This document shows, in pieces, positions 1 to 64,000 of a stretch of DNA of 64,000 nucleotides. Source of the stretch: Stereum hirsutum FP-91666 SS1 (taxonomy: Eukaryota; Basidiomycota; Agaricomycetes; Russulales; Stereaceae); NCBI RefSeq assembly GCF_000264905.1, contig NW_006763131.1, positions 3,671,753 to 3,735,752 of the forward strand, given 5' to 3'. The stretch's first letter is position 1, and each line of letters starts with the position of its first letter. A program made the translations under genes and the position numbers. The notes beneath the pieces were generated by a model that had not been told where the DNA came from, ran no database searches, and worked only from the letters and a program-made list of their open reading frames with translations.

Positions 1-78
1 GTAGCTTGGTATATCAACAGGATACATGGTATAATACAACACGTAGCGATATCACGAAAGTAGGAGCAGAAATATCAG

Positions 79-903
79 TCAAGTCTTTGCGGCTAACGCA
101 TTCTTCCGCAACTCCTCGAACTTCGCCCCCTCACCTTCAGCACGCTGGATAATCTGCATCAAGGAGCCTTCTCTGGCCTGCATACGCTGGTCCAACCCGA
201 GCACAAGCAATCGCACCTGCTCCATCTGCGCAAGTGTGGCCTCGTTCGTTGTAGACGATGGTTCTCCATTCTGTGGCGGGCTTGTGATCGATCCACGTCT
301 TCCGAAGAGGGTTCGCGTTGGTACTGTGGCGCCGGCAGGGGAAGCCGAAATCTCGAGCATTTCCTGAGACAGTGCATGAGGAAATGTGGGATGAGTATAT
401 GATATGTGTAAAACACACCTGCCAATTATCGCCGACCAGCTTCGTCAGTTCGCGTTCGAGCATCTTCTCTCTTGTCTTACCCCTGCGCCACATCATTGAG
501 CTAACCATTAGATGCCGACGAAGATGGGACATTTACCTGTCCAGCTCCATCATAGCCCTCTCGTTCTCTCTCTGTGTCCCTTGAAGTATCAGCTCGAGAT
601 TCTTGTACTCCTTTTCCAGTACCTGTACGGCCTCAGCCGGTGGTCGTTGCATGAGTTGTGCCTGTAACCCTTGTATCTGCGTCCGAAGCTGTACAACTTC
701 ATGAGCAAACCATATGTCTGCTATGATGAAACAAATGTACTACGCACCTTGTCATTCTCCCTATCTTTCTCTAGCAGCTGTTTTCTCAATGAGTCCTCTG
801 CAGTATCCTCTATTTCCTTCAACACGCTCAAGTCGTCCGCTCCGCCTGTGCCCTGAGCTGTCGAAGGACGACCGTGATGCCTTGTACTTTGAGCGCGACG
901 CAT
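79..903 (-). CDS. Small coiled-coil protein, function unknown
   Basis: Four exons can be joined on the minus strand. The start is the ATG whose complement is at 901-903, and the stop is at 79-81. The first exon ends RENDK at a GTGCGT donor. The second begins LRTQIQGLQAQ after a TTGTACAG acceptor and runs to ENERAMMELDR. A short third exon reads REKMLERELTKLVGDNWQ. The last exon carries a Ser/Pro-rich stretch and ends in a helical tail (EGAKFEELRKNALAAKT). The product is about 220 residues: a charged N terminus, a central coiled coil rich in Q, E, K and L, and a second short helix. I recognise no named family. The upstream region has a cluster of CGCG boxes like those of the mitotic genes nearby, so a spindle, kinetochore or replication role is possible, but that is inference from the promoter only. 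Splice sites are judged by eye. Confidence 0.6.
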
Positions 904-1308
904 AATAGAGATTGACCGTTAACAGTAGTCTATAAGTGGTGGTTTCTTGAGATGTACGCAGGTATATAAGGGCAACGCCACGCGAACACAGGACGGCGGT
1001 GAGTGGTATGTAGGAACGTTGGGAACACGAACGGGAGGTGAACTGGGGGTGGCACGCGTTTCGACGCGACCTCGCGACCTCGCCACATGAGAATTGTGGC
1101 GAGACTGCGACGCAGTCTGGTGCAGCAATGCCAGTTGTCAGAGATCATGCACTCGCACTTAAGTGAAGTGTACAAGTATGCCGGAGTGAAGAAAAAATTA
1201 TAGTCCAAATATGTACAGTGATTGCGTCCCAAAGTAACGATATGCAACATGAAAGACTCAAAGACAAGTCAATGTCGCCGAACCACCAGTTTATCAAGAG
1301 CCATCGTA
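904..1308. promoter_or_regulatory. Intergenic region with a clustered CGCG (MCB-like) block
   Basis: This is the upstream region of the minus-strand coiled-coil gene and also the 3' side of the Zn2Cys6 gene. About 150-175 nt before the coiled-coil start codon there is an ACGCGT hexamer (1054-1059), then CGACGCGAC (1062-1070) and TCGCGA (1072-1077), all within 24 nt. In fungi ACGCGT is the core of the MluI cell-cycle box bound by MBF-type factors. The cluster is seen directly; its function is inferred. No further gene is seen in this interval. Confidence 0.4.
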
Positions 1309-4300
1309 CTAGAATCCCAACTGCTCCACGAAATCCTGCCATGTAGCATCCAGAATAAGCGGTGTCTGCGCCGTCGTTGAGGATGTCGGCGGGGAGTCCG
1401 ACTGGGCTCTCGAAGTCGAGCTTGAGGCATACTGACCCAAGCCTTGCATCCCAACGAACATCGAGCTCGGTTCCGTGAACTCAGCGTCAAGATACGCTCC
1501 GCGCGAACTCGACGATACTTTCGCCAAACTGCGATGGACTGAGGAAATATCCTGCGTTTGTCCGTACTGTCCAGGATGTCTATTTCCTTGCGAATCTGAG
1601 GATGTGTAATCGAAGATGTTGTATAACGAAGAGGAAGTGGGATTAGGAAGGGTAGCGGAGGTGGAAGAAGTCGAGGTTCTGTGGCGACCGAACGGGGTGA
1701 TCGGCGTGAAGTCGTACTTGTATGCTGTTTCTGCTGGTATCGCCGTCGGCTGTGGGTGAGGTGCCGCATTGTTGTTAATACTAGCCGGTCGTGGAACTCC
1801 TGCTGTATCTGCTTGACTTGGAATTGGAATTGGATGCGAGGGGCCCGCTGAATTTGGCGAACTGTCTGTAGAGGCAGCGGGTACAGCGGTTGCCATGCCA
1901 GGGGTAGAAAGTCTTTGTGTCATCGCTCCTAATCTAGAGAGCTCTTCGAGGTTCCTATCCTGCCCTGTGACGGTCTCCGTCCGGTTTGGTGAGCGATAGT
2001 TGTCCATCGCTTCGTGACCCTGTCTGTGTAGACTCCGCATGGCGTTCTGGAAGTAGAGAGATGTTTGAGAATAATTGTATATGAGGCCGAAAGAAAGACG
2101 TACCAGAATGTCGGCAGCAGGATGACTCCCGAAGAGTACTGAGTGCTCGAAGAAGCTTAACACAAAATCGAGCCGCTCGAGTGCTCCAACGGCGAGGGAG
2201 CTTGAGGGGGCGTTCGTGACCAGGAGGCACATTACGATCTACAGATAATGTAGTGAGATCGGAGGACAATCGGAGTTTGGAAATATAAATCAGGAGAGCT
2301 ACGTGGGTTAACGTAGAGTTTGGCGGTGGAGGTAGATCAGACAGAAGTCCGTGGTAAATGACATACCGCTGACGAAAGGACCTTGGACCATCCGAAGCTG
2401 AATCTGAAGACTGCAATCGGCGGTGTAAGGTCAAACCAACTGTGATATCTGGGAGAGTATGTGACCATAGCCATACAAGACTGTGGTATTGCCCCTACCG
2501 CTTTCGATCCTGCCTCGATTATACGGTTTGCAGCTCGGTATATGGCCAACACGGAGGGCCCATATTTGTGTTGGACTGGATCAACGGAGTGATCACGAAT
2601 CGCGGCCGCAAAATATGGCCGATGGAGATTCAGGAGGGCTTTGGAAAAAGGAACAGTCAACCTCCCACCATCAAGACGTGGAAAGGAACGCACTTACTCC
2701 ATTCTGTATTGGATAGAATAATCCACCGTCTCACAACAAGTCTTGTTGGGCTGGCATGGCTTTGGGCAGGATCAGATCGCAGATAGTCTGGGATGTCTAT
2801 ATCCCTGATCATACTATCGAGCTCGAGGATAGTCCGATAGTGTGGCGGACGTGCACCAAATGCTTTGACCATGACATCGTGTAGCGACTGAGAGTATAAA
2901 TAACACCAATTGTACCCTACAAATCATGAATATCATTAATAAAGCAAGGAGACGATGATGACTGTATTAAACGACGCACAGCCCATGCTCTTGCTCCCGT
3001 CAGGGTTCGTATATTGCTCAAAATCGTCAGGAAGCGAACAGTTGACGAACACAGGATTGAAGGTTGGCGGTCTCCCGAATCCGAAACTCTGTGAGAGATT
3101 TAAGACTTCAATATCAGTTCTAGATATCTAAGGCGTACATTCCATGCATCAAGGGCGAATAGGTGCCAAAAGCAGCGGCTGCGCTTTTGGCTCTCCTCAC
3201 GGCCTATTCCCCATGGTGTGCCGTCGCGGTCTGGGGGTCTACATGTTAGAGACGCCTACATGATGATATCGATTCGACTTACGCAACCCCATCTGTGAAA
3301 GACATTTTGAGTACCCCACACGCGTCAGATGTATGTGTGAAATTGGCCATGACTTACACCTTGCGCTAGCTTTGAAGCTAATCCTATATACATCCAAGAC
3401 CTGGAGGACCCTCCGGGGAACAAGCCCGCATCACACATCTCTAGATATTGGCCCATGAAAGTCTGTGATATTGGATCAATTAGTGCCATGGTACGTAACA
3501 GAGATATTGAGATATCTTTACTGTTGCTTGAACGGCAGTAACGGTGGCTCGCCGTACGAATGGTTTCACTATGAGCGCCGCCCGACAGAGGGAAAAGTAA
3601 TCGTGAGCGGCAATTAAATGATCCGTGGCAGACATGTCGTAATATTTTCCTAGGCAGATTATAATGTAGAATAATGCTAGGGAGTGTGACGAGTCCTCTG
3701 AGCCGATCGACCTGGTGCATGGTAAGTCTCGTCGGAATATAGTAAAGGAGATGACAGCTTACGAAGATTGATACAGTTCTGGTATTAATTCCTCAAACAG
3801 TTCTGTTCGAGTCATTGAAGTTGGGCTACACAGTCATCCGTTGTTAGAAAGATGAACTATCTTGTAATGGTATGGTTTGGTGACTTACAAGTAATTCGAA
3901 CACTCCATGAAAACGTCGGCCAATGTGTATGCTTCGGACAGAGGTGGCAGATGTGACCAGACGAGTGCTCTGACAGCTTCACTATCCCAATCGTCCTCAC
4001 ATTCCGGGAACGGGACGTCCAGTATGCGCGGATCAAGTTGGCTCTGTGAGAGATATGATGTTTTCTCGGTAGGGCGGGCTAACTGCATGGAAACATTGTC
4101 GTCGACACCGCGAAATCTTGCGGAACATTACGAGATCTTCTCACCTTGAGAAGATACTGATCCGGGGATAAGTCAGACATTAGGTCATGAGTGCCAAACA
4201 GGAGTGATAGCAACACACATCTGATCTGGCAGTGGCTCCCAAAAACGTGGATTCGCCCTCGGCGCTGATATTGAGGGTTCCTGTGGAAAATCAGTAAGTG

Positions 4301-5026
4301 TTACATCCGTTTGAGGGAAACAATGGGTAAACGTACCAAAGGCTTCGACCACATCTTCCTCCTGGACGTTGTCTTCCATGCTCTCCTCCGCCACATCCTT
4401 CGGCGTAGAGCCAACAGGCGACGACCTATTCTCCAGAAGTGGATGTGGTTCACTCGAAACAGTAGCCTGTAGTAAGGAGAGGCCATGCTCCAGCTCGCGA
4501 ACCCTGATAGTCAGCGCATCAATCTGGGCATGTAGCTCTTCCGTATTGGCGAGGATATATCTGCGGGTCATTACAATCAAAACATCATGCATCATTCCCA
4601 AGCTGTTACAGAAACACGCACCTATTTTTTTGTGGACCGGTCGCTAGGGTACCTACGCGCCATGCACATGAGGGAAGAAGCAAGTCAGATGCAAGATGAG
4701 GTCGTACCAGTTGGACAAATCGCTGCACATCCTCGTTTCGAGCACGTCTCACAGGGCACCTGTATCTCTGCGAGTGAGTTCACAGAAAATGGCACTGAAA
4801 GCCAAGCATTCCCCGCACTTTTCTATCACAGCGCAACTTCAACCTGTAAGGCATTCGGGTCATTAGCATCCACTACCGCCGGCTACGAGGGGAGTAGAAA
4901 AAACCTCCGACATTCAGCACAGCTGACCGGAACCCTTCCTGGCCGCTTGCGCTGCTTTTGAGCAGGAGATGGATCATCCGTCGCCTTCGTCTTGCCCTTG
5001 TCTGTCGGTGGGACTTTTGGAGCCAT
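1309..5026 (-). CDS. Zn2Cys6 fungal transcription factor with fungal_trans middle domain
   Basis: The start codon is at 5024-5026 (MAPKVPPTDKGKTK), followed by a basic stretch and a binuclear zinc cluster split over three exons. The spacing is CX2CX6CX5CX2CX8C, starting CAECRRLKLRCD and continuing VPCETCSKRGC. A coiled-coil linker follows near 4200-4560 (HAQIDALTIRVRELEHGL), typical of the dimerisation element after such clusters. The middle exons (about 2340-4090) fit the fungal-specific transcription factor domain, with stretches such as YLEMCDAGLFPGG, SWMYIGLASKLAQG, GIGREE and RPPTFN. The last exon is a long Ser/Pro/Thr-rich tail ending ATWQDFVEQLGF, a likely activation region. There are about ten short introns. 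The regulated pathway cannot be read from the sequence; the neighbours are mitotic genes and suggest no target. Confidence 0.88.
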
Positions 5027-5801
5027 GTATTAGGGTCCAGAACGGAGTACAGGTGTAAGGTGATCCGAAACGGGCCACAGAGAGCGATTCAACGACGCCG
5101 AGATGTTCAGAGAATGAAGGACCACAATTCCGACGCGGTCAGGGTGGGTGATGGTACAGAATATAAATGCGAGGCTATGGCCCCTGACGTCTCCTCGCGA
5201 TGGGCTCAGTCAGCAATCTAATCTTATCTTCTATGATCTCGGGTGCTTAATGCTTCCGTGATTGGCAGTTCGATCTCCGCGGCTCTGGATCTTCTTGCTA
5301 TTTTGGGAATAAACTTTCCTCTCTCGGCAAAGAAAGAACGCCACCAGACTGAGAAAGCATCAAACCTTCAGCAGAGTGCACGTCGGGTACGTTGTGGTGA
5401 CCCACTACTTCCGTGATGTTAGTTCTTGTTAGTTGCGCCCAAAATTTGAGCTGAGCCTCAAATGTAAGGCCTGATTTGCAAAGAGATTCGTAGGACGCTG
5501 GTGAAACGACTTCACTGTATTTAGCCTGTGCACCACGAGTTAATCCGTCTTACAAGGAGTCCGGGCAGATTCAAAACTCAGAGCTCCGGAAATAGTGGAC
5601 CTCGATGTGCAGTTTCCATCCACGATCAACCAGCGACGAATGCGCTGTAGTCCAGAGACTTGCCATTTGGCAGTGAACTAGCAACGCAGATAGAAAATAC
5701 AACAACAGAGGCAAATCGAAAAGAAAAAGAAATATCGTCAGACATAATACAAACAACCTCGACTTCGACCTCGACACCCGAGGCACTACGGCATCTCCTG
5801 C
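5027..5801. other. Intergenic, no gene seen
   Basis: This lies between the start of the Zn2Cys6 gene and the 3' end of the kinesin, both on the minus strand. It should hold the promoter of the transcription factor gene. The short open frames here have no recognisable domain and no convincing splice structure. Confidence 0.6.
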
Positions 5802-8800
5802 TTATTTACTACCCCGAGTGCTGCGACGGGTAGTTTTCCCAACGCTCGCCTTCGATACTTGCTCTTCTTCATCCTCGTACTGATCCTCAGTCACCACAGG
5901 CGCACTCCCCAGCTGTCTGTACACCCATCAAAATCAGCGTCTGCCAAAAATACACCTTGAGTATGGACTTACCGTGTCTTCTTCTGCACAGTTTTTCCCT
6001 GCGCAGACTTCTTCGAAACGTTCTTGGGTGGCACAATGATCGCAGAGTCGTCGTAATCCTCATCATCCTCCGGCTCGGTGTCATCATCATTACGAGGTTG
6101 ACGGGACACAGGTGGTGCTTTAGCCTTGGAGGGATTGCTCGTACGAGAAGAGCGGCGATTAGAAATTCGGCGGCCGCTGTCCGCTGTAGAAGAACTTGGA
6201 TCAACGGCGAGTTTGCCCATATCGTCGGTTATCTCCGAAACGTCGCTTTGCCCCTTGCGAGTCGAGGTCCTTTTCGCTTTGACTGTCTGGGGTGGCAGAG
6301 GCGCAGTATCCTCTTTGAAGATCATAGGGGGGAGCTGCTTCAGAGGAGAGTGTGGCAGTATTGTGCGCGGCGGAGGACCTTTTGCTGGCGCTTTTGCTTT
6401 CGGCGTTGGCTGCCCCTTGGAGGACTCAGGGACCCAATCTTCCTCATCCGTTTCTTCTTCCGACTCGTCCGTCCCTGTCGCACCGTCGTCTGATCCTTCA
6501 GCGTCTTTTGAATCCGTTCCTGCGTGGCTCGTGTCGCCGTCATGGTAACTCCCATCATCGTCTTCCCCCTCATCATCCTCCGTCTCCTCCTCGCTGTCCT
6601 CGTCTCCCACACTCTCAGTCACCCGACTTTCCGTCTCCGTGCCTGTGTCTTCAGCGTCCTCGTCATCTGACGGAAGAATGATGTGCTCGGGCTCCGGTCC
6701 AGAAGACATGGGCACGCGGATCTCAGAGCGTCGAACAGACTGCTTAGGGAACCTATTCGACGCGGACTTGCTTTTGCCTGCCAGAGGGGACAAAGATTCG
6801 GAGCGGTTCGAGCTCATCTCGGATTCGTCTTCTTCCTCAGACGGATCTTCCTCTTCAATCTATCGCAAATTTATTTTATCAACCCTAGATCCTATATCAA
6901 GATACGAATGGGAAGGACGTACAATACTCATCTCAACATCTTCCTCATCCTCCAGGTCCTCCAATACCCGTCTGGACTTGCCAGGAGTCTTTCCGAAGAG
7001 ACCAGACTGATGTAGCATATCTATCTTGGCATCTATCTTCATCTCATGTTGCTCGACCTAACGTGCATGATAGACCGAAATGTGCAGTTAGAACGTTTAT
7101 CCCATCTCGAAACTAAGGCGTAAGACCTGCGCTTACCTCGTTCATCAACCGCCGAGCGAACATCTTCTCCATATTTCGGATTCTCTCCTCCATTTCTTGC
7201 ATGACTTCCTCACGTGTCTCGGCTTCGATGATTGCGCAGCGCATCTCTGCATTATAAACCTTTATTGCAAAGCCATCAATACATACCCAAAGGAGTGATA
7301 CGGACGTGTCGTACCTGCATACGCATCACTTCAAGCTCGTCAAACAAGGCTTCGACCAGCGGGTTTAACGGTTCATCGTCAAAGTCATCTTCGACCGACG
7401 TTTCTTCGTCCTCTGCCGGGGTGTGTCAGCCATCGTTCAAAGCGCTAGCACGAAGGTTCCATTGCATACCTTCGACAATCTCCACTTCCGCCTTGCTGGG
7501 TTTCCTCCCACCGTGTCCTTCAGTCGACAGCGTGACTGTTCGACGGTGTGGAACGACTTCGCGACTCTTTGCAGCGGCGCGTTGAGGGATCAAAGTCTTG
7601 CTCGGCGTAGGTGGTACTCTCTGGGCCGGTGCAGCGGTATAGACTTCCTTCGCAAGAGCGGCGAATTTCATGACGTGAGAATTCTCGTCGTAGCCCGTAT
7701 CGTAAGGGTTCACATTGACGATCATAACCTGACAATAATAGTCGCGTAAGTCAATGACCAACGGGGCATAGCCATCTCAAGAATAAAAAGGCGGACTGAC
7801 TGCTCGACCATCGCCCGTGAAGTAATCCATAAGAACCTCAGTAAGCTTGCTGTGGCGGAACGGCACGACCGCCAATGATTTCTTGACATCACGGGTGTCC
7901 GAACGCTGGTGCTTTGGACCGCCGAGACTCTGAGCCACACGACGCTGGTTAGCACGCATAACCTCCATGCATTGGCCAAGGACCATGAGAGACTTGTTGA
8001 TGTTGCCCGCTTCCTTGAGGCGATCACCAGTCGTTTGTGTGTGTTTAGTGCGTTCTGAACCAGCCAAATCGACGAGTGTAAGGCGGCATGTGTTGAAAGA
8101 GGCCGGTTCCTATAGGACATGTAAGTTTGGAGCACGAAACAAGATTGGGCCGTAAGAAAAAAAAAATACTCACGTCTGGTTCACCACGATGCTTCCGAAG
8201 TAATTTGATCGTCACCATTCCGTGGCTGCGACTACTCTGACTGTTCGCCAATGTCCCAAACACCCTCCTATGCAACTGCCCCAACCTCACAAGGGTCTTC
8301 GCCTCCCCCGCATTGTTCACTCGAATGTGCTTCAGACCCGAGACATACTTCCCCGCCATCGTACCCGGGGGTCCGTCCCACCCGTCAGAAGGAGGCGAAG
8401 GTTTGATAGGCAAAGCTTTCCTCGTCAACAGAACCGGGCGTCGGGATTGACGCGAACCAGCATTGGCATCCTCTACGTCGGCAAGGAGGTCGTAGATCTT
8501 CTCGTTATAGACCTCCGAGTAGGAGAGCCAGATAGAATATTCGTGGTTACGATCGACGGAGAGTACAGTTGGGTCGATGTCCGTATCGAGGTTTACGTTC
8601 TCCTCAAGATGTTCAGCGAGGACTTCTGCTAAAATGGGCTCATCGATGGTGTCCAGAGATGGACCTCGTGTGGACATTTCAAGGGATCCGTCACCGGATT
8701 CGATACCATGGAGTCGGACAGGCCGATGCTGAGCAACAAGAGGTTAAGCTCCCATTCAGAGCGTTCAGGTGACGGGTGTGCTTGCCTTTGAGTTACTTTG

Positions 8801-9578
8801 CAATCCCTCAATACTATTGAATATCACATCAAGCGTCCTAGGAAGAATACCAGCAGAACCGGGTTCGGAGCCACCTTGCATGGTGTACGTCTTCCCGGAG
8901 TTCGTAACACCATAGGCAAATAGCAAGCCATTCTCGCCATCGAGGAGGCCTCGCACGAGTGGCAGAGTGGTCTTTTTGAAGAACTCAGACTGAAGTGACG
9001 AGTCGGGGAAGACATGGGAGAAGCTATAGATGGATGGTTGTGGCACTACGGATGGCCGGAAACGATTTCGGGAGGGAGCATTCTGAATCTCATCCTGAGC
9101 AGGGTCGGACATTCTAACAGAGACATCGGTAAGATGTTCAAGATAGGGCACTGATGTTGAAGGTCCATCATTGAGATGGGGGCGAATGCGGAGGAATGCC
9201 TGGTTTGTTGTGTTGATTCTCATTCATTAAGATACTGAGAAATCAGAACGTACCTTTATGGGCTCCCTGTCATTATCCACAGGAACAACCGTTGGTTTAG
9301 ATGTCTTCGCCGCGACATTCTTAGGTACTGCAGCTTTCTAGAGCGCGCAGCCATACTGTAAATCGCATAAATCTGCAGAAAACAAAAGCTTTCCGTACAT
9401 TATTGGTCTGCCTTGCTTTCGTTGCAGGAGCCGCCTTTGTGGTTTTGGCCCGAGTGCTGGCTGTCGTCGTCGCAGCCTGACTCGGAGCTGGCTGGGTCTG
9501 GGCTGTGGATCTCGTCGTCCGAGACGAGGGTCTTGCTGGGGGTACTGAGGGCGCTGAGGGTTTCGTTCGGGTGGCCAT
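5802..9578 (-). CDS. Kinesin-6 family mitotic motor
   Basis: The start at 9576-9578 gives a basic Ala/Thr/Lys-rich N-terminal extension of about 90 residues. The motor then begins at AFLRIRPHL. The P-loop is GVTNSGKTYT, with the Val-Thr-Asn of kinesin-6 rather than the usual AYGQTGSGKT. Switch I is NSQSSRSHG and switch II is followed by AGSERTKHTQTTGDRLKE and NINKSLMVLG. Between the P-loop and switch I is a long acidic insertion (LAEVLAEHLEENVNLDTD...) at the loop-6 position, another kinesin-6 hallmark. Neck, coiled coil (EEVMQEMEERIRNMEKMF) and a long acidic Ser-rich tail follow, ending TTRRSTRGSK. Family members (KIF20, KIF23, fission yeast Klp9) act at the central spindle in anaphase and cytokinesis. 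The gene is head-to-head with KNL1/Spc105 over a 279-bp shared promoter. Which kinesin-6 subgroup it belongs to is not resolved. Confidence 0.9.
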
Positions 9579-9857
9579 GGATCGTAGAGGATGGACAGGA
9601 TGTGGTTTGTGGCAAGGCTGGTTCAAGGCAGACGCGAGGCCAACTCGAAAGGTTTGAAATTGACGCGACACGTGTGGCGCGTTCGCGTCTGTCACGTGGT
9701 CGCGCTCAACACGGTCATTTGTTGTTCTAGGCTCTAGCTCATCGTCGCGTCCGACGACGAGCTCTTGTCTATCTATCGCAGAGGACTCTACGTGTCCTAT
9801 ACTTCTTGCTTTTATTTCTTGACGCATCCAGCGGCCCTGCGATAATATATCTGGAAT
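9579..9857. promoter_or_regulatory. Bidirectional promoter between kinesin-6 and KNL1, with CGCG and CACGTG boxes
   Basis: This 279-bp interval separates two divergent mitotic genes. Within 9661-9705 there is GACGCGACACGTG, then GCGCGTTCGCGTCTGTCACGTGG. That gives two CACGTG palindromes (9669-9674 and 9693-9698) interleaved with CGCG boxes. The 11-mer TCTGTCACGTG recurs in the MCM3 promoter at 60043-60053. Motifs are read directly; coordinated cell-cycle control is inferred. Confidence 0.5.
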
Positions 9858-12800
9858 ATGGCCCCTAGTCCTTCTCGCCGGAAATCCATCGCGGTCCCTC
9901 AACATGGAAGCTCGTTGCGTCCGTCTCATAGACGTCGACCCCATAGTATCACACCAGGCGACGCGGTGCTGAAACAGCTTAGTCCGGCTGCTAGACGGCG
10001 TCGCTCACTCGTGCGTCGTTCATCGGAACACCTATCGCACGTGAATACTCACCGTATTGTCAGGCTCCGCGCAAAAGCATTCTCAAGCTCGCAATTCCCG
10101 ATAACACAGATGACACGGTCTCCCAGGACGATGCTTCATCCTCTGCAAACACTATGTTGTCGCGCAAAAGTCTCAATCGTCGCATCAGCTTCGCCGAGGA
10201 TGTGACGGTCATGCTCTTTCGACCCCGCGCTCGCGAGAGACGGAGCTCTAGGCTAGATCAACAACCGTCACAAGCCGAAGAAGAACCTGACGGAGAAGAG
10301 AACGATGGTCCATCAACCGAAGATCAACCACCAGCCCCTGCCCACCAGACAGACGAGAATGACTACCCAGGTGCATCAAAGTCTCGTCGTCGGAGCTCTT
10401 TACGGCGACGATCCGCTGCTTTTAGCGAGAACGGGGAGGCAGATATGGACATGGTTTCAGAGTATGGAGAAGATGAGGACGATTACAACGTGACAATGGA
10501 CAGCTCTCCGCTTCCTCCCGGCTTCATGGACGAACATCCTGAGGATGAAGATGAAGGCGACGAGGAAGACATGGAGCTCGACTCTTCTCCCGTCAAACGA
10601 ACGACAATTTCCGGAAGGCGATCCTCCCTCGCCGCTCGTCCACCCCTCGCCGAAGTGTCTCGCACAGATGCTCCTGATGTCCAGCAAGGCGAGCAAGACC
10701 AGTCTTACTCCATGTCTGTCGATGATTCCATGAACTCGATGGACATATCAACTTCCACGGAAGAGCCGATGGAATACACAATGCCACTCAACAAATCTCT
10801 GCGAAAGAGCCACCCTCCGAGCCAGGAGTGGTTACAGCTTCAAGCGATGACCCACGCCGGTATACAAGGACCCGAACAGGAGCAAGGCGAGGAGTCTTTC
10901 GATGACCACACCCACATTAGCGTTCGTTCAGATGAGGACATGGACCTAACTGAAGCGCAGACCCGTCTATATGCTGCACGACAGTCTCTTGTCGCAGAAC
11001 AAGCTCTCCCCGAACCTCGGGACGATACGCTGACTTCCAGCGAAGGCGACTCGGCTGACTTCGGGTTTGATAATACAAACGAGACCGTTAATCTCACGAA
11101 CGTTTTCAGAGATAGCATAGGTGGTAGGACGGACGCCAGCTCCGAGATGAATCTCACAGACGTTCAACTCCCTATTGATGATGTCGACGAGCCAGCGAAT
11201 GAGCCACCTCCGACCAGTTCACCGTCCCCTGAGCCTCCTCAGGCGGAGTCATCGTCTTCGGAACAGCGCAAGAGTACACCACCACCTCCCGCACCAATGC
11301 CCCCTAGCGCTCCAGCTCCAAATTTGTTGTCTCCGTCTAAAAACCCACCACCGACACCTCAAACCATATTCCGCTCGAGCGTTTTTTCCGCTCCATCAGC
11401 ATCCACATCCTCTCGTCCACCACACTCTCCCTTCAAGCCCGTGAGGCCCTCACCTCAACCTGTCTTTGCCAAGCCAGGCCCCGTGTTCTCAGCACCGAAG
11501 CCCGCATCGCCTAGGAAAGGTGGCACCGCTGCATTCGCCCCTCCCGTGGCCCGGCCTTCTCCCAAGCGACCTCTATCTGCGGGTGGGACCTCTCAGCTAG
11601 ATCAGAGTCTCTATAAACGCCCGGCCGTCGCTTCATCTGATCCCGTTAGTGGTCGCGAGTCCCCCGCAAGAGTCGCCTCTCCGAAGCCTCCGCCTGAAGA
11701 GATCTCGTCCAATGGGTCTGCCTCAGCGACTCGTCGACCCAGCTCCGCTGGCGCCTTGCGACGCCCGTCAGGCTTCTTCGCTCAAAGGAAGAGTATGGGC
11801 GGTCTCTCCGCCTCACAATCGCAGAAATCTGAACCTCCGCAGAAGAAAACAGACGCAGGGCCAGGGCCAGGAGGAGCAAGCGTTGGGGGCGGCACTGAGC
11901 TTTATCCAGACCTCAACGCTGCATTCGAGCTGAATACCCAGCAAAAACCCGCTGAGCAGTCAACCTCTCTCGATGAAGAAGACGTCCAGATGCCTTTCCG
12001 CCAGATAGTACAGGCATCGCCGATGAAATCTCCTCGCACGCGTTCACCTGCGAGGAGGGTACCGATACCGCCTACACCGCCTCCTCAGGATTCTTATGAG
12101 CAGACACAGACGTCGGGTTCGTTTGTAAATGCAGTGGAGCAGACAGAGCAGTGGAGAAATGGGTTACCGCTCGAACCTCTGATGGAGGAAGACGAAGGCG
12201 TTAGTCGCACTTCAACCAAAGCTTTGCTCTTGATCTTACTATTCTGCATTTTTCTAGCCTCCGATATCCATCGACCAGTTCTTCAGTATGACTGGGATCC
12301 GTTTCATGGACGAACTCACGGTTCCTCGACGCTCTACCATCCATCCTTCCCAACTCAACCGGCGAACCTCACTGTCCGAAGAGGAGAATTCCCTCGCAGA
12401 ATATATTGTCGCTTTGGCAGTTGATTTACCGCAATTAGAGCTCCACGCGAGTGTGGCAAAGGACCTTCAGCTGGGTGTGCAACATATCAAGGATAACTAC
12501 AGGCAGGCTGAGGAAGAGGCGGCGAAGTGTACGCCGGCTCTGTTCAGAGAGTATCAGGAGGCAGACGAGGAGACGAAGGAGGAGTTGCTGGTCAGTCATT
12601 TATTTGATTTTAGTCTGAGATGTGGCGCTAATAGATAATCCGACGATTATATTTGACTGTACAGCACCAATTGAAGGTTATCAAGGCGAACAACCATGGG
12701 TCTGCCCGGTCACAATGGTATGACTGGAGACTTCAATGGGTGCAGCAACTGACTGCGACTGCCGACGAGGAGTTCAAGTCCCTTGAAGAGGTATGATTTT

Positions 12801-14141
12801 AATGAATGTGGATCCTTGTATTCTGCTCATAAACGTTATGTCCGATATTTAGGATGCACGCAAACTTGAAGGTATCGTCAAGGAAGCTCAGACTGTCCTT
12901 CCTTCGCTCCGTGAGGAACACGCGAGGGTTATGAAAGAGCTCGAGCAAGAGGAGGCCATTGCGGCCGAGATCGAGAGTTGTGACCAAGAGTACTTGAACG
13001 AGCTGAAGGGCACTATCGCCGAACAGAGGTAAACGCTTGCACCGTAATCTCGCCGTCGACATTTCTGACTCAGAGCATCGCTCTCTTTCTCTAGCTCCAC
13101 TTTAGAAACTTTCCGGGCGGACGTCGGCGAAGTCAAGGCAAAGTACGATTATCTCAAAGAGAAACTGGACCAGATCGAGGCGGAGAAGAAAGAGGCGAAT
13201 GACGCTATCCGGGAAGCCAAGCGGATAAACCACATCAGCGAAGGCAAGGTCGCCGCACTACAAGGTTCGTATCCCACCAGTCGTCTCTCCAACGCATTCA
13301 CTCGCTGACCCTCTTCTGACCAAAATCCAGGTGAATTAGCCGTGCTAGATGCTCTCGACCTCATCCATATCACCGAGATCCGTGCCAACCTGTTCGAGTT
13401 CGTATACGATTCGCGGTTCCGGGTGACGGTCCCCTGCAAATCCTACCGCACGCTCATATCCGAAGCCACTATATCCCGCGTGAAAGGCGCCCCGTCGAAG
13501 TCCAAAGACCATTATCCAGAGTTCACCGAAATAACGCTCGCCGTTGCCCGGCAGAGGCTCACCGCGCTACCAGCAGGCACCGATATGAAGCGGGTACGTT
13601 TATCATCCACCACGCCTCTCATGTACGGTCGAAACTAATCACACACGTTCCCCGTCGCTCCGAGCAGATCGTCACCTCCCTAGGAGACTTCTGGTCAGGC
13701 TGCCACGAACTCCGCAAACAGCTCGTCTTCCTCTCCATCAAGTACCCACTCACGATCGAAGCCCTCCCCCGCACATCCGACGGCCTCCTCTCGGGCATGA
13801 AAGCCACCGCCTCCGTGCTCTTACTCCAATTGAACGCGAAAGTCTACATCTCGTATATCTTGGACAACGAGACGCTTGCGAGGTGGCCGCGGTCGCTGGA
13901 GGACCTGAAGTGGGAGATCAAGGTGGCGTATGGGGATGTTGAGTGCGTGTTTCCCATACTTTGCGTCATCTTGTAACGAGAACTAACGACGAGTTGGCCC
14001 GATAGTCAAGCAAGTTTTGAAGAGATAAAGCAGTCGCTGCAAGAGCGCCTCGCACAGGCCACGCAGGACGATAGCCACGGATGCTTGCTCGACGCGTGCA
14101 TCGCAGCGTCCGAAAAGTACGAAGACGAGGCGCAACAATGA
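9858..14141 (+). CDS. SPC105: KNL1/Spc105/Spc7 outer kinetochore scaffold
   Basis: The first exon (9858-10010, 51 residues, very basic) splices to an exon beginning APRKSILK. This gives a SILK motif near residue 56 and an RISF motif near residue 91 (NRRISFAEDV), the two PP1-docking motifs of KNL1. A long acidic, disordered region carries MELT-like elements (MELDSSP, MDLTEAQ, MNLTDVQ). After an intron near 12200-12258 the reading frame resumes with PISIDQFFSMTGIRFMDEL, the hallmark start of the Spc7 domain. A long coiled coil follows, then a C-terminal RWD-like region, ending KYEDEAQQ. The protein is about 1,270 residues, normal for the family. It links the Mis12 and Ndc80 complexes at kinetochores and recruits Bub1/Bub3 through phosphorylated MELT motifs. 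The start is chosen by the in-frame SILK exon and the basic leader. It shares its promoter with the kinesin-6 gene. Confidence 0.95.
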
Positions 14142-14768
14142 TCCCGCACTTACTTTATGCCTCACTGTTCCATGTCAGCCCCATACCTATGACGATTCCA
14201 CCTTTGCCCGTATACCCTCGGTCTCTTGATTCGTTCTCTGTATTTCGTTTGGTTTCCCGGTTGCCAGGTCGCTCTGTACCTTACTTTCGAATTTCTTGTT
14301 GGGGGAGCTGTAGCTGTACGAGTTTCGTTATTTAAAGTCATGCACACGTACTATAGAGATACGCCGCTACCGCCTATTGGCTGGCTAGGATAGTTATACA
14401 ATATGTTACAAAGACCAGGCGATGATGTCTAGTCGACGGACGTGGATGTGGTAGCTGTGGGTATGATGATGTACCGAGCAAGTGATGAGTGGGAGAGAGA
14501 GATCGAAGCAAAACGAACGAGTGTGATGATATAACAATGTGGGGACAAGAATAGATGAAGAATGGAAAAGAAAGAGATAAGAGAGAAAGAGAGAGCAAAA
14601 CAATATAGGCATTTAGACATGGGCGAAGATCGTTAAGATAGGCATATGGGCATGGCAACAGGCTTCATGAAAACAAAACAACGTGCAGTCAGCATGACAC
14701 CCATCCAAATCTATCCTCCCACCGCAAAAAAGGCTCACTCACCATAATAACATGAGAAAGTGACTATA
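14142..14768. other. Convergent 3' region with a purine-rich tract
   Basis: This lies between the ends of KNL1 (+) and the Ser/Pro-rich gene (-). From about 14487 to 14605 the plus strand is strongly purine-rich, with GAGAGAGA and AAAGAGAGA runs, and therefore pyrimidine-rich in transcripts of the minus strand. No gene seen. Confidence 0.6.
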
Positions 14769-16847
14769 TCACTTCGATAATGGAGCAGCAACAATATGCA
14801 TCCGACTGACCTCCAACCCCGCCAAAAGCACACCCAACATCTCCCTGCTCGCCTTCACGAACTCAACCTCCCCCATCGCCACATCCTTCACACTCCCCCA
14901 GCCCATCTCCGCCCCCTTCGCAGCACAGAACATATCCTTCTTCCTCGCCTCAGCTCTAGCCGTCTTATCCCTCTCCTTCTCCGCGTTCTCAGCGGCCCTC
15001 TTCGCCGCATTCTTCACCGCCTGCTCCCGAACAGATATAGCGACATCGAGCTGTTCCTCCAATGCAACGATATTCCCAGCCTGGTCCTCCGACGCGCGAT
15101 CACGAGCCTCAAGTGCATGTCGCGTTTGTTCCTCTAGTAACGCCATCTGACGAGCGAGCTCAGTCGTTTCGTGCAAACGGGCTTGTTTTGCGGATTGGAG
15201 CTGTTGTTCCAAAGCCTGGATCTGCCCGAGCCGTTCCTTCGCGATCTGTTCCATAGAAGCCAGCTGAAGTTTAAGCATCGTAGCCATTCCGCCCTCGTTG
15301 CCGTTGCCACGGATCCTGCCTGGCGTCCCGAAGGCGTGTTTCGCTGGCGAGGGTGTGACTTCGGGTAACAGGATCTGGGAGATGGAACCGTAGCCTGCGG
15401 GAGAGGGCATCGTGCTCAGGGAGGGGCTGTCGCATTCAGGGAGAGAGATGGTGCTGAGGGCGGGAGAGGAAGGGCCCGAGAACGGTGCGGCCATGTCTGC
15501 GATCATGCTATCCGCTTCGCCTTCACCTAGTGTCATATCTCCAACCGCCACAAGCTGATCCCACGAGAGGAGTGAGCCACGATCGTTGCCTGCTGGACGT
15601 AACGATCTCTTCGATGGAGAGTCATCGCGGGTAGGAGGCATGGGAGATAGATACGACATGTTTTGACGGGAGGGAAGAGTGGAACCTTGACGAGAAGGTG
15701 TCTGGGGAACCTCGTCGGGGGTCCGACCCTTGCGGATACGGGGAACGGCGGGGGTAGGTGCGGTAGGAGAGGCGCCTGAACCGAGCATGTATTCGACATC
15801 GGCGGCATCGATACTTTCGAGGCTGTTGCCTTCGTTGAAGATAGACCTCATAGAGGTAGGAGTGGCTGATCCGGCCTTCTGACGATGGCCTGAATCATGC
15901 GAGCCCTTGACCGCATGGCGCAGAGGACTGCCCTTCCCGACGCTCGTATCAATTGGAACGGCCTTGGATTTGGCGGCGCGAGCAGCGGTCGGGGTCTGGG
16001 GAGAGCGCGGAGAGCGAACGGAGCTGGAGGACGATGAAGAGGATGGGGGACGAGCAGGGCCCGAAGGAGGAGATTGCGGTGTCGGTGTTGACGACTTCTT
16101 TGTTGTGGCTTTGACGGGAGGACCATTGGGTGAGTCTCTGCGAGGGATTTGGACCTTGTTGACTGAAGGAGAGGGAGAGAGGGTGATGTTGACACTGGTC
16201 TTGGGAGCACGACCGGAGGGTGGACTGATAGGCCTCGCCGCCTTATCTGGGATTGCCTCGGACGATTCGTCGTCCGACTTGGTCACTTTCTTCCCCTTCT
16301 TCTCGTCCTCCAGCTCCTCCCAGGACTCCTCCGAGCTGCTGAGTTTGCGTCTGGACGATTTCTGAGGCGAAGCCGCGGGTGGCTTCTTCAAAGCCTGCTC
16401 GAGATGGACAGATCTCGGTCGATACTTGGGTAGCGCGGATGGGTTACCAGCCTTTCGGGGACGAAGACTAGCAGCCCTAGTCATAGGTGGGGTCGGGGCA
16501 TCCTTAGCAGTCGGAGTCGCACTGTCTTCCGATGGTGTTTCGAGAGTAGGAGTGGGTAATGCAGATTGTCTGCGCGAGGCGCGAGTGGTGGGTGCGGTCG
16601 CAGTGGGGGGGTTCGTCGCAGCCGATTTCTCGCCTACCGAGGCCCTGCCCCGGGAAGAAGAAGTAGGAGCGGTCACGCTAGAACGTCTTGCAGCTGTTTC
16701 TTTGGATCGCTTAGCGGATTTGTCGGTCGCTGTGTCCTTGCTGCTGTCCTTGTTCATGCCCAACGCCTTCCCGACCGACGCGAGCGAGTAGCGGGTGTGG
16801 GACCGCGTTTGCGGCTTTGTTGAACCAGTAGAAGTGTCGTCAGGCAT
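14769..16847 (-). CDS. Ser/Pro-rich protein with C-terminal coiled coil, function unknown
   Basis: A single uninterrupted frame of 692 residues starts MPDDTSTGSTKPQTRS. Residues 1 to about 480 are low-complexity: Ser, Pro, Thr, Lys and Arg-rich, with many SP and TP sites, an acidic block near 170-190 (SSEESWEELEDEKKGKK) and a poly-Ser run. A coiled coil covers roughly 515-640 (MLKLQLASMEQIAKERLGQI and onward). The C terminus is a compact, less charged segment ending HIVAAPLSK. The absence of introns is unusual for this window. No family is recognised. Many SP/TP sites suggest CDK phosphorylation. Two ACGCGT boxes lie upstream, and KNL1 is the neighbour. A cell-division role is a guess from these, not shown. 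Confidence 0.8.
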   Translation of the reverse strand: MPDDTSTGSTKPQTRSHTRYSLASVGKALGMNKDSSKDTATDKSAKRSKETAARRSSVTAPTSSSRGRASVGEKSAATNPPTATAPTTRASRRQSALPTPTLETPSEDSATPTAKDAPTPPMTRAASLRPRKAGNPSALPKYRPRSVHLEQALKKPPAASPQKSSRRKLSSSEESWEELEDEKKGKKVTKSDDESSEAIPDKAARPISPPSGRAPKTSVNITLSPSPSVNKVQIPRRDSPNGPPVKATTKKSSTPTPQSPPSGPARPPSSSSSSSSVRSPRSPQTPTAARAAKSKAVPIDTSVGKGSPLRHAVKGSHDSGHRQKAGSATPTSMRSIFNEGNSLESIDAADVEYMLGSGASPTAPTPAVPRIRKGRTPDEVPQTPSRQGSTLPSRQNMSYLSPMPPTRDDSPSKRSLRPAGNDRGSLLSWDQLVAVGDMTLGEGEADSMIADMAAPFSGPSSPALSTISLPECDSPSLSTMPSPAGYGSISQILLPEVTPSPAKHAFGTPGRIRGNGNEGGMATMLKLQLASMEQIAKERLGQIQALEQQLQSAKQARLHETTELARQMALLEEQTRHALEARDRASEDQAGNIVALEEQLDVAISVREQAVKNAAKRAAENAEKERDKTARAEARKKDMFCAAKGAEMGWGSVKDVAMGEVEFVKASREMLGVLLAGLEVSRMHIVAAPLSK

Positions 16848-17115
16848 GGTGATTGTTCGCTAGATTTGTGTTGTGTTGTGTTATGTTGTGTGTGCAAGGG
16901 GGCGAATGGGGGGAGCGAAGAGGGGGCAACGGCGCGTTGCTAGCGCTCGTTCATGAGGGAAAAGGAAGTTCAACTCGGTTCGCCACAGGCACGCGTTGTT
17001 TGGCCCTGTTGTTGCGCCACACTCGTAAAGGCCGTCTTTGTCCATGCGCCCAACCATGAATTCAAAGGGTGTTTTCTCTACGCGTACGATCAATATTGTA
17101 TGCAGGTACGCGAGA
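16848..17115. promoter_or_regulatory. Promoter region of the Ser/Pro-rich gene with two ACGCGT boxes
   Basis: ACGCGT occurs at 16991-16996 and 17080-17085, about 150 and 235 nt upstream of the start codon at 16847. Each is palindromic and matches the MluI cell-cycle box core. The hexamer also occurs elsewhere by chance, so the pair is suggestive only. The interval also holds the 3' end of ALG10. Confidence 0.3.
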
Positions 17116-19037
17116 CTACCACATAAAACGTCCGACGCCTACCCTCTCTTTGTACAAAAACACCCACATCGTCACCGCGTTCACTGCAGCATACCACGCA
17201 CCCTCCAACAGCAAACCCCAGACTGGCACGTCCACGACCTGCGCTCGCATAAGAATATAGGGTATCAGGAAGTATCGAGGCTCCAATAGGGGTGTAGGGA
17301 GCAGGATAGGTAGCGTGCAAATGGGCAGGAGAAGGGCTTGTAGCTGCGACTTGTCCCGGCCTGTGGTCGAAGATCGAGAATGAAGGGTCAGTGGGCGTTC
17401 GATCATACTCGAGTGCAGATCAACAGGCTCGACGTACCGATGGTCAAGAACCACATCCATGCGCAGGCGATGTAGCCGGGGATATAGAGGTAGGGCACTA
17501 TAGGGTGGGGTAAGAAAAGCCTCTTCCATACATAGAATGTGTAGTGCCGATTGTCAGACAGTAAGAAGGGGTGGTGTATTCTATAACGCCTAGAGTCAGA
17601 TCACCGTCAGAATGAACGCGGGATACACGTACGTGAATTTGTGTACGGTAACACCCATGATGAGGGAGAGTACAAGAGTGATCGCTATTCGGCTGATCGA
17701 GTGGTCAGCGACGTTTGCTGGCACGCAAGTCAAACGACTGCTCGCTTTACCTCGGGGTTTTGAACATTTTGTTGTATACCTTACGCATCAGCAGACGAGG
17801 GCCACCGTGTGTGCTGATTAGTACAGGCCATCCAAGCATGGTAGAAAACGCCACGAAGTAGTACAGTTGCGGGATGTGGAACGCAGGGACATGGTTTGAC
17901 TTGTCACCTGGGCGGTTTGCACATCAGTCATTGAAAGCTTTAAACCATTGACTCATACCTAAGACAATTCCTCCATTCCATATCACAAACCCAGCAAATA
18001 TAGCGCAGACGATGGCATAAGGAATGAACGCAGGCAAGATGTCCAGCAACACTCCCGGCAGACTCAGGACCGTCCGAATAAGGTCCCCTACAAGTCGATC
18101 GCATCACCAACATTAATAGCTTGTTGCACCTGATCCGGAGGAGCTTATGAATCGCACTCACTTGGTCCGGCATCCAAGGCAGGCGGATCATGCAACTTTG
18201 CAGGAGGCTTCCCGTCGTTCCCCACACGCCTATACTTGAGATACATCAACTGACTCGACGCATAGGCATACAGCACCCATATGATGTTCGTCTGTCTGAA
18301 CGTGCAGCTAATGAGACCTAGCTAACATTCTGGCGTCGGTTAGTGTCCCCTCATACACACTGAACGCCACCGCCACACAAGTATATGAAGGACAGACGGA
18401 CGAACCAGAGCTGCTAGCTTGTGCTTGTTCTGGGAAGACGCAACGATCGTGGAGACGACAAAGAGGAGACTCGGAACCTCGGTGTAGTATAGGAAACCGA
18501 AGAACCAGACGATGGGGAAGGCAGAGAGAACGACGGCGTCGAGAGTTGGTACGAATGAGGAGGATGGTGTGCGGACGCGTTGGTGGAAGCAGAGGAGGCG
18601 TGTTAATGCAAACGGAAGGACGAGGAGGGTGACGAGCGGTGTGAGACGGAGAGTGGGGAGGTTGCATTTGAAGAGGAAGATGTTCTTCATTATTATGGTC
18701 AGGCCATACCTGCATGAGCGTGACCACGGTAAGTTCGGTGTAAGGATAGAACGCAAAGAATCGTAGTGACCTACAATCCTGGAGGCGTAGTTATTTTCGG
18801 GTCCCAGTAGGTCCACTCTCCCCTACAGTATGCCTGCACCTGCGGGACGTGGAACGGCTCATCCTACATATATCGGTACATATGAACGCCGTCAGCATTG
18901 AGCTGATCAGGTTATGAAGGTATAGACGACGTTACCATGTACGGTTTTTGGACCTCAGTGTTGAGTTCCTTGAGAGTAATTACAGAGATGACAGTGAGCA
19001 GCACATATGCTGTCGCTCCGTACTGTGAAGGAGCCAT
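17116..19037 (-). CDS. ALG10: ALG10/DIE2 alpha-1,2-glucosyltransferase of the ER
   Basis: The start at 19035-19037 ([14 protein letters not shown]) leads straight into the first transmembrane helix. The second exon reads [17 protein letters not shown], then [13 protein letters not shown], the conserved luminal motif of the ALG10 family. Many short exons with hydrophobic helices follow. The last exon gives [18 protein letters not shown] and [18 protein letters not shown], matching the family C terminus. The enzyme uses dolichyl-phosphate-glucose to add the terminal alpha-1,2 glucose to the lipid-linked oligosaccharide, the last step before transfer to N-glycosylation sites. An in-frame upstream ATG at 19163 exists, but the internal one fits the family start better. 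Exon boundaries in the middle were not all resolved. Confidence 0.9.
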
Positions 19038-20895
19038 CGCCGTCGATATATGGTTGTGCTCGAAATGGTCGTTATATTCGCGCTTGCCACGAGGCTCGAC
19101 CTGGCTCGACACGTCGCGTTCGTAGACGCGTGTTCTGTAAAAGGAAAGCCCTTCCCTCGCCACCTAACGGCTCCTGGTTTCTCCTGGTGGCGAGCCCTCT
19201 CTCAGAGACATCGACCTCGTGTGTTTCAACTGTCTCTCCTGTTTCGCACCAATTTCGACCCCTTGTTCTCTTGCGACCTTCGTTTTTCCGTTCCATACAA
19301 GTGCCCACAACGTCACCCAGGCACGATGGGTTTCAAGTTCCCGTGCCCCCGCTGCAACTCCGAATAGTCGCTGGATCTTTTCTTCTACATATATGTACAG
19401 ACATAAAGGAGTCCCAGGCCGTAAATATCTTCCGGAGTGGTGGTGAGTCAAGTACATCCTACACGCATTGTCTATCAACTCCTCCATAAGGGAGTCAAAG
19501 CACTCCCCGAGTGCGCGGTCGCCGTCGGGCGCGCGTATCGCTACCAGTAGAGTCGTGCACGCCGTTCGTGTATGAACCTAACCTAACTCCAAATTTGTCG
19601 ATGAATGGCTTTTTTGTTATCGCCGTGTGAGATGAGGATAAAGTTGAGGCTCAGTCGCAGTGGCAGGGGTAAGACAATGGTTGTCGGATGGAAGCCTATG
19701 GCAATATGGGAACGCTGGCATGTCCGTCATACGACCGTCAGGATCCGATGCGAGGTACTGTGTTACCTTCGTCTACAGTTGTCCGACTTCCGCATGATGA
19801 GCTGTGGTATGGCTGTCGCGTACGGCACCGTTAGGTTTTAGGTATCGGATGTCGACAAGTGTGGCCCATAGTAGCAGCTCTATGGAATGGAACACATGGA
19901 CTCACTCATGATGCGCAGAATTTCTGGGGGATGTTGGATTTGACAACTCGTCTCGACCAGCGTCAGGTTCTTCTTGGTCTCCGTCGCGGTAACGCCGCTA
20001 TTATATACCCTCATGATTGAGCACAAAAACACAGGTCCCGTATCGGTGTCATTTTAGACGTATTGCCAACGACCCCTGCATACCAAAACAATACCGTGGC
20101 TCCGATACGACGTCGACTATCCCATATGGAAGTTGACGGCACTACAGTCAGGGCTCGGCTACACAAGAACTCTGTCTTGTGCACAAACAATAAGGAGGAG
20201 GTCGCGGAAAACAAAAAGATAGAAGATCGTGTACGGACGGCATCACCCGATCTGCCAATATGCCTCCGGCGTCGAACGAGCGCCTGGCGCGTCGGTTGCT
20301 TTGCATCTTTGCCGTGCTTTGCTCTCCTTCGTCATTCCTCTTTGGAGCATCGCCTCATGTCTGTTATTTGTCACAAAATGCTTGGAATGTCGCTCGATTG
20401 TGAGCAGAGATGCTAGAGGGCAGGGAAATAAGTCGCAGATGTATTTTGTTCTGCATATCAAAGGGCATTTGTCGAGTTGGCGTGGGTTCAGAAAGTTTCA
20501 CCGCAACTTTTACCCCTGTTCTGTGCCGTGGAAGATAATGTTCTTGTTCGTAGCGTGACAAGTGTGGTGTTCACCGGAGTCATGCGCCGTGCCGCCGTTC
20601 CTGAAGGTAATAAGTTTTTGTGTTGCGTGCCAGGCTTCGTCCATTGCTTCCTTCCTTCCCCCGTCTTCCTCCTTATTGTCTTCAGGCGCACTTGCATCCA
20701 CCGATTCCTGGGCTCATTCGACTGGTATAAGACTCTTTCGGGTCGTTGCTCCCTCTCGATTACCCATCGGTGCATGTCAAGGGCGCCCAAAGCTCTCCCT
20801 CCTCCGCCTCCCCCAGCGACACCCCCCGTTGTTTTCCCTCCTCTAAGCTACTGGGCCCCTTTTCCGACACTGCTGCACCTCTTCACACGTTAACG
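19038..20895. other. 1.9-kb intergenic region upstream of OPT1
   Basis: This holds the divergent promoters of ALG10 and the first OPT gene. Near OPT1 there is TATAAGA at 20726-20732, and a CT-rich leader covers about 20645-20880, common before highly expressed fungal genes. The small open frames on both strands show no domain. No gene is supported. Confidence 0.5.
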
Positions 20896-23836
20896 ATGGA
20901 CGACTCCTCACCGACACCCATTGGAATGTCCGAAGTTCGCTACGTTAACTCGCCTTCATCTTCTTCTCATCTGCGACATCGCCACTCCACCCCAGACGTG
21001 CCGCAGGACGTCGAAGACGATCTCTGGGCACACTTTAACGATCCCAATTACGATTACGACGCGAGCTCGACCGCAGGGTCCACTGCTCGCGAGTCCTTTG
21101 AGCTTGGCAAGAAGGCCTCTGCTCGATGGTCCGATGTCTCTATCACTGTCAGCTCCTCGGAGCTCGAATCTCAGTACGACTCCTCGCGGGCGACAGAGTC
21201 GAAGGGAAACCTTGGTTCAGAGGCTTCCTACGATGAGTGAGTCTCCTCCTGGCTTGAGTAGGAATCGTCTAGCTTACTGATGCCAATCTTGTAGCGAGTC
21301 GCCCTATCCAGAAGTCCGCGCGGCTGTGTCGAATACTGACGACCCGTCCATGCCCGTCAATACCTTTCGAGTGTAAGTTGACCAGCTAGTATTTCCTCCA
21401 TCTCGACACTAACTTGTAGCCTTTTAGTTGGGTCATTGGACTTTTGTTTTCTGTTCTCATCCCCGCCTTCAACACCGTCTTCTGGCTACGATGTACGTAT
21501 CTGGTCCTTGTCTTATCGGCCGCATGTTTCTAATCTGATTCTCCTTATGCAGACCCGACCGTCATCGTTAATGCACTTTTCGTCCAGCTCGTCACGCTCC
21601 CAATCGGCAAGCTCTTCGAAAAGGTCCTCCCTACCCGCCGCATCACCATGTTTGGCTACGGCATGTCGCTCAATCCGGGGCCGTTCAACGTCAAGGAGCA
21701 CGCGCTCATCTCAGTGATGGCGAACGTCGTCGTCGGCGGCGCACCCTTCACGGACGTCATCGCGACTCAGGCCTTCTTCTACCAGACGCCTTGGCCTCTC
21801 GGAAAGCAGCTCATCCTGTCGCTCTCCATTCAGATCCTCGGTTTCTCCTTCGCCGGCCTGGTTCGCCAGTTCCTTGTGTGGCCCTCCAGCATGATCTGGC
21901 CCGGTGTTCTCGTGCGTACTGCTCTGCTCAACACGATGCACAAGAACTACGGCAAGAAGGACAGGAAGCATATGTCGCGCGAGACGTTCTTGGCCCTCGC
22001 CTGCATCTGCAGTTTCGTTTGGTATTGGTTCCCCGGCTTCCTGTTCACCGCTCTCAGTGTGTTCAACTGGGTATGCTGGATCGCACCCGACAACGTCGTC
22101 GTCAACTCGCTGTTTGGCTACAACACTGGTCTCGGCATGGGCTTCTTTACGTTCGACTGGGCGATGATTTCCTACGTCGGCAGTCCTCTGGTCATTCCTG
22201 TAAGCAGACTGTCACATTGAATGCTCAGCACCATTTTACTCATCATCATTTATAGTGGTGGGCTCAAGTCAACAGTTTCGTGTCGTTTGTCTTCTGGATC
22301 TGGCTGATTGTACCGATTCTGTGGGGTACGCCACATATGTTCCTTCTTGCGCCACACACGCGCTAACTTGTATTTTTCTCTCCAGCCAAGAACGTCTTCT
22401 TCTCGAAGTTCATTCCCATCTCATCGGCTGGTTCTTTCGACAACACGGGCGCGTCCTACGACCCTACGGCCATCATCACGGACGGCGTCTTCGACGAGGC
22501 GAAGTACAAAGCGTACTCCCCCATGTACTTGTCCGTCACGTTCGCGCTCACCTACGGAACCTGTTTCGCCTCCTACACGGCCGTCGTCGTTCACACCTTC
22601 CGTACGTCTTGCCGTGTTTTTCTGTTACTCACTCCGTGAGCTTACGTATCTCCTTTAGTTTGGTACCGTCACGACCTCGTGCGCCAGTTCCGCAGGTCTC
22701 TTGGTGACGAGGGCGATGTGCACTCCCGTCTGATGAAGGCCTACCCGGAGGCTCCTCGATGGTGGTATGCCGTCATGGGCATCGCGTCTCTCGTTCTTGC
22801 TATCGTCGGTGTTGAGGTTGGCGACACGAAGTTGCCGATCTGGGCGCTCTTCATGGGTTTGGTCCTCGCCGCGATTTTCACTGTTCCCCTTGGACTGGTT
22901 CAGGCCATCACGAACCAACAGTTCACTTTGAACGTCCTCGCAGAGATCATCATCGGCTACACCCTCCCAGGACGACCGCTTGCCGGCATGGTCTTCAAGT
23001 CGTTTACCTACAACACCACTTCCCAAGCCATCGCGTTTGCCAGCGACCTCAAGATGGGTCACTACATGAAGGTCCCCCCTCGCTTGCTCTTCCTCGCCCA
23101 AGTCGGCGCGTCTATCGTCGCCGTTTTCGTTTCCGTTTGTGTACAGCAGTGGGCCTTCAATGCTATCCCGGATATCTGTACCGACGGCCAGCCAGACCTG
23201 TTCACCTGCCCTGGTCTCCTCACGTTCGGTACGGCGTCTCTGATCTGGAGTGGAATCGGTCCACAACGGCTGTTCAGTCCTGGTACATTGTGCGTACTTA
23301 TCTCGCCTGATCATTGGTTTAGTTGATGCTGACTTCTGGCTGCAGGTACTACCCCCTCGTCTGGTTCTTCCTCCTTGGAGCTGTGCTTCCTATTCCTCCT
23401 TACCTCCTCGCCAAGCGATTCCCTCGTTCTTTCTGGAGATTCGTCCACATTCCCGTCTCCCTTAACGCTCTCTCCGTCGTTCCGCCTGCTAGCGGCATCA
23501 ACTTCTCGTCGTGGTTCCTGGTCGGGTTTATCTTCCAGTGGTTCATGCGTCGCTTCCATTTCCGCTGGTGGATGCGCTGTAAGTTTCCTTCTTCATCTGA
23601 AACTTAAAGGGTATGAGCTCATGTTTTCGATTATAGATGTCTATCTTCTCTCCAGTGGTCTCGACGCGGGTGTCATCTTTGCTCTGGTGATCATCTTCTT
23701 CTCGCTGCAGTTGATCAAGAACCCAATCAATATCAACTGGTGGGGCAACACTGTGTGGCAGAACACGGCAGACGCGATGGGGACGCCGTTCTTCACGCTC
23801 GCACCAGGCCAGACGTTCGGACCTCCACCAACATAA
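20896..23836 (+). CDS. OPT-family oligopeptide transporter (copy 1)
   Basis: The start at 20896 (MDDSSPTPIGMSEVRY) follows a CT-rich leader. The cytosolic N terminus is acidic and Ser-rich. The membrane part begins VNTFRVWVIGLLFSVLIPAFN, and about 12-16 helices follow. Diagnostic motifs are SLNPGPFN (the NPG motif) and HYMKVPPR (the KIPPR motif variant), plus conserved WCWIAPDN-like and FDWAMISYVGSPL segments. The end reads WWGNTVWQNTADAMGTPFF and then a short tail to the stop at 23834. At least eight introns are present. The family imports small peptides or glutathione-like compounds by proton symport at the plasma membrane; the actual substrate cannot be told. A close paralogue with the same intron positions lies at 35159-38096. 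Confidence 0.93.
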
Positions 23837-24451
23837 AGATCGACCGAGGGTTCTTCGCTTTTTCTTTCGTCATGCTCACGGACTTTGAGTGTTGATATTC
23901 TTATTCTTTCGGGGATGGTAACTGGTCACGGAATCTTTTTTTCGCGCTTCCCATAGAGGAAAACGACTCGACGAGTGATACCAACTTTACATGCATGCTT
24001 TATGCTTTTGTCGTCCATGTCTTCCAATCCGTTCACTCCACTAACATACACTCACACACAACACATACTCACCACGCATGTCATTCTTGGGTTTCTTGTA
24101 CGATGCGCTCACCATACGGGGGATGGCTCGAGAGTTTTGCTTTTGTATTTCTACTTAACACCTCACGATCTTCTTTTGGGTATCTGGCTATTACCCTCAC
24201 GCCGCTTTTTAGCTTTTCGTTCTTTGTTTCATTTACCCTTGTATCTCTCTCTCTCGTAGTACGGTTGTACCGCGTTCTTATGGATCTTCACGACTCCGCA
24301 ATGAGAACACGACGAATTTTGGACATTGTAATGCCTCCGAGTCAACTCGCTGCAATATCGACTTATCTTCTTGTCCGAGAAGATCAAATACGAGTACATA
24401 GATGAAAAATGTCTGTTGTAGAACTCTACGTCGCAATACTCGATCCCAAAC
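23837..24451. other. Convergent intergenic region, no gene seen
   Basis: This is the 3' side of OPT1 (+) and of the GMC oxidoreductase (-). It is T- and C-rich. The short open frames have no domain. Confidence 0.6.
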
Positions 24452-27050
24452 TCAGTTCGTTGAGGCAGCCTGCAGTATCATCTCTGCAGCCTTCTCTCCC
24501 ACTCCGTACAAGCCTAGCGTACAGTGCGGGAAGACACCTAGCGGCATAATCGACGCATCCGCCACGCGAATGTTTGTCGTTCCTACATGCAGACATCACG
24601 AGGTGTTATTAGCCTCCGATCGGCGTCGACAAACATATGAATGGGACGCACCGTATACTAGTAACTCGGGAGAAACAACGCCACCCAATTCCTGGGGCAT
24701 CATGGAATTACTTCCAATGAAATGAACTCCGGGCAGATATCTGCAAGTATGACAATCGATTGTATCCAAGTTGTGGTCCATGACAAAAGATAAGATATAC
24801 TGACGTCTCAAGCATCCATACTCTCCATTCTTCATCCGTCGCATTCAACGCAGGCATACCCGACTGCGCGAACGCCGTAGGCGTAAGGAAGTCACTGAAG
24901 GGTGGCGTCGCAGCGGCTTCACCCATCCGTCTACTTGCGCGTATCATGATGTCGACGTCGACTTCATTGCTGAGGTACTCCGGATTGATGACGGGCATGT
25001 CGGAAGGGTCGGTGCTGTTGATTCTGACGGTACCACGGGAGATGGGTAAGACGGATTGGGCCCAAATGCTGAGCTGGCTTCCAGGCGTGAAGAATAGCTC
25101 GATGAGGGGATCTAGCAATAGTTCGAATCATATCTTTGGAGGCATTGAAGACACTGGACGGTTCTACTTACGGTCTGCTTCTATGGCATCTGCAATTACC
25201 GAAGCCTGTTCAGACAAGGACTCGAAATTAACGACGCCACCGGATTCCAATGCACGTTCAGCAGATATATTGCGGTATGCGGAAGCTACCATTGCTGTAC
25301 CTAGAAGACGCAAAGTGGATGTCAGCCTAAGTAATCCACGGACAGCACTGGTGGCATGTCTCATACCATTAGGGCCGAAAGCATTGTCGGCGGTGGCGTG
25401 GGCCACAACAATCCCCAGAAGTGCCTCAGTGCCTGTGATGTTGGTGTTAGACGCAGACGCATTGTTGATCGGGAATGAGATGTTGGTCATCAATGTCTGA
25501 TCTTGAAAGCTATTGTGGGGTTCAGTGCTCTTGTGGGTGCTTGAAAGAGGAGTGTGTACAATGCTACATAGACGAAGTACTCACTTCGAGCCAACACCAG
25601 GGAGGTCCAGAACAGGCGTGATACCAAGACTTTGCAAGAACCTTCGTTCGAGCCGTAGATCAGAATTTTGTTCGACCAGAAACGATTGGAACATACGTCG
25701 AGTTTCCGATCCCGCTGTGCTGCAACACGGCAGGTGACTACGATTCACACAATATTATCAGTCTGTCGTCTCTAGATTGTGGATGCGGATTAGAATGGCA
25801 CCGCATCAGACTCACGAACAGAGCCCCAGCAGATACAACCACTTCTCTCGTTGCATTAAAAGTGAGAATTCCGCCGCTGGCTATAGGTTCGACTACCGTG
25901 CCCGTAGCAGAAATATTGCTGTCTACCGCGGGTGTAGTCAGTATAGAGTTGACGCGGTGCTGGGTGAGGACGGTCAGTCCCGAACGCTGCTGATCCTGTG
26001 GATATAAATACGACCAGGCTGAAGACGAGCGGCGCTGCTCTTGGAGGGTTTCGTTGAAATGTATATGGTGGTAGAAGCTTGAAACATGTCCTATGAATGA
26101 AGTACGTTACGCATGGTATCAAAATATTCAAGGTGGAGTGGTCCTCACCCCCAGAAAATCCATCGCCTAGATCAGTAGTCAATGTCAACCCATAGATGGT
26201 TTCAGAGGTGTTTTTGGCTGCGAATTGCATCTCGGGCGCGATCAACGGATTGGCAAACGAGACACCTACAGGTCCAGAGAAGCCGTGGACTGAAGCGTTG
26301 AAGTTGGCCCCATCTGCGATCTGTCCCTCGTCGGGCGGGGAGAACGTCTCTGACCTTTCCATGAACCTGCAGACAATAATCCATACTGGGCGATATTTAC
26401 GAGAAAAATTAGTTACTGACGGTAAGAAGTTGTCCCATTCCCAACCGGGGTTTCCGAGAGCTGCTATAGCGTCCATACCCGCAACAGTGGGCCTGGATCC
26501 CATCATTGTATTGATGGATGAGCCTCCTCCAAGGCAATTACCACTGAATATGAGGTCGTGTTTGAAATCTAATTCTCTGCTTGAGCTGACAGAATGCACG
26601 TACAATGCGACTGGTAGCACGCGTGTCTCGTTCGCGCCGACTTGTGGTGGAGTAGAACCCGCTAGATGGCAAGTCACGCTGGCCGAATGTCTGCAATACC
26701 AGACAAGGCGTCAGCGATATATCCGTTAATGCGGTGTATATACTCACGCCCCGAACGGTATAAATGGATTGTTGATCCCCTGACAATAGACGAAGGTCAA
26801 ATGTAAATATCATAGCCATTGTGACGATCACCAACTTTACCTCGTTATTGATCTCGTCATCCCCACGTTCTACCACCAACACTGTGTGCTTTACTGAGAG
26901 ACGATTCGCAATGGCTAGCCCAGTGGTTCCTCCGCCAACGATGATATATTCGAAAGATGTAGCAATGGCAGAAGAGTCATTCGTAATAACTGTAGCACCA
27001 GTGATGGTCGCAACGGTCAACAACAAGGCGGCTAGGCGATGGATATCCAT
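24452..27050 (-). CDS. Secreted GMC (glucose-methanol-choline) FAD oxidoreductase
   Basis: The start used is the ATG at 27048-27050 (MDIHRLAALLLTVATITGAT, a signal peptide). A TATAAAAA box (minus strand, 27102-27109) leaves little room for the upstream in-frame ATG at 27065. After the signal comes EYIIVGGGTTGLAIANRLS, the FAD-binding Rossmann motif, then VLVVERGD. The GMC signature CLGGGSSINTMMGSRP follows, and NPGWEWDNFLPS. The C-terminal exons give MMPQELGGVVSPELLVYG and NIRVADASIMPLGVFPHC, ending EKAAEMILQAASTN. The family includes aryl-alcohol, methanol and glucose oxidases. The usual first catalytic His region reads GVHFIGSNSMMP and the second His is in FPHC, so substrate class is uncertain. 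The gene is rich in short introns. Likely secreted, supplying peroxide or acting on wood-derived alcohols; this is inferred. Confidence 0.88.
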
Positions 27051-27101
27051 TTGGAGGGCTGGCATACGTAGTGCACACTCGCCTGCGGTTCTGGCTCTAT
27101 G

Positions 27102-27109
27102 TTTTTATA
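27102..27109 (-). promoter_or_regulatory. TATA box of the GMC oxidoreductase
   Basis: TATAAAAA on the minus strand, 52 nt upstream of the ATG at 27050. A typical fungal TATA-to-start distance favours that ATG over the one at 27065. Confidence 0.5.
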
Positions 27110-28449
27110 CTCAAGATCCGGTGCTGAAACAACCGTTATGCGCCCAGTACACTCTTGCGACTGCCAGTGAGGAAGGAATACTCTCATGAACGCAACGCGC
27201 CCGATGTCATGCTTCGTCAAACCAAGTCAAGTGGATGTAGTGACTGAAAATCGAGGTATTGTGGGACTCATAGAATGGGGTTTGCAGTGGTAGACACCCA
27301 ATATAGGCGACAGACTCACATGAGGGTGGAGCCATCACGCGTTGACTGTGGGTTGTGTCCAAAGAAGTGAAGTAGCGGGTAGGCGAACAAGAGGATATAT
27401 GCTGCCTATCCGATGTCAATTCATAATAAGAACCTCGACGGTAAGAGTGAAGAGCAAAGCAAGAGCTTTCAGGTTTTGGTCGTGCTGCTGAGAAGTTGAC
27501 TGTTTGGATTGATATCATAGCGATGGTTCATCGCAGCAGCACTCGTTACAGCAGTTCATGGGGATCACGAGGTACATAGACAACTGGAGCCTGTGAGGAA
27601 TAGTACGAAGGTAGAGGGGAGTTTGACGAGAAGAGTCGCAGAGGAACTCGGGTAGAGGCCGCTCGGCTGCTCCCGTCTCGTTGCGGCAACGAGCCGGAAT
27701 ATGCCGGGTGTATTTCTTGAGCAATTTGCCTTGTTTATCTATTACTTATTAGCCACGTCCACGGGCAATCGATCGTCTGGCAATTGACTTCGAATCATCC
27801 TCACAGCTTGCTCACAGCCACAGCCAACCATCATGTACACCTGCCTGCGCACCCAAGATCATGCAAAACTGTCCAAGCGCAAGGCAGATCTAGAGTGAAA
27901 GGGATTTCAACTAGGCAAGCGCGGCGACGTTACGGTGAACTTTCCGGGTCGTGAACAAACTTGACGCGTCCACTGTCTTGACACGATTTGTCTGCCACTC
28001 ACGCCAGCTGCTCTCCTTCGTCTCCTTCTGCTCCTTTATTTGTATGGATGTATACTGTAATATGGACTCTAACCTTTGCTGCCTTCATCACACGCGCGTC
28101 CACGGTGACATCTCCAGCGCTGCCCTTTTTCAGTCATGGTACTGCCTCGTCATGATCTCTGGACACAGCGATTGTACGCGCTTTAGAGCGAGACGCTTAA
28201 GGTTGTAGCCTCTATGCCTTCGTGGTTACACTGTTCATCAGGGCGTATCATGAGTGCACGTCCGAGTATCAGACTTCGCACAGCCCCCCATTGAAGTTGC
28301 TCTTCCTCCTGTGATCCCTTGTCACTTGTACTATTCATATTTCATCGTCCTGTTGTATGTGGGACGCTTAAAGGCAGCTAGGGTTTATTCTTGAGCATTC
28401 TCACCGCACCTCTCCCAATACTCTCCTCATCGACTCGACCACTCGACAG
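27110..28449. other. Intergenic, no gene seen
   Basis: About 1.3 kb between the divergent GMC gene and the seven-helix protein. The open frames on both strands are short, lack a domain and cannot be joined convincingly. Confidence 0.5.
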
Positions 28450-29559
28450 ATGTCTTCGTCCATTAGCACCTCTATCACGGGCGGTCTACCCACCGTCTCT
28501 CAGGACGTCGCACCATCCGCCATTTTCCTTGTCTTGTACTCTGTGACCAACGCTATCTGCACATGGCGTCTGATCACACAATATCGCAAACCCCCGCGAA
28601 TAATGTTTTCCTTCCTCCTCATACAAGTCTTCCAAACGGTCCGCATCGTCACAATGATACTTCGTGTCATCGGAGCAATCAACTACACAAACACCGTAAA
28701 AGGCACGGCTTCGTTCAACCTAGGCCTAATCATAGCTGAGCAGGTGGGCCTCGCTTTATAGCTTCTCGTAAACATCAATTCTGAACGATTCTCGGCAGGT
28801 ATTGCTCAGCCTTGGCTATCTCATGATAGCGTCGACCTTGGTCAACCTCACTGCGCTCCACGAATCGCGAGGGATTGACGGAGTCACTGTCCAATCTAAG
28901 CGGAGAAGGAGAATAGTCACAGGTCTTTTTGAACTTGCGATTTTGGTGGCGAGGTATGCTCCATCCACATCCTTCCTGTTATGCATTACTGATATCCTCG
29001 AAGTGTGTTTGCTATCCTAGCTGGCACGGAATTTGGCAACAGTTTGACCGACGCAAACGCTGCAAACACTGTGCGCAATTATAGGTTCGTCGAAAACAAT
29101 GTACCATATCTGTGCAGCAACTAATTCGCCCTTACATCCAGGGAAATCTCAGCGATCATCATTCTCGTTGTGTTAGTCGTTCTCATCGGCTATAACGCAC
29201 TCCTATCCACACGACCAGACCTACCTAAAAGAACATCGATCTGGCTCATCATAACTTCCGCCCTCCTCGTGAGTCACTTTTGTGGCATTCCGCGTTTCGT
29301 TTCCTTAATGAAAAGCGTCGCCCATTAGATTGTGGTGCCAGCCTACCGTCTTGCACAGATGGTGAACCCTCCATCCGACTCCGACACTTCCGCACAGAAA
29401 GCGGCGTTTTTCATTCTTCAAATCGCGGTGGAATGGCTGACGGGTGCTTCCCTCCTGGCCGTCAATGCGAAGGAGTGGTGCGGGGTTGACGACTACAACG
29501 GACTCAAGACTTCTGCCAGTGAACAGTTCATGATGGGGGAGCAGGTATCCAAGGCTTGA
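28450..29559 (+). CDS. Seven-helix membrane protein, function unknown
   Basis: Five exons join cleanly. The first, from MSSSISTSITGGLP, ends LIIAEQ at GTGGGC. The next begins VLLSLGYLMIAST. Later junctions give LVAR/SVFAILAGTEF, NYR/EISAIIILVV and SALL/IVVPAYRLAQMV. The end is MMGEQVSKA with the stop at 29557. The roughly 290-residue product has seven hydrophobic helices separated by short loops, with a basic loop after helix 4 (QSKRRRRIV). The layout resembles the many uncharacterised fungal seven-helix families (RTA1-like and related DUFs), but I see no motif that fixes one. It lies between the GMC and CE1 genes and could be part of an environmental-response island, which is inference. Confidence 0.8.
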
Positions 29560-30084
29560 TGGGACAGAACATACCTTACCGATGGACAATTTTGACTTAG
29601 ATACCTATATGGCAGTTAGCGTAGCATGATATCGCTCTTTCCGGGCATCCATTGATATATACATATATATTGTATGCTAGCCATCTTTGCCGCGATAAAA
29701 GTACCAGTAGCACACCTTAACAAGAATAATTTCATTTACATGGTAGCGGCGTAAGCTTTGTCAGTGTTAACCTATCAAACACAGCTTGCGATTGAATATG
29801 TCGGCGCCTTACTCTCGAAACCGTCCATGCTATCGTAAACATCTCAGCGGAGGGTTTCAGATATTATACCATTGGATCATACATCTCGAGACACCATTTT
29901 AACCGTTGCTCGGATGAGCGAGCACAAAGACTCTACCCCGGCACAATCCAATTCAAAACCCCCTCAGGATGATTGATTAAATCACACAATCAAGAACTAC
30001 TGCTGGCAAGGAACTGCGTCAAAGGAGAACTGTGCGCATAGATTCGTCAAACACTCACGTCGAGAACACCTGTACCCCACATGC
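29560..30084. other. Convergent intergenic region, AT-rich
   Basis: Between two convergent genes. A TATATACATATATAT stretch near 29655-29670 is a plausible 3'-end or polyadenylation-type signal for the membrane protein gene. No gene seen. Confidence 0.5.
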
Positions 30085-31431
30085 TCAAGGCAAGCACTGG
30101 CTGTAGTAGCTGTTCGAGGCCTTGCATGAGCCTGATGCACAGCTCGTGGGACCAGCCCAGCCCTGCAGAAAGCGTTCCATTAGTTCTTGTACACAATAGT
30201 CCGAGCAAGAGTCAAGACATATTAAAGATACTCACGATGCCGCCGCATTGCCCGTACAAAGTCTGTCCTGGAGCACTGGCGGTACTCGTGGAAGTGGGAA
30301 CAGTCGAAGTCGGACCAGCAGGAACGCTCGCACCGCCACCAGTGATTCCGAACCACTCCATGTCTTGGTCACCTTGAATGGGCACGGTGTGTCCGACACC
30401 CTGTGCGAGGATACCCTGCAAGTTGGGGCCGTAGACAGACTTGGTGTAGCCGGGAAGGGGCGTGTTGTCCTACGAGACGAAGATAAAGACGATGATGAGT
30501 CAGTAAATAGATCTCGTTCGTCACCTCACTGATTATCGCTACACGGAAGATGTTCAACTCACTTGAACTGTCGTGGGAGCAGTCGCCGAGTAGCCGAAGA
30601 CGCCGCACCACTCCTTAACTTCCTCGTTGAGGTTGGGAGGGAAGAGAGTCGTGTCCGCCGTGCCGTGGTATTCTTGCATCTTGGGGTACGAACCCGTGTA
30701 GCCAGGATACATCGCAAAGACAGTGTTGGCCCATTGTTGAGCGCTCTCGTCTACCTGTCCCTCAGCACATGACGAGTTCCAGGCATCGACACCTCCGGTG
30801 GAAGAAACGAAGCAACCAGCGGCGACGCCGGAGTACACGGTTCCGGCGGCGAACATCTCTGGATAGGTAGCTGCCATGACGTTGGTCATCATAGCTGGTT
30901 CGCGAGAGCACAAGGAGGTGCAGTTAGCCTTCGAAAGTGGAGAAGAGTACACGTATATCTTTGCGAGCAAGTTATATGCTTACCACCAGAGGAAGAGCCA
31001 GTAACGAAGACGCGAGTCGAGTCGACATTCCAGGTGCTAATGGCATACGTGACCATGTTCGCGATCGAGTTGGAGTCTCCTCCCCCGTTGTGGGTGAGGG
31101 TAGCCTTCGAGGAGACGTCCCAGCATGTGCCGGAGTGAGGAGAGCTGGGGTAGATGACAATGAAACCGTACTGATCTGCGAGTTGGGCGTAAGGTGAACC
31201 GGAGAAGTAGCCGGGACCGGTGACCGTACACTCGTGAAGGGCGACGATGAGAGCAGGATTCGTAGTGACGGTCGTGGGCTTGTAGACGTAGAAACCGACG
31301 TTCGTAGGGTTGGTGAAACCGGAGGTGATCTGCTGGAGAGACGAAGTCAACCGCTTCTGGACGCTAGCGCCGGAGGTGAAGCTGGCGAGCGCTGCGAGGA
31401 AGAGTGCGAAGAAGCTAGTGAGGAGATACAT
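30085..31431 (-). CDS. Secreted CE1 esterase (acetylxylan or feruloyl esterase) with C-terminal CBM1
   Basis: The start at 31431 gives a signal peptide ([18 protein letters not shown]). The catalytic domain then shows [32 protein letters not shown], the nucleophile elbow VTGSSSG and, after an intron, [18 protein letters not shown]. Acid and base candidates are in EYHGTADTT and [10 protein letters not shown] Thr/Ser/Pro linker follows, then a family 1 cellulose-binding module split by an intron: LYGQCGGI joins [13 protein letters not shown], then [12 protein letters not shown] and stop. The four cysteines and aromatic residues expected of CBM1 are present. CE1 enzymes deacetylate xylan or release ferulate from plant cell walls. 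This architecture is common in wood- and litter-decay basidiomycetes. TATAAA lies about 65 nt upstream on the minus strand. Confidence 0.93.
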
Positions 31432-32498
31432 GTCTGGTGCTAGGAGGCCGAATTGTGCTCGAGTCTCTGAACTTTCGTAGCACAGCGCATCACGCTTTAT
31501 ACGAAAGCTTGAAGAAACGGGCAGATGGCCAGACTATGATTGGCATGCTTGTATAAATAGAGGTCTGCCAGGAGAAATAAGCGTTCAGTGTGACAAGAGT
31601 AATGACTAGGCATCGGTATGTATTCGGCCCACTGTCGGAAAGAGGAACACAACTTACTGGTCGCTAGGCCACCTTCAGGGCATTCCGACCACGCGGTGAC
31701 CATGCAGACGACAGTTGCAAGCTGGTGCTGACCCGCCAAGTGCGCTCTCCGAACAACAGAAGACACGAAAGCATTAACTCTATAACCACATGGTCAGAAC
31801 AATGCAGGATCAGCGGCGCGGGTCGAAGATCATATGCGTTACGGACCTACCTGCTCTGCAGGCGGATTTGTTCTGCCGTGACAGTCCATCTCTCGTTAGC
31901 GAGCATTTTCCGCGCATTATGAATGACGGTATTCAAAGCGGATCCATCATCTACCAACCGGGTCCGATGGCAAGAGACCTAACATATACTTATTCCAAAG
32001 AGGTTTGCATCATGGGACAAGGCCCTAGCGCAGACGGCGAGATGGCAATAGTGGCTTGAAGCCCCCAAGACGAATTCTCCGGAAGACGATAGAAGTATGG
32101 TGATAGCAGAGGTTTCTCCTTGCAATTATGCGGGTTTGCTTTCCAAGGGCTATAATTGTTAAAAACGAATCTCATTACCGTGCAAGCCGATCATAGCGAA
32201 GTAGACCATCAATCACAGACACGGAAAAGGTTGCATGAGGCATTGGACGAGTTCGGTCACGAGGAACATGGAGAAACCAAAAGCTCCGGATACGGATGCT
32301 TGGCCCAGCTTCGAACACTCAAGTCGGTCTCGGGAAGAACAGCAGCATCCTCGTTCCAAAGCTTCCTGTCGTGACATGAACGGCTTGTGGTCGCAAAACA
32401 TGGTGCGAGTGTTCATAGGTTGATTTTCCAATACAGAGCGAGTACGGCCATGAAACTTACAACATAACATAATACAAATCATAAAGATGCGGAAGGCG
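31432..32498. other. Intergenic, with the CE1 promoter
   Basis: TATAAA (minus strand) at 31496-31501 serves the CE1 gene. The remaining 1 kb has only short open frames without domains. Confidence 0.5.
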
Positions 32499-33940
32499 CT
32501 AATCGTCCAAGGTCAGACCCTCAAGAGCTGGGATTGGACGTTCGGCTTGAGGTCTATGGGATCGTATATTCAGTCTCTGGCACATATAGACGTATCATAC
32601 CACTCACGTTATTCTCACACCGTGACGACGCTCTTTCGTCTCTCCGTAGTCGACAATGGCGGACTATATCGATCGATGAGCAGGAGAACACAACCGAGCA
32701 TACACACAGAGACTCACATGAGCGGTGACGCGGTTGTCCCACAGGACAACGGCGTTTGACGACCATTTGACGCGAGCCTGACAGTCGGCAGCCTTGTCGA
32801 TGTGGTCGTACAGGAAGCGCAGAATGTTTTCTGTACACGAATATTAGAACAGTATACGAAGCAGAAACACGGGGAGAAGATCTCGTACCTGATTCCTCTC
32901 GCTTAAGACCAACTATACGGCGAGTGAACTGCCTGTTAACGTAGAGAGCCTCTTCACCAGTGACGGGATGACGCCTGACAACTGGGTGGACAGTCTCCAC
33001 AGGCTCGCGTCTCACAATCCCTCCACGCTTGCCAGACCTGGAGTGTTCCGCTTGCTCGACACCAGAGTGGACAGCCTTGAGAGTTCTAAGGAAGGCCACG
33101 AATTGAGGCGAAAGCTTCTTGAGCGTAGATACTTGTGATGCGTAGACTGTGTCGCCACCGGAGGCAGGAGTTGAGACGAGGAAGAGAGCTGTGAGGCCAG
33201 GGGGTTGTTTTTCGTAAGAGACGTCCGAATGCCACGACGTTGAGGTGATGCTGTCGTCTCGTTCGAAGTTGAATGTTTTATTGGCATCCCTGTTAGACAT
33301 GGTAAGTACCTGCCGGTGAGGATATATAGTCGAGAGCAGACGAACTTGTAGACGAGATGCAGCTCAGGGTACCCTTGCGGGTGGCCGCTAGTAGGGTGAA
33401 TATGCAGCCTTATAATGATTGTCAGAGATGAACAGGCACATTCATGAGAGGTATGCCATGCTCACCTTCCGAAATGACGCCCGAATTCCAGGTAGGTATC
33501 AGGATGTCTGTCAATGAAGTCCTTCTGATCCCTGAACACAACAAGGCCACGGCGTGCTACCTAGCGTAATTAACAAGTGAGCATCGTTGTTCGCATCTAT
33601 CGATTAGGAAATATCCGCATACCAACAATGCAAGCTGGTCTCTACCGTCACTGTCCAGAGCCGCCAGACTGACGCCGCTAATGTCCGTGCCGAAAAAAGG
33701 TGTCAATGCGGTCACGCTGGTCGCATTGTCTAAGAAAGACTGGGGGTTTGGATGTTTCAAAGCACGATGGCCGGGGTCGACATGCTCGAAATCGGTCAAG
33801 GGAGGATAGGTGGCCGGGGAAAAGTGTGGGTTAAGGTGAGCGTATTGATAAGGCTCCTCTGATTTCTCCTCCGAAGGTTTATCGGAACGAAGGGTCAGCG
33901 TAGGGAGAGCTTGAGTGACGGTTTCGACGGTGGTGGCCAT
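32499..33940 (-). CDS. TauD/TfdA-type Fe(II)/2-oxoglutarate dioxygenase
   Basis: The start at 33940 reads MATTVETVTQALPTLTLRSD. Then come YPPLTDFEHVDPGHRAL, TPFFGTDISGVSLAAL, VVFRDQKDF-like and FGRLHIHP-like segments. The iron-binding HxD is in STSWHSDVSYEKQPPG, and PASGGDTVYASQ follows. The distal His is in VVLWDNRVTAH at an exon end. The last exons join as SAIVDYGETKERRHGVRIT and RLNIRSHRPQAERPIPALE, ending GLTLDD at 32499. The order and spacing match the fungal TauD family (yeast JLP1-like), which oxidises sulfonates such as taurine to release sulfite, or related carboxylates. Substrate is not determinable here. About 390 residues, a normal length. It sits next to an OPT transporter, which fits a nutrient-scavenging role. 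Confidence 0.88.
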
Positions 33941-35158
33941 TTTGCAGTTAAGTCAACGAGAACGGAATACGAGCTCATTTTAAGAGGGAAGTAGATGTTT
34001 GTCAGGAAGTCGCCATCACTGATTCGATGTGCGCAATCGCTCGCAAGAAGGTCACCCGGAACGAAAGTGGGGAACGAGAGAAAATGGAGAAAATGTCCCC
34101 ACGATGGCGGAGTACCGACCCGTATCCAAGAATATAAGGCATGGACTCCACTGCAGGTTTCGGGAGATAACTGGTGCATGACACGAGGATGTCGACAAAT
34201 TCACAGTCAATAGATCATATCAGGTTTGCGAGGCTGGATATGTCTAGGTCACCTTCACCATTTTCTGTTAGCGTTGCGCAATTGGAGTGAGCTGTGGCGC
34301 GTACCTGTTGTGCCCCGGCCGACTCATCCGCGTCCAGCGACGTCGAAAAGCCTACCTCTCCATTGAACTTACATATGATGGGCTGACGACGATAAGAGGC
34401 CAATCTGCGCACAAGCAAATGGTGGCAACATGCACAATGATTGTGGTAAGCCACTCTGAACGTACTGAACAATCGAGAAGTTAGAACAACGATGAAAATG
34501 CTCACAGCCGCTGAGCGGCATCAGCGCCGAATGTGTCAATATTTCCCACGACCTCGGCACTGTCGGACCGCGGCCGTCCTTGTCCTACCACCACGGTGAC
34601 AATTCAGTGGCACCGCCGTCTCAGACTCGGTTTGTTGCTCTTGAGTCTCTTCTCCACTCTGTTTTCATCCAATGCACTCTTGATTTTTTTTGAGCTAGAA
34701 TTTGACACTCTGCTGGGTGAAAACGGAATCATTCCGGACGCTCTTGGTTTCATGAGTTGATCCATTGCGTTTGTGCTGGCATGTTCGTACGCGTGCCAGC
34801 CTTGCAGTGATCTAGCTCATGCTCTTCAATGTTTTCTCGGAATCTTCTGTCGCGCTTCACGGTAAATATCTTCCTATGATACCACGAGTCGCCTCGTGTG
34901 GATGAGACCCTGTGGGGCACTGTGGCGATCTTTAACATTCCATTTACGGTTTATTGTTTGTCCATTGTTTCCCTTTTGGCGCTTGGGTCTTATTGTCTTG
35001 CGTTACTACCGCCACAACCACGAGAACAAAGACCCTTCAGTTGTTTTAGGCAAGAGTGGTGCTGCGCTCGCGCCCGGATGCTCCAAGTCCCCACAACGCA
35101 CTACATAGCGTTAGCCCGGCTTCCGTCCTCTCCTTTTCACTCTTCCTCGTCGACCGTC
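33941..35158. other. Intergenic, no gene seen
   Basis: 1.2 kb between the divergent TauD and OPT2 genes. The frame before OPT2 stays open upstream of its ATG back to about 34898, but that part has no similarity to OPT1 and is taken as 5' leader. Confidence 0.5.
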
Positions 35159-38096
35159 ATGCCCCCCTTGCTTCACCGTCACTCACTTCCAGATGTTCCT
35201 GAGGACATAGAAGACGATTTTCTCCTTCATCTCAACGATCCAAACTATGACCTCCACAGCGATTCAAGCTCTACCATTGTCGCATCCGACCCACCTAGCG
35301 CATACAAACCCTCACAGAAGTGTGAGGATGGATGGACGTCTGTGTCCACGATTAGCCCACAGGGAGATGCAGACTTTCAGCTTCGACTGGATGAGACGCA
35401 GGCGAAATCTGAAGGGACCTTCGAACGAGTACCGCCAATGGAGTAAGTCATGTTCACTCTCAACCTTTGGCACTTTGACCTAATATCGTCTTAGGGACTC
35501 TCCGTATCCCGAGGTTCGAGCATCGGTCTCGAACACTGATGAGCCTCTAATGCCAGTCAACACTTTCAGAGTGTACGCTTTCTCGGAATGCCCATTCGTC
35601 CGATTTTCTGACAGCATTTTTAGATGGTCAATCGGTCTCACGTTTGCAGTCCTGATTCCTGCCTTCAACACAATCTTTTCATTTCGATGTGCGTGCTTCA
35701 TCGTTAAATTCACCTAACAAGAAACAAGGCTCAATGTGAACTTTTAGATCCAAGTGTCGCCATCAACGCGCTGTTTGTTCAAGTCGTGACTCTGCCTATA
35801 GGGAAACTCTTCGAGAAGATCCTGCCTACCCGAACCCTCACCATCCGTGGCTATTCGATGTCCCTGAACCCCGGACCTTTCAACATCAAAGAGCATACCC
35901 TTATTTCTGTCATGGCGAACATCGTCGTCAATGGTGCTCCCTTCGCAGAAGTCAGCGCCGTCCAGACATACTTCTTCAATTCGCCATGGCCTCTAGCAAG
36001 GCAGTTCATCCTCGGCATCGCTATCCAGCTTATCGGATTCTCTTTCGCCGGGATGGTACGGGAGTTCCTCGTTTGGCCGGCTAGCATGATATGGCCCGGT
36101 GTCCTCGTCCGCTCTGCGCTGCTCAACACTATGCATAACAACTTCGGAAGGAAGGACACGAAGCACATATCGAGGGAGAAATTTTTGTTCTTCGCATGTC
36201 TTTGTAGTTTCATCTGGTACTGGTTGCCTGGTTTCCTTTGGACTGGACTCAGCATCTTTAACTGGGTGTGTTGGATCGCACCGGACAACGTCGTCGTGAA
36301 CACCCTGTTCGGCTATCAGTCTGGTCTCGGCATGGGGTTTCTGACATTCGATTGGGCGATGATCTCTTACGTTGGAAGTCCTCTAGTTGTTCCGGTGAGC
36401 ATACGATCCTCTAGTCATTTCATATATAGCATACTCAACAGTCATACAGTGGTGGGCTCAAGTGAACTCGTTCGCCTCGTTCGTGTTTTGGATCTGGCTC
36501 ATCGTTCCTATCCTTTGGGGTAAGAGTTTCCTCGCACAATTTTTTGAACAATATCTCATTCCCAGTGCCGAAATTATAGCCAAAAATGTGTTCTTTGCGA
36601 AATTCATGCCCATATCCTCACCAGGAGCTTTCAACAACCAAGGCACATCGTACGACCCTACGGCCATTCTCACTGATGGGGTGTTCGACCAACAGAAATA
36701 CGAGGCATATTCACCCATCTTCCTGACAATCACTTTCCTCATCACATACGGAACATGTTGCGCATCCTACACAGCTGTCGTCGTGCACACGCTCCGTAAG
36801 TGCTCGTATTACTCTACCCTTGGTAGCAAGTTTGACACTATTTGAACAGTTTGGTACCGTAGGGATATCGCACGTCAGTGCCGGATGTCTCTCAGGGAGC
36901 AGACCGACGTTCACTCCCGTCTCATGAGAGTGTATCCTGAAGTGCCGCGTTGGTGGTATATCGGTCTCGGTGTAATATCGTTTGCGCTCGGCGTCCTCGG
37001 TATCGAGATCTGCGACACTAAACTACCAGTATGGGGATTAATTGTGGCACTGTTATTATCGATGCTCTTCCTCGTTCCGTTGGGAATCGTCCAGGCGATC
37101 TCGAACCAGCAGTTCACTCTGCACGTCCTTGCAGAAGTCGTTGCTGGGTTTGCGTTCCCTGGACGCCCACTTGCCGGGATGGTGTTCAAGGCATTCGCCT
37201 CCAATACGACCTCCCAGGCGTTGGTGTTCGTGGGCGATCTCAAGATCGGTGTGTCCCCAGTCGCTTTACAAGTTTCTATCCAGTATCTCACTTATGTCTT
37301 CGGTTGCTCTAGGTCACTACATGAAGATCCCTCCGCGGATGATGTGGAGTTGTCAAGTCGTCGCATCTATCGTGGCAGTCTTCACGTCGTTCCTCGCGCA
37401 GACTTGGGCGTTCAACAACATTGAGGATATCTGCACCCCGGGACAGAAGGACTTTTTCGCCTGTCCGGGAATGATTAAGTTTGGGACTTCGTCCTTGATA
37501 TGGAGTGCAATTGGCCCGAAAAGGCTTTTCGCCCCCGGAGCACTGTGAGTCGTCCTCTTTCTGACACGCTCGCGCAAGACTAATGGACGTGTCTAGTTAT
37601 TCCCCACTGGTGTTCTTCTTTCTCATTGGTGCCATAATGCCCATCCCATTCTGGTTCCTCGCAAATCGCTACCCTCGTTCATCCTGGCGTTACGTCCACG
37701 TCCCAGTCCAGCTTATGGCGCTCTCCATTGTCCCACCGGCAACGGGAATCAACTACTCGTCGTGGATTCTCGTTGGCTTCATCTTTCAATGGTTCATGCG
37801 TCGCTTCCATTTCCGCTGGTGGATGCGCTGTAAGTCCTCCCCGTTTCGTCCCTTTCTGTCAACTTTACTTACCACCTTTCTCGCACCACGCAGATATCTA
37901 CATCCTGTCTAGTGGACTCGACGCGGGGGTCATCTTTGGTCTTGTCATCATCTTCTTCGCTCTTCAAACGTCCAAGCACCCCGTGTCCCTCAACTGGTGG
38001 GGTAACACTGTCTGGCAAGAGACGGCCGACGCGAAGGGCACACCTTTCTTCCAGCTCGCTCCGGGCCATACGTTTGGTCCCAAGCCGTGGAACTGA
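35159..38096 (+). CDS. OPT-family oligopeptide transporter (copy 2)
   Basis: The start at 35159 (MPPLLHRHSLPDVPEDIEDD) is chosen because the following RHS.PDVP.D.EDD....LNDPNYD pattern aligns with the N terminus of the copy at 20896. The rest runs in parallel: SPYPEVRASVSNTDEPLMPV, then SMSLNPGPFNIKEH with the NPG motif, FDWAMISYVGSPL, and HYMKIPPRM with the canonical KIPPR motif. The end is WWGNTVWQETADAKGTPFF and a tail to 38096. Intron positions match copy 1 almost throughout, for example before WWAQVNS and within the KxG/HYMK region. It is a proton-coupled importer of small peptides at the plasma membrane by family knowledge. It differs from copy 1 most in the N-terminal tail. Confidence 0.93.
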
Positions 38097-38649
38097 ACGA
38101 CTCACAGCATACACAACACGACACCACTATCTTTCTATATCTGACGATCATGAGATGACCGTTCTCACATTGTATATATATAATTTCGTAACTGATCTGT
38201 GCACCTGCGTTTCTTTTACACTGTAGCAATTACCTTTCACGACCATTCTCTCGCATTAGTTCTCTCCCGACTCGATGACTCTCATTTGACGACTATACAA
38301 TCCTTTCAGTTTAGTGACCTATCTTCTCTTTCGCCTTCCGTATAATACTGGGTATTATCAGCACCCCTGAACCTTTCCCGCTGAGCCGGATTCCACGTCT
38401 TTCGTAGCTAGGCTATGATTAGATATCTGTAGCACTACTCACTCTTCCTATCACGCCGAGCGATTTTATTCTTACTTACTCACAGTTAGTGAACCTGGTG
38501 TATCATCTCCTACTGTACCCCCGACTGGCAATGCCACGAACTTGTTTTACGATATGACCACAATTTCTGGTCCAGTACCGCACGCAGGGAAGAACGACAT
38601 CGTTCAAGCATACAGGGAGTCGAGAAAGAAACATAACTGGGCTAGCCTC
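38097..38649. other. Convergent intergenic region
   Basis: 3' side of OPT2 (+) and PRP19 (-). TGTATATATATAAT near 38173-38187 is a plausible 3'-end efficiency element for OPT2. No gene seen. Confidence 0.5.
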
Positions 38650-40286
38650 TCACGCCGGCGCCCCCCAAATCCTGACCTCCCTGCCAGTAGTTCCCCAAAT
38701 TTCCTTGCTCTCCGCTCCAAACGCCAACGTCGTCGCCTCCCCACCCTCCTCAAACCTGGCGAGTTCCTCCCACGTCTTGTGCGCGAAAACCCTGATACCT
38801 TCGCTGCCCGCCACACCAAGAATCTGTGCGCTGTAGTCGTAAACGACCTGGTTGATGTTGAAGCCCTCCCCAAGATTAATGGTGGATCCGATCTTCTGTC
38901 TCCTGAGATCCCAGATACCGACGGTGGAGCTGGACGTAGGCGCGGCGAGGTGGTATCCGTTCTCGGAGAAGCAGAGGGTGTTGACGGCGAAGGGAGCACC
39001 GTCGGGGGGAGTGAGCGTCGCGGCGATGTCACCAGACCGAATGTCGTAGACGTGGATGCTCGAATTGGGCGTGCCCAATCCCATAATCGCACCGTCCGGG
39101 TGTATGGACAGCGAGGAGAAGGGATCGTCGAGCACAGGCGAGTGATACACCTGGCTGAAATTGGAAAGGTCGTGAAGGGAGTACGTCTTATCGGAAGAAC
39201 CGAGCGCGATGAGCGTATTCGTAGGGTGCACCGCTAAACCCGTTACCTCGCCCTTGTGCGTTTTGATAGTGGATCTGGGGATGTATTCGCCCGAAGCGGA
39301 GTCGTGGGACCATGCTCGCGCGACTTTGTCTGCGCCAGCAGAGAACAGAAGGGTAGGTTGGTCGTCGCTTTCACGAATGCAGACACGGTTGACCTTCTTC
39401 GTGTGGCCCTTGAGTGAGGCAAGGACTTTGTCGGTGCTCCTGTCGTAGAGCTGAACGATGTTGTCACTGCCACCAGTCAAGAACTGGGTAGGGTTGGCAG
39501 TAGAAACAGCGATGGAAGTAATGCCGGCAGAAGCGGAATGGAGAGAGGGAATGGTGTGCGTCGATTTGTAAGTTTTGACGTCGGCAGGGGTAGCAAAGCC
39601 TGGTGGCATCTTGCGCTTTTTGCGGGTGGAAGTCAGGGCAGTGTGTGTAGCGTCGATTTGGGCAACGATGGAGGCAGGGAGGATGCCCTCTTGCGAGGCA
39701 CCCTCTTCTGCCATCTCCACATCTCCTTCAGAGGCTGATGGTGCAACGCCCATAGAAGCTTGAACACTGGCTAGCGCTCTGAAAAAGATCAGGTTAGTCC
39801 CGTAGAAGAATGGACTGCGAAAGAGAAAATCCGCACTGTCTGGCCATGTCACGCTCCCTGGTCAGACGTGCAACGACGCGACTGGCGGCATCCTGAGCGT
39901 AAAGCGCGTAGCTCAGTTCCTGACGGGCAGAGTTGTACTGCTGCTTAAGCGTGAAGGTCTCGAGGACGAGGGCATCCCACTCTGTCTGGAGCGAGCCCAA
40001 AAGAGCCGGGATGGAAGAGTGCGCGGGTGGGCGTGGAGCAGCAGCATTTGGGCCTGTTGCAGTGTCAAAAAAAGACATGAGCAAGTCTCATGAAAGGACA
40101 GAAGTGAGAGCACGCACTGGCTTTGACCGACAGCAGGTCGTTCTCGTCCAGTTTGTCGCCCGTGATGGGGTCCGTGCCATTCTCTGTGATGTACTTCTGA
40201 ATGAGCCGTCTCTCGTATACATGACCCGACTTCTGGGAGATGACCGGGTCCTGCGGGGGCTCTCCAGAGATAGCACAGAAGAACAT
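38650..40286 (-). CDS. PRP19: Pre-mRNA-processing factor 19, U-box E3 ubiquitin ligase
   Basis: The start at 40286 gives [20 protein letters not shown], then [20 protein letters not shown], the U-box of Prp19. The next exon holds the Prp19 tetramerisation region ([20 protein letters not shown] and the helix after it, [20 protein letters not shown]). A charged linker (KKRKMPPGF) precedes seven WD40 repeats, with units such as [27 protein letters not shown] and IGLYDIRS-like blades, ending [10 protein letters not shown]. Prp19 is the core of the NineTeen complex. It ubiquitinates spliceosome components (Prp3 and others) and stabilises U5/U6 pairing during activation. About 500 residues, normal. 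It is divergent from SGT2 over a 154-bp promoter. Confidence 0.96.
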
Positions 40287-40440
40287 TGTATGCGAATGTC
40301 AACGACGCGCTTGTCGACGTCGAGCTGGAATGATGAGGGAGGGTGTGAAAGTGGTCCGAAGCGAACGAACGACTCGAGCGACGCGTCTCGTCTGTGTGTA
40401 CGTGTTTACTCCTTGGATCTCGTCCTCATACCTCTTCATC
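40287..40440. promoter_or_regulatory. Compact bidirectional promoter PRP19/SGT2
   Basis: Only 154 bp separate the two start codons. A TCGACGTCGA palindrome lies near 40315-40324, next to GACGCGC. Shared regulation of the two housekeeping genes is inferred from distance only. Confidence 0.4.
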
Positions 40441-41728
40441 ATGGCCGAAAAACAGCAGCGACTCGTTCTCTCTATCATAGAATTCTTGAACCAATCCATA
40501 GAGAATGGAACAATAAAGCAGGATGATAAGGAGAGTTTGGAAGTAGCAGGTGTGCCCTTATTTTCCCGTCAATATTTGTAGTATGAGACTGAGCGCCTTC
40601 TGCACAGTACAATGTATTGGCGAAGCCTTTGGTGTGGACCCATCGAACAAGGAGCAGGCAGAAAGGCTCTCGGTCAAGCCTGCCACCCTTCCTACTATTT
40701 TTGATGTCTTCCTCAAGACGAGGGAGAAGGTTGGCACAGGCGCTCAGTCCGCCACACCCTCCACGCCATCTGCAGCTCCAGCCGGGCCCTCTCCAGAGGA
40801 CAAGGCAAAAGCAGAGAAACTGAAGGCCGAAGGAAATGCTCTGATGTCCTCCAGGCAGTACGATCAGGCTATCGAGCGTTACACCGAAGCTGTGGCCCTC
40901 GACGACCGCAATCCCGTTTACTACTCTAACCGTGCCGCTGCACATTCGAGCAAGGGTGATCATCTCTCTGCCATCGGAGATGCCGAGAAGGCCATTGAGG
41001 TCGATACCTCCTTTGTCAAAGCGTATCATCGTTTAGGGTATGAATGTTTCTGATTCTTACATGTATCTGATCGCTTACATCCATTGTGGCGTAGACATGC
41101 TCAATACTCACTGGGCGACTATTCGGCCGCTGCCACCTCCTTCCGTCGCGGTCTCGAGCTCGACCCTACCAATGCTGGTCTCAAATCAGGCCTCACCAAC
41201 TCTGAAGCTCGCATTGGCAACGACAGCGTATCTCCCGTCTCCGGTGCATCCGATCGGTCGACTTCACCCACTGCGGGCGCCACACCAGGTGCGGGTGGAA
41301 TGGCTGGAATGGCTGGAATGGCTGACATGTTGAGGGGCATGGGCGGTGGAGCAGGTGGCGGTGCGGGGGGCATGCCAGATATTGCCAGTCTCATGAACAA
41401 CCCGATGATGATGCAGATGGCCCAGCAGATGATGGCGAATGGTGGTATGGACTCGTTGATGCAGAACCCCTCTGTCCGCAACATGGTGCGTTTTTTCTCT
41501 ATTCGATACAACATCAAACACTATACTGACGAACATGGGTCGAATATAGATGGAACAAGTTCAGAGCGGTGGCGGAATGCCCTCTATGGACCAGCTGATG
41601 AACGATCCGACTTTGAGGGACCTGTGAGTAGCGTCCCGTCATCGACCTTTCACTCTAAATACTTTGTTCTGACGTTTGTGAATTTTAGTGCGGGCAAATT
41701 CGGTGGTCCAGGTGCCGGCGGTGTGTAA
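40441..41728 (+). CDS. SGT2: SGT2/SGTA, TPR co-chaperone for tail-anchored proteins
   Basis: The start at 40441 reads MAEKQQRLVLSIIEFLNQSI, the N-terminal dimerisation domain that binds Get4/Get5. The first intron joins LEVA to VQCIGEAFGVDP. A Ser/Pro/Ala linker leads to three TPRs: AEGNALMSSRQYDQAIERY, NPVYYSNRAAAHSSKGDH, and after an intron HAQYSLGDYSAAATSFRRG. The C terminus is Gly/Met-rich (GGMAGMAGMADM, MMMQMAQQMMANGG), typical of the SGTA substrate-binding region. The last exon completes AGKFGGPGAGGV. The protein hands tail-anchored clients to the GET pathway and binds Hsp70/Hsp90 through the TPRs. Length about 340 residues. Confidence 0.95.
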
Positions 41729-42915
41729 AGTGCATGATAGTTACCGTGCTAGCATCGGATATTGGGACATTCGCCTCGTCTCGGATGGGTTTTTGGATAT
41801 CGCTATAGGTTTCAGATTGTGCGGATGTACTGTAACTAATGTAACAAGTCGAATGTTTCCCAACCCGGACTTCCATATGTGAGTTTATACTCTGAGCATT
41901 GCCCCCACTACATCGATTGCATCGACGCTTGCGACTGAATGGTGTTTGTGACAGGTTTTATCATTCCTTATGATCGACGAAAGATCCTCTAAGCAGGCTG
42001 TAGCATCCACGCACCGTGTCACAATAGGCTCAAACTCTTTCATGACTTGGACTCTGTTGTCGGGATCTCCGAATATGCGCACACGTAGACTTCCAGTTCA
42101 AGATCCTACGTGGCGAGAATGACCGTTGGTGCATGTTTGATTTTACAGTTCGCCACCTTGTTCTACGTCTCTGAGCCAGGGTAAATGATGTGAATGAGGT
42201 CCAGTCTCAATTCGATATCAGCTGCTCGACGGACGGCGCCAATTCGCTGATTCCTGCAGCCTACACTTTCATTTCGGTACATTCGACTCCGTGCTGGTAT
42301 TGTTTATCTTTTTCTCCTATGCACGACATCAGCGATTCGCCACTGGGAATAACTGTGGCTTCAGATAGCACGACGGCGGTTTGGTCTCGCCTTGGAGTCG
42401 CACAATGGCACCGGATTCCAGCTGGTAAAGAAACAGTAGTCCAGTGCCATTCTGCACTCACTCAGAGCTGTCATGACGAAGTGGCGCGAGTGAGAATAGA
42501 TTTATGCTCTATCCATCTTTTTCTGGGCACCGCGGTGTCATTTCGGTGGCATGAACGCAACTGTGAGTGATTTGTCCAATACTTTCACCAGCGTCAATCA
42601 GCCGAAGCCCCACCTTGACGCGACAGCTCTGAGCGTGTGCAGAACGAGACTGGACTAGGGTTTCTTTACCAGCTGTCATACACTTAATAAAGGTCGTGGA
42701 CGTGTTGCCACTGTGTATGGCGCACCATTGACAGTGGGTCCTTTACAAGTTAATTTCCGGATCGTGGCGGTCCCACTAACCTTTTTTCACAGTGGCAACG
42801 GACTGGACCGTCCTCCCTGGGCCCTGGTTGAATTGTGTGTCCACATTTTCGTTGCCGATTCTTGTGGCGACGGCTGGGAACGACTGGGGTCGTGGACAGG
42901 TTCAGGATCTCCCGA
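41729..42915. other. Intergenic with unexplained open frames
   Basis: Two frames look somewhat coding but cannot be assembled. One is on the minus strand, 41885-42082 (MRIFGDPDNRVQVMKEFEPI and onward, with an in-frame stop just upstream). The other is around 42190-42570, where both strands are open. They could be a degraded gene or chance. I do not call a gene. Confidence 0.3.
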
Positions 42916-43485
42916 TTAGGAAACGGTATTACGCCCTGCGATCGGGTTCACTGCCTCCGACTTCGAGCCTTCGTACGGCGATTTGGATTTACAAGAGGGA
43001 CTCGCGGAGTAATCATCCACCATTTGTATAAGATGTAGGTCCCCGTCCTGCCGGGCTTCGTCCGTGGGCATTTTGCTTTCATGGTTAGTTGCATCGATAT
43101 CTGCTGGCGCTGTATGTGCTTCAATTTCAGCTTTTGCCGCGACGTTCAATCGATGTGAACGTAACGTGATGATGGGATCTTCCTAGGAGCTCGAATATGA
43201 CGACTGACGTATTCGGTTGGTATGATGTATGGCGAATCAAACGCAGAAGATGTTGGAGGTTCATCGCGTCCCTTGTACCAAGAAAGGACGTGCAGAGTAA
43301 GTTACCTCGAGCGACGTGCGGGCTAAGTCGGGCCTCTCAATTGACTCTGTGGACCAGCTATCCATTAACCCAGACCATGAGACTTGCGTCGTGGGGACCA
43401 CGATACTGCGCGAGGCGATCGCAGTCTCTCGTAACAACAAATAGCGGTATACCTGGATCCATATGGGTCCAACGTGTAGCGTCAT
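42916..43485 (-). CDS. Tentative two-exon gene, hypothetical 148-residue protein
   Basis: The first exon 43306-43485 reads MTLHVGPIWIQVYRYLLLRE and ends ERPDLARTSLE at a GTAACT donor. A 123-nt intron ends CTCCTAG. The second exon (43182-42916) is in phase and reads EDPIITLRSHRLNVAAKAEI, then ADIDATNHESKMPTDEARQD, ending NPIAGRNTVS. The second half is polar and acidic with coding-like composition. No domain is recognised and no signal peptide is seen. It would be divergent from the C2H2 gene at 43745, with a 259-bp shared promoter. Support rests only on frame continuity and splice signals, so it may be spurious. Confidence 0.33.
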
Positions 43486-43608
43486 AGTTGGGTCCCTTAT
43501 CGGCGAAGACTATGACTCTGCCACAGTGTTAGCAGGAAAGGGTCGAGGAGTGCGCGTTGCAGGGTGCACTCAGACCTGGGACGTGTATGTGCGACGTGAA
43601 ACAGGGAG

Positions 43609-43614
43609 TATATA
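43609..43614 (+). promoter_or_regulatory. TATA box for the first C2H2 gene
   Basis: TATATA lies 136 nt before the ATG at 43745 but only 19 nt before another in-frame ATG at 43628. Transcription should start after 43628, so the downstream ATG is favoured. Confidence 0.45.
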
Positions 43615-43744
43615 GACGGGTCACCCGATGAGTGCATTTCCCCCGCCGAGCTCTGTTTGTTCTCTTACAATCGAGGTCATCCAGCCTGCAGTACCCCATT
43701 CTCCTCGTTGTAAAGAACAAACGGCGCCCACATATTCTTACACC

Positions 43745-44910
43745 ATGTCCTATGAATATCAGTTCACCTCATCTCACACCGATCACTTTCCCTACGACGA
43801 CCGTAATACTCTTCATTCGTTCCATGACTCGACCTTTGCGGATGACTTCGGCCTGATGCCTATGGGCATTACGGACGACCTCTTCGCACTCCATGGCGCC
43901 GGTGCCACGTCGTCATTCTATACGGATCTCGGTGAAGGCTCCAGGAACTCGTACGGCGTGAATGAACAGAACATGGATCGCAATCTACGCATTCAGACGA
44001 CAGACATGGTGAGTTCATCTGGAATGTTATTACTCAGAGTAAGTCTAACATCGTATTCGAGAATCATCCACCTATCGCTCCAGATGTGCACCTTCAGAGA
44101 CCATACATGCTCCCAAGTGGACAATACCGAGCCCCCGCCCCGCACGAGCACGCCGCTCACGTCAATGCAGATTGCGTTCGCCCACTCGATGTCCTTTGCC
44201 ACCCAACCACGTCTTCTTTCAACCTCCAATCGAACGTTTATCCCGGTCGCTCCTCGCTTGACTGCAGTCCCACGACTCCCTTCAATCCCTCCGCCACCCC
44301 ATCATCCGCTCTATTGCCAGCGGCATCCACGACCTACAAAGGCGGCAATGTCCAACGAAGGAACACCATACACTCTGGACAAGGTTTGGTCGGACCCGAC
44401 CGAAACATGGGCCTCAGGGGCACACAGAGAACGGATGGGTCCCTTGGAAGTACGTCGCAGGAGATTCGACGGCGGTCGCGGCAATCCCCCAGTCAAACGG
44501 CGACGGTATCAATGACGGAGCACTATGAACCACAGTTCATGGTACCCGTCAGTGATGACCGTCCCGTGGGGATTCCCGCTTCCGTCGCACAGTCCATTCC
44601 ACCAATTCATCAGAGACCGAGGGAGGTGAGGCTTCAGGCGGCAGTGGATAGTGGAGTTGGTGACGATGGTTTGAGGAAAGATGATGGACGATGGGTTTGT
44701 GAAGAGTGTGGGACAGGTGTCACATATAGAAAGTCTGACCTAGCCCGACATAGGGAGACCCACGGCCCCAAACAGTACCGGTGCTCGAAGGAGGGTTGCG
44801 GTAAGAGTTTCAGTCGCCCGGATGCGGTGATTAGACACGAGAATTTGACGTGTGGGCAGGGCAAGAAGAGGGGCCCAAAACCTGGAAAGAAACGGAGCGA
44901 TTCAGATTGA
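43745..44910 (+). CDS. C2H2 zinc-finger transcription factor (tandem copy A)
   Basis: The start at 43745 sits in CACCATGTCC (MSYEYQFTSSHTDHF). The first exon ends RIQTTDM at 44008 before GTGAGT. The acceptor TGCACCTTCAG at 44097 puts the second exon in the frame RPYMLPSGQYRAPAPHEH, which stays open to the zinc fingers. Two C2H2 fingers lie at the C terminus: WVCEECGTGVTYRKSDLARH with HRETH, and YRCSKEGCGKSFSRPDAVIR with a His and a terminal Cys (CCHC-like). They are followed by GQGKKRGPKPGKKR, an AT-hook-like basic tail. The rest is Pro/Ser-rich and disordered. It is about 360 residues. The finger pair and RGPKPG tail are shared with the gene at 45620, so they are tandem paralogues. Target genes are unknown. 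Confidence 0.82.
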
Positions 44911-45619
44911 CAACGCTGTGGAGGGAACCAAGGTTGAGATTGTACGATATCTGGTCTAGATGATGAGTGACTCGAACTTATTTACTTTCATGTGAACATC
45001 GTTTGCTTGTATATTTCTTGCAGCCGTGAATTCTCCTGTCGTTCTGTACTTATGTTGTAGCCTCAACGGGGATGACTGATTAATATATCGTGGTGTACAG
45101 TGAGAATCGTTGGTGCCGGGTAAGCCCTGGTCCACGAAGACGTGTTCGAACCATCAGGTCCACCCGACCGGAAACGAACAAACTCGCCGCGGAGTTTTCA
45201 AACCTTGTCAACTGTGCCGAAAGGCAATACAAGGACGGCCATTAAATCAGCGTGGCGATATAAGCACACAAAAACGAATAGATGATGGGGATCCACACGA
45301 CCGCGGCTCCGCCACGGGGCTTCAAAAGCTTGAATACTCGTCCAAGCCCTGCATGAGGCAACCCTGATCGGTCTCAGGGAGTTTTCCAGAAATAAATGGC
45401 ATGTCTTCACAGAAGGTATAGTGGTCCAGTGCGAATGCACGCGACAACGACGAGATAGTGCGGTCGCTATTCCAGGATATGAGCGATGAGATTCTAGACA
45501 ACGTGCAGGGCCACCATCAGGGAGATTCACGAGAATGAGAAGGTGGGGTTATAGCACAAGAACGAGAAGGCTTGCACCAGCAACGATAGCGCCCCAGCCC
45601 CGACGCCAGCCCACCCACC
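44911..45619. other. Intergenic between the C2H2 paralogues
   Basis: 700 bp holding the 3' end of copy A and the promoter of copy B. No gene seen. Confidence 0.55.
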
Positions 45620-46828
45620 ATGGCGCAAGACTTGTACATGGGCGACAGACTCCCCGCACTCAACGACGAGGTGCAAGAAGTTTCAGATTACGCGTCTTTG
45701 TTAGACGAGTGTACCTTATTGGCCCTGATGGAAGATGCAGATTTCGTACGTTCATGTTCTCTGGTTAGGACGAGGCGTGGCGCTGACCGGAACCTACATT
45801 CCTAGTCCCGTATGTTAGCCAGTACGCCTTCAGGAATCGACGTACAGAGCACTTGCCAAGATGTATGTCTGCAAAACAACCTCGCATCACAAACTCGTCA
45901 ATATCCTTCCACGCATGCCGAGCCCAGCCGCTCTCCAACGATGACAGAGTGCATCGAACCGGCTCTGACATACGCGCCACATCGTCTATCTCTATACGCC
46001 ACACGCTCGAACAGTGTCCCATTCGACGAAAACCATGCTCCCCACCGACTGTCCCTCGCCTGCGCGATACCAGGCCCTATAAGCCCTATCACGGAAACCT
46101 CGCCAATCGAAGACCAGGAAGTAGATTCCCAAGGAACGCGAGACGATGGGCGTTTCACGGAGACCCCACCATATCACGCCCATTGTCTATCCCCACCGAA
46201 TTTCATAGTCCCAGACGAGGCTATGGAGAGTGGAGTATGGGAGGTTAGGGCAGGTGAAGGTGGAATTATACCTCAGCGCTCAATTCCAGCGAGAGTCGAC
46301 CATGCTGAAACCAGCTTCCTCGAGCGGGTCCCAACACCTCTCCGTTTCCAGCTCAATCCTGCAGCAAATAGATCTTTTGTTCTAGAATCACCTACCCATT
46401 CTGCTAGCCCCGAACCTCATCACCCTATCCATGCCGCACTTCGTTTCGTCAGCCCTGCGGTACCTCTCCTGCCCGCACCTCTCTGCCAATCCGGCCCGAC
46501 TACCTGTCCTCAGTCCCTCCGAGCAGTATCCAGAGAGACAGATACGGTAGCTTCAGAAACTCAAGAAGAAGAAGAAGAAGCGGAAACCCTGGTAAAAGTA
46601 GGAGAACGTTGGGCCTGCTTAATATGTGAGGGGACAGCGTTCCGCAGGAGGACAGATTTGCGGAGGCACATGAGGGGGCACAATGGGCAGAAGACGAGCT
46701 GTTCGAAGTGTGGAGAACTCTTCAGCCGTCCAGATGCTGTGGACAGACATATGAGAGATTCGTGTGGTCAGAAGAGGAAGCGGGGGCCAAAGCCTGGTTC
46801 ACGTCGACGTCGAGATAAAAGAGCATGA
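45620..46828 (+). CDS. C2H2 zinc-finger transcription factor (tandem copy B)
   Basis: The first exon 45620-45745 reads MAQDLYMGDRLPALNDEVQE and ends LMEDADF at GTACGT. A 60-nt intron follows, and the second exon starts at 45806 (SRMLASTPSGIDVQ). The N-terminal 280 residues are Pro/Ser/His-rich without a domain. An acidic run (TQEEEEEAETLVK) precedes two fingers: WACLICEGTAFRRRTDLRRH, then TSCSKCGELFSRPDAVDRH with a final Cys (RHMRDSC). The tail is GQKRKRGPKPGSRRRRDK. The finger spacing, the FSRPDAV..RH....CGQ core and the RGPKPG tail match copy A, while the rest has diverged beyond recognition. Likely nuclear DNA-binding regulator; targets unknown. Confidence 0.85.
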
Positions 46829-47282
46829 CTTGACCGGGTGCATGGACTTGTCTTTGTTTGTCGGAGCCAAATTGTTGATGATTCGACTTCAAGCTGTCTT
46901 CTCATTCTCGTTGTACCACGTCCTTGCTCTCTAGACCTGCCAGACTTGTTGTACCGATTATCTTGGATTATAAGCATTACCACCACATACCTACTACATA
47001 CTGAGCGAATCTGAATCTTCTTGCCCTACACGGCGTACAACCGTGACCTCGATATTTTTCTGTGGTGCGTCCTTCCGGGTCGAATATGCAAATCGGTCAA
47101 AATAAAACTGAGATGAAGCTGGATTTCATTTCACATGCCAACGCCCCAATGGCATCATAGCAGCTGCGACCCCAACCAAACGCCAACACGCACCTGCGCC
47201 GCCTCGTGTCTTCCTTTCACCGTCATAAACTTCAAAGTATTCCTGGATAACAAGGGATATCTAGACCCCCTGGTTGGGCAGA
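46829..47282. other. Intergenic, no gene seen
   Basis: 450 bp between two plus-strand genes. It holds the promoter of the hydrolase gene. Nothing else recognised. Confidence 0.6.
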
Positions 47283-48945
47283 ATGATTGGTAATAGCATT
47301 CTGGATTATGTCCTCATTCGAATCTGCATCGTTGCTTTCCGTCTTGTGGCACCACTGAGCGCTTTACATGCCGTTGCGAGCATCTACCTCGGACACGCTG
47401 TGGTCTCGAAATATCTACTTTACTATACCTTCCTGGAGACATTCTTCTTTCTCGGTGTATATCTACCTCGGAAATGGTCTCTACAAACCGTGCGTTCCAA
47501 GCTCATCTCTCCTCGTCGTAGGCACTGAACCTCTGGTCTCTCCCAAGGCTACAATTCACCCTCAGCTCCTGCCGCGAGCGGAACGACGAGCGCTCTTCGA
47601 GAAATGCTCACAGAAGATGAGCGAAGCCACTATTCGACCTTGGTTCCTCCAAACGGAATCGGGTCGTATCATGCGCGATAACGCCGCGGACTGGATCCTC
47701 TGGGCGCTCTTCTCGACCCACGAGGGCGAATATACGGAGGAGTGGGAGGAGGAAATCAACGAGTACCTGGAGATGTTCGCGGAACGTCTTGGACGCCCTT
47801 TGGCGCAGGGTCGGGATGCAAATATCAAATGCATGAGGTTGACGTTGGACCCGGTGGTGATGTGCCATCGTCCATTCCTCTGGTATATGGTATGTTTGGC
47901 CCTCTACTTATTGTATTGGCGTCCGAAGGTTGAATGCATTCATATTTCTAGATCGTTGCAGGAGTGGACGCTTTCACCTCCGTCAGGTTGACCTACATGG
48001 GATTCAAACATCATAATACGCGACGATGGTTCACTGTCTTCCCTCCCCGTCCGCTGCTCAGCTTGGTCTCCCGGCCCTCTTGCGACCCAGATATATCTTA
48101 TTGGTACCGTCCACATCGATCTACAACCAAACGCCCCATCCTATTCATTCATGGTATTGGAGTACGTCTTTCTTGGCCGGTAACCGATATAATACCCTGC
48201 TAACCGCTTTGTTCAGATCGGACTATACCCGTATAATCCGTTCTTCAAGGAATTAATTGCCCAAGACCCAGATGTCGGCATCCTCGCCATCGAAATTCTT
48301 TCCATTTCCATGCGCATAACCTCCCCACCACCCTCCCGAGGTGCGATGTACGACTCCATCGCCCGAATCCTCGCCCACCACTCCCTCCCACCCGTCACTC
48401 TGATCTCCCACTCCTACGGCACAATCGTCACCGCCCACCTCCTCACCTCACCCAAACTCGCCCCTCGGATCGCTAACATCCTCTTCATCGACCCTATCCC
48501 CTTCCTTCTGCACCACCCTGCCGTGGCGTACAATTTCGTGTACCGGAAACCTAAGCGGGCAAACGAGTGGCAGCTCTGGTACTTCGCGAGTAGGGATCCA
48601 GATATCGCGAGGGCGCTGTCTAGACACTTTTTCTGGTCTGAGAATGTGCTGTGGAAGGAGGACCTGCAAGGCAAGAAGGTGGCGGTCTCGTTGGCGGGGA
48701 GCGATCAGATTGTCGACGCGAAGGAGGTGCGGAGCTATTTGGTTGGAGAGGCTGAGAACGCCGGGAATGGCGAAGACAATGGCGTGGAAGAGGCTGAAAA
48801 GTCGAAGGAGATGACGAGATGGGCGAAGGATGATCTAGAGGTGCTGTTTTACCCAGGGCTTGACCATGCCACGGTGTTCGATACTCCCCAGCGGAGGAAA
48901 GGATTGACAGATATCGTGCATAGATTCGTAGAAATAGAGACTTGA
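47283..48945 (+). CDS. Alpha/beta hydrolase with N-terminal membrane segment
   Basis: The start at 47283 (MIGNSILDYVLIRICIVAFR) leads into hydrophobic N-terminal helices. The first intron joins ETFFFL to GTEPLVSPKATIHPQ. Then come DNAADWILWALFSTHEGEYT and WWF-type conserved text, RPILFIHGIG with the oxyanion-type HG, and IGLYPYNPFF. The nucleophile elbow is LISHSYGT, with Ser in the place of the usual first Gly residue region. The acid is probably in SLAGSDQIVDA and the His in PGLDHATVFDTP. The C terminus ends RFVEIET. Four exons, about 470 residues. It resembles a fungal family of membrane-linked hydrolases of unknown substrate. Lipid-related activity is only a guess. Confidence 0.85.
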
Positions 48946-49797
48946 TCATCGACCTGTAATATTTTCAGTTCCTTCTGTGGGTTCGTGCATGAACCCTCGT
49001 TACTTTGACTTCTATATGCTCTCCACATATTTAAGGGCCGGTTAGATCTCTTTATTACGATACGGTGACTTAGACATCCCTACTACTACTACGATAATAG
49101 ATAGATGGTGAACAGAGAACGAACCCTGATGAATTTTCTTTGGTTGACCGACCGAACGGGAAACATGTCCGGTTCGCTTGGTTGAAGAGCCTATGGAGAC
49201 AACTTACTGCATTACCAGGAATACTTCGCGCCGGGTGCCGCTTGACTATAGAGACAGAGAGAGGAGGGTATTCAGGTCTGTGGACATGTAGACAGGGAGG
49301 GGAAGAGAGAGTCTGGGAGAGGAGTTGAGAACGTACAGCAAATTCTGAAGACTATAGGCCAGTCAGGAAGGCATATCATACCCCTCTAGAGTATTGTCGC
49401 CTCCGCGCAAGTTCTTTCCTAATGGACTTGATCCATTTTCGAGGGAGAGGGGTACTGAGCGACCGAACAGTCCACCGGCTGCAAAGGTCAGTTCGGTGAG
49501 CTCTCAAGGGTAAGGAATATTGGACAACCGCCGACGTGGCATGCAGCGTGCTTTTGAGCCGTGTTGCCCCTATCTTGCGTGAAGACTAACCGGCCCACGC
49601 CTTTCAGTCAAGCAGCACGCAAGGCAACAAGAGCAGAAAGTCGTGGTCCATTGATGGGAAAAATGCTACAAATTATGTGAGATATGGTTTCAACAAAGCA
49701 AAGCATGATAAGTCCAATGATGATGTCTATGTGATCGAGTCGAGTCGCTACACCAGAATCCGAAAACCCATACACCCCAGATACCAAATACCCTCAA
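48946..49797. other. Convergent intergenic region, no gene seen
   Basis: 850 bp between the 3' ends of the hydrolase (+) and the Myb/C2H2 gene (-). Short open frames only. Confidence 0.6.
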
Positions 49798-52295
49798 TTA
49801 AGAAACTTCGCCGAGCCGCTGGAACTTCTCCGCCATCTTCCGTGCCAACGTCGGTGGGACGTCGTCTAGCTGCATAGGAATATTCTGCGGATGTCCCTGA
49901 AACATTGAAAAGGAATGTTTCACCGTCAGCTATATGTTACTAAATCGAAGGAGAGGTAACACAGATGTGGGATAGTTTGATGAATGTGTACTGACGTGGC
50001 TCTCATGATACCTCAGTCCGCTGAGTTGTTTGTACACCTTGGAACACTTCGGACATTGATACTTCTTCTTCGCTTTCAGCGTCTTGCCGGAGTCCTTTTC
50101 GCGTCCCGGCGCTGGGGCTGATGGAGGACGAACAGTGACGACAGCATTGTCATCAGCCGCCGGACTATCGATATCCACGGCAGATGAGGGTGTGAGATGA
50201 GTGATTGCATCCTGAAAATGCGCCCTGGAACTATAGAGTCGCACGATAAATGAGTAGGCGAGCACGTCGACTGGTGAACAGACGATGAGAAAACATACAC
50301 TTGGAGATGATACATAAGTCCGTTCAAATTCTGCACCAAAGTTGTCAGCGCGCGCGTTGGCAATGAATAGGAATCGAGGAAAACTGACCTTCCACCGATT
50401 ATCGCACAAGCCACATCTATACGGTTTACGCTCGTAATCCATATTACTACGATGCATTTCCTTGCAATGGTCGCCGAGCTCCTTCGCCGTACAGACACGA
50501 AACACACTTTTGTCCATGCCATCAGGCCAACAGTCTGGGTGGCCACACGCATAGGCGAGGATGTTAGGACTATACGAGTGAGTGAATCATGATGACATTA
50601 TTAGAATCTTCCAAAACGAACAGTGGAATAATGGGGTAACTTACTCAGTACTGGCAGCCAGGTTAGACGACAATTTCTTCGCTGGCTGTGACGTCGGATG
50701 CTCGAGCCGGGACAAACAGGTCGAACTCGGGGTCTTGGGCGTGCGTGGAGACTGAGGGCTGGGTATAGAGTGTATTTCCGATTGAGAGGTGGAGATGAAG
50801 GGCCCGCGCGGTCGACTGATGGGAGACCGTACCACAGACGGGGCTCCAGATGCATTAGACTGTGACGTGAAAGATGAAACCTGGGGCAATGGGAGTGGTA
50901 TATTGAGGCGGGTCGGAGGTGTGGCGATAATTGGAGTCGAAACACTAGAGTCGGAAGCAAATGCAGGAGATGGCGAAACGTCAGGATAGGGCGAGAACGC
51001 GTTCTCATGCTGGTGGTGATACAAGATGGATGCATGGGAGGGTAGCGGTGTAGAATCGCTAAATACAGGTGAAGTATCACCGCTGAACAGTTCGGCGGAG
51101 CATGATTCAGGACTAGGTTGTGGATCCGAATGATTGGGCATAGTGTATGTCGAAAATTCGTATCCTTCGTGGGGCATAGGAGCATACTCGGTCGATCGTG
51201 GTGGCATATGCGATATTGGATTATATGATGGTTGGCTTGCGCGCGGAGTGTTATCGGGGCTGTCCAATGCGGCGCTGAGGGATGACGGGGTAGATTGAAG
51301 CGTGGAGTGGGTGGTATGGGAATGATCTTGCGCGAAGATGATGGTGCCCTCTGAACGCAAGGGGAGGGGAGGGGGATAAGAATGGAAATTCCTAGAAGGG
51401 TGAGGTGGCGGGCCAGGCGGAGGAGCGTAAGCAATATTTGATGCGGAGGTAAGGTCAGGATGCTGATTTGACTCCTCTGGGAGGAGGAACGAGGAATCCA
51501 TATTGAAGTCAGACATGGAGGTGGCCAAAAGCTGAGACAGTTGCGGATGCATCAGAGGAAGAGCTGTCCACAAAGACGTGTTGTCGGAGGATCCAGGCGA
51601 TTCAGTTTGGTGAGCCGGCTCGGAAGGAGGAACGTGAGGGACGAATCTCTCCTCTACGAATCTCTCCTCTGGTTGCGCAGCCGATGTACGTTTTCTCTCC
51701 AATAATCGCCATCTACATTCTCTCAACCACTGGCATTGGTGGACAAATTGATAAGCTACAGACCTGTTTCGACAAGCCAATCCACTTCGCCTCTGCATCT
51801 CCTCTCCAATCTTGCCCCACTGTCCACCGATCCGCGAATGAACCTCCAGAAGCTTTTCGTCCTCCTCTGGTGTCCATTCATCTTTCTTCAGCTGAGGGTC
51901 TAGAGCCTCTCTATACCGTTTGGAACAAGCGTCATCAGTTCTGCCAGGAATATTTCGGGCGATCGCAGACCATCGAGTGCCGTGAGTGGCGTAGAGCCTG
52001 AGAAGACTTTCATCCTCTTCGCGGGTCCAAGCAGACTTCTTGATCGTTGGCGATAGAGAATGAAGCCATCGCTGAGAGCAAGAATATAAATAGAGGGTGG
52101 TTGCTTTTAGTATAGGTGAGCTTCCCGACTGGTTTGTAGTAGCAGACGGACCTTTCGACATGCTTTATTCGTACGGTCGCGCACATGGAGGGCGATGGTC
52201 TTCCAATCAGAGTTTTCGCCATAAGCGCGAACGGCCTGTGTCAACTGATGGTCTTCTTGTGGTGTCCATGGGCGACCAGCATTCCGCGCCGCCAT
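49798..52295 (-). CDS. Transcription factor with three Myb repeats fused to C-terminal C2H2-type zinc fingers
   Basis: The start at 52295 reads MAARNAGRPWTPQEDHQLTQ (repeat 1). After an intron repeat 2 begins KSAWTREEDESLLRLY and repeat 3 DEWTPEEDEKLLEVH, ending SGLACRNRW. A long Pro/Ser-rich region (about 350 residues) follows. The frame meets a stop only if the GTAAGT donor after SNLAAST is ignored. Spliced there, the codon becomes D and the next exon reads PNILAYACGHPDCWPDGMDK with LGDHCKEMH, a finger with a long loop. Further exons give YRCGLCDNRWK / NLNGLMYHLQ and KYQCPKCSKVYKQLSGLRYH with ESH/GHPQ. The latter two resemble the Sfp1-type finger (NGLKYH..HGH). The end is KFQRLGEVS. About 690 residues. 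Myb repeats resemble R1R2R3 proteins such as BAS1. Divergent from PRP17 over 211 bp. The fusion rests on one splice site read by eye. Confidence 0.8.
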
Positions 52296-52506
52296 GCAGA
52301 GAACCCAAAGGGCTTAGCAGTCGTCAAAGGCAAGAGCGAAGATGGAGGAGTCAGACAAGAAGGAAGCGGTACGGTCACAGTGACATGTGGAAAACAGAAG
52401 ACCTGACGCCACAAAGCTCTTATGTAAGCGATACCGACCTGAGACCCTTCGAGCCAAGGCGAGTCGCGTTCTCGAGTTCACTCTTTCTCCGTCCGCCACT
52501 TGCACC

Positions 52507-54688
52507 ATGCCTATCATCTCAGGATACGATTCCGACGAGGATGTCGACCCCGTCGAGTCGAGTAAAGATGCTTTCAATCTTGCTGCCCTCCCGTCCGCAA
52601 AGAGGCCACGTGTCGACGCACCAGTCTCACATACACCAGCAATACAGGCCGCTCCAGATGTCCTAGCTGAAGTACAGTCCAGTCACTCTTTACTGAAGTG
52701 GCATGTACTGAAAATTGTTTTGTACAGGACCCTATGAAACAAACCTCATTGATAACGCGTCCAACGGACAGCCAGATGATGGTCAACATTCCCTACAGTG
52801 ACATGACTCTTCCTCAACAAGGCCCTGAGAACCCATTTGGAGAGCGTAATCGTTTCCAGAACCAGAACGCTCTCGCCGGGCATGTAGAAGAACAGTCCAT
52901 GACTGAACATTCCTTCCGCGCACAACACCTCACTCACGCTATCCTCGGCTACTCTGCCAACCCTTCCGTCGATCCGAATGCCCCTACCATCGTCGGTTCG
53001 CTCGAAGCTGCTCGCGCAAATAACTTCAGCACGACTGACACAATACGCGCTCCAAATGAGAAGAAGAAGGAGCTCAAGCGGAAACGGCATGGGAAGGGTG
53101 ATCTTGAGGTTGTGGAGGGCGAAGGAGCGTATGTTGGACCTTGGGCTTCATGGCAGGGCGACGACATGAAAGACGTGGTCCCAGAAGCGACCACTGGTGC
53201 TGAGGAGCAGGACGAGGAGGAATCGGAAGAAGAGGTTGTGGCGACGAGGAAGGCGAAGCCCAAGCGTGGTGCTCAGGGGCAGGAGACTTCAGTATTCCAT
53301 GGCAAGTCGATGACCGACTACCAAGGACGGACGTACATGTATCCACCACTGGGAGAGGCACCTCAACTACAAGCCGAACCAGGATCACAAGAAACCTTCA
53401 TCCCGAAGGTTTGTATCCATACATGGACGGGCCACACCCAAGGTGTCTCCGTTATTCGTACTTTCCCCGAGACTGGCCATCTCCTGCTCAGCGGATCCAT
53501 GGACACTAAAATCAAGGTGAGTGTGGCCATCGCTGGTTTTCCTTCGCGCGGTGCTTACCTCTAAAATCGTGTAGCTTTGGGACATCTACACGCATGGCAA
53601 TTGTCTTCGTACTTTCCATGGACATGTTAAAGCTGTCAAGGATGTGACTTTCTCAAACGACGGACGGAAGTTCTTGTCGTGCGGGTATGACAGGCAGATG
53701 AAGCTATGGGACACGGAGACCGGGCAATGTCTTCAACGGTTTAGCAACGGCAAGATCCCTTACGTCGTACGCTTTCATCCTGACGAGGACAAGCAACACA
53801 TCTTCCTGGCTGGTATGTCCGACAAGAAGATTATCCAGGTATGTCAAATGCTACTCCGTCGCCCAGCCTATCCATACTGACTGGGGCGCTGTAGTACGAC
53901 ATGAACACCGGAGAAATCACCCAGGAGTACGACCAGCATCTTGGACCGGTGAACACCATTACTTTCGTCGACGAAAACAGGCGCTTTGTGACTACGTCGG
54001 ATGACAAGACGATCCGCGCTTGGGACTTCGATATTCCCGTCGTCATCAAGTACATCGCAGAACCCCATATGCATTCCATGCCTGCTGTGACACTTCATCC
54101 ATCCAGTAAGCTCATCAATCCGTCTGCTTTCTGAAACGTCCTTGCTGCAACTCACCCGTGCCAATCGCTCACCGTCGTTAGAAAAATACTTTGCCGCCCA
54201 ATCGCTCGACAACCAGATCCTCATTTACAGTACGGACAACTTCCGGCAGAACCGGAAGAAACGGTTTGCTGGACACACCGTCGCCGGCTATGCCTGCCAG
54301 GTCGGGTTTTCGCCTGACGGGAAGTGGATCAGCAGTGGCGATGGAGAGGGCAACGTCGTATTCTGGGACTGGAAGAGCGGGCGGATTAAGTCGAGGCTGA
54401 AGGCACATTCGAAGGTAGTCATCGCGCACGAATGGCTACCACACGAGTCGGTACGTCGGCCGTGTCTATTGCTGGCTATGGTCATTGGCATGCCTATGTC
54501 TATGCCCATCTGTTCCTCCGATGTTAACGCGCCAGTTCTCTCCTTTTCGTCCCACAGTCGAAGTTGATCACGGCATCTTGGGATGGGCTCATCAAGCTTT
54601 GGGTATGTTCTTACTTTCATTCTCTATCCAGATTGGTCATTTGATGCGTTCCTATGCCTTCCCATCTTCTTTCTTCACACAGGATTAA
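52507..54688 (+). CDS. PRP17: Pre-mRNA-processing factor 17 (CDC40), WD40 splicing factor
   Basis: The start at 52507 reads [20 protein letters not shown]. The first intron (52672-52727) joins VLAE to [16 protein letters not shown]. The middle gives [24 protein letters not shown] text with [10 protein letters not shown], then seven WD40 blades: [59 protein letters not shown] and so on, ending [12 protein letters not shown]. The family ends LIKLWD. Here the final Asp codon and stop lie on a 6-nt terminal exon (54683-54688) after a GTATGT...ACACAG intron. Prp17 acts in the second catalytic step of splicing. About 560 residues, normal for the family. Confidence 0.95.
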
Positions 54689-57600
54689 TACGACGACGCG
54701 TCCGAGATAGGCATACCTCCAGGAAGGTGTTGGCTGTACGATGATATCACGAGGATACACCTTGTTTCTCGTTCTCTCGTCTTTCATGCGCGCGATTTCT
54801 CCGATAAGCAACTTTCAGCTTTCCATTCCAGCCGGCGGCTTTGAGCAGGGGCAGGCCCCTCAACCATCTCTCTTGAACTCTCGTATCGTGAAAGTAAAAA
54901 TACAGTGAGTTTCCCTCTGAATCCGGGCATCTTGGGCATTTTGGCGATAGCTCGTTGCCTGCTTCTTTCGCCGTTGCGCCAGCGATACCTGTCCCTCGAG
55001 GAATGTCCGCTGCACCGCGGCACATTTTCAGGGCGATGTATATCAGCCCCCCCTTACGACTGCAAGGCGTGTTGCTGATCCAGACATACGGCCTTCGTTC
55101 CTATATCGTGTTCTGATGCAGCTCTACATCCACTGGAGCGTACATTGTCGTCGGCGAGGCGTTTGAACGCCTTATGTCTATCTATTGCATCTCCGAGAGG
55201 ACAACGGAGGCTTGCGGTGTCCCAGATCGTTCCGTTCACTCTACATATCTATTATTGTTCCTCGACCCCAAGGGTCTATGCCAAAACCTGCCCGTGTCAC
55301 GCAGTGCCACCATTTTGACTGGGAGAGACGTACAATTGGACTCGTCTACGTACGACCCCAGGCCGCCCGGGATCTCGTCCTCATGGGAACCCCTCATGAA
55401 TGGGGCCACAATTGTCCAACGGCAACAAGTACATTCTCCTGGTGTTATGACCAGGAGGCTCAGAGAAACGCATTCAAGGTCTCACAAAAGAAATAATTGT
55501 GTTCAGTTGCGTCCGATCTTATGGGCATCATTCTGACTTGCCACGCCACCATGAAGCAATTGTAAAGGAACCTGGAATGCGTTGAGCATCTTGTTGGTTC
55601 TTCAGACCAGTGGGTGACGGCCTGGTGGATTGTTGTCCCGCGGAGAACTGTTCATGGAGTGTGGCGTTGTTCGCGACCTCGGCTTGGTGCATCCTTATTC
55701 GCATCCCGTTGTTTCCTTTTTGTAATCGCATATTCCAGAATAGAGTTGCAGTTATGCTCTTGATAGGGTTGTTCGGCAGTCTCATTGGTATTGTCATGGC
55801 CGACACAAGGAACGATAGAGTTGTGGCGCAGCGGTGAAGTCGTTTTCAATTATCGTCGGGTCGTACGCTGCATGGAGATGGAGAACTCGCAGCGGTGTCT
55901 TGAGTAGAGTATTGAAACTCACCGGGTTGTTATCGGCCAGAAAACAAATGCGAGCCGACCGTGGACATCCTACGTCGCTTGAATTCGCGAGCGGCCTTCT
56001 CGTTCTCTCTTACATGCACGGATCATTGTCCGTGTCCGATAGCTCACTTCCTGCTTCGTGCTGTGGACATTACCATGCGTACTGCGCTCAAACATCGACA
56101 GGGCGTCATGCATGACTGCTGATGAACGAATTCAAGATCTGCCGTCCGGCTTGAAGGCCTCTTCTATATTAATATTCTCTATTCCCCACTCGGACATGAT
56201 CATGGAATCATCGCAGCACCACCGTGCACCACAAACCACATTCGCCTCTCAGTCATCCCGAATCCTCCCTCGAACAGACACATATATGACCCACCGTGTC
56301 TACGTCCGAAACAGACTCGCTGCGGGTCATGAGAGCAAAGCGTCCGGCTGAACCGTGTTTCACGGTGCAAAGTAAGGAATAGGACGCTCGCAGAGTACCT
56401 TCTTTTCCCAACAAGACAGGATCCGTGGACTATTGTTAGTTTCCCAAGTGCTTCAATGACGCCCAGCTATGCTGAAATGAGACGAGATGTTGTGTCCGTT
56501 GGCCTGCTGTGCGTGAATGGGGATTTGTCGCCTGTGGGAATGGGTTCTTGGCCGACCAGAAGTACGGCCCGTTAATTGTCGAAGCGTTCGGAAGGGCTGA
56601 AAAGGATGTGGAGAAGGTAGTGTTCGAGTATAGATGGGTATAGATTGCTATAGGGGCCGGAGTGTCCCTCCGGAGCTCCAGCGGCGTACATTGACATTTT
56701 GTTCTCTGACGTTGACGTTTACATACCTATCCTGTGTTCAGGCAGATGCTTGCTCTGGAAAGATGTAGATGTTCCTTCATCACACCATGAAGCGTTGATC
56801 GCTCTCCAAGTTGAGAGACAGAGAGGAAAATCGTACCGGTGATCCATGTCCTTTCTAATAGGTCTCCTTCCACTCTAAGGTGTTGATTGAGCGATACCTC
56901 CTGTTTCTAGATTCTGGGCCCTTCCAGCATCGTTTTCCGAACTTCTGTGTACGCCAGCTCGCTATCAAACGTATCGTCCGGATCTGAAGCTTTGAAGAAC
57001 TGACACTCACGGCGATTGCACTTCTGAATCTTCATCGGTGATATGCCCTCTCTGTCATCCTTGGATGTATTCTTGGCGACGTGAAACTGACAGTGAGACC
57101 AGTGATGGTAGGTAAGATGCTATATCAGTGCCGGCCGAGTCAACCCGCCAGAAAACCGATCCGAACTGGAGCCTCCTTATGTGACAGTCAGTAGATTTGT
57201 CGGAGCAGTACTTGTCATACTCGTCTGCGGCCCTTAAGCAGCCAACGACGCCGAGGATGAAACTCATTCTGCTGCAGCGCTCGACAGCGCAGCGATGCGT
57301 CCAAGATTATCTTGGCTGCACTTTATACCGTCGCGGAAAGTGAGAGACTGATATATTATATGCACCTTACCAGCGATGAGCTTCGTGGCGCCACGGGCAC
57401 GGCGGGTGCCAAGGTGCTGAGTAGAAGCCCAAAAACGTTCAGGTTCAAAACATCCATGGGCGCATGCTCAAAGTTGGAGCTGGAGTTTGTGCGCTCCTGT
57501 ATCCAAGAACGTTCATGGTAAGTAAAATATAATTAAGCGATCCAAAACACTCCCGAACGCTCGGCGACACTCGGGATGTGCGAAGCGGATGCCGGCGGCG

Positions 57601-57747
57601 GCGGGGGGATCGAATTCCAGAGGGCTCCAGTCCGATGCGATATGGATTTTCGTGTCGGGAGTGGGCCAGACGTCGCGTCATTAAGGCCCCGAATCGACGA
57701 CGCCGTCTGGACGCAGACGTCGATAGATAATTCAGGAGGGAAAAACA
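54689..57747. other. 3-kb region without a recognised gene
   Basis: After PRP17 the next 3 kb has only short open frames on both strands (for example 55174-55536 +, 55834-56115 +, 57055-57267 -). None shows a domain, signal peptide plus coding bias, or joinable splice sites. No transposase, reverse transcriptase or terminal repeat was noticed. It may hold non-coding transcripts or a decayed gene. Confidence 0.5.
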
Positions 57748-58039
57748 ATGCGGTGGGCCGGTGGCGGTTACGGTGGTTCATCTACGATCGAGGGAATACT
57801 TGTGTTTGCATTTTTGTGGCGTTTTTTTTTCGTAAGTACACAATTGATGGGGGTTGCGAGCCTGAACTGCGTCTTGTTGTGCTTTCGTACATATCTCGTT
57901 TTGTGTGCAGGTCGGAACAAGATCAGGACGTGGCGTTGACCGTTTTGAAAAGGGTGATCAAATATGGAATGTGCCAAGAATACCGGACGGGCGGAGCACG
58001 AAATATTGGTCTGCGCGAAGGACCGACAATTCGGGCTGA
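57748..58039 (+). CDS. Tentative small membrane protein of 70 residues
   Basis: The first exon 57748-57831 encodes 28 residues (MRWAGGGYGGSSTIEGILVF, then AFLWRFFF). It ends at a perfect GTAAGT donor. A 79-nt intron ends TGTGTGCAG at 57910. The second exon is in phase and reads VGTRSGRGVDRFEKGDQIWN, then VPRIPDGRSTKYWSARR and a stop at 58037. The product has one hydrophobic helix near residues 13-29 and a basic, W-containing tail. The splice signals and phase agree, but no family is recognised and the ORF is short. A larger overlapping frame (57576-58322) is not preferred. Confidence 0.28.
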
Positions 58040-58812
58040 ACGTTACGGGAGGGAAATGCGTGCTTTCTTGGCTACGACTACCGTCACTGGGCAGGGGCAG
58101 CGGGCGAGGCATGGGCAAGGGCAAGGGCAAGGCACCGCAGAGACTCAGGTTGCAGCACGCTGGATAGTCGTTGTCTGGTCGAGATGGATATTCCAGGCTT
58201 TGTTGAAGTGTCGAAAAGCCGCAGAGAGTGGAGCGAAGAGTTTGGAGGACGTCTGTCGAGGGCAGGGAACGTCTCCGAAAGCGGTAATGGGTGGACCGTG
58301 CGTGTCAAAGCGCAGGAGCTGAAAATGTCGGCTGGGTAAAAGTAGAGGGGTTCTCATCGGCGCCTTTGCCGCAGCCCGGGATGACAGGCCTAGGATTGAT
58401 GGCCAAAAGGAGCACTGAGTGCTGAGCGCGCGACGTCCCGCAAAGCATAAGGACCGGTGATATCACGCGCAGAAAAGATCCGAACAAGGAGAGTATTGTT
58501 TTCGCTCGAGCACAGAGAAAACATACAAAAAGGCGGATGGAGGGCAGAATAACAATGATAATAAACATAATAAACAGGGGGAGTGGGAGGAGTGGAGCGG
58601 GGTGTGTGCCTGAGCCAGGAACGGAAGGCACGGCGTGCAGATGCAGCCAGCGATCTCATCGGCGCACACGGCCCACCAATCAGCAAACGTGAACGCAAAG
58701 TCTATTCGGTCACACAAGACGGCATATATAGCCAGCCCATACCCATCGACGGCCATCCCTCACTCCGCTCTTTTGCCCCCCCCGCGCTCATTCCCCTCAT
58801 CAGCTTCAAACC
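58040..58812. promoter_or_regulatory. Upstream region of the repeat-peptide gene, with TATA box
   Basis: TATATA at 58725-58730 lies 83 nt before the ATG at 58813, followed by a CT-rich leader (about 58755-58800). This is a strong, simple fungal promoter layout. GGCAAGGGCAAGGGCAAGG near 58113-58131 is a short imperfect repeat. No gene is seen between 58040 and 58812. Confidence 0.55.
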
Positions 58813-59416
58813 ATGAAGTTCTCGTATACCCCCCTGCTCCTTGTTCTCTTTGCTGCTTTCGTAGCGGCTCTACCAGTGCGTATATTCCCCGTCTTTCCAA
58901 TGTCGGACCCACGGAAACTGACGTACTTTATGTTACAGGCTGTACCAGTAAGCCGTGACCCTTCGCATTCCGTATTCATGTCGTGCTAAATGCCACATTG
59001 TCCACAGCGTATGTCTGGTGAAGGTGGAGACCAAGACTGGAAGAGAGTAGCTGTCCCAGACGTCGTAGAGGTGAGCTCCGTCATCACATGGGTCCGTGGG
59101 GCGGTGGCTAATTTTGCTTCGATCAAAGCGTATGTCGGGAGAAGGAGGCGACCAAGACTGGAAGAGGCTGTCTGGCAAGGGTGGTGACCAAGACTGGAAG
59201 AGAATGTCCGGAGAGGGTGGTGATCAAGATTGGAAGAGGATGTCTGGAGAGGGCGGCGATCAAGACTGGAAGAGAATGTCGGGTGAGGGCGGTGATCAAG
59301 ACTGGAGACGCTTTTCGGGAGAGGGCGGTGATCAGGACTGGAAGCGTATGTCCGGGGAAGGTGGTGACCAGGACTGGAGGCGGATGTCGGGTGAGGGTGG
59401 CGACCAAGACTGGTGA
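58813..59416 (+). CDS. Secreted Kex2-processed repeat peptide precursor, nine copies of MSGEGGDQDW
   Basis: Four exons, all phase 0: 58813-58875 (21 residues, signal peptide MKFSYTPLLLVLFAAFVAAL plus P), 58939-58947 (only AVP), 59008-59070 (one repeat plus VAVPDVVE) and 59129-59416. The product is about 140 residues. It carries nine decapeptides. Seven are MSGEGGDQDW; copy 3 is LSGKGGDQDW and copy 7 is FSGEGGDQDW. Copies 1-8 are followed by KR (six times) or RR (twice), and the last ends at the stop. Kex2-type proteases cut after KR or RR in the Golgi, so the predicted release is eight or nine acidic decapeptides ending in Trp. Each repeat exon opens with CGT (Arg) before Met. This is the layout of fungal KEP/RiPP precursors (ustiloxin, epichloecyclin and Rep1 types), but the core is unfamiliar and has no Tyr. 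No tailoring enzyme is seen within the window. Function could be signalling, surface or defence; unknown. Confidence 0.85.
59132..59416 (+). repeat. Coding tandem repeat, 36-bp unit, eight copies
   Basis: Exon 4 of the peptide gene is a perfect-length array of eight 36-bp units (the last lacks the KR codons). Starts are at 59132, 59168, 59204, 59240, 59276, 59312, 59348 and 59384. A ninth unit is in exon 3 at 59011. Units differ mainly at third codon positions. Confidence 0.95.
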
Positions 59417-60174
59417 CCGTTGTTGTGCTGTACTGTGAGTATAGTCCATCACCCTCCCCATCGACGCACCATCTAACGTCTGTTCACAGGCTTTGTTTCT
59501 TCTGGGTTATTGTCTCTCACTTTCGTCGCTGGGTCGCATTCTGTCTGCTGTAATGATCCCCGAACAGCGCCCACGGACGCTGTCTTTCTTTTTCTCTCCC
59601 CCTCATATTTCGTCCGCATTGTTGCGATACCTGCATTGTCTCGATGATTTGCTCACCATAATGGGTCGCCACGCTCTTTTTATGCTTGCTCTGTTTCCAT
59701 AGTACTCGCTGTGTTTGTACGAGTTTATTTCCGTGTCGCATTGTAGGTTATACCTGCATTTTCTTTTGGCCTGTCATTGGTCACTCGTGTTAGCGGGCGC
59801 ATTGCAATCAAAAAATTTGCCTGCCTGCCTGCCTATCTGCAATGTCCGTGATATCGTCTCCGCCGGTTGCCTGGTGAGTACGAGGGCTAGAAGAGAAGGT
59901 GAAGAATCAGTATATATGAAGTCTAAAAAGCTTGAGTTGGCAGAAGTTGTTCGAATGGCGGTGGAGATGAACCAATCGAAGGCAGGGCAAAGAAAAGCAA
60001 CTTTGCCACTCCTTGGGGCTAACGCTGTCGACGCGACGCGATTCTGTCACGTGACGGGAGAGCTGACTGTAGGGCAGGCTTTTTGGCGAGACGCGACGCG
60101 ATTCTTCAGTAATTGAACTCTGGACGCCTCTCGCATACCCCTCACCTCCTGCTCCACTCTCGGCTCCCCTCATC
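59417..60174. promoter_or_regulatory. 3' UTR of the peptide gene and MCM3 promoter
   Basis: A probable 3' UTR intron runs 59435-59489 (GTGAGT...TTCACAG), 18 nt after the stop codon. TGCC repeated four times lies at 59818-59833. Nearer MCM3, the 16-mer GACGCGACGCGATTCT occurs twice, at 60030-60045 and 60090-60105, exactly 60 bp apart. A CACGTG E-box is at 60048-60053. These CGCG repeats resemble MluI cell-cycle boxes, expected on DNA-replication genes. Sites are seen directly; regulation is inferred. Confidence 0.55.
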
Positions 60175-63042
<2,868 letters not shown>

Positions 63043-63595
63043 GGTGGCACCGTTTTTATGTTTTCCGGTTTTGCTTTCGTTCATGTTTTGTTAGTTGTAA
63101 TTCTAGTACCGTTGTGGCCCGTGCGGCGAGCGAAGGCCGAGCGTGAGAAGATTGAACAGGGGCCCGACGACCTCGTGATCGCAAGAACGACCTCTAAGTT
63201 CTAACTTTAAGCAGCCTCTAGACAATGAAATCGACCACTACGACAGGGTTACTTCGTTCAGCCAGTAGAACCTGTTCTCTTACACGGTGGGCGCTGCGCT
63301 GATCGGCATTCGAAGACTATGTTCACTGACGTATCTATATAAATCCATGCTTATCAAGGTCCTTACCAAAACGCTGTTCGTTGGAACAGCGAGTCGTCGG
63401 AAGAAGCGATAGAATTCACCTGCCAGGTTCTCTATGACCCCGAGGTCGACCACCTGAGCTTTCATCTTGATGACCGCAGCACTCTGAACATCTAGACATA
63501 CGGCCCGGTAGGTCGACGACCACTTCGTTCTCTCAATCCTAAATCCTACATAAGCCACCCAGGCTTTGTCTAGCCTCAACCACCCCACATTCATC
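63043..63595. other. Intergenic, no gene seen
   Basis: 550 bp between two plus-strand genes, with the MCM3 3' end and the promoter of the next gene. Confidence 0.6.
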
Positions 63596-64000
63596 ATGGC
63601 CGCACCAGTAGACTCTGGCTATATCCAAGCGACTGACCCCACGCGTCCCCACACTGACGCTGCTGTTCCCTTTCGCGAGATCATACCCGCGCCTGGTCAC
63701 CCCAGGATCGCAGGTATCGAGTCCAGCGACGCACATACCTGGTGCGACTCCCGGCGCAAGATTGATGCTCCCGCCTGGCTCATCAACCGCCTCGACGCAA
63801 AGAACCTCGAAAAGCCCTACGTCGGCTTCACGACTGACGGAACGGTGCGCGAGGGTCTGTACGAGTACCCGGAGGACGAGGGCGCGCCCGTCGAAGAGGC
63901 GAAGGAGGCGGCGGATGCGCTTATAGCGATGATGAGCGAGGAGGAGAAGGTGCGCACGCTGTTCCCATCGGTCGAGGTCGACGAGATCCGGCTGTGGTCG
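63596..64000 (+). CDS. DUF3500-like protein, N-terminal part, cut by the window edge
   Basis: The start at 63596 (TCATCATGGCC) opens a frame of 135 codons that runs off the end of the window. It begins MAAPVDSGYIQATDPTRPHT and includes RKIDAPAWLINRLDAKNLEK, GFTTDGTVREGLYEYPEDEG, and EEEKVRTLFPSVEVDEIRLW. The order (TTDGT...GLY, a helical stretch, then an EEKVRTLFP..DE.RLW segment) matches my memory of the DUF3500 family of fungal proteins of unknown function. No signal peptide is seen. The rest of the gene lies outside the window. Confidence 0.7.
   Translation, partial: MAAPVDSGYIQATDPTRPHTDAAVPFREIIPAPGHPRIAGIESSDAHTWCDSRRKIDAPAWLINRLDAKNLEKPYVGFTTDGTVREGLYEYPEDEGAPVEEAKEAADALIAMMSEEEKVRTLFPSVEVDEIRLWS

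Follow-up and report, generated by a model that had tools for sequence, protein, structure and literature searches.

Peptide precursors of the KEP type are widespread in fungi (PMC7329392, PMC6339444). According to PMC9769878, some of their peptides are proven mushroom products, and a function was sought in Coprinopsis cinerea with none found; the same source describes cores ending in Trp as common among basidiomycete KEPs. Mass spectrometry has detected MSGVAADW and SGVAADW in both Pleurotus ostreatus and P. eryngii, LSGVAADW in P. ostreatus, and SGTGEASAADW in fruiting bodies of shiitake (Lentinula) (PMC9769878). We group these Pleurotus and Lentinula peptides as SG...DW peptides, a grouping of our own, of which the peptide described here is, judged by its sequence, a probable new member. 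Its gene lies in the window, the 64,000-nucleotide stretch of DNA that was analysed, which spans 3.67-3.74 Mb of a 3.83-Mb contig in a genome of 46 Mb and 38 contigs.

The gene is read on the forward strand from an ATG at 58813 to a stop codon ending at 59416 and, when spliced by consensus, yields a 140-residue protein from four coding exons. Exon 1 (58813..58875) encodes MKFSYTPLLLVLFAAFVAALP, 21 residues that form a putative signal peptide. Exon 2 (58939..58947) is a 9-nt microexon encoding AVP, and exon 3 (59008..59070) encodes an Arg, core 1 (MSGEGGDQDW, 59011-59040), KR and the spacer VAVPDVVE. Exon 4 (59129..59416) encodes another Arg followed by cores 2-9 in 36-nt units, with starts at 59132, 59168, 59204, 59240, 59276, 59312, 59348 and 59384, separated by KR or RR linkers and closed by TGA. 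The three introns removed, of 63 nt (58876..58938), 60 nt (58948..59007) and 58 nt (59071..59128), are all GT-AG and all in phase 0, with boundaries placed by consensus. With every intron in phase 0 and exons 2 and 3 each divisible by three in length, loss of either exon from the transcript would preserve the reading frame. The preliminary description had located a repeat-peptide precursor at 58813-59416, and this proved real, with exact coordinates, nine units and a 140-residue spliced reading. The microexon, flanked by phase-0 introns, might be overlooked by automatic gene callers. By motif match, a TATA-like element is present at 58725..58730 (+), 88 nt upstream of the ATG, and consensus sequences (GTGAGT...CTAAC...CACAG) mark a probable 3'-UTR intron of 55 nt at 59435..59489 (+), starting 18 nt past the stop codon.

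On hydropathy alone, the N-terminus has the character of a secretion signal, with a mean Kyte-Doolittle value of 3.03 over residues 9-20, a value attained by 1.0% of the 484 ATG-initiated open stretches in the window, the precursor included. By the -3/-1 rule, we take the likeliest cut of the signal peptide to fall after A19. The precursor has no Cys, its C-terminus is GDQDW, and its sole Tyr is residue 5, inside the putative signal peptide.

The nine decapeptide units comprise seven copies of MSGEGGDQDW, one LSGKGGDQDW (unit 3) and one FSGEGGDQDW (unit 7). All eight linkers behind units 1-8 are dibasic (six KR, two RR) and are spelled by five different hexamers. A KR or RR had been claimed after each copy, which holds for 8/9 units but not for unit 9, which carries no linker and meets the stop codon directly. 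The near-identical repeats with KR, RR or KK spacing by which KEPs are recognised are present here in nine units and 8/8 linkers. A dibasic site stands directly before seven of the nine cores (units 3-9). Units 1 and 2 are preceded by PR and ER, so those two cores need cleavage after a single Arg, and equal yield from the nine cores would be conditional on it; such cleavage is deemed possible in PMC9769878 from products made in Pichia. XA or XP dipeptides directly before a core number 0/9, and a single KR-VA-VP-DVVE-R stretch lies between cores 1 and 2. The VA and VP of this spacer look like STE13 dipeptides, and AVP also precedes core 1; VAVPDVVE and AVP may be remnants of an older spaced unit whose spacer was lost in later units. 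The decapeptide is hydrophilic and acidic (GRAVY -1.5, pI 4.05). The preliminary reading of a Kex2-processed, secreted KEP-type precursor is supported by the hydrophobic N-terminus, the dibasic linkers and the nine repeats.

The array is the top tandem repeat of the window, with Tandem Repeats Finder values of 303 at period 36 and 353 at period 108; the next array reaches 60. Identity at period 36 is 0.80 in the array, against a maximum of 0.40 when stretches of 282 bases elsewhere in the window are sampled at 6-base steps. It is also open in other frames and on both strands, as might be expected of a non-coding tandem repeat that is open by accident. However, variable columns at codon positions 1, 2 and 3 number 2/10, 0/10 and 9/10, and of 32 departures from the consensus of the units, 4 alter the amino acid, compared with a mean of 23.6 and a minimum of 14 in 20,000 null draws, none of which (0/20,000) reached 4 or fewer. 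The array looks coding in the frame given above, where its variation sits on third positions. As third positions vary while residues are conserved, a non-coding repeat is disfavoured, and we regard it as extremely unlikely. It may instead be asked whether the precursor works uncut, as a secreted repeat protein of the wall or matrix in which cleavage is incidental. The uniform 12-residue period would suit such a protein, and cleavage at this locus is predicted from sequence; on the other hand, 8/8 linkers are dibasic despite their five different hexamers, and other KEP precursors are demonstrably cut in Pleurotus, Lentinula and Pichia as described in PMC9769878. An intact protein is therefore a highly improbable reading.

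Cyclisation of the cores by UstYa (DUF3328) oxidases after the Kex2 cut would make the gene a dikaritin-type RiPP precursor. The ring of a dikaritin requires a Tyr in the core, and here Tyr occurs in 0/9 cores and Phe in 1/9. Dikaritins such as ustiloxin, phomopsin and asperipin do share the precursor layout (PMC9769878), and with at least 30 UstYa matches in the genome an enzyme might work from a distant locus, but the nearest UstYa on the same contig, among the matches listed, ends at 639,191, which is 3.1 Mb away. The window has 102 ORFs with 130 residues or more, and 26 of these, all beyond its first 43 kb, were scanned for protein families; with one further read-through, the scan takes in 26 of the 30 ORFs starting at or after 45 kb. 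In the 20 kb beyond the right-hand end of the window, it took in 15 of 17 ORFs with 150 residues or more. Upstream lie Myb pieces (50.6-52.2 kb), WD40 pieces (52.7-54.6 kb) and alpha/beta hydrolase and zinc-finger pieces. Downstream are pieces of an MCM helicase (60.07-62.8 kb), then a DUF3500 gene that extends beyond the window end and, beyond it, TTL-, CDC50- and 2EXR-like pieces. None of the scanned neighbour ORFs matched UstYa or another peptide-modifying family, so that no known RiPP cluster type was found at the locus. In Basidiomycota generally, UstYa was reported within 15 genes of just 103 of 1680 KEPs (Umemura, PMC7329392). We consider a dikaritin very unlikely. The contrast with dikaritins drawn in the preliminary description is upheld by the lack of core Tyr and of a nearby UstYa match, and the RiPP half of its label is unsupported here. 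Elsewhere in the genome, several UstYa matches lie near one another on contig 1 (0.26-0.64 Mb) and on contigs 5, 9, 17, 20, 21 and 25; these regions are possible RiPP loci.

The Kex2-spaced repeats, the multiple copies per precursor, the putative secretion and the basidiomycete host also recall Rep1 of Ustilago maydis, and the peptides might accordingly be surface-active or structural and form fibrils on hyphae. Rep1 peptides, however, are 37 residues long (PMC6339444) and are described as making amyloid-like fibrils (PMC9769878), whereas the peptide here has 10 residues and is very hydrophilic and acidic at the GRAVY and pI given above. A Rep1-like role seems improbable.

No second copy of the gene was found in the 46-Mb genome, in which the seven exact matches to the repeat unit all lie in the gene itself. 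The precursor protein gave four matches, three of which are its own exons. The fourth, on contig 11 (E 0.031), was considered as a paralogue and rejected as chance: the locus encodes an oxysterol-binding protein, with three of the six frames scanned matching PF01237 (one above the cut-off and two below), and the frame that holds the precursor match is without any family. A loose pattern of paired W-(K/R)-R sites had at least 225 forward and at least 205 reverse matches in the genome, with 190 and 175 in controls. A tighter pattern of paired DW-(K/R)R sites, which excludes CGN at the first basic position, had 13 matches, six in the gene and seven elsewhere, with 8 and 4 in controls; the seven outside matches are isolated pairs, and by this pattern there is therefore no other such array. 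Searches of PDB, Pfam and NCBIfam with the precursor returned no match. The lack of a second copy and the small number of product variants make the gene handy for knockout and synthetic-peptide tests.

We conclude with considerable confidence that the gene is a basidiomycete KEP, probably of a mushroom-forming species, whose product would be secreted and cut by Kex2 into linear, Trp-ended decapeptides, most likely of the SG...DW type and likeliest to act as a non-mating signal. What the sequence itself shows is a consistent gene model with coding constraint on the peptide, together with its repeats and cleavage motifs, and the genome holds Kex2-, S10- and DPPIV-type domains. Pieces of an S8 protease (subtilase) and of a P-domain, the combination seen in Kex2, are grouped on contig 3, and the P-domain match is the only one found in the genome; C. 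cinerea is reported to have three Kex2 genes (PMC9769878). DPPIV-type peptidase pieces, of the STE13 type, are on contig 7. Serine carboxypeptidases (S10, the Kex1 family) gave 27 matches over several contigs, among which a Kex1 orthologue was not singled out. These searches were run exon by exon, so match counts do not equal gene numbers. We infer splicing, secretion, cleavage and release, as well as the role of the peptides, along the following route. The signal peptide would direct the precursor to the ER, and on reaching the late Golgi it would be cleaved by a Kex2 protease after KR or RR and probably also after the single Arg that precedes cores 1 and 2. The trailing basic residues would then be removed by a carboxypeptidase of the Kex1 type. 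The secreted decapeptides would be linear and acidic and would end in Trp; most would be MSGEGGDQDW, and each precursor would also give a single LSGKGGDQDW and a single FSGEGGDQDW. Their likeliest role would be that of an extracellular signal, unrelated to mating, that acts from hypha to hypha or within the fruiting body.

Basidiomycete lipopeptide pheromones end in a C-terminal CaaX, and ascomycete alpha-type pheromones contain Trp. The precursor has neither a Cys nor a CaaX end, and the contrast with lipopeptide pheromones made in the preliminary description is supported. Mating pheromones of basidiomycetes are described as lipidated a-type peptides (PMC9769878), and a mating role is therefore unlikely. 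Alpha-pheromone-like KEPs are reported from Basidiomycota (PMC7329392, PMC6339444). STE2 receptors are reported from Ascomycota only (PMC12842992, PMC13308352). In a whole-genome profile search for STE2, no match exceeded the 27.2-bit cut-off and two fell below it, at 20.1 and 19.1 bits. These sub-threshold matches, to profile positions 38-86, lie on contig 7 in the interval 290000-299999, in a pair of inverted, closely similar genes at about 3800-5143 (-) and 8096-9472 (+) of that interval; a further scan there gave 21.5 bits. The pair looks seven-helix, with helices judged by eye and copies that may be broken or intron-bearing; a hand-joined model had no match in a PDB sequence search. For Agaricomycotina, PMC12842992 predicts a large family of orphan seven-helix proteins. 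One might imagine that Agaricomycetes retain an alpha-factor-like axis uncoupled from mating, in which SG...DW peptides would be the ligands of orphan seven-helix receptors, possibly of the contig 7 family, but we see this as a long shot. STE3 gave 23 matches (22 above the cut-off), all on contig 11, which fits a basidiomycete with several STE3 receptors; Agaricomycetes are reported to hold most STE3-class receptors among fungal groups (PMC12842992). The matches, at 0.46-0.57, 0.95 and 1.14 Mb, probably mark a B mating-type region together with additional receptors.

For the peptides of this KEP, a linear, secreted, non-mating signal is the role that we tentatively favour, at somewhat short of an even chance. 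An effect on other organisms comes second and is the more doubtful of the two. The authors of PMC9769878 tend to see KEPs as involved in interactions with the biotic environment, and the synthetic KEP peptides tested there did not inhibit bacteria. As six KEP knockouts in C. cinerea are reported there to have no apparent phenotype, a signalling role lacks experimental backing. Should the peptides be signals, they would form a class of mushroom communication beyond the known lipopeptide pheromones.

The gene is real and well delimited, and the sequence of its peptide is new to the literature searched, while the kind of peptide is already known. It had been called unfamiliar and possibly new, which stands for the string MSGEGGDQDW, not found in that literature (supplementary tables excluded), but not for the type, since Trp-ended SG...DW peptides have already been detected by mass spectrometry in the work described in PMC9769878. 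An (X)SG start and a DW end are present in 9/9 cores. The -AADW end of the reported peptides is absent and DQDW closes 9/9 cores, which places the peptide beside the -AADW peptides and not among them. The proposed link would depend on just five positions in a short peptide. By a post hoc estimate with approximate residue frequencies, the chance that a random core fits [MLF]SG...DW is ~4.5e-7 and rises to 4.1e-5 when a terminal Trp is taken as given; 0.004 to 0.32 chance matches would be expected in 7878 KEPs, the upper value with the terminal-Trp figure, under which a chance match somewhere among known KEPs is possible. Type #7 of Umemura, which has the widest spread of the KEP types (49 genera; PMC7329392), was also considered; it is described as high in Tyr and was not equated with this gene.

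Among known systems, ascomycete alpha-type pheromone precursors share secretion, Kex2-spaced copies (PMC9769878) and Trp in the peptide, but the cores here lack preceding STE13 dipeptides, and the genome has no STE2 match above the cut-off. Dikaritins have the same precursor architecture, from which this gene departs in its Tyr-free cores and the lack of a nearby UstYa match. C. cinerea KEP 490115 (QYKAPSW and QMRPPSW, made in Pichia; PMC9769878) is likewise a basidiomycete KEP with a C-terminal Trp, but has STE13 spacers, a -PSW end and a core that contains Lys or Arg, in contrast to the acidic main core of this gene. Lentinula edodes KEP 2599, with seven copies of SGTGEASAADW, shares a comparable repeat number, the SG start, the DW end and acidity, and the passages on it in PMC9769878 do not mention STE13 spacers; its core differs in having 11 residues, no N-terminal Met and an -AADW end. 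P. ostreatus KEP 1091723 and P. eryngii KEP 1439342, as described, resemble the gene in their Kex2-flanked repeats, the M/L-S-G start and the D-W end, and the swap of Met and Leu at position 1 is common to both (LSGVAADW in P. ostreatus). Their cores have 8 residues and end in -VAADW, whereas those here end in -EGGDQDW, and the Pleurotus precursors carry XA/XP (STE13) spacers, of which the gene has none before its nine cores, with the VAVP after core 1 as a reminiscence. That the SG and DW ends are kept while the middle differs hints at which residues of these peptides matter.
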